Source of the DNA: Planctomycetaceae bacterium UBA4732 | Lineage (GTDB): Bacteria; Planctomycetota; Planctomycetia; Gemmatales; Gemmataceae | Assembly (NCBI GenBank): GCA_002404095.1 | Contig: DHJA01000294.1 | Span: forward strand, 12,886 to 39,423 | Direction of reading: 5' to 3' | DNA: 26,538 bases | In this document: positions 1-26,538 of the stretch, piece by piece | How the letters are laid out: each line of letters starts with the position of its first letter | Position numbering within the stretch: the first letter of the stretch is position 1 | Translations under genes and position numbers: made by a program | The notes under the pieces: generated by a model | Seen by the model: only the letters and a program-made list of their open reading frames with translations | The model's database searches: none | Told to the model about the DNA's origin: nothing

Positions 1-35
1 CCCCCCCCCCCCCCCCTTTGGGGTCGCGGCTAAAC
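1..35. repeat. Partial copy of the GTTTAGCCGCGACCC palindromic repeat (right half), preceded by a C run
   Basis: The bases after the initial run of 16 C read TTTGGGGTCGCGGCTAAAC, the right arm of the palindrome seen complete at 2341-2408 and 20606-20668. The left arm lies outside the window. The C run replaces the usual CTCCCC of the arm; it may be true slippage or an assembly effect. Confidence 0.75.
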
Positions 36-54
36 TTTCAGGGAAGATATTTCT

Positions 55-1458
55 ATGTACAAGCTATTGCTCTGCTGGCGTTATCTGCTGACGCGCTACC
101 TGGCCCTGGTGTGCATCGTCAGCGTCTTGCTGGGCGTGGCCACGCTCATCGTGGTCAACAGCGTCATGGCCGGCTTTAGCACCAAGCTGCGCGACCGGCT
201 CCACGGCGCCCTTTCCGACATCGTTGTTCAGTCATGGGACTATACCGGGTTTGACGACCCCACAGGTAAGATGGAACAAATCCGTGACGACCCAGAACTT
301 AATTCGCGCATTGAGGCCATGACGCCCACGGTCGAAATCTTCGCCATGCTCCAGTTCAAGATACAAGGTACGCCGATCGTGCGCGCCGTCCGCCTCATCG
401 GCATCGACCCCGAAGGCCGGGCGCGCATCGGCGGCTTTGCTGAAAACCTGGGGCCGGCCAACCAGGAACATCCGTCGTTTGACCTTAGCCCCGAAGCCCT
501 CAATCGCTATATGGACCTACATCCCGACATGGGCCAGCGATCGCCTCCGATTCGCGCAAACGACAAATTGCCGCCGCCTGACCCGCCGCCGAGTCCGCCC
601 GCCGTCCCGATGAGCGCCTTTGTCGGTTATGCCATCGCGAATGTCCGCAATCCAAAATCCACTCCCCAGAAGCCCCTGCCGGACATCTGCGTCCTTAATC
701 CCGGCGAAGAGGCCAAACTCACCACGATCACCGACGGCGAGATTAAACCCGTCGAGTACCGCTACGTTGTCGCCGATTATTATCACTCGGAAATGAGCGA
801 ACAGGATTCGCAATATATCTTCGTACCATTGAAACATTTGCAATTGTTGCGCAACATGGGCGACCGCGCCACGGAAATCCAAATCCGCCTCAAGAACTAT
901 GACAAGGACAAGGAGCTTGTCACGAAGCGCCTGCAAGCGCTTTTCAAAGTGGAGGGCATTCAGGTGAATACCTGGGAGGACCTGCAAGGGCCGCTGCTGT
1001 CCGCCATCGGCGTCGAGCGCGGCATCCTCAACGTGCTTCTCTTCATGATCGTTGGCGTAGCCGGCTTTGGCATTTTGGCCATTTTCTCGATGATTGTGGT
1101 GGAAAAGACGCGCGACATTGGCATTCTCAAGTCGCTGGGCGCGTCGCATTGGGGCATTCTCAAAATCTTCCTCAGCTATGGCCTGCTGCTCGGCCTTGTT
1201 GGCGCCGGGGTCGGCACAATCCTCGGTGTAACGATCACGATTTATATCAACCAGATCGAACACGGCCTCGCCCTGCTCACCGGCCAGGACATATTCCCGC
1301 GAACCATCTACTACTTCAAGGAAATCCCGACGGACCTTCAGCCCTTGACCCTGATCCTGATTAACGTCGGCGCCGTGAGCATCGCCGTATTGTTCAGCAT
1401 CTTGCCGGCTCTGCGGGCCGCCCTCCTGCACCCGGTGCGGGCGCTGCGATACGAGTAG
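55..1458 (+). CDS. ABC transporter permease, LolC/LolE type (FtsX/MacB fold)
   Basis: This is the membrane subunit of a lipoprotein-releasing or MacB-like ABC exporter. The 467-residue protein has one TM helix near residues 17-40, a large periplasmic region, then three TM helices at about 325-350, 370-397 and 430-455, the standard FtsX-family layout. The EKTRDIGILKSLGAS stretch (350-364) is the conserved coupling segment that contacts the ATPase. The periplasmic part carries a proline-rich insertion (about 163-185) not usual in proteobacterial LolC. The ATG has GGGAAG eight bases upstream. The next gene on the same strand is a LolD-type ATPase, so the two probably form one transporter (LolC/E homodimer plus LolD). 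Whether the substrate is lipoproteins cannot be read from sequence, but the window does encode a lipoprotein. Family is secure; substrate is inferred. Confidence 0.9.
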   Translation: MYKLLLCWRYLLTRYLALVCIVSVLLGVATLIVVNSVMAGFSTKLRDRLHGALSDIVVQSWDYTGFDDPTGKMEQIRDDPELNSRIEAMTPTVEIFAMLQFKIQGTPIVRAVRLIGIDPEGRARIGGFAENLGPANQEHPSFDLSPEALNRYMDLHPDMGQRSPPIRANDKLPPPDPPPSPPAVPMSAFVGYAIANVRNPKSTPQKPLPDICVLNPGEEAKLTTITDGEIKPVEYRYVVADYYHSEMSEQDSQYIFVPLKHLQLLRNMGDRATEIQIRLKNYDKDKELVTKRLQALFKVEGIQVNTWEDLQGPLLSAIGVERGILNVLLFMIVGVAGFGILAIFSMIVVEKTRDIGILKSLGASHWGILKIFLSYGLLLGLVGAGVGTILGVTITIYINQIEHGLALLTGQDIFPRTIYYFKEIPTDLQPLTLILINVGAVSIAVLFSILPALRAALLHPVRALRYE

Positions 1459-1470
1459 TTGGGTTTTGGA

Positions 1471-1544
1471 ATCCGTCCTATAAGTCCTATAAGTCCTATA
1501 AGTCCTATAGGACATATGGGACTTATAGGACCAATAGGACGGAT
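1471..1544. repeat. Tandem 9-bp repeat (TCCTATAAG) closed by a flanking inverted repeat
   Basis: Three exact TCCTATAAG units at 1476-1502 are followed by a TCCTATAGG variant (1503-1511). The block is bounded by ATCCGTCCTAT (1471-1481) and its exact complement ATAGGACGGAT (1534-1544), and the right half carries inverted versions of the unit, so the RNA could fold into a long imperfect hairpin. It lies between the permease and ATPase genes, and could attenuate or protect the transcript. Function is unknown. Confidence 0.75.
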
Positions 1545-1581
1545 GCTAATCAGAGCGCATTACATAATGGAGACACGACCC

Positions 1582-2340
1582 ATGCAAGAAGCCGTGCCGG
1601 TGCTGTCGGCGGTCGCGCTGCAAAAAACCTACCGCAAGTACGCCATCAAGGCGGAGGTGCTGCGCGGCCTCGATCTGGATGTCCAACAGGGCGAATTCCT
1701 CAGCGTCGTCGGCGCTTCCGGCTCCGGCAAGAGTACGCTGCTGCACCTGCTCGGCGTCCTCGACCGGCCCGACAAAGGCGAAATCTTCTTCGACGGCCAA
1801 CGCATCGACAACCTGCCGTCGCATCGCCGGGACCTGCTGCGCAACCAGACGTTCGGCTTCATTTTCCAGTTTTATCACCTGTTGCCCGAACTTACCGCCC
1901 TTGAAAACGTCCTCATGCCGCAGATGATCGCGTGTTCGGTCCTCGGCTGGATTAGGCACCGTCGGGAGATCAAACACCGGGCCGTCGAATTGCTCGATCG
2001 CGTCGGACTCGGCCGTCGTTTGCACCACCGGCCGCGCGAGTTGTCCGGCGGCGAAATGCAGCGCGCGGCCGTCGCGCGGGCGCTCATCAATCGGCCGCGC
2101 GTCCTGTTGGCCGACGAGCCGACCGGCAACCTCGACGCCGAAGCCGGCGGCGAAGTCGTGCGTCTGTTGCGCGACTTGAACCGCCAAGACGGGCTGACTA
2201 TCATCATGGTTACGCACAACATGGACATCGTGGCCAGCGCCGACCGGGTGGTGCGGCTGGTCCAGGGGCGCGTCGAGGGCGCCGCCGAATCGCACAGTTA
2301 TGATGCCGCGCTGGCGCCCGAATCGGTCGGGGGCGCGTGA
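1582..2340 (+). CDS. lolD: ABC transporter ATP-binding protein, LolD type
   Basis: This is the cytoplasmic ATPase that powers the permease encoded just upstream. In the 252-residue product, Walker A is GASGSGKST (44-52), the Q-loop is in FIFQFYHLLPELTALENV, the ABC signature is LSGGEMQ (154-160), Walker B is VLLADEP (174-180), followed by TGNLD and the switch histidine in THN. The LPELTALENV and GEMQRAAVARAL segments are typical of the LolD/MacB ATPase branch. The open frame continues upstream through the 9-bp repeat to 1459, but that part would be a low-complexity translation of the repeat. I chose ATG 1582 because TGGAGA lies eight bases before it; ATG 1567 is a possible alternative. The last ~20 residues extend past the usual LolD end. 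Family is secure; the gene symbol rests on neighbour context. Confidence 0.87.
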   Translation: MQEAVPVLSAVALQKTYRKYAIKAEVLRGLDLDVQQGEFLSVVGASGSGKSTLLHLLGVLDRPDKGEIFFDGQRIDNLPSHRRDLLRNQTFGFIFQFYHLLPELTALENVLMPQMIACSVLGWIRHRREIKHRAVELLDRVGLGRRLHHRPRELSGGEMQRAAVARALINRPRVLLADEPTGNLDAEAGGEVVRLLRDLNRQDGLTIIMVTHNMDIVASADRVVRLVQGRVEGAAESHSYDAALAPESVGGA

Positions 2341-2408
2341 GCCGTTTAGCCGCGACCCGAAGGGGAGCGCGTTGGCCCCGCGCTCCCCTTCGGGTCAGGC
2401 TAAACGGC
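2341..2408. repeat. Complete copy of the GTTTAGCCGCGACCC palindromic repeat
   Basis: Arms GCCGTTTAGCC... and ...GGCTAAACGGC pair around GCGCTCCCCTT/AAGGGGAGCGCG inner arms. The element begins at the base after the lolD stop codon and ends 15 bases before the ilvE ribosome binding site. It could form a strong stem and act as terminator or transcript stabiliser between the two genes. One mismatch (GGGTCAGG in place of GGGTCGCGG) distinguishes the right arm from the 20606 copy. Confidence 0.85.
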
Positions 2409-2435
2409 TGCCCGAACCACCCGGAGGGCCGACCG

Positions 2436-3293
2436 ATGACCAAGGTCTACATCAACGGCAAATTCTTCGACAAGGCCGACGCGCGCATCAGCGTCTACGA
2501 CCACGGCCTGCTCTACGGCGATGGCGTTTTCGAGGGCATTCGCATCTACGGCAGCCGCATCTTTCGCCTCCACGAACACATCGAACGCCTCTACGAGAGC
2601 GCCAAGCACATCGCTCTCGAAATCCCGCTGACGCGCGAACAGATCATGGAAGCCGTCCGCGGTACGGTGCAAATCAACGATAAAAAGGATGGTTATATTC
2701 GCTTGGTGGTGACGCGCGGCGCCGGCGGCCTTGGCCTCGACCCACGCAAGACGACCGATCCGCAAATCATCATCATTGTCGATGATATTAGTATGTATCC
2801 GCGCGAACTGTACGAGAACGGCCTGGAAGTCATCACGTCCAGCTACATCCGCCCTCCCTCCAACGCGCTCAATCCGCGTATTAAGTCCCTTAATTATCTG
2901 AATAATATCCTGGCCAAGATCGAGGCCATCCGGGCCGGCTGCCTGGAGGCGATCATGCTCAACGGCAACGGTGAAGTCGCTGAATGTACGGGCGACAACA
3001 TCTTTCTCGTCAAGCGCGGCGTCCTCAAGACGCCGCCGGCGCATGCCGGCATCCTCGAAGGCATCACGCGCGGCGTGATTATGGAGTTGGCCGTCGCGGC
3101 CCAGGTGCCGCTTCAGGAAACGACGCTGACCCGGCACGACGTTTACACCGCCGACGAGTGTTTCCTGACGGGCACGGGCGCCGAGATTATTCCGGTGGTG
3201 ATGTGCGACGGCCGCGTCATCGGAACCGGCAAGCCGGGGCCGATCACCCGGCAATTGCGCGAGCGCTTTCAAGAGGCCGTGCGGCAGGACTAA
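2436..3293 (+). CDS. ilvE: Branched-chain amino acid aminotransferase (PLP fold type IV)
   Basis: It catalyses transamination of leucine, isoleucine or valine with 2-oxoglutarate, the last step of branched-chain amino acid synthesis in the cytosol. In the 285-residue product, GDGVFEGIRIY (28-38) is the IlvE signature, Lys150 in PRIKSLNYLNN is the expected PLP Schiff-base lysine, GE followed by AECTGDNIFLV (180-192) is the conserved substrate/PLP region, and ECFLTGTGAEIIPV (241-254) binds the PLP phosphate. The length is shorter than E. coli IlvE (about 309) and close to the short archaeal and planctomycete forms. The ATG at 2436 has GGAGGG seven bases upstream; the longer open frame upstream runs through the palindrome and is rejected. 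A D-amino-acid or 4-amino-4-deoxychorismate lyase activity within fold type IV is less likely given the GDGVFEGIR motif. Confidence 0.9.
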   Translation: MTKVYINGKFFDKADARISVYDHGLLYGDGVFEGIRIYGSRIFRLHEHIERLYESAKHIALEIPLTREQIMEAVRGTVQINDKKDGYIRLVVTRGAGGLGLDPRKTTDPQIIIIVDDISMYPRELYENGLEVITSSYIRPPSNALNPRIKSLNYLNNILAKIEAIRAGCLEAIMLNGNGEVAECTGDNIFLVKRGVLKTPPAHAGILEGITRGVIMELAVAAQVPLQETTLTRHDVYTADECFLTGTGAEIIPVVMCDGRVIGTGKPGPITRQLRERFQEAVRQD

Positions 3294-3382
3294 TGCGAAT
3301 AGGAAAAGCCCGAATCGCGTAGGCGAGCGGGGCGTATGAACGTCCTGGTTGTTTTCCCAGGCACAACGACGACAGGGTTATC

Positions 3383-4090
3383 ATGCGCCCCAAACGGCCC
3401 ACCTCCGTGCTAGTCATTGCGATTTTCCATTTCGTCTTCGGCGCTCTCGGTCTGTTTTGGGGTCTATTTCTAATGCTCGGCGTCTTGTTGATCTTATCCC
3501 ATCCGAAGCCGGCCGCCGTGGCGCCTAACCCGAACCAGCCGACGGTCCTCGCGATCAACGACTACGTGGAAGCCCGAGCGCCTTTCCGGAGAGAGGTGCA
3601 GGTAGCCGTCGTGTTGGCGGGACTTTTCCTGTCGATCGTTTTACTCGCCGACGGAATCGGATTGCTCTTTTACCAGCCCTGGGCGCGTTTCGTCGCCATC
3701 GGCTACGGCGCCCTGAGCATCCTTTACCAGGCAAGCTGGTTATTATACACTATCCTCTGTATTCTTCCTCTCCAATTGGCCTTTTACGACGCCTCACCCG
3801 CAGGGGGCGCCCAAGCTCAAGGCCCCGATTTAGGCGGACGCACCGGCGCCGCTTGCGGCGACGTCCTGCCCGCCCTGGGATTGATCTACCCGGCAATCGT
3901 TTTGATCGTCATGCTCCTGCCATCCGTGGCGGCGGCGTTCCAAGGCGGACGAGCGGCGGACGATTTGGAACGCCGCCGCGGCCGTCGCAAGCGCCGCCGA
4001 CGGCGGGATTACGACGAGGATGATGTGGACGACAACAATGAAGCTCAGGGCTACGACGACCCTGACGACCGTTTCGGGCCGGCTCGCTGA
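3383..4090 (+). CDS. Hypothetical membrane protein with basic-then-acidic tail
   Basis: I do not recognise a family. The 235-residue protein has four likely TM helices (about 8-38, 74-95, 98-130 and 160-188), a proline-rich loop between the first two, and a cytoplasmic-type C-terminal tail. The tail starts with a dense arginine/lysine block (about 196-208) and turns into an Asp/Glu/Asn-rich stretch (about 209-230). Such bipolar charged tails are frequent in hypothetical planctomycete membrane proteins and may be disordered. The start at ATG 3383 has only a weak AGGG upstream. It lies 89 bases after ilvE on the same strand; co-transcription is possible but no functional link is evident. Coding is supported by strong hydrophobic periodicity and the absence of stops. 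Confidence 0.7.
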   Translation: MRPKRPTSVLVIAIFHFVFGALGLFWGLFLMLGVLLILSHPKPAAVAPNPNQPTVLAINDYVEARAPFRREVQVAVVLAGLFLSIVLLADGIGLLFYQPWARFVAIGYGALSILYQASWLLYTILCILPLQLAFYDASPAGGAQAQGPDLGGRTGAACGDVLPALGLIYPAIVLIVMLLPSVAAAFQGGRAADDLERRRGRRKRRRRRDYDEDDVDDNNEAQGYDDPDDRFGPAR

Positions 4091-4140
4091 GGTCCGTCTG
4101 CTAGAACCGCGGAATCGATCTCGTCCTATTCGCAGTCCAG

Positions 4141-4439
4141 GGTGTCCCTCTCGATTTTGGAGGTAGGGGCGGGGTTTCCCTATAGGTATATCTACACAAG
4201 AGGGGTGCCATGCTTTCGCGGCCTCTGTCTGAACCTTCCCGCCGTCGAAGCCGCCGCGAAAGCATGAGTTCCGCCCCAGCACTCATGCTTTCGCGGGGTC
4301 GGGACGTGATAACGTCTCCGAACCCGCCCGCGAAAGCATGGCACCCCGTCCTATAGAAGAAACTCGATGAGATTGTGTAGATAGCAAGGGGGAAACCCCG
4401 CCTCTACCGCACCCCAAGTCCAAAATCGGGAGGGACACC
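4141..4439. repeat. 299-bp nested inverted-repeat element in a gene-free gap
   Basis: Outer arms 4141-4199 and 4373-4439 are imperfect complements (GGTGTCCCTC.CGATTTTGGA at the left end, mirrored at the right). Inner arms 4202-4221 and 4328-4347 are exact complements (GGGGTGCCATGCTTTCGCGG). Innermost arms 4254-4268 and 4282-4296 are also exact. The 13-mer CATGCTTTCGCGG thus occurs four times in alternating orientation. Near its ends, GTAGGGGCGGGGTTTCC (4162-4178) matches the core of the palindromes at 6035 and 8306. No convincing ORF lies inside. The rest of the 4091-4586 gap (4091-4140 and 4440-4586) shows no gene and only the Shine-Dalgarno of the next gene. Confidence 0.85.
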
Positions 4440-4586
4440 CCCGCATTGCCCTTGCCACGCCATGCGCCGGCAGGTATGTACACCTACGCGCCAAGGCATT
4501 CGCGGCGGTCGGAACCGCTCATCTTGCACCCCACCCCTCGTCGAACCCTGACGATTCCGCACACCAGCCGACTTCGGAGGCTGACT

Positions 4587-6038
4587 ATGCTTTTTAGTTC
4601 GCCGACCTTTCTTTTCGTATTTCTCCCCATTCTCCTTGCCCTCTATTTCGTGGTGCGCCGCGACGCCCGCAACCTGCTCCTTTGTGCGGCCAGCCTCCTC
4701 TTTTATTGTTGGGGCGAGGGCGGCTACGTGCTTGTCCTGCTGTTCTGCATCGCGTTCAACTACGGCATGGGACTGTGGCTGGACCGGGCCTCGGAGACGC
4801 GGGCTTCCGGGCCTGTGCTCGCCCTGGCCGTGGCCGGCAACCTGGCGCTTCTCGTCGTGTTCAAATACGCCAACTTCCTCGTGGACAACCTCAACCCCTG
4901 GCTGACATGGACGGGCCTCCACCCCATCGCGATGGCGCCGGTCCACCTGCCGCTCGGAATCTCCTTCTTCACCTTCCAGGCCCTCTCTTATGTGATCGAC
5001 GTCCACCGCCGCGCCGCGCCCGTTCAAAAGAACCCGCTCAAATTCGCCCTTTACAAAACCCTCTTTCCTCAGCTGATCGCAGGCCCCATCGTCCGCTATA
5101 AGGATGTGGCCGGGGAACTCTCCCATCGCACCGTCCGCGCGGAAGACTTCGCCTGGGGGATCAAACGGTTCGTCGTCGGCCTGAGTAAGAAGATGCTCTT
5201 GGCCAACACCCTGGCCGTGGCCGCCGACGGCGTCTTCTCCACGCCGGCCGCCGGCCTGACGCCGGCCCTCGCCTGGCTGGGGATCATCTGCTACATGCTT
5301 CAGATCTACTTTGACTTCTCCGGCTATTCGGACATGGCCATCGGCCTGGGACGAATGTTCGGCTTCCACTTCCTGGAGAATTTCCGTTACCCCTATGCCG
5401 CCGCGTCCCTTACCGACTTCTGGCGCCGCTGGCACATCTCCCTGTCGAGCTGGTTCCGCGACTACCTTTACGTCCCCCTGGGCGGCAACCGCGCGGGCCG
5501 CTGGCGGACGTACCTTAACTTAACGGTGGTCTTCGCGCTCTGCGGACTCTGGCATGGGGCGAGCTGGAACTTCCTCCTGTGGGGCTTGTTCCACGGCGGT
5601 TTCCTCGTCGCGGAGCGCATGGGTCTGGGCAAGTTGCTCGAAAAGTCCTGGCGGCCTGTCCGCCACGCCTACCTCTTGTTCGTGGTGATGACCGGCTGGG
5701 TCTTCTTCCGCGCCGCGACCCTGTCCTACGCCTGGGCCTTCTTGCGGACGATGGTGGGCTTGCGCGCCGGCGGAGAGACCGTCGCCCCTTACCTGAACGC
5801 GGAACTCGCGCTGGCCCTGCCTGTCGCCGTACTCGCCGCGACGCCGCTGCTGCCGCTCCTGGCGAGCGCGTGCTGGCGGCGATTGGAATCCGGCCCGTGG
5901 CCTCATCCTTGGGCCGCTTCGCTGGTCCGGGGCGCGTGGACCTTCGCGGAAGTGGCCGGCTGCATGGGGCTGCTGGTCGCTTCGTCCGCGCTGCTCGCCG
6001 CCGGCACCTACAACCCGTTCATCTATTTCCGGTTCTAA
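4587..6038 (+). CDS. MBOAT-family O-acyltransferase, AlgI-like
   Basis: This is a polytopic inner-membrane enzyme of the AlgI/DltB family that passes acetyl groups across the membrane for exopolysaccharide O-acetylation. The 483-residue product matches the usual AlgI length. The opening LFSSPTFLFVFLPILL is characteristic, as are FFTFQALSYVIDV (127-139), FPQLIAGPIVRY (160-171), FDFSGYSDMAIGLG (242-255) and DFWRRWHISLSSWFRDYLY (277-295). The catalytic histidine of the family is His323 in GLWHGASWNF, with His283 as the second conserved one. ATG 4587 has GGAGG seven bases before it; the frame is open further upstream but crosses a non-coding region. The next gene encodes the periplasmic AlgJ/AlgX-like partner. 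No alginate polymerase genes are in the window, so the polymer is unknown. Confidence 0.93.
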   Translation: MLFSSPTFLFVFLPILLALYFVVRRDARNLLLCAASLLFYCWGEGGYVLVLLFCIAFNYGMGLWLDRASETRASGPVLALAVAGNLALLVVFKYANFLVDNLNPWLTWTGLHPIAMAPVHLPLGISFFTFQALSYVIDVHRRAAPVQKNPLKFALYKTLFPQLIAGPIVRYKDVAGELSHRTVRAEDFAWGIKRFVVGLSKKMLLANTLAVAADGVFSTPAAGLTPALAWLGIICYMLQIYFDFSGYSDMAIGLGRMFGFHFLENFRYPYAAASLTDFWRRWHISLSSWFRDYLYVPLGGNRAGRWRTYLNLTVVFALCGLWHGASWNFLLWGLFHGGFLVAERMGLGKLLEKSWRPVRHAYLLFVVMTGWVFFRAATLSYAWAFLRTMVGLRAGGETVAPYLNAELALALPVAVLAATPLLPLLASACWRRLESGPWPHPWAASLVRGAWTFAEVAGCMGLLVASSALLAAGTYNPFIYFRF

Positions 6039-6139
6039 GGAGCACCTCTGTTCCAGAAGGGCGGGGAAACCCCGCCCCTACAGCGGTTCTTCCGTAGGGG
6101 CGAGGTCTCCTCGCCCCCCTTCTGGAGCAAACTCCTTAG
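6035..6139. repeat. Palindromic repeat of the GGGCGGGGAAACCCCGCCCCTAC family, copy A
   Basis: CTAAGGAG (6035-6042) and CTCCTTAG (6132-6139) form the outer arms; TTCCAGAAGGGCGGGG and the facing CGCCCCCCTTCTGGA form the inner arms, with GTAGGGGCGAGG in the right half mirroring CCCCGCCCCTAC in the left. The outer arm includes the stop codon of the MBOAT gene, and the element ends just before the Shine-Dalgarno of the next gene. A near-identical copy lies at 8306-8387 inside a coding region. Confidence 0.88.
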
Positions 6140-6156
6140 TCGCAAGGGAGGTTGGA

Positions 6157-7335
6157 ATGAATCCCCAGCCGCGTAGAAGCCAGAAGGCTGCTCACATTGT
6201 CCTCGTCATGCTGTTCGCCGCCGCCATCGCCTTGCCGGGGTTGTGCTCGCTCTTCGGGTTGTCCCCGGCGTCGGCCTTGCAAGAGAAGCGCCGGCTCGCG
6301 TCCTTTCCCGCATTTCGGTTGAGCCGGGGGGTGCTTCTGGCCTTCCCCCAGGCGTTCGAGACTTACTTCAACGACCACTTCGCCTTCCGCGATCAACTCG
6401 TGTGGGGATACAACTGGACCAAGGCGCAGTGCCTGGGAGTTTCCCCTTGTCCCAACGTTCTCATCGGCAAGGAAGGATGGCTTTACTACCGGGACGGCTT
6501 GCGGGATGGGAGCCACGCCGTCCTCCCCCTTAAGCAAGAGGAGTTGGCGCGGTGGACTACGGCGCTTGAAGAGAGGCGGCAGTGGCTGGCGGGCCGGGGC
6601 GTGCGATTCCTCGTCGTGGTCGCCCCGGACAAGCACACGATTTACCCTGAATATCTCCCTGAGACGGTGAAGCCGCTGCCGCGCGAGAGCCGCCTCGACC
6701 AGCTAATGGCGTACGCGCCGGCCCACTCCCACCTGTCGATCATCGATTTACGCGAGCCGTTGCTCCGCGCTAAGAGCGCGGCGCGAGTCTACCACAAAAC
6801 GGATAGCCATTGGAATGAGCAGGGGGCGTTCGCCGGCAATGGGCGCATTGAGGAAGCTCTGGCCGTGTGGTTCCCGCGGATTCATCCGCTTTCGCGATCC
6901 TCTTATGCTCCAATTGCCGTGGAGGCGGAAGGGGGCGACCTGGCGGCCATGCTGGGATTGCCCGGATCCTATCGGGAAGAGTATCTGTCCCTCATGCGCC
7001 GCGGTCCCCAACTGGCCCACGCGGCGGCAATCGATGCGGCCCTACCGGCGCGCACCGACCTGCCCGAGTATGCGAAGCCATCGGCCTTCGAGAGTGGCCG
7101 GGACTTCTTCCCAAAAGCATTTTTCTACCACGACTCCTTTGGGAACGGCCTCAAGCCATTCCTTTGCGAACATTTTTGTCGGATTGTTACTATTCAGCAG
7201 AACACTTTCGACGCCGCCCTTGTCGAACGGGAACACCCTGACGTCGTCTTGTACGAGTTCGTCGAGCGCAGCCTGGCGTTCCCGCCGCCGGGCAACGATT
7301 TCCTGTCTGCCGCAGCGGGTACAGGGGGGCCGTAA
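6157..7335 (+). CDS. AlgJ/AlgX-like SGNH acetyltransferase-type protein
   Basis: This is the periplasmic partner of the MBOAT enzyme, expected to transfer acetyl groups to a polysaccharide. The 392-residue protein starts with an N-terminal TM/signal anchor (about 12-35) and has no lipobox. The AlgX/AlgJ SGNH-fold motifs are visible: GKEGWLYYRDG (104-114), VVVAPDKHTIYPEYLP (153-168), the Asp-x-His pair Asp216/His218 in TDSHWNEQGAF, and the nucleophile Ser327 in YHDSFGNG. A GGGAGG Shine-Dalgarno lies five bases before ATG 6157. It follows the MBOAT gene by 118 bases containing a palindromic repeat, so the two are probably co-transcribed. It lacks the C-terminal carbohydrate-binding module of AlgX and so is closer to AlgJ or AlgV. 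The family call is firm; the substrate is unknown. Confidence 0.88.
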   Translation: MNPQPRRSQKAAHIVLVMLFAAAIALPGLCSLFGLSPASALQEKRRLASFPAFRLSRGVLLAFPQAFETYFNDHFAFRDQLVWGYNWTKAQCLGVSPCPNVLIGKEGWLYYRDGLRDGSHAVLPLKQEELARWTTALEERRQWLAGRGVRFLVVVAPDKHTIYPEYLPETVKPLPRESRLDQLMAYAPAHSHLSIIDLREPLLRAKSAARVYHKTDSHWNEQGAFAGNGRIEEALAVWFPRIHPLSRSSYAPIAVEAEGGDLAAMLGLPGSYREEYLSLMRRGPQLAHAAAIDAALPARTDLPEYAKPSAFESGRDFFPKAFFYHDSFGNGLKPFLCEHFCRIVTIQQNTFDAALVEREHPDVVLYEFVERSLAFPPPGNDFLSAAAGTGGP

Positions 7336-7382
7336 TCAACAAGAAGGAAAGTCCCTTCGCTCGACCCACCCTACAAAGCCAC

Positions 7383-8117
7383 CTACCCGAACCAATAAAT
7401 CCTCACAAAAAATCGTGCAAAGAGCGCCAGAAGGAATAGCAACCAGCAAGCGTCGATCGCGATCGTCCCATAGAGCCACGGCATCAACCGGAGGCTGATC
7501 TTGCCCTGATAGAACGCGAGCCGTACCAGCAACCAGAGCGAATACGGACTGAGGACGCCGAACAGCGACGACCGAAACGCCCGGCGCACCAAGTCGTCGC
7601 CGACAAGCGTTTCCATGTCCGGCACGTCGAAGTCGCCATCCAGCGCGGACGGCATGGCCTCAAGCGGCTCGTCGGCCGTGATCTTCTCCAGCTTGGCGAC
7701 CGGCTCTTCTTGAACCTCCCACGAGACCGGACTCCGTCGCGGAGCGGCCGTCACGGCGAGCGAATCCCGCGCCGCCGGCCGCGGCGTCTCGCACGCCGGG
7801 CAGAAGTCCAGGTCGTCGCTCACGGCGTCGCCGCACAGCGGGCAAAGCCACAAGACCGCGTTGTCTACAGACTCGGCATCGCTTTCATCCGTGGGACGGT
7901 CGAAATGGGGCGCGAGGATTTCGGCGGCGCGTTCCGCGTCGGCTTCCGCCACCTGAAGCCGGATTTGTCCGCCAAGTCCCTGCACGCCCGAGAAGACGTT
8001 GACGCTCTCGCCGCCGGTGAGAAACGCCTTAATTTCTTCCGCTTCGAGCAGGCCGCGCGCCAGCTGGGCCTCGACGGGCATGTTGAAGGCCGCCACGAAG
8101 ACGAGTTTGTCGGACAT
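7383..8117 (-). CDS. DUF2007 plus zinc-ribbon membrane protein
   Basis: The 244-residue protein begins with a DUF2007-type domain (residues 2-71; the family name is putative signal-transducing protein), recognisable in KLVFVAAFNMPVEAQLARGLLEAE cut across 4-27 and in the LQVAEADAERAAEILA repeat end. A zinc ribbon follows, with Cys92-x2-Cys95 and Cys106-x2-Cys109 (LCPLCGD, FCPACE). After a Pro/Ala/Glu-rich linker there are two or three C-terminal hydrophobic helices (about 189-203 and 212-238). I chose the start at 8117 because TGGAG lies nine bases upstream and the DUF2007 domain begins there; the open frame continues far upstream but through the neighbouring gene. The role is unknown. The layout suggests a small membrane-tethered protein that binds zinc and perhaps a ligand through DUF2007. 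Confidence 0.82.
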   Translation of the reverse strand: MSDKLVFVAAFNMPVEAQLARGLLEAEEIKAFLTGGESVNVFSGVQGLGGQIRLQVAEADAERAAEILAPHFDRPTDESDAESVDNAVLWLCPLCGDAVSDDLDFCPACETPRPAARDSLAVTAAPRRSPVSWEVQEEPVAKLEKITADEPLEAMPSALDGDFDVPDMETLVGDDLVRRAFRSSLFGVLSPYSLWLLVRLAFYQGKISLRLMPWLYGTIAIDACWLLFLLALFARFFVRIYWFG

Positions 8118-8149
8118 AGCCGGAACTCCAGGCGATATAGGGTAGATTG

Positions 8150-8181
8150 GAGCCGCGCACGCAGTAAGCGGTGCGCGGCTC
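8150..8181. promoter_or_regulatory. Hairpin between divergent genes
   Basis: GAGCCGCGCAC (8150-8160) and GTGCGCGGCTC (8171-8181) are exact complements around a 10-base loop. The element lies in the 169-base gap between the minus-strand DUF2007 gene and the plus-strand lipoprotein gene. It could be a dyad operator or a leader hairpin of either transcript; sequence alone does not decide. Confidence 0.45.
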
Positions 8182-8286
8182 TTAATATACACCCACTTCC
8201 GCCTCCCCGCCAAATCCGTTCTATAGTTGCACATCGGCGGAAACTCCGTCCCGTCCGCGTTCCATCGAGGGTTGGGAGAAGAAGAT

Positions 8287-10986
8287 ATGAGGATGCACTT
8301 GGACACTGTTCCAAAAGGGCGGGGAAACCCCGCCCCTACAGCGGTTTTTCGTAGGGGCGAGGTTTCCTCGCCCTCCTTCTGGAACAGATTCTTATTGCAT
8401 GGCTCTCTGGTGCTGACCGCGGTCGGGCTGACGGGTTGCGGCGGCGCCCCGGCCATCGTCGCGTCGGATACGCCACAAGAGGAAGTCGCCCGCCTCGGCG
8501 ACAAGACCGACGTCAACCTGGCAAATTGGCTGAAACAGCCGCGGCCGGAACTGGCCCGGCGCGTCGCCGAATGGACCGACGTCGTTCAGAAACAACGGCT
8601 GCACGCCCGCGAAAACCCGCTGTCCGTGGACCTGTTGCCCGCGCTGCAACCGCCGGCGACGATGCCAGTTTTCCGCGAGGCATCCTACTCCGAGAAAGCC
8701 GGCTTCAGCCTGCCTCCTTACGTCAAAGCCGGCGACGTGGATGCCGCCCTTGCGCTGCACCTGGCCCGATTCGGCGACCGTGAGGCCGCTCTCAAAATAA
8801 GTGACCCGGCCGACAAAGACCGTCGTACAGAACCTAACTATCCCGTCGAGTGGACGCAGCTGACCGCGTTGGCGTTCCAGTCGGCGGAGTGGAAGCTGGC
8901 TACGGGCGATCCGCAGGGAGCTACCGACCTCATTCAAATGCACCAACAGCTCCGCGCGCTGCTCGACGACAAAGCGGCCGCCGGGCCGCTCGGCGCCGCT
9001 TTGCTGCCGCGCGGCCGCCATGCGCTCGCCGAAGCGGCCATCGCATGGAAGAAGTCCGGCGTCAATAAGCCGGGATTTGCGGAAGACGCCGAGGCCGCAC
9101 TGAAGGCGTGGGGCGAGTCGCCGCCGCCGGCCCTCGCGCTGGCGCCGGGCGCCGGCCAGGCCGAGGCCGTCCGCCTTTTCCAGCGACCGGCCAACGGCCA
9201 GACCATTGCGGCGGCCGAGCCGATGGCCGTCCAGCGCGCTCTCGATCTGTTGGCATTGCCCGTCCCCACTGAGGGTGTGCAGGCCGTCGTCGCTTTCTTC
9301 GACGCCGATAAACGCCTGACCGAAACGCTCGTCCTCTACCGCGCCAACTTCGTCCAGACTTATCCGGATCCGGTAAATCTTGCTTACGATCTCGTCGATC
9401 ACGCGCTGCCCGGCGACGACCCTGTCAAGGGAGTCGGCCTGACGCGACGGACCTACTCCGGCGACGGATTGAAGTACGAGGCGGTGCTGTTCAGCCGCGG
9501 CGACGCGCTGGGCGGCTACGTGCGCATCGCCGGTGCCAAGGCGGCGCCGACGGGAAACCTGCCGCCCGACGCGCGCGACTTCGGCGTCGTCCACCTCGAC
9601 CAAACCTTCGAGCAGAATCGCGTCCAGTTTGCCCGCGACAGAATAGGCCCCATAGTAGAGAGAGATTTGCGAAAATCGTCTAGCGCCGTCCGTCTGCCGA
9701 TCGTCAATCCGGCGCCGAGCCGGGCCGCGCTTCAGCGCGAGAAGGACCAGAACCTGACCTCTTCGTTCGCATTAAGTTGGCCGTTGGACGAAATGCCGAC
9801 CGCCGCGACTCAATTGGCCGTGCCGCTGGTGGGCGCTTACGGCAGTCCGCGCATCGACGGCGTGGCCGACCCCGACGGCGATTACGTCGCCTTCGTCTGG
9901 GAAGACGCACGGACGCGGCTGACGTTACGGCTGCCCTATGAATCGAACGGGCCGATGTTGACGGCGGAGAATCGGCCTAGTTCCGATGGCGCCGACGCCC
10001 GCGCCGCGGAGACGTTCGATCTGTCCGGGCGCAAGGCGAGATGGGATGCGGGTAAGCCGCTGCGCTGGCTGCCGCGTTCGCGGGAGTTGCCTGAAATTCA
10101 ACTTGGCATGACGAGAAAGCAAGTACTGGACAATCTACCCCGCAAGGCGTCGATCATTCAGCAGAACCTTGGCGGCGGCCTATCGCTTCTCTTCCGAGAC
10201 GCGCCGGCGTCAGAGGCGACGTTCTTCGTCCGTCAGATGTTCCTACGTTTCGGCCCGGACGACCGCTTGGCCGAGATTCGCGTGCGCTATCAGGAAGGCC
10301 CGGCCCGGCCGGACGAGCATCACCTGTCATTACTTGCCGCGCTCAAGAAGAGCGGCGGCGAACCGCAGTCGCTGCCGGCGCCGTGGGCAGGTTTGTGGGC
10401 GGACCTGCCGGAGCGAGAGCCGAAAGCCGCGCTTTACCGTTGGGCGGATGACACCACCTTATTGACTTGTCAGCGCGACGCCGGCGGCGCCGAGGTGACG
10501 CTGCGCGACTGGCCGGCCGGCGTGACGGCGGAGCAGGCGGCGGAAGCGTTGCCGCCACTGCGTTTCTGCGACGATGGCACGGCTGGCGTACTCCTGGGCC
10601 AGACCCGCGCCGACGTACTCAAGAGGTTCCCCAACCACAAGCCGGTGGAAAACGAGGACGCGATCGCGCTGGCCCCATCCGCCGACAGTCCCTATGAGAC
10701 ATTGGCGGTCTGGTTTGACGCCGATAAGGTGACGCGCATCGTGGCCCAGCACAAGGCCAGGCCGCGCGAGGCGGCGGAGGTGACGACGAAAATGCAGGAG
10801 GCGTGGGCGCGCGATTTCGACCATCTGGGAGCGCTGCGGCGCGAGGACGGTGCGGCCGGTTCGATTTTGCAAGCCTACGGCTGGCACGACGACAAGGTGC
10901 GCGTGCGCCTGTTGGCGCAGGAGACCGCCGACGGGCCTCGCCTGTTCACCGAATGGCGCCATTGGCCTGTCGCGGCGAAGCGCTGA
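8287..10986 (+). CDS. Large lipoprotein of unknown function with a repeat-disrupted signal peptide
   Basis: The product is 899 residues. A lipobox LTGC (Cys51) follows a hydrophobic stretch FLLHGSLVLTAVG, so the mature protein should be a lipid-anchored envelope protein. I see no known catalytic domain. The C-terminal third holds two related segments, IQLGMTRKQVLDNLP (about 612-626) and VLLGQTRADVLKRFPN (about 775-790), each with the G-x-T/S-R-x-x-V pattern of BamE/SmpA-like folds; this resemblance is tentative. ATG 8287 has GGGAGAAGAAG upstream and is preferred over the upstream ATG 8227. Residues about 7-34 are encoded by a palindromic repeat (8306-8387), lengthening the n-region of the signal peptide abnormally. 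A TTG at about 8397 could give a short normal signal peptide instead. The gene's 3' end is duplicated as a relic at 12116-12169. Confidence 0.8.
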   Translation: MRMHLDTVPKGRGNPAPTAVFRRGEVSSPSFWNRFLLHGSLVLTAVGLTGCGGAPAIVASDTPQEEVARLGDKTDVNLANWLKQPRPELARRVAEWTDVVQKQRLHARENPLSVDLLPALQPPATMPVFREASYSEKAGFSLPPYVKAGDVDAALALHLARFGDREAALKISDPADKDRRTEPNYPVEWTQLTALAFQSAEWKLATGDPQGATDLIQMHQQLRALLDDKAAAGPLGAALLPRGRHALAEAAIAWKKSGVNKPGFAEDAEAALKAWGESPPPALALAPGAGQAEAVRLFQRPANGQTIAAAEPMAVQRALDLLALPVPTEGVQAVVAFFDADKRLTETLVLYRANFVQTYPDPVNLAYDLVDHALPGDDPVKGVGLTRRTYSGDGLKYEAVLFSRGDALGGYVRIAGAKAAPTGNLPPDARDFGVVHLDQTFEQNRVQFARDRIGPIVERDLRKSSSAVRLPIVNPAPSRAALQREKDQNLTSSFALSWPLDEMPTAATQLAVPLVGAYGSPRIDGVADPDGDYVAFVWEDARTRLTLRLPYESNGPMLTAENRPSSDGADARAAETFDLSGRKARWDAGKPLRWLPRSRELPEIQLGMTRKQVLDNLPRKASIIQQNLGGGLSLLFRDAPASEATFFVRQMFLRFGPDDRLAEIRVRYQEGPARPDEHHLSLLAALKKSGGEPQSLPAPWAGLWADLPEREPKAALYRWADDTTLLTCQRDAGGAEVTLRDWPAGVTAEQAAEALPPLRFCDDGTAGVLLGQTRADVLKRFPNHKPVENEDAIALAPSADSPYETLAVWFDADKVTRIVAQHKARPREAAEVTTKMQEAWARDFDHLGALRREDGAAGSILQAYGWHDDKVRVRLLAQETADGPRLFTEWRHWPVAAKR
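8306..8387. repeat. Palindromic repeat of the GGGCGGGGAAACCCCGCCCCTAC family, copy B, inside a coding region
   Basis: CTGTTCC (8306-8312) and GGAACAG (8381-8387) are the ends of an 82-bp element closely matching copy A at 6035-6139 through its core (AGGGCGGGGAAACCCCGCC then CCTACAGCGGTT). It lies in the 5' end of the lipoprotein gene and is read in frame, giving KGRGNPAPTAV in the predicted protein. This peptide is the translation of the repeat, not a natural signal-peptide sequence. Confidence 0.9.
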
Positions 10987-11015
10987 CGGGTTCAACGGCC
11001 TTTGCCTCATTTCTG

Positions 11016-11049
11016 GGAACGCTCGCTTTGAAAGCAAAGCGAGCGTTCC
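11016..11049. terminator. Perfect 15-bp hairpin after the lipoprotein gene
   Basis: GGAACGCTCGCTTTG (11016-11030) pairs exactly with CAAAGCGAGCGTTCC (11035-11049) around an AAAG loop, 30 bases after the lipoprotein stop codon. There is no downstream T run, so intrinsic termination is uncertain; it may be another dispersed palindromic repeat that serves as a transcript end. It separates the lipoprotein gene from hicBA. Confidence 0.55.
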
Positions 11050-11168
11050 TAAACAATCGACCAACCGATAGAATACTACCGCAGACGTTCCTCCAGCCAC
11101 AGGGGCAGGGAAGCCGGTTTCGTCTGCCAATCCGCGGGTTCGCGCGCCAAACGCACGAGGAGACGCAC

Positions 11169-11459
11169 ATGCCGGCTGAAACGATGGGAAACGCCAAGCA
11201 AGAGTCGCCGGCAATGTATAAATTCCACGTCCTTCTTACGAAGGATGACGAGGATTCCTTTTCCGCCGTCGTGCTGAATCTTCCCGGAGCCGGTAGCTGC
11301 GGGAGTAAAGAGGAAGAGGCGATGGAGAACGTGAGGGAAGCCATCCGGGGTGTTCTGGAATCTTATAAGGCCTCTGGAGAAGAAATTCCCTGGAAAGACT
11401 CCTCAGCGGCGGAGATTCCTCCGGGCGCTAAGCAAAAGTGGATCATCTTAAATGTCTAA
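11169..11459 (+). CDS. hicB: HicB-family antitoxin (short form)
   Basis: The 96-residue protein is the probable antitoxin of a type II HicBA system, neutralising the adjacent HicA RNA-binding toxin. It has the HicB partial RNase H fold pattern: KFHVLLTKDDEDSFSAVVLNLPGAGSCG (18-45, seen as two strands and the conserved LPGAGSCG turn), followed by the EEAMENVREAIRGVLESY helix. It lacks a C-terminal DNA-binding helix-turn-helix, as in many short HicB proteins. ATG 11169 is preceded by GAGGAG with about seven bases spacing; ATG 11214 would remove a poorly conserved 15-residue leader and is an alternative. It overlaps hicA by eight bases, indicating coupled translation. The order antitoxin-then-toxin is common for this family outside enterobacteria. 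Confidence 0.85.
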   Translation: MPAETMGNAKQESPAMYKFHVLLTKDDEDSFSAVVLNLPGAGSCGSKEEEAMENVREAIRGVLESYKASGEEIPWKDSSAAEIPPGAKQKWIILNV

Positions 11460-11679
11460 GGTTCCACGACTCTCTGGCGCCGAAGCTGTGCGCGCTTTTG
11501 GGAAGGCTGGCTTTTATCTCGACCGTATCACCGGCAGTCATCACATCCTGAAGAAGGACGGCCACCGCCACAGGCTGTCGATCCCAGTACATAAAGGCAA
11601 AACAGTCGGAGTAGGATTGCTGAAATCGCAAATGGACGCCGCTGGTCTCACCGTGGATGAGTTCTTGAAACTCCTTTGA
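11452..11679 (+). CDS. hicA: HicA-family toxin (predicted mRNA interferase)
   Basis: The 75-residue protein has the double-stranded-RNA-binding-like HicA fold. The family cleaves mRNA and arrests growth when free of HicB. Key features are SGAEAVRAFGKAGFYLDR (8-25), the active-site histidine in GSHHIL (His30), and the GVGLLKSQMDAAGLTVDEFL helix at the C-terminus. Length and motif order match the family. It starts inside the end of hicB. A degenerate copy of its first ~60 bases lies at 13100-13160, suggesting that the locus was once present twice. Confidence 0.88.
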   Translation: MSKVPRLSGAEAVRAFGKAGFYLDRITGSHHILKKDGHRHRLSIPVHKGKTVGVGLLKSQMDAAGLTVDEFLKLL

Positions 11680-11706
11680 TTTACCGACAAGATTAACGCA
11701 ACGCCC

Positions 11707-11745
11707 TCAAACCCCGAACCTCCTCAACGCCTCCCTGTTTAACTC
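11707..11745 (-). pseudogene. Relic of the 3' end of an enolase-superfamily gene
   Basis: Read on the minus strand, these bases encode ELNREALRRFGV and a stop. The intact enzyme at 13724-14839 ends ELNREALKRFGV and a stop. By eye 31 of 39 bases match and only one of twelve residues differs, so most changes are synonymous. No further coding is visible upstream of the relic. It sits 28 bases after hicA, in the same relative position and orientation as the intact gene relative to the hicA relic at 13100. Confidence 0.75.
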
Positions 11746-11764
11746 AGAAGGCAGGAGTAGGTCC

Positions 11765-12094
11765 ATGATTCTCTCATCGAATCTCTTCACCGACCTCCCC
11801 GGGCGCTTGCCCGACGAACTTGTCACCACGCTGCTCGAAACAGCAGGCGTGCGAATCGAGCGGATCGTTTCCAACGGTCACGCATCGCCCGAAGACTTTT
11901 GGTACGACCAGGAGCAGCATGAGTGGGTCATGGTACTGAGAGGAGCGGCGCGGCTTCGCATGAAGGACGAGGAACAGCCAATTGAGATGAAACCGGGCGA
12001 TTTTGTGAACATCCCGGCGCACACGAAGCACCGGGTCGAGTGTACGGACCCGGACGAGCCGACCATTTGGCTGGCGGTCTATTACGGAGATTAG
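11765..12094 (+). CDS. Small single-domain cupin protein
   Basis: The 109-residue protein is a single beta-barrel cupin. Cupin motif 1 is around GHASPEDFWYDQEQHEWVMV (38-57) with His52 and Glu53 as likely metal ligands, and motif 2 is PGDFVNIPAHTKHRVE (77-92) with His86 and His89. The family (ERIVSNGHASPEDFWYDQ, EPTIWLAVYYGD) is widespread in bacteria as an uncharacterised cupin; no substrate can be named. ATG 11765 has GGAG ten bases before it. It lies between the enolase-family relic and the lipoprotein relic, exactly at the inferred duplication junction, and so may have arrived with or after the duplication. Confidence 0.82.
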   Translation: MILSSNLFTDLPGRLPDELVTTLLETAGVRIERIVSNGHASPEDFWYDQEQHEWVMVLRGAARLRMKDEEQPIEMKPGDFVNIPAHTKHRVECTDPDEPTIWLAVYYGD

Positions 12095-12115
12095 CGGTGA
12101 GCGCCGACCTGGGGC

Positions 12116-12169
12116 GGGCCGCGTCTGTTCACCGAATGGCGCAATTGGCCCGTCGCGGCGAAGCGCTAA
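12116..12169 (+). pseudogene. Relic of the 3' end of the large lipoprotein gene
   Basis: The bases encode GGPRLFTEWRNWPVAAKR and a stop. The intact lipoprotein ends DGPRLFTEWRHWPVAAKR and a stop (to 10986). Over 10942-10987 versus 12125-12170, 43 of 46 bases match by eye, and the stop codon has changed from TGA to TAA. Upstream of 12116 the similarity is lost. This is a truncated duplicate, not a functional gene. Confidence 0.85.
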
Positions 12170-12200
12170 CGCATGTTGCTTCGCACCGGTTCGGTTCACC

Positions 12201-12210
12201 TGATAGAATA
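12201..12210 (+). promoter_or_regulatory. Possible -10 element of the HEPN-like/BolA-like pair
   Basis: TGATAGAATA lies 42 bases before the ATG at 12252. A matching CGATAGAATA (11066-11075) precedes hicB. The shared decamer may be a -10 region (TAGAAT) kept from the duplicated segment. No good -35 box is visible in either case. Confidence 0.3.
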
Positions 12211-12251
12211 AAGCTGAACGCGGTCCCGACGAATGCCGGTAGGATCCTGCG

Positions 12252-12779
12252 ATGGACTTCCAGCCCAAGGATTACTATGAGGCGGCCTCCGACCGAATGG
12301 ACCAGGCCGATTTGCTGTACTCGCTGGCTGCAGAGTACTGCCAGGGCCTTGAGGATCGGCGATACGCCTGGGTCGTTTACTCGGCCGGCCTTGCGGTTGA
12401 GTGCATGTTGCGGGCCTACATACGCAGGGTGACTAACAAGTTCAGCAGTAGGCACGACTTGTCGAGGCTGTTCGTCGAAAGCCGGCTGGACACTCGCGTT
12501 GTAGAGCATCTAGGTAAGCAGGGATATGACGCCGGGTCGCCAGTAGTCGTTGAGCGCTTGACTCGGCTCTATGCGGCCGCTGGCGTAGTTGCCAGGATTT
12601 GGCGGAACAACTACCGCTTCGCGTCGGATGGGGTGCTGATCAGAGATTTCTTAGATCGGAAGGTCGTCCGGGCGCGGGATAACAAAGGCGCCAAAGCCCA
12701 AGTGCTACGAAAGCAGGCGCATTTGCTGCTGTTAGGCGCCGGGACAATCATTAAGGCGGGGAAAGAAGCATGGACCTGA
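12252..12779 (+). CDS. HEPN-like alpha-helical protein
   Basis: The 175-residue protein is all-helical and resembles HEPN-domain proteins. An amphipathic helix YYEAASDRMDQADLLYSLA (8-26) is followed by YAWVVYSAGLAVECMLRAYI (38-57), the core 'A-G-x-A-x-E-C-x-L-R/K-A' helix of the fold. HDL (68-70) and then WRNNYRF (117-123) occupy the place of the C-terminal W...RY motif. The RNase motif R-x4-6-H of toxin-type HEPN proteins is not seen, so it may be non-catalytic or use another site. It overlaps the next gene by ten bases. Associated HEPN proteins often act in toxin-antitoxin or defence modules, but that role is inference here. I am fairly confident of the fold class, not of the function. Confidence 0.6.
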   Translation: MDFQPKDYYEAASDRMDQADLLYSLAAEYCQGLEDRRYAWVVYSAGLAVECMLRAYIRRVTNKFSSRHDLSRLFVESRLDTRVVEHLGKQGYDAGSPVVVERLTRLYAAAGVVARIWRNNYRFASDGVLIRDFLDRKVVRARDNKGAKAQVLRKQAHLLLLGAGTIIKAGKEAWT

Positions 12780-13099
12780 CCGAAAAAATCCGTGCCGCAT
12801 TCGCCAGCCTCCTAGGGTCCGCGCCGCCGGTCGTCGTTAAGGTTAAGGCCGTCGGAGACCGTGTGTTGGTCTATGTGGTGTCGCGGGCGTTCGTCCACCA
12901 GTCGCCCTTAAAGCGACAGCGGCTCGTCAGCAAGGCGCTGCGAGGGACCGACTCCTCGCTTAGCTCCGCTGAACAACACCGCATCGGATTGGTGCGCACT
13001 TTCACCCCTGGAGAGGCCGGCAAGATCATCCAGCGCCGCAAGGCCCGCCGTGCGCAATCGGCTCCCGATCCTGTGTCGGACAAAGCGTCCGGCGGTTAA
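12770..13099 (+). CDS. Small protein with BolA-like motif pattern
   Basis: The 109-residue protein has a layout like BolA: an N-terminal helix DLTEKIRAAFASLLG (2-16), then VYVVSRAFVHQSPLKRQRLV (34-53), followed by SAEQHRIGLVRTFTPGEA (66-83). The K-R-x-R-L-V block (48-53) and the H-x-x-x-L...T-x-T-P-x-E segment (70-82) match the conserved BolA helix-turn-helix and C-terminal strand patterns. The metal-cluster loop of BolA is not evident, and the last ~25 residues are a basic, disordered-looking tail. It starts within the end of the HEPN-like gene (overlap 12770-12779), so the two are translationally coupled. A HEPN/BolA-like pair is not a combination I know. Family membership is a visual judgement and needs a profile search. 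Confidence 0.5.
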   Translation: MDLTEKIRAAFASLLGSAPPVVVKVKAVGDRVLVYVVSRAFVHQSPLKRQRLVSKALRGTDSSLSSAEQHRIGLVRTFTPGEAGKIIQRRKARRAQSAPDPVSDKASGG

Positions 13100-13160
13100 A
13101 AGGTTTCACGAATCTCTGGCGCGGACGCCGTGCGAGCTTTTAAGAAGCGGCTTTTATCAC
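13100..13160 (+). pseudogene. Relic of the 5' end of hicA
   Basis: The bases encode KVSRISGADAVRAFKK, against KVPRLSGAEAVRAFGK at the start of the intact hicA (11452). The match then loses two bases and continues with CGGCTTTTATC (hicA has TGGCTTTTATC). There is no ATG and the frame breaks. The relic starts immediately after the BolA-like stop codon, and its end overlaps the next gene's Shine-Dalgarno. Confidence 0.8.
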
Positions 13161-13172
13161 GGAGGAGCCGCT

Positions 13173-13703
13173 ATGCTTGCTATACTGAAGTCTCCCAAAG
13201 TTTGGCTCCTGTTGCTCATAGCCGCGGGCTACATATTCCTGCCAAAGCTGCTTCCACCCCGCTTCGAGGAAAAGATCAGCTGGCACCCTGAGGGACGGAA
13301 CTGGTTTGGACAACCCGGGTGGACCGCTTTCGTCTACGCCGCCGGATTGCTGATAATATTATGCGCCTTGCGATTTCTTATCCTCCGGAAGAGCCGTGGT
13401 CCAATCGATGCGGCCGCATGGTACTGTCTGGTACTGTCGGTATTCGTGCCTGCCGTGTGGCTGCTTGTGGTAATAGACTGGGACAACGAGGCGGTGGCCG
13501 AGATAGCCTGCTGGGTTGGCTATCCGATCGCCCTGCTCTTCGTTCCTACTGTCGTGTTCTTGTTCGATCTGATAACGCACACATCTCTCGCCCCTGGCGT
13601 TTACCTACTTAGGTCGGTGGGCGAAATCTGCCTGTTGGTCCCGGCTTGGTGTATGGTTTGGGTTTATATTGAATTGTTGATCCTGGGATGGGTCGGTTTC
13701 TGA
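13173..13703 (+). CDS. Hypothetical membrane protein
   Basis: I recognise no family. The 176-residue protein has about five hydrophobic helices (roughly 8-26, 48-70, 80-101, 111-135 and 145-173) joined by short polar loops; the first is followed by a longer polar loop with KLLPPRFEEKISWHPEGRN (25-43). A strong GGAGGAG lies five bases before ATG 13173. It is 73 bases after the BolA-like gene and might belong to the same transcript. It ends 20 bases before the convergent enolase-family gene. Its position inside the accessory patch makes it a candidate membrane partner of the HEPN/BolA-like pair, but nothing in the sequence shows this. Confidence 0.65.
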   Translation: MLAILKSPKVWLLLLIAAGYIFLPKLLPPRFEEKISWHPEGRNWFGQPGWTAFVYAAGLLIILCALRFLILRKSRGPIDAAAWYCLVLSVFVPAVWLLVVIDWDNEAVAEIACWVGYPIALLFVPTVVFLFDLITHTSLAPGVYLLRSVGEICLLVPAWCMVWVYIELLILGWVGF

Positions 13704-13723
13704 AACGAGAATCCGCTGGCGGT

Positions 13724-14839
13724 TCAAACTCCGAACCGCTTCAGCGCCTCCCGGTTCAGTTCAATTCCCAGTCCCGGCGTATTGGGCACGGTCAAATATC
13801 CCTCCGCGTCCGGCCGGAACGGCGTCGTAACCAGTTCATCCAGATACGGCGACGGCGTAAGGTATTCGACGTAGCGCGCGACGGGTATCGCGGCCGTCAG
13901 ATGCAGGTCGGCGGCCAGGCCGATGGCCGTGTTCCAGCCGTGCGGCACGTACAGAATGTTGTGTTCATACGCCATCCAGGCGATGCGCCACGCCTCCGTG
14001 ATACCGCCGCATTTCGTACAATCCGGCTGGATAATGTCCACGGCATGGCGTTCCAGAAACGGCCGGAAACTTTGCCGTCGCGTCAGTACTTCGCCTGCGG
14101 CAATCGGCACCGGCGAATGGCGCCGCAGCTCGATGTAGCCTTCCAGGTCGTCGGGCGGCAGCGCCTCTTCAAACCAGACCACGTCATATTGAGCGAGCAT
14201 TTTCGCCGTTTCCAGCGCCCATTTGTAGCCGTGCGGCCAGAATTGTTCGCTGCCGCCGGCGTCCACCATCAACTCCACGTCCGGCCCGACGGCGTCGCGG
14301 GCCGTTTGCATCAGCAATTCGTCGGTGCGCCGGTCGCGCCGGCCGAACGGCCGCCAACCCAGCTTGATCGCCTTGAAGCCGCGCGCCACGGTCTGCCGCA
14401 GCGTCTCGGCCAACCGCGGCGGTTCGTCGAAAAGGATCGAGCCGTAGGGTTTGATGCGCGTGCGGTAGTTGCCGCCCAAGAGGCGCGACACTGGCTGCCC
14501 GCAAATCTTCCCCATGAGATCCCATAAGGCGATGTCGATGCCGCTGATGGCGTGCTCGACCGCCCCGCCGCGGCCCTGCCAGAACGTCGATTGCCGCAGC
14601 TTCTCGCTGACGCGGGCCGGCTCGTCGGCGCGTTCGCCGATCAGGTGCGGCCGCAACAGGGCGACCGCCGCCGTGACCAGCGCCTTGCTCGTCATGGCGC
14701 TGCCGACGCCGACAAGCCCCTCGTCGGTGACGACCTCGACGATGGTGTTAAGGTCTTCCTCCGGCTTCATGCCGCCGGGCCAGCCGCCGTCCACCGTGCC
14801 GCCCGACAAACCCGTTATTTTGACATCGACGATCTTCAT
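13724..14839 (-). CDS. Enolase-superfamily enzyme, mandelate racemase/muconate-lactonizing subgroup
   Basis: This is a cytosolic acid-sugar dehydratase or related enzyme of unknown specificity. In the 371-residue product the metal ligands are Asp193 (MVDAGG), Glu224 (WFEEALPPDD) and Glu250 (IAAGEVL). Lys159 in AIKLGW is the candidate active-site base and His300 in YVPHGWNTAIG matches the catalytic histidine of the mandelate racemase subgroup, with the partner Asp273 in IIQPDCTKCGG. The length fits the family. I chose the start at 14839 because AGGA lies nine bases upstream; ATG 14845 is only three bases from it. panD lies 23 bases upstream on the same strand, so the two are probably co-transcribed, though no pathway link is obvious. 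Its 3' end is duplicated as a relic at 11707-11745. Confidence 0.88.
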   Translation of the reverse strand: MKIVDVKITGLSGGTVDGGWPGGMKPEEDLNTIVEVVTDEGLVGVGSAMTSKALVTAAVALLRPHLIGERADEPARVSEKLRQSTFWQGRGGAVEHAISGIDIALWDLMGKICGQPVSRLLGGNYRTRIKPYGSILFDEPPRLAETLRQTVARGFKAIKLGWRPFGRRDRRTDELLMQTARDAVGPDVELMVDAGGSEQFWPHGYKWALETAKMLAQYDVVWFEEALPPDDLEGYIELRRHSPVPIAAGEVLTRRQSFRPFLERHAVDIIQPDCTKCGGITEAWRIAWMAYEHNILYVPHGWNTAIGLAADLHLTAAIPVARYVEYLTPSPYLDELVTTPFRPDAEGYLTVPNTPGLGIELNREALKRFGV

Positions 14840-14862
14840 TGTCATTATTCCTACGCGGCTGC

Positions 14863-15291
14863 TCAACAGGACTTCATGACCGTCTGCGGCCCCGCGATTT
14901 CCGCCGTCCGCCCCGGACGGATGAGGTTGTTCTCGTCCACCAGCACCACGACGGGCCGATATTCCCGCGCCGCCGCGTCTTCCATCTGCGTAAACGTGGC
15001 CACGATCACCAGATCGCCGGGCTTTACCAAATGAGCGGCCGCGCCGTTGACGCACATGATGCCGGAGCCGGCGTCGCCGGTCATGGCGTAGGTGCGCAGG
15101 CGTGTGCCGCGCGTCACGTTCCAGACGTGGACTTCCTCATACGGCAGGATATTCGCCGCCTGAAGCAGCAGCGCATCGAGCGTCAGACTGCCTTCGTAAT
15201 CCACGTCGGCGTGCGTGACGGTCGCCCGATGGATTTTTGATTTGAGCATGGACCGGCGCGGCGGCGGGGGTGCGGCGGGTTGCATGGCCAT
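14863..15291 (-). CDS. panD: Aspartate 1-decarboxylase
   Basis: It converts L-aspartate to beta-alanine for pantothenate and coenzyme A synthesis. The pyruvoyl enzyme self-cleaves between Gly34 and Ser35 (DYEGSLTLD), leaving the pyruvoyl group on the serine. The family start [12 protein letters not shown] is at residues 15-26, and [19 protein letters not shown] (82-100) is the conserved central block. The open frame allows a 14-residue Pro-rich leader before MLKSKIH. The start at 15291 has AGGGA upstream, while the family-typical start at 15249 has no clear ribosome binding site, so the leader may be real. The protein is otherwise full length. It heads an apparent two-gene unit with the enolase-family enzyme. 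Confidence 0.93.
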
Positions 15292-15393
15292 CCCTTGGTC
15301 TCCTGACGGCGAAAACGAGTCCTTTCTATTCTAGGGACTGATCCAAGACAGGCCTTCAGGCGAGCGCCGGGTTTATCGCCGCCGCTCCTCTTG

Positions 15394-16212
15394 TTACAGC
15401 TGCACCTCCGGCAGCTCCTTCGGCTGCGTTCCGTGCCGCAACTGCTGGTCTACCGTCTCCGCCAGGGCCAGGTATGCCTTCGCCACGTCCGAATCCGGAT
15501 AGCGATGCACCACGGGTTCGCCCTGGTCGCCGCACTCCGCCACGCGCGGGTCGATCGGAATCTCGCCCAAAAATGGCACGTCCGACTCCTCCGCCAGCTT
15601 GCGGCCGCCGCCGTGACGGAAGATTTCGTAGCGTTTACCGTCTTCGCCGATAAAGAAACTCATGTTCTCCACGACGCCCAGCACCGGCACCTGCACCTGC
15701 CGGAACATCTGTACGCCGCGCCGGGCCACGTTCAGGCTCACGTCCTGCGGCGTCGTCACCACGACCACGCCCGCCACCGGCGCCGTCTGCGCCAGCGCCA
15801 ACTGGGCGTCGCCGGTGCCGGGCGGCATGTCCACCAATAGGTAGTCGAGTTGTCCCCAATCGACTTGCGTGAGGAAGCCGAGCAGATACTTCTGCACCAT
15901 CGGCCCTCGCATTACGGCGGCTTTGTCCGGCCCTAACAGAAAGCCCATCGACATGGCTTTCAGGCCATGCCGTTCGATAGGAAACGTCGTCGTCTGCGGA
16001 TCAACGTCGCCGATGCCGAGCATGATCGGAATGCTGGGGCCGTAAATGTCGGCGTCCATTAGGCCGACGCGCTTGCCCTTCTTCACCAGAGCCAACGCGA
16101 GGTTGGCGGCGACGGTCGATTTACCGACGCCGCCTTTGCCGCTGGCGACAGCCACAAGATATTGGATATTAGGTAGCTCAAACTTCTGTGACGGCGGACC
16201 GGGGGGTTGCAT
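15394..16212 (-). CDS. mrp: Mrp/ApbC/NBP35-family iron-sulfur carrier P-loop ATPase
   Basis: This is a MinD-type ATPase of the family that assembles or transfers [4Fe-4S] clusters to target proteins in the cytosol. In the 272-residue product the deviant Walker A is SGKGGVGKST (24-33), switch motifs are MDADIYGPSIP (52-62) and LLVDMPPGTGD (125-135), and ENMSFF (182-187) precedes the position where most Mrp/NBP35 proteins have a CxxC cluster ligand. Here the sequence is IGEDG, so both cysteines are absent. The N-terminal DUF59 domain of many Mrp proteins is also missing. TGGAGAAAG lies about seven bases before the start. The gene overlaps the DUF971 gene by 35 bases; plant HCF101 carries DUF59, P-loop and DUF971 in one chain, so the overlap suggests a two-protein version of the same assembly unit. 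Confidence 0.92.
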   Translation of the reverse strand: MQPPGPPSQKFELPNIQYLVAVASGKGGVGKSTVAANLALALVKKGKRVGLMDADIYGPSIPIMLGIGDVDPQTTTFPIERHGLKAMSMGFLLGPDKAAVMRGPMVQKYLLGFLTQVDWGQLDYLLVDMPPGTGDAQLALAQTAPVAGVVVVTTPQDVSLNVARRGVQMFRQVQVPVLGVVENMSFFIGEDGKRYEIFRHGGGRKLAEESDVPFLGEIPIDPRVAECGDQGEPVVHRYPDSDVAKAYLALAETVDQQLRHGTQPKELPEVQL

Positions 16213-16558
16213 GATCGGCTTTCTCCAGACATTGCGGACATTGACACAGCGAACGCAGATATTGCAGAGTATAAATACCCGTATCGTGGCCGTCGTTCCA
16301 GGCGATCTTGTAGGCGTAGCGGCCGACGCGCGGCATACTCACGGCCGTCGGCGCCAGCAATTCGCCCGGCTTCAGCACGCGCAACGGGTTGGCCGGCTGT
16401 TCCTTCTCTTCACGACAACTGGCGCAAGGACAATTGGCGCGCAGATGCCGCCAGGTGTAGACGCTATGATGGCCGTCGCCCCACTCGATCACGAAATGAT
16501 CGGGACCGTCTTTGCGGAGGGCGGTCGGCGTCAGCGATTCCGGCTCGGACGAGGCCAT
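16178..16558 (-). CDS. DUF971 domain protein with two cysteine clusters
   Basis: The 126-residue protein contains a DUF971 domain (related to the N-terminal domain of gamma-butyrobetaine hydroxylase), with IEWGDGHHSVYTWRHLRANC cut across 24-43 and IAWNDGHDTGIYTLQYLRSL at 85-104, both copies of the 'W-x-D-G-H...L-R' motif that marks this domain. Two cysteine sets, CPCASC (43-48) and CQCPQC (105-110), could hold a metal or Fe-S cluster. AAGGAGG lies eight bases before the start. It overlaps the mrp gene by 35 bases, and its joint occurrence with the Mrp ATPase points to a role in iron-sulfur cluster delivery, possibly supplying the cysteines that this Mrp lacks. The domain call is secure; the role is inferred. 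Confidence 0.88.
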   Translation of the reverse strand: MASSEPESLTPTALRKDGPDHFVIEWGDGHHSVYTWRHLRANCPCASCREEKEQPANPLRVLKPGELLAPTAVSMPRVGRYAYKIAWNDGHDTGIYTLQYLRSLCQCPQCLEKADHATPRSAVTEV

Positions 16559-16592
16559 GTCGGCAACCTCCTTGGGGTACGGCGTCTTTGCT

Positions 16593-16598
16593 ATTATA
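16593..16598 (-). promoter_or_regulatory. Candidate -10 box for the DUF971-mrp unit
   Basis: On the minus strand the six bases read TATAAT, 35 bases before the DUF971 start. The plus strand of the same site, TGCTATTAT (16589-16597), resembles an extended -10 for the opposite ABC ATPase gene. No strong -35 is visible on either strand, so the site may serve divergent transcription. Confidence 0.4.
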
Positions 16599-16620
16599 GT
16601 GGTTAGCGGCCACTGACCAC
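16599..16620. promoter_or_regulatory. 22-bp imperfect palindrome between divergent genes
   Basis: GTGGTTAGCGGCCACTGACCAC matches its own reverse complement at 18 of 22 bases. It lies directly next to the candidate -10 boxes and before the ABC ATPase start, a position suited to a dimeric repressor. Confidence 0.4.
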
Positions 16621-16638
16621 CGGAGCGAAGCGACCCTC

Positions 16639-17652
<1,014 letters not shown>

Positions 17653-17734
17653 ATCCTGGCAAACCCCGGTTAAATCTTCGCTGCGTTAGCGGTTGCTTCG
17701 TTGTCTAATTCATTTTCGGACAACGGAGGCAGCC

Positions 17735-18121
17735 ATGTTTCTGGCACAAATTGGATTGAGCGACGCCGGGATAGGGGCTCTCTTGGCGGCTTACTACGGT
17801 ATCATAGCGCTGTTCGCAAGTTTCTTTTCGTTGATTGGCCCCGTATCCGGTTTGATCGCGTTCGCCACAAGCTTCGCTTGGCGACGGTGGCCCCGTCTCG
17901 ATGAACTCTTCGCCGCTAGCGCCGTGATCTGCCTCGCCTGTTACATCGCAATTTGGGTCGAGTGGGGGCAAATCCCGACGAATTGGCAGACGCTTTTCGC
18001 CGTTTTCATCGGGCCGTCTGTCGGGATAGTTTCCGCCTGGAGATCTAATGTGCGGCGTTCCGGACTGGGCAAACGGCTCCAGGCCGAGCCAGACGTCGCA
18101 GCAGACGGCCCGCGAGAATGA
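17735..18121 (+). CDS. Hypothetical small membrane protein
   Basis: I do not recognise a family. The 128-residue protein has three or four hydrophobic helices (about 10-48, possibly two, then 58-76 and 85-100) and a charged C-terminal tail. GGAGG lies five bases before ATG 17735. It lies 82 bases after the ABC ATPase, but it is too small to be the missing ABC-2 permease. It ends 56 bases before the next gene, in which a separate promoter is visible. Confidence 0.6.
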   Translation: MFLAQIGLSDAGIGALLAAYYGIIALFASFFSLIGPVSGLIAFATSFAWRRWPRLDELFAASAVICLACYIAIWVEWGQIPTNWQTLFAVFIGPSVGIVSAWRSNVRRSGLGKRLQAEPDVAADGPRE

Positions 18122-18138
18122 CTTGTCCTGGCAGTACA

Positions 18139-18147
18139 TGCTATAAT
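18139..18147 (+). promoter_or_regulatory. Extended -10 promoter before the small-gene chain
   Basis: TGCTATAAT is a perfect extended -10 element (TG-n-TATAAT), 29 bases before ATG 18177. A TTGTCC at 18123 is too close to be a standard -35, but an extended -10 can work without one. GGAGGA precedes the ATG. It probably drives the overlapping genes from 18177 onward. Confidence 0.55.
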
Positions 18148-18176
18148 GCCCTTCTCTTTCCACTCGGAGGAATCTC

Positions 18177-18452
18177 ATGGCCGCCAGCAAACGCCGCTAT
18201 AGCAAAGGGGAGTTCGCCCGCCGAGGCGATGCCCTCGTCGAGAGCAAGGTTCGCCTCAATCTTACAGCGGCCGACGAGAACAAGTTCGTCGCCATCGATA
18301 TCGAGACTGGCGAATACGAACTGGACAAGGACGAAAGGAAAGCAGCCGACCGCCTGCGTAAGCGTGTTTCCGATCCGCAAATCTGGCTGGTGCATGTCAC
18401 TTCGGGCTATCTCCATCGCTTCGGCGGACACGCCTTGCGAGGTCGGCCATGA
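18177..18452 (+). CDS. Small protein partner of a retropepsin-like protease
   Basis: The 91-residue protein has the pattern KFVAIDIETGEYELDKDERK (36-55) followed by DPQIWLVHVTSGYLHRFGG (66-84). Similar small proteins occur before clan AA aspartic protease genes in cyanobacteria and other bacteria, from memory of the family. The function is unknown. Such adjacent pairs have the look of toxin-antitoxin modules but I know of no proof. ATG 18177 has GGAGGA six bases upstream. It overlaps the protease gene by four bases (ATGA), a sign of coupled translation. Confidence 0.75.
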   Translation: MAASKRRYSKGEFARRGDALVESKVRLNLTAADENKFVAIDIETGEYELDKDERKAADRLRKRVSDPQIWLVHVTSGYLHRFGGHALRGRP

Positions 18453-18820
18453 TCGTCGGAATGGTAAAGGGGCGCGAGCCTCTCATCCGGCTGACGATCT
18501 GCGGCTTTCGCGGGCACCGGCAAGAGATCGAAGCGGTACTTGATACGGGCTACACGGGTTGGCTCACGTTGCCGCCCACGATAATCCGCTCGCTCCATTT
18601 GCCTTGGCGATCCTTCGGGCGGGGCACATTGGCGGATGGGAGCGTGAGCCTTTTCGACGTTTATCAAGGGAAAGTCCTGTGGGACGGGCGTATTCGCCCG
18701 GTCTTTGTGGATGAATTCGACGCGACACCCTTGGTGGGAATGGGCTTGTTGAAGGGCTTTGAGTTGAACATGCAAGTGCGAGCAAGAGGCAAGGTCACGA
18801 TCAAACGGCTTGGCAGCTAA
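18449..18820 (+). CDS. Clan AA aspartic protease (retropepsin-like)
   Basis: The 123-residue protein has a single retropepsin-type half: the catalytic DTG (32-34) sits in EAVLDTGYTGWLTLP (28-42), and ATPLVGMGLLKGF (92-104) is the second conserved hydrophobic strand. Such proteins act as homodimers with one Asp from each chain. The natural substrate is unknown. The gene starts inside the stop codon of the small partner at 18177 and is followed by further small overlapping ORFs, suggesting a single transcript. It lacks a signal peptide, so it should act in the cytosol. Confidence 0.82.
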   Translation: MIVGMVKGREPLIRLTICGFRGHRQEIEAVLDTGYTGWLTLPPTIIRSLHLPWRSFGRGTLADGSVSLFDVYQGKVLWDGRIRPVFVDEFDATPLVGMGLLKGFELNMQVRARGKVTIKRLGS

Positions 18821-18827
18821 GGCGACC

Positions 18828-18914
18828 GTGGAGTTGCTCAATCATGGGGAGCCCCTTGAGGCGGCGACGCGGCGACTGCAAGAATTATGGGATCTATTGG
18901 AGGCACTCTTGTGA
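18828..18914 (+). CDS. Possible tiny ORF overlapping its neighbour by GTGA
   Basis: From GTG 18828 the frame encodes 28 residues, starting VELLNHGEPLEAATRRLQEL and ending WDLLEALL, a regular amphipathic helix. Its TGA overlaps the GTG start of the next gene (18911) by four bases. It has no clear Shine-Dalgarno, and an in-frame TTG at 18810 would extend it by six residues. It might be real, a leader peptide, or the tail of a decayed gene. Confidence 0.25.
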   Translation: MELLNHGEPLEAATRRLQELWDLLEALL

Positions 18915-19135
18915 TCGGTCCGAAAAAGCTCAGCACGATTCGTCAAGAACTGCATCGGGCGTTGGCCGCGACCGGGGATGACCCGATCCGCTGGCTGGAA
19001 GAGCGCATGGCCGTCCCCGAGCACCAAGGGACGGCCGACGCGGGCGAAAGCGAGGTCCTGCATTCCCTCCGGCGCATCCTCGAAGCGACCGACAGCGCCA
19101 GACGGCCAACGCGACGAGCCGGCACGAAGAGGTGA
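18911..19135 (+). CDS. Hypothetical small protein
   Basis: I recognise no family with confidence. From the GTG at 18911 (GGAGG seven bases before it) the product is 74 residues, beginning MIGPKKLSTIRQELHRALAA with DDPIRWLEERM after it, and ending in a basic tail. ATG 18887 would add eight residues but lacks a Shine-Dalgarno. The predicted structure is helical. Similar small proteins are common in planctomycete genomes, from memory. It lies between the aspartic protease and an antitoxin-like gene. Confidence 0.55.
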   Translation: MIGPKKLSTIRQELHRALAATGDDPIRWLEERMAVPEHQGTADAGESEVLHSLRRILEATDSARRPTRRAGTKR

Positions 19136-19164
19136 AGGAACCCGCCCAGAGGAGTTCTCGTTCT

Positions 19165-19356
19165 ATGACGGAGTCCCTCTTACGACGTGAGATCAAGAAG
19201 GCCATTGACCGCCTACCGGTTGACCGGCTTGCGTCCCTAGCCGATTACATCGCGTTTCTGAATCACCCGACCATTGGACAGCAACTCAAAAAAGCCGAGC
19301 GCGATCTCAAGGCTGACAAGGGCGTCCATTGGCGCACGGTTCGGGACGATGTTTGA
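19165..19356 (+). CDS. Antitoxin-like small protein, partner of a truncated toxin
   Basis: The 63-residue protein begins MTESLLRREIKKAIDRLPVD, continues RLASLADYIAFLN, and ends GVHWRTVRDDV. This is the helical layout of small antitoxins that pair with ParE/RelE toxins: an N-terminal helix of the 'I-x-x-L-P-x-x-R-L-x-x-L-x-D-Y-I' type and a C-terminal tail that wraps the toxin. AGAGGAG lies ten bases before ATG 19165; a GTG at 19132 overlapping the previous gene is an alternative start. Its stop overlaps the ATG of the next, truncated frame. The intact antitoxin without a full toxin suggests an orphan. Confidence 0.65.
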   Translation: MTESLLRREIKKAIDRLPVDRLASLADYIAFLNHPTIGQQLKKAERDLKADKGVHWRTVRDDV

Positions 19357-19405
19357 GGTCGTGCTGTCACCGTCGGCGGCATCGTTTTACGAACAAGTCA
19401 TTTGA
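19349..19405 (+). pseudogene. Truncated ParE/RelE-type toxin remnant
   Basis: The frame starts with an ATG overlapping the antitoxin stop (ATGTTTGA) and encodes MFEVVLSPSAASFYEQVI, then stops. The first ~16 residues match the usual N-terminus of ParE-like toxins (a beta strand followed by 'S-x-x-A-x-x-F/Y'). The intact family is about 85-100 residues, so over 80% is missing. The end overlaps the 3' end of the convergent acyl-CoA dehydrogenase gene, which probably marks the deletion point. Confidence 0.6.
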
Positions 19406-20579
19406 ACGCCTCAAACTCCTTCCCCAGCACCGCCGCCGCGATCTTCAATTTCAAAATCTCATCCGTCCCCTCATAGATGCGGCAGACGCGCACGTCCATC
19501 AGGTGCCGGCCGGGTCGATACAACGTGGACCAGCCGCGGCCGCCGAACACCTGCACCGCCCGGTCGGCAGCGTCCCAGGCGGCGTTGCTCACGAACAACT
19601 TCGCCTGCGCCGCCAGCAGATCGGCCTGTCGTTTCAGGCCGGCGTCGTTCGGCGCCGCCGCGCTGGCGTCCTTGGCCCGCGCCGCTTCCATCACCAGCGC
19701 GTCCGAGGAAACGCGGTGCATCTCGATGGCGGCGATGTGTTCCTGCACCAGCTGATGACGGGCGATCTCCTTGCCGTGCTGGCGCCGCTCCTTGGCGTAG
19801 GAAATCACTTCCGCCAGGCAATCTTCGATCACGCCGAGCGAGCCGGCCGCCACGCTGAGCCGGCCACTGACCAGCGTACCCATCGCGATGCGGAAACCGT
19901 CGCCCTCCGCGCCGAGGAGGTTCCCAACGGGAATCTCGCAATTTTCCAGGGCGAACATGGCCGTATTGGCCGTCGGCATCCCCAGCTTGGCCGTCAGGTC
20001 TTCGCTTCCGAACCCCGGCCCGCGGTCCACGATGAAGGCGCTGATGCGACGCTTCTCGGAGTCATTAGCCTTTTTGGGATAGCCAAAGGCGACGACCGCG
20101 TCGGCGATTCCGCCGTTGGAGATCAGGTACTTGACGCCGTTGAGGACGAAGCGGTCACCGCGGCGCTCGTAGGTTGTCTGCATCTCCAACGGATTGCTGC
20201 CCGCCTCCGGCTCCGTTAGGCCGAAGGCGAGGATTGCATCGCCGCGCGCAGCGGCCGGCAAATAGCGCGTTTTTTGATCTTCATTGCCCCAGGTGAGGAT
20301 CGGGTATTCGCCGATGGAAGTGTGGCCGGAGAAGAAAGTGCGGACGCCCGTACCCTCGCGACCGATGCGCACCAGAGCGCGGGCGTAAGTTACCGTATCG
20401 GCGCCGCGACCGCCGTAAGCCGGCGGCACGGGCATGGCGAGGAGGTCGTGTTTACGCGCCAGCGGCAGCACCTGATCGTTGAAGCGATGTTCGACGTAGC
20501 AAAGCTCCTCGGTGGGCCGGATTTCCTGGCAGAACGCTTCAACGTCGGCGAGCAATCGTTCCTGATCGGATGGATTCAT
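19398..20579 (-). CDS. Acyl-CoA dehydrogenase
   Basis: This FAD enzyme introduces a 2,3-double bond into acyl-CoA, the first step of beta-oxidation or a related catabolic pathway, passing electrons to ETF. The 393-residue length is typical. The FAD/substrate block FGLTEPEAGSNP (118-129) and the C-terminal YEGTDEILK with Glu370 as the likely catalytic base are both present, as is the AVQVFGGRGW segment (about 341-350). Which acyl chain it uses cannot be told. GGAGAGGG lies eight bases before the start. A palindromic repeat separates it from the divergent kinase gene. Its 3' end overlaps the truncated toxin. Confidence 0.93.
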   Translation of the reverse strand: MNPSDQERLLADVEAFCQEIRPTEELCYVEHRFNDQVLPLARKHDLLAMPVPPAYGGRGADTVTYARALVRIGREGTGVRTFFSGHTSIGEYPILTWGNEDQKTRYLPAAARGDAILAFGLTEPEAGSNPLEMQTTYERRGDRFVLNGVKYLISNGGIADAVVAFGYPKKANDSEKRRISAFIVDRGPGFGSEDLTAKLGMPTANTAMFALENCEIPVGNLLGAEGDGFRIAMGTLVSGRLSVAAGSLGVIEDCLAEVISYAKERRQHGKEIARHQLVQEHIAAIEMHRVSSDALVMEAARAKDASAAAPNDAGLKRQADLLAAQAKLFVSNAAWDAADRAVQVFGGRGWSTLYRPGRHLMDVRVCRIYEGTDEILKLKIAAAVLGKEFEAFK

Positions 20580-20605
20580 GGGTGTGGCCCTCTCCGGAGA
20601 AAGTC

Positions 20606-20668
20606 GTTTAGCCGCGACCCGAAGGGGAGCGCGGGCGCCACGCGCTCCCCTTTGGGTCGCGGCTAAAC
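20606..20668. repeat. Complete copy of the GTTTAGCCGCGACCC palindromic repeat
   Basis: GTTTAGCCGCGACCC (20606-20620) mirrors GGGTCGCGGCTAAAC (20654-20668); GAAGGGGAGCGCG mirrors CGCGCTCCCCTTT inside, with GGGCGCCA at the centre. It lies between the divergent acyl-CoA dehydrogenase and kinase genes, so it is not simply a terminator here. Confidence 0.88.
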
Positions 20669-20764
20669 TCTTAGTGTAGCAAGGCGCGCCGGGTCGTTGC
20701 CATATCCGCTCGCGCCGCCGACAATATCCCCGTATCCTAACCCGCTGCCGTCGAGGCGTTGCCG

Positions 20765-22276
20765 ATGTCCGACCTCACCGTCACCCACACCATCGATCCC
20801 GACGACCAACCCACCCAGGCGGATCGGCCATTCTCTCCCGACGCCGGCCCCATCGTCGAGAAGGTGGGCGATTACGAGTTGCTCTACGAGCTGGGCCGCG
20901 GCGGCATGGGCGTGGTGTTCAAGGCCCGCGATGTGAAGCTGAACCGCCTTGTGGCCGTCAAGATGATCTTGCCCGGCGCTTTACCGGATGCAACCGATCT
21001 CCAAAGGTTCCATACCGAGGCGTCGGCCGCCGCCGGCCTCAAACATCCCAACATCGTCGCCGTCCACGCCGTCGGTCAGCAGGACGGCCGATGGTACTAC
21101 TGTATGGACTTCATCGAGGGGCCTACCCTCGCCAAGCGCATGGCCGACGGCCCCCTGCCCGGCCGGATCGCCGCGCGCTACATGGTCGCCGTCGCCCGCG
21201 GCATCGAACACGCCCACCGCAATGGCATTCTGCACCGCGACCTCAAGCCGGCCAACATCCTCCTCGACGCCGACGACCAGCCGCACATCGCCGACTTCGG
21301 CCTCGCCAAACAGATGACCGCGGACAAGGGCGGCAACACGCGCACCGGCGCCGTCCTCGGTACGCCGAGCTACATGGCTCCCGAACAGGCCTCCGGCTCG
21401 AAAGAACTCGGCCCCGCTTGCGACGTCTACGGCCTAGGGGCATTGCTGTACGAACTGCTGACCGGTCGGCCGCCGTTCAAGGCCGAGACGCCGATGGACA
21501 CGATGATGCAAGTGTTGGAGCAAGACCCGGCGCCGCCGCGCTTGCTCAACCCCAAGGTGGACCGAGATTTAGAAACAATCTGTCTGAAATGTCTGCAAAA
21601 AGAGCCGGCCCGGCGCTACGAGTCGGCGGCGCTGATGGCCGACGACCTGGAGCGGTTTCTCAACGGCGAGTCGATCCGCGCCCGCACGTTCAGCATGATC
21701 GACCGCATCTCCTGGACGCTGGAACACAGCCAGTACGACGTGCAGTTCGGGGCTTACGGCGCCATGCTCTATTGGTTCGCGGCCATCGTGCTACTGACGC
21801 AGATCGCCAAGCACGCGCTGTTGACGACGGCCGCGCCGATCGCGTGGGTGTCGGTTTGCCAGGCGGTGCAATTCGGCCTGATCGGCGTGGTGTTCTGGTG
21901 CTACCGGGGGCGGACGTTGACGCCCTCGACGACGGCCGAGCGACAGCTCTGGTCGGTGTGGATCGGCTACATCGCCGCATCGGTGCTGATCGCCGCGGCC
22001 AGCTGGCGCCTCTTTTCGGAGAAGCAGATGTATCAGATGGTGGAATACCCTTTCTTCGCGATCACGGCGGGGATGGCGTTTTTCTTTTTGGGTAGCAATT
22101 ATTGGGGCTGGTGTTACGCCTTCGGCGTAGCGTTTTTCGCGGCGTCGGTGGTGATGTTGTTCGACACACGGTGGGCGGTGCTGGAGTTCGGCGCGGTCTG
22201 GACGGCGTGCCTGGTGATCTTCGGAGCGCGGCTGCGCGGGCTGGCGTTGACACAGCCGCCCGGCCGGCGACAATGA
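20765..22276 (+). CDS. Ser/Thr protein kinase with C-terminal membrane domain
   Basis: The 503-residue protein has a Hanks-type kinase domain: the glycine loop [12 protein letters not shown] (43-54), catalytic Lys66 (VAVKMI), Glu86 in the C-helix, HRDLKPAN (157-164) with Asp159, DFGLAK (177-182) and the APE motif (205-207). The domain ends near residue 300. About six TM helices follow (from ~329 to ~495), with no clear extracellular sensor domain. The order kinase then multi-TM region is typical of planctomycete kinases. The start is ATG 20765, with GAGG eight bases upstream; TTG 20759 is an alternative. The stop is four bases before the VapB-like gene. The kinase domain is complete and should be active. 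Confidence 0.92.
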
Positions 22277-22280
22277 CGAT

Positions 22281-22478
22281 ATGGACGCCATCAAAAACAT
22301 CCCGACCGAAACTGACGCCGACATGAAGGCGATCATCGAACATCTCATGACCGGCAAGCCGCTCGATCCAGAGTTGTTGCGCCGAGTCCGCGAACGTTCC
22401 GAAAAGGCGACGCAAGAGACTTTTGAAAAGCACGGCTATCTGAACGTCGCCGTGGATCTGAAATCCCGGGACGAGTAA
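22281..22478 (+). CDS. VapB-like antitoxin
   Basis: The 65-residue protein (DADMKAIIEHLMTGKPLDPE at 12-31, then LLRRVRERSEKATQETFEKHG) precedes a PIN-domain toxin and overlaps it by one base (TAATG), so it is the probable antitoxin. The first half is helical and the second half charged; I see no clear AbrB or ribbon-helix-helix DNA-binding motif. Its start is only four bases after the kinase stop, and the Shine-Dalgarno is weak, so it may depend on coupling. Confidence 0.7.
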   Translation: MDAIKNIPTETDADMKAIIEHLMTGKPLDPELLRRVRERSEKATQETFEKHGYLNVAVDLKSRDE

Positions 22479-22903
22479 TGAAGTACGTCCTGGATTCCTC
22501 CGTGGCTCTGAAGTGGGTTCTGCCGGAACCGAATTCCGCCAGAGCGTTGCGCCTCCGCGCGGATTTCCAGGCCGGCCTACACGAGTTTCTCGCCCCCGAC
22601 GTCTTCCCTGTCGAGGTCGGCCATGCGCTAACCAAGGCGGAGCGTCGCAAAACTATCTCCGTCGGCCTAGCCTGGATTCACGCTACAGACATTCTTAGTA
22701 CGAGCCCGCAACTTCTGTCGTACTTACCCTTGTTCGACCGGGCAATTGTCATTTCCTCGGCAGCCAGAATCGCGGTGTACGACTGCCTCTATGTCGCCCT
22801 CGCCGAGCGTGAGGGTTGCGAGTTCATAACGGCCGACGACCGACTGATAAGGAACCTCGGCCAACAGTTCCCGTTTATCATAGCCCTGTCGTCGATGCCG
22901 TGA
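22478..22903 (+). CDS. vapC: VapC-like PIN-domain toxin
   Basis: The 141-residue protein is a predicted Mg2+-dependent ribonuclease of the VapC type. The conserved acidic residues are visible: Asp6 (VLDSSVALKW), Glu46 (FPVEVGHAL), Asp102 (VYDCLYVALAE) and Asp120 (FITADDRL). Length and motif order match the family. Its start overlaps the stop of the VapB-like gene by one base. The target RNA is unknown. Confidence 0.88.
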   Translation: MKYVLDSSVALKWVLPEPNSARALRLRADFQAGLHEFLAPDVFPVEVGHALTKAERRKTISVGLAWIHATDILSTSPQLLSYLPLFDRAIVISSAARIAVYDCLYVALAEREGCEFITADDRLIRNLGQQFPFIIALSSMP

Positions 22904-22911
22904 GCGCCGCG

Positions 22912-23403
22912 TTAAAACACCGGCGGCAGCCCCATCGCCCGCCGCCACGCCGATAGCTGGCCGTTGTGACTCGCCTCGTGCGACGTCATCATGCCAGCCA
23001 GTAAGGCGCCGACCGTGGGAAAGCGGGCGCGCATCTTTTCAGGGGCTGGCTGGGCCAGCACCTCGGGCGTCGTCTTTGTCACCGCGTCGGCCAAACGGGT
23101 ATGGGCCTCCTCCAGCTTCTGGAGCAATACGGCCTTCGACGGGTAAAGCGAGCGGTCGGCCAGCGGCTTGGCGCCCTGGTTGAAAAGCTCTTTCCAGCCC
23201 TCGGGGCAGATCGGCGACAGGCCCACGAAGCCCCCCGCAAAGTCGCCGGCGACCAAGGCCAAATGGCCCAGCAGGAAGGCGGGGTGGTTCATCACTTGGC
23301 CCGGTATTGGCTGGGCGCACATCTGCTCCTCAGTCAGGTCCACGACCAATTTCTGAGAGTACCAGAGGTTCAGGCGGAACACAGGCAATATGAGGTCCAT
23401 CAT
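22912..23403 (-). CDS. DinB-like four-helix-bundle metalloprotein
   Basis: The 163-residue protein belongs to the DinB/YfiT-like superfamily. Candidate metal-binding histidines are His47 (LLGHLAL), His142 and His146 (TSHEASHNGQLSAWRRAMGLP, split across 140-160), the usual H...H-x3-H triad. Members include thiol-dependent transferases and proteins of unknown role. GAGGAG lies about eight bases before the start. It ends nine bases from the VapC stop on the other strand. Confidence 0.85.
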   Translation of the reverse strand: MMDLILPVFRLNLWYSQKLVVDLTEEQMCAQPIPGQVMNHPAFLLGHLALVAGDFAGGFVGLSPICPEGWKELFNQGAKPLADRSLYPSKAVLLQKLEEAHTRLADAVTKTTPEVLAQPAPEKMRARFPTVGALLAGMMTSHEASHNGQLSAWRRAMGLPPVF

Positions 23404-23434
23404 CGATTCGTCTCCTCGTTGGGTGGTCTCGTTC

Positions 23435-23573
23435 CCCCGGACTCACGAGTACGTTCGCCCGGGGCTTTATTACAGTCGCCCGAAGGGACTCCAAGACAAG
23501 AACCGGTCAGAACCTTGAGCACCTAAGTGCGATCCTGATAAAGCCCCGGGCGAACGTACTCGTGAGTCCGGGG
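23435..23573. repeat. Perfect 36-bp inverted repeat with 67-bp spacer
   Basis: Arms 23435-23470 and 23538-23573 are exact complements over 36 bases (left arm begins CCCCGGACTCACGAGTACG). The 67-bp spacer holds no ORF. The element lies in the 221-base gap between the DinB-like and gyrB genes, whose only other content is the DinB ribosome binding site. It has the form of a small palindromic mobile repeat or a bidirectional terminator. Confidence 0.85.
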
Positions 23574-23624
23574 TGCGAAGACTCACGCCCCCCGTTGTGG
23601 CACCGTCTCCTGACTATGCCACTC

Positions 23625-26147
23625 TCACGCCCCGTGATAATCGATCTCTTTGACTTCCAGCGCGTACTTCTGGATGAACTCCTTGCGCGGTTCCACTTTC
23701 TCGCCCATCAGCGTCCGGAATAGCTCGTCCGCCTTCAAGGCGTCGTCCAATTGCACGCGCAACAGCGTCCGCTTCTCCGGGTCCAGCGTCGTTTCCCATA
23801 GCTCGTTGGGGTCCATCTCGCCCAGGCCCTTGAACCGTGTGATCGTCAAGCCGCGCTCGCCGAGCTTGCGCACGTCGGCCACCAACTCGCGTAGGTGAGC
23901 CAATGGCCGCGGTTGGTCGCCGCTTTGCAGGATCAGCCGCGGCGCCGGCTCCCGACCCGCCAACCGCACCGGCGGCAATAGGTCCGTCGGCTTCATGCCG
24001 TACTTCTTCAACTCCTGCAGGCCGTGGTTCACGTCGCGGACTTTGTGCAGTTCCTTCAGAACCGCATCAATAGCGGCGCCGTTCGTCTGGCCCGGCGTCT
24101 GCTGCGACTCGTCGCCTACCACCAGTTCGCGCCCCAGCTCTTCCTCTTTCTTGCTCAGGAAGTCGCCCCGCTCCTCTAGTGTGTGGAACCAGTGTTTTTG
24201 GCCGTGAAACAATACCAGAAACATCGGCAGACCGCGGTCATCCACATTCACGAGGCGATCCGCCACGCTCAGGCCCAACCGCTCCACTATCGTCAGGCCG
24301 TCGTCCAGCCGGGCCGTCGTCTTGATGAGTGTCGCCAGCTCTTCGCCCTCGATCACTCGCGGCGGAGCCGGGGCACCGGGGGGCGCCAGCACCGTCAGCC
24401 GGGCGTCCTTGAGGCCGCGCTCCATCAACTCGCGCGTCATCTCCTCGGCCGTGGCGATGTAACGCGAGTGCTTCTTCTGCGTCACCTTGTACAACGGCGG
24501 CCGGGCCACATAAATACGGCCGTCCAGCACTAATTTCGCCATTTGGCGATAGAAAAACGTCAGCAATAGGGTACGGATATGTTGTCCATCAACGTCCGCG
24601 TCAGTCATAATTATGACTTTACCGTATCTTAATTTACTCACATCCCCTTCGTCGCCGATGTCCACGCCGATGGCGGAGATCAGGTTGGTGATTTCGTCGT
24701 TCTTGAGCAGGTTTTCCAGCCGCGCCTTCTCGACGTTAAGCGGCTTGCCGCGCAACGGCAGGATGGCTTGATACGTGCGGTCGCGGCCGCCCTCAGCCGA
24801 ACCGCCGGCCGAGTCGCCTTCCACCAGGAACAACTCCGACTGGTCGCGTTCGCGGCTAGTGCAGTCGAACAGCTTGCCCGGCAAGCCGCCGCCGCTTAGG
24901 ATACTTTTACGATCTTTCAACGCCTTCTTCGCCTTCGACGCCGCCTCGCGAGCCTCGGCCGCCAACGCCACTTTCTTGATGATGATCGTGGCGACCTTCG
25001 GATTCTCCTCCAGGAACTTGCCCAGGTTTTCGGACACCACGCCGGCGACGATGCCCTCGACCTCCAGGTTGTTGAGCCGTTTCTTTTCCTGCGAATCGAA
25101 CTGCGGCTCCGGCACCTGCACGCTGATGACGACGGTCAACCCTTCGCGGAAGTCGTCGCCGATGGGCGATACATTCTTAAAAAGCTCCGCTTTGGAGCCG
25201 TAAGCGTTGAGCGTGCGCGTCAACGCCGTGCGGAAGCCGCTCAGGTGCGTGCCGCCGATCGAGTTAAAGGCGTTGTTGGTATAGCAGCGGTTGCGCTCTT
25301 CCTCGCCGCGCGTGTACTGCATGGACACTTCGACCGCCACCTGATCCACGGTCTTCTCGATGTGAATTGGCGGATGGATCACCTCTTCCATGCGATTGAT
25401 GTACTTGACGAACTCGGCCAGGCCGCCCTCGGCCTTAAACACTTCTTCTTTGCTGGTGCGCTCGTCGTGCAGCGTCAGCGTCAGACCTTTGTTGAGGAAG
25501 GACAATTCACGTAAGCGATCTTCCAAGGTGTCGTAATCGAACGTGATTTCGTGAAAGATTTCCGGGTCGGGCTTGAACTTGACGAGCGTGCCGGTGCGCT
25601 TGGAGGCGCCGATGTCGCGGACTCCGCTGACGGCCTTGCCGCGTTCGTACTCCTGGAGGTAGGTGCGGCCGTTGCGCTGCACCTGGGCTTCGCTCCACTC
25701 GCTCAGGGCCGTCACCGCTTTGGCGCCCATGCCGTGCAAGCCGGCCGACACCTTGTACGTGCCCTTGCCGAACTTGGCGCCGGCGCCCACCATCGTCATC
25801 ACCACCTGAAGCGTCGGCAGCTTCTCCTTGGGATGTTCATCGACGGGAATGCCGCGACCGTCGTCGGCTACGCTGAGACTGCCGTCCACGTTGATACGCA
25901 CATTAATATGACGGCAGAAGCCGGCGAGGGCTTCGTCCACGCTATTAGCGACTAATTCGTATACGAGATGGTGCAAACCCTTGGGGCCGGTGTCGCCGAT
26001 GTACATGCCCGGCCGTTGGCGGATATGCTCGAAGTCGCGCAGCACGTCCACATCGCCGGCCTTGTATTCATCGGACGCGGCCCGCGCGTCGGCTTGTTCT
26101 TGTACGGTGCGTTCGACTTCAATCATTGCAGTATTATCGGTAGTCAT
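23625..26147 (-). CDS. gyrB: DNA gyrase subunit B (long form)
   Basis: The 840-residue protein is the ATPase/TOPRIM subunit of DNA gyrase, which introduces negative supercoils. The GHKL ATPase region has NSVDEALAG (68-76), DDGRGIPVDEHP (95-106) and GLHGMGAKAV (136-145). The TOPRIM domain has LVEGDSAGGSA (441-451, Glu443) and DADVDGQHI (516-524). RFKGLGEMDPNELW marks the C-terminal block. An insert of about 190 residues (roughly 575-769) before that block resembles the long-form insertion of E. coli-type GyrB but is unrelated at a glance. The ATP-loop motif is SQEKKRLNN where most GyrB have QTKTKLG. GGAGAA lies eight bases before the start. It follows dciA by 23 bases. A topoisomerase IV ParE is the alternative; the QAILPLRGK.LNVEKAR block fits both. 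Confidence 0.9.
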   Translation of the reverse strand: MTTDNTAMIEVERTVQEQADARAASDEYKAGDVDVLRDFEHIRQRPGMYIGDTGPKGLHHLVYELVANSVDEALAGFCRHINVRINVDGSLSVADDGRGIPVDEHPKEKLPTLQVVMTMVGAGAKFGKGTYKVSAGLHGMGAKAVTALSEWSEAQVQRNGRTYLQEYERGKAVSGVRDIGASKRTGTLVKFKPDPEIFHEITFDYDTLEDRLRELSFLNKGLTLTLHDERTSKEEVFKAEGGLAEFVKYINRMEEVIHPPIHIEKTVDQVAVEVSMQYTRGEEERNRCYTNNAFNSIGGTHLSGFRTALTRTLNAYGSKAELFKNVSPIGDDFREGLTVVISVQVPEPQFDSQEKKRLNNLEVEGIVAGVVSENLGKFLEENPKVATIIIKKVALAAEAREAASKAKKALKDRKSILSGGGLPGKLFDCTSRERDQSELFLVEGDSAGGSAEGGRDRTYQAILPLRGKPLNVEKARLENLLKNDEITNLISAIGVDIGDEGDVSKLRYGKVIIMTDADVDGQHIRTLLLTFFYRQMAKLVLDGRIYVARPPLYKVTQKKHSRYIATAEEMTRELMERGLKDARLTVLAPPGAPAPPRVIEGEELATLIKTTARLDDGLTIVERLGLSVADRLVNVDDRGLPMFLVLFHGQKHWFHTLEERGDFLSKKEEELGRELVVGDESQQTPGQTNGAAIDAVLKELHKVRDVNHGLQELKKYGMKPTDLLPPVRLAGREPAPRLILQSGDQPRPLAHLRELVADVRKLGERGLTITRFKGLGEMDPNELWETTLDPEKRTLLRVQLDDALKADELFRTLMGEKVEPRKEFIQKYALEVKEIDYHGA

Positions 26148-26170
26148 TAGCGTATTCTCCGCTATGTCGT

Positions 26171-26497
26171 TTACTCCACGAGGCCGGCGCGGAAGCGCAG
26201 GTCGGTCACGGGAGTGTTGGGCAGCCGGCCGCGGAGTTGTTCCAGCAGCCGGCGCTTGTGGTAGTGGGTCAATTCCTGCAATAGCACGGCGTTGCCGACC
26301 ACCACTTCGAGGACGCCGCGGCGTAGGGCGGCGACGCGCGTTTGGGCGGCGTATTCAGGGCCGGCCGTCTCGGCCCAGGCTTTTTCCAGGTGCAAGCGGC
26401 CCTGACGACGACCCCAGCCGCGCGCCGTGAAGAGCCGGCTGAGGATCTCGCCGAGATTCTCAGGGCCGCGGCCGGGCGTGTCGCGGTGGATGGCCAT
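26171..26497 (-). CDS. dciA: DUF721/DciA-family protein
   Basis: The 108-residue protein has the DUF721 pattern: ILSRLFTARGWGRRQGRLHL cut across 18-37, then AWAETAGPEYAAQTR (40-54) and LLQELTHYHKRRLLEQLR (72-89). DciA is the helicase loader/operator used by bacteria lacking DnaC, and such genes often stand next to gyrB or recF. GGAGAAAGAAGG is upstream of the start. It is 23 bases before gyrB on the same strand, in keeping with one transcript. DciA function is from family knowledge, not shown here. Confidence 0.85.
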   Translation of the reverse strand: MAIHRDTPGRGPENLGEILSRLFTARGWGRRQGRLHLEKAWAETAGPEYAAQTRVAALRRGVLEVVVGNAVLLQELTHYHKRRLLEQLRGRLPNTPVTDLRFRAGLVE

Positions 26498-26519
26498 GAG
26501 CGCCTTCTTTCTCCAGATC

Positions 26520-26538
26520 GTTTAGCCGCGACCCGAAG
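26520..26538. repeat. Partial copy of the GTTTAGCCGCGACCC palindromic repeat (left half), cut by window end
   Basis: The last 19 bases, GTTTAGCCGCGACCCGAAG, are the left arm of the repeat found complete at 2341 and 20606. It lies 22 bases upstream of dciA, so the repeat again sits at a transcription-unit boundary. Confidence 0.8.

Follow-up and report, generated by a model that had tools for sequence, protein, structure and literature searches.

The region between a lipoprotein-like gene (L) and an enolase-superfamily gene (E) of Planctomycetaceae bacterium UBA4732 carries truncated second copies of three genes, and we propose, with a probability of about 0.6, that it records an additive recombination event with the DNA of a diverged relative. 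Similar events seem to recur in the lineage. The window, that is, the whole stretch of 26,538 nucleotides that was analysed, contains the following features:

8227..10986, plus strand: gene L, intact, lipoprotein-like, a 919-aa ORF whose 3' tip matches relic L'
11169..11459, plus strand: hicB-like antitoxin gene (PF15919, E-value 3.8e-8)
11452..11679, plus strand: intact hicA toxin gene (PF07927, E-value 1.7e-16)
11707..11745, minus strand: relic E', the final 12 codons, with the stop, of the enolase-superfamily gene, by sequence match to E
11765..12094, plus strand: cupin gene (PF07883, E-value 3.8e-11), between relics E' and L'
12106..12169, plus strand: relic L', roughly the final 20 codons of gene L, with the stop
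12252..12779, plus strand: HEPN-domain gene (PF05168, E-value 6.1e-6)
12770..13099, plus strand: 109-aa ORF, BolA-like in the initial annotation, overlapping the HEPN gene
13100..13161, plus strand: relic of the hicA 5' part, beginning directly after the stop of the 109-aa ORF
13173..13703, plus strand: 176-aa ORF, a membrane gene in the initial annotation
13724..14839, minus strand: gene E, intact, enolase-superfamily (PF13378, E-value 4e-64; PF02746, E-value 8.1e-14)
14863..15291, minus strand: panD, aspartate decarboxylase gene (PF02261), upstream neighbour of E

The HicA and HicB-like domains are encoded by adjoining genes, as in a HicBA system, and the cupin gene is tightly flanked, with 19 nt to relic E' and 11 nt to relic L'. 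Profile searches matched L to no Pfam or NCBIfam family, 'lipoprotein' being the label of the initial annotation; its relatives, at 33-47% identity, were found in 10 other genomes when 95 family genomes were searched. The top NCBIfam model for E was galactonate dehydratase, with a score under the model's cut-off, and panD adjoins or is near E in three relatives too (L042, L045, L047). The 109-aa and 176-aa ORFs had no match in Pfam, PADLOC or NCBIfam, and PADLOC gave none for the hicB, hicA and HEPN genes.

Three gene ends are present twice in the same order

A repeat of the L end, hicA and the E end had been annotated in this region, and we recovered all three pairs at those positions, to within a few bases. 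The L pair (10923-10988 and 12106-12171) spans 66 nt at 86% identity, while the hicA pair (11458-11505 and 13100-13147) spans 48 nt at 83% and extends by 13 nt at 92%, offset by 2 nt. Relic E' encodes ELNREALRRFGV and a stop, compared with ELNREALKRFGV and a stop in intact E. The general repeat search missed the E pair, for which blastn of the last 400 nt of E gave 33 nt at 84.8%.

Every relic is short, as would be expected if the matches reflected chance or generic family similarity. However, the ungapped scores of the L, hicA and E pairs (46, 32 and 24) were reached in none of 1000 target and 1000 query shuffles each, where the maxima were 18, 15 and 17; on the opposite strand the scores were 11, 9 and 11. 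The hicA relic is specific to the window's hicA, scoring 32 against it, whereas none of the 19 other HicA-like loci in the genome gave a score above 13. These results rule out chance and generic HicA similarity, to which we give practically no weight. A DNA search of the same genome with positions 10900-13800 gave, elsewhere, short and weak matches only. The relics of the L end, the hicA start and the E end are confirmed as genuine second copies, in the same order and orientation, and three collinear relics so far beyond chance argue for additive recombination.

The intervals from L to L' and from E' to E interleave. This points to one event that brought in a second L-hic-E junction, again in favour of additive recombination, and it rules out two independent insertions, one at L and one at E. 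The tandem layout of a second junction, as originally annotated, is thus backed by both the collinear order and the interleaving of the repeat pairs.

Codon changes and the search for a single-copy junction

The history first put forward for this layout was a tandem duplication of L-hicBA-E in place, in one lineage, after which the cupin gene, the HEPN pair and the 176-aa gene were inserted and the spare copies decayed; the option named last was recombination with a related strain. The order and orientation shared by the three relics, and their tandem layout, are in keeping with duplication in place. In contrast, the changed codons are mainly synonymous. The three window pairs differ at 20 codons, of which 12 are synonymous changes and 8 are not, whereas random single changes predict 24% synonymous (binomial p 6e-4, a test based on these 20 codons). 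Across 11 gene-relic pairs, a count that left out L283, L345 and L347, the figure was 62/90, or 66/104 including the relic-relic pair of L046. The codon pattern is a better match to recombination with a diverged relative than to in-place duplication followed by decay, so that the last-named option is now the favoured one. Duplication in place also requires two long spare genes to shrink to their very tips.

Synteny in related genomes had been suggested as a check, and it gives the duplication history no support: a single-copy L-hicBA-E junction was absent from the finds in the 95 family genomes, whose assemblies are in pieces. Eight of the 10 genomes with L relatives also have an E ortholog, and L and E lie on different contigs in 8/8, which does not prove the junction absent because the genomes are fragmentary. 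In G011 the 3' ends of both L and E lie near contig ends, and the E contig end overlaps the tip-bearing contig C1357, not the L contig, by 12 nt; this is weak evidence and bears on order only. No match to the hicB, hicA, cupin, HEPN, 109-aa or 176-aa ORFs was found near E or L in relatives (L041-L060). We consider duplication in place unlikely.

Tips of the enolase-superfamily gene recur across the family

Tip-only copies of the enolase-superfamily gene occur in at least 10 of the 95 family genomes, in 8 genera. A tip lay no more than 1.5 kb downstream of the gene at 5/40 Gemmataceae loci, compared with 0/29 gyrB, 0/30 ilvE and 0/35 outside loci (Fisher 0.009 for 5/40 versus 0/59), a difference that supports additive recombination. 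The truncated 3' end lies on the same strand, downstream of the intact gene, as in rhs-type displacement; in G103 and G106 tips are present without a full-length enolase-superfamily gene. A further 27 family loci yielded 6 rows, of which 4 come from the genomes of L066, L067, L074 and L081, 1 is new (G055) and 1 is not a tip (L181). The E tips of the window, L067, L081 and L101 came from other searches; the general scan did not call them as 3' tips. Among the passengers, toxin-antitoxin genes are common.

One sister pair, L073/L074, preserves the states before and after such an event. In L073, 425 nt from the E tip through an AF2212-like stretch are collinear with relic 1 of L074 and the sequence beyond that relic. 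In L074 a different ORF comes after the intact gene. A new tip and cassette now precede the old tip, which has stayed with the neighbour it had before; such a link between an old tip and its former downstream neighbour was observed for this one sister pair. The tip of the present L074 gene is closer to the sister gene (0.955) than relic 1 is (0.909), and decay after displacement therefore contributes in L074. The faster drift of this relic also counts in favour of duplication in place.

The window's genome consists of 299 contigs and the majority of the named relatives are titled MAG (4 of the 5 named loci with tips, the fifth having a bin-like name), which would suit an artefact of assembling a metagenome with mixed strains. 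We hold this to be very improbable, given the arrangements shared between genomes: G052 and G055 have the same order of E, a 188 aa gene and E', with cassette proteins 83% identical, and G103 and G104 have a common tip (94%) and 547 nt at 92%. Moreover, a strain jump at common words alone would not be expected to set a third gene between two truncated tips.

Tips of other genes

Outside the window, 0.96 Mb of the same genome contained seven further 3'-tip repeats that were judged real. Together with the L073/L074 pair they argue for additive recombination. Beyond what had been annotated in the window, partial 3' ends of the enolase-superfamily gene and of other genes recur in the genome and the family. 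For the window's genome, the tips of other genes rule out the enolase-superfamily gene as sole target; among the 44 Gemmataceae loci no other gene was judged a real case. The idea of a strictly 3'-end mechanism is weakened by L151, which shows a 5'-tip case. The tip scan gave the following raw rows before judging; the four counts on each line are for 3' tips lying downstream, 3' tips lying upstream, 5' tips lying upstream and 5' tips lying downstream:

G000, first sample (667,233 bases): 8, 3, 9, 1
G000, second sample (324,045 bases): 2, 0, 2, 3
44 Gemmataceae loci (686,081 bases): 6, 0, 0, 1
36 other loci (631,146 bases): 1, 0, 0, 0
G071 (394,928): 3, 1, 0, 2
G048 (400,000): 2, 1, 3, 1
E. coli (50,000): 0, 0, 1, 0, the single row being rhsD/ylbH, in a control too small to count

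Repeats were judged real by eye, post hoc and unblinded. Rows were dropped as palindromic or dispersed repeats (L149, L272, the second row of L286, L300, L304, L306, L350), as a tandem-repeat protein (L083), as paralogues or shared domains (L311, L324, L339), as antisense ORFs (W, L067, L074, L347, L330) or as ambiguous (the 75% row of L151, L159, L277, L288, L314), and the first row of L286 (29 nt) was omitted as doubtful.

A per-gene test of same-strand matches gave a 3' tip downstream for 16/1024 genes and a 5' tip upstream for 7/961, with 4/961 and 5/1024 for the two other arrangements. The 16 include paralogues (the first of L145, L151, which we take to be serpin-like, and L140) and palindromes (L148). 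Three ambiguous control rows, all outside Gemmataceae, were not counted: L114 (81 nt, 75%) and L130 (25 nt, 96%, at a distance of 143 nt and ending at the stop) from the per-gene test and L135 from the general tip scan. They weaken the claim that the window's genome is special.

A site-specific or other dedicated integration system that lands at gene 3' ends, chiefly that of the enolase-superfamily gene, could account for the same gene being affected in 8 genera, for homology that, in the cases examined, ends no more than about 16 nt from the stop codon, and for the two successive tips in each of L074, L046 and L253. However, the relics range between 29 and about 300 nt in length, with no fixed attachment core, different genes are affected and the L151 case involves a 5' tip. 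No recombinase family was found among the cassette ORFs scanned, which leaves room for an integrase acting from elsewhere, and no tRNA was found in the window. We judge such a system improbable.

A model of additive recombination

In our model, DNA of a diverged relative, with its own version of the L-to-E junction, would have been placed beside the resident junction instead of replacing it. The crossover would have fallen in the common gene ends, either as a single crossover of a circularised fragment or with one homologous and one illegitimate end, and each bordering gene would have kept one full copy, the other being reduced to a truncated tip. As a recurring process, a small cassette and a copy of the gene end would arrive just after the stop codon, and the old tip would remain downstream with its old neighbour. 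The repeats with their order, the codon pattern, the recurrence and the L073/L074 pair are observations, whereas we infer the donor, the form of its DNA, the enzymes and which of the two window units is older. The presence of a comEC-like gene speaks for additive recombination. Against it, our searches found neither a donor strain nor an L-E junction from before the event. The length of 30 bp cited for E. coli RecA-dependent recombination (PMC2884548) is barely exceeded by the window's common tips, which are 39-66 nt long and diverged.

A broader and rather doubtful extension is that gene 3' ends could serve in the Gemmataceae lineage as a docking surface of a general kind that needs no integrase. 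The cassettes, in many cases toxin-antitoxin genes, would come pre-joined to the host gene's last codons, and each docking would leave the gene intact and the earlier tip and cassette downstream, giving integron-like arrays behind housekeeping genes, and the E end would be such a site throughout the family.

Displaced tips leave a durable record of gene gain by a genome. If the pattern holds, a single genome would reveal the entry sites of cassettes, their order and the partners in DNA exchange, in planctomycetes of which most are known from metagenomes only. It would also suggest one route by which toxin-antitoxin genes spread without a transposase of their own.

Relation to known systems

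The minimal mobile elements of Neisseria resemble the window in that different genes lie between conserved neighbours and are swapped via flanking homology, but their exchange is clean, and displaced gene tips are not known from it. A narrow literature search turned up no paper in which ordinary Gemmataceae genes have displaced tips; we do not claim that they are absent from print.

During pneumococcus transformation, incoming, partly repeated DNA stimulates tandem duplication and yields merodiploids (PMC3784515), a likeness to the window, although those duplications are of about 100 to 900 kb. In E. coli, circularised linear DNA integrated by single crossover, with 14 sequenced products carrying partial duplications, 109-950 bp long, of the lacZ-end homology (PMC3240628). 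The partial duplication of gene-end homology is alike, whereas that DNA was a laboratory plasmid fragment under selection. Homology-facilitated illegitimate recombination, in the same source, has one homologous end and another junction with 3-10 bp of microhomology. It is the mechanism suggested by the authors for Vibrio cholerae T6SS loci (PMC5361080). These gain a module at a homologous anchor, while the immunity gene already present, in one case together with the old effector's 3' end, is shifted back and orphan immunity arrays form. The addition at an anchor and the shift of the old part are common to both; the effector gene is replaced there, whereas the bordering gene here is not.

The closest known process is the C-terminal displacement of rhs genes, for which homologous recombination via circular intermediates was proposed (Jackson et al. 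2009, PMC2935791). There, as here, existing 3' ends are displaced as dissociated tips, which form arrays in rhs. In contrast to rhs, which gains a different C-terminus, the tips and relics here encode nearly the same one, and ordinary genes are involved. If the pattern holds, tip displacement, known from rhs and T6SS loci, would extend to ordinary genes, in which it brings a neighbour but leaves the gene end as it was.

Displaced gene ends in the window

In the genome that holds the window (G000; 6.80 Mb, 299 contigs, 90% complete, 2.7% contaminated), a lipoprotein-like gene (L) and an enolase-superfamily gene (E) enclose relics of L, hicA and E.

Features between L and E
8227-10986, plus strand, L, lipoprotein-like gene
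11169-11459, hicB
11452-11679, hicA
11707-11745, minus strand, E', relic of the E 3' end
11765-12094, cupin gene
12106-12169, L', relic of the L 3' end
12252-12779, HEPN gene
12770-13099, 109-aa ORF
13100-13161, hicA relic
13173-13703, 176-aa ORF
13724-14839, minus strand, E, enolase-superfamily gene, then panD

The relics proved to be as the initial annotation had described them, in both matches and order. L and L' match over 66 nt at 86% identity, hicA and its relic over 48 nt (83%) plus 13 nt (92%), and E and E' have 12 codons and the stop in common. Shuffling the target 1000 times and the query 1000 times never produced a score as high for any of the three matches. Of the 20 HicA-like loci of G000 (19 above the family cut-off; one with an internal stop), the window's hicA scored 32 with the hicA relic and none of the others exceeded 13; the relic appears specific to the window's hicA, with no generic HicA likeness. 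Among the flanks of these 20 loci, a 3'-tip repeat (a tip being a truncated copy of a gene end) was seen at the window's own locus only, and one 5'-tip row at locus L370.

The L/hicB intergenic region carries a terminator-like, perfect 15-nt inverted repeat with a 4-nt loop (11016-11049). An inverted pair of about 70 nt (6047-6116 and 8317-8388, 77%) has its second copy within the N-terminal part of the L ORF. Because this part is also matched on contigs C101 and C28 of G000, the apparent coding sequence there may be a dispersed repeat, and the real start may lie further in.

A probable single inserted piece from a diverged relative

Had L and E each received an insertion of their own, the order would be L-L'-E'-E. 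The window instead reads L-E'-L'-E, which does not fit independent insertions: a single inserted piece must have carried both the L tip and the E tip, and the hicA relic is in the corresponding place. The relic order thus supports the tandem layout proposed by the initial annotation.

That annotation had preferred duplication in place followed by decay, a history that would also account for the layout. However, a decaying spare copy is expected to gain mainly nonsynonymous changes, and synonymous changes made up 12 of the 20 altered codons in the window's three pairs, against 24% expected from random single changes (p = 6e-4). Across eleven gene-relic pairs the count was 62/90, a set that leaves aside the later cases L283, L345 and L347 as well as the relic-relic pair L046, in which 4 of 14 changed codons were synonymous. 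Since the changes are mostly synonymous, gene and relic copies appear to have diverged mostly while coding. Locus L074 is an exception: its first relic is less similar to the sister gene (0.909) than the present gene is (0.955). Thus, the layout was rightly read, while the preference for in-place duplication is probably wrong; we favor additive recombination with a diverged relative's DNA beside a resident L-to-E junction.

A single-copy L-E junction, which the annotation had proposed to seek in related genomes, was not found. Of the 95 family genomes searched, 10 besides G000 had L relatives, and in the eight of these that also had an E ortholog, E always lay on a different contig from L; these genomes are fragmented, so this is absence of evidence. 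In G011, where both gene ends are near contig ends, inspection revealed nothing pointing to such a junction.

The E 3' end as a recurrent site

Among 80 named E loci (the best 80 of 150), five (L066, L067, L074, L081 and L101) have, downstream of the gene and in the same orientation, a truncated E 3' end, L074 in two copies. Searching 95 family genomes with the last 60 residues of E, together with further locus scans, placed E tips in at least 10 genomes of 8 genera, the window's included (G000, G011, G023, G043, G052, G055, G088, G103, G104 and G106; L101 is not assigned to any of these). In G104 and G011 the tips lie on another contig than the E gene, and their nearness to it is presumed. 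No full-length E ortholog was found in G103 or G106, where it may be lost or fall in a gap; the tips are at G103:C345:22417-22590 and at G106:C352:10074-10241 and 11129-11233.

An E tip lies at most 1.5 kb downstream in 5 of 40 tested Gemmataceae loci; the counts were 0/29 for gyrB and 0/30 for ilvE (30 best matches each), and 0/35 for E loci from outside. The contrast with gyrB plus ilvE (5/40 versus 0/59; Fisher, 0.009) may be explained by conservation, because both control proteins are less conserved than E. Neighbors were in common downstream in 34 of 630 pairs of E loci and upstream in 110 of 630. Taken together, the E end appears to be a recurrent site.

The sister loci L073 and L074 resemble a before/after pair. 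In L073, DNA related to an AF2212-like/PIN pair begins 22 nt after E; the match is incomplete, and the pair is perhaps disrupted. L074 reads E, 103-aa ORF, tip 1, AF2212-like gene, PIN gene, tip 2. From the E tip through 341 nt past the stop, L073 is collinear with L074 tip 1 and the following DNA (425 nt, 80%), which argues that the old tip stayed beside its old neighbor and that a new gene now separates it from the intact copy. In L067, from another genus, E is followed by a gene with TIGR02996 and FGE-sulfatase domains, a 98-codon tip and then a pair 68% and 73% identical to that of L074. In both G052 and G055, E is accompanied by a 188-aa gene (83% identity between the two) and by a tip some 30 nt long; because the arrangement is common to both, it speaks for inheritance rather than assembly accident there.

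Tip repeats at other genes and their cassettes

Scanning 667 kb (window included) and 324 kb of G000 gave nine 3'-tip repeats judged real, two of them in the window.

3'-tip repeats elsewhere in G000, with the cassette (genes between intact gene and displaced tip)
L145, MmeI-type restriction-modification gene; DUF6414
L271, topoisomerase/gyrase A gene; weak Imm-NTF2-2 match
L274, 1290-aa LVIVD protein; Uma2
L280, Fe-S protein; ParE toxin
L283, sugar nucleotidyltransferase, match stopping short of the stop codon; cassette outside the profile search
L345, 724-aa ORF; cassette outside the profile search
L347, 420-aa ORF; PemK/MazF toxin

The window's own cassette holds HicBA and the HEPN gene. 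At the E loci, L066 and L074 carry PIN genes, L067 a weak PIN match, and L081 and L101 proteins of no known family. In raw counts, toxin-antitoxin genes thus occur at 3 of the 8 G000 sites and at 3 of the 5 named E loci. No recombinase family was found among the cassette ORFs scanned, a part of the whole.

One 5'-tip repeat was confirmed: at L151, a 33-codon glycosyltransferase 5' tip (7479-7577) lies upstream of the intact gene (8239 onward), apparently the mirror image of the 3' cases. Outside E, 395 kb of G071 gave one credible case, L308 (G071:C190), where, on the reversed strand, ORFs 6064-6519 and 7269-7874 have their last ~30 codons alike (90 nt, 90%); G071 is from a sister genus, and this may be a displaced tip. 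There was no credible case outside E in 400 kb of G048 or in 686 kb of Gemmataceae loci, and 631 kb of other loci gave three ambiguous rows (L114, L130, L135). The excess in G000 (7 in 0.965 Mb versus 1 in 2.11 Mb; p = 0.002, or 0.03 if the three ambiguous control rows are counted) is a lead, not a result, because repeats were judged by eye and non-blind. At L288, 59-157 and 2933-3031 have a 99-nt stretch in common (88%), whose other strand resembles a shared C-terminal tail that terminates at a stop in one of the two places.

Proposed mechanism and known systems

We consider it most likely that incoming DNA carrying a gene end plus cassette pairs with the end of the resident gene. Were this DNA circular, or its other end joined by illegitimate recombination, the outcome would be gene, cassette, old tip. 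The prevalence of 3' tips could reflect that an extra 3' end does no harm, while an extra 5' end may separate a gene from its promoter. G000 has a comEC-like gene, which permits DNA uptake but does not demonstrate it.

In E. coli, 14 clones produced by such single crossovers were sequenced and are reported to contain partially duplicated DNA of 109-950 bp (PMC3240628). At Vibrio cholerae T6SS loci, immunity genes and, in one case, an effector end are described as shifted (PMC5361080), and for rhs, tip arrays arising through circular intermediates have been proposed (PMC2935791). The window's arrangement is part of a wider pattern in the Gemmataceae, whose mechanism looks familiar from the C-terminal displacement of rhs loci.
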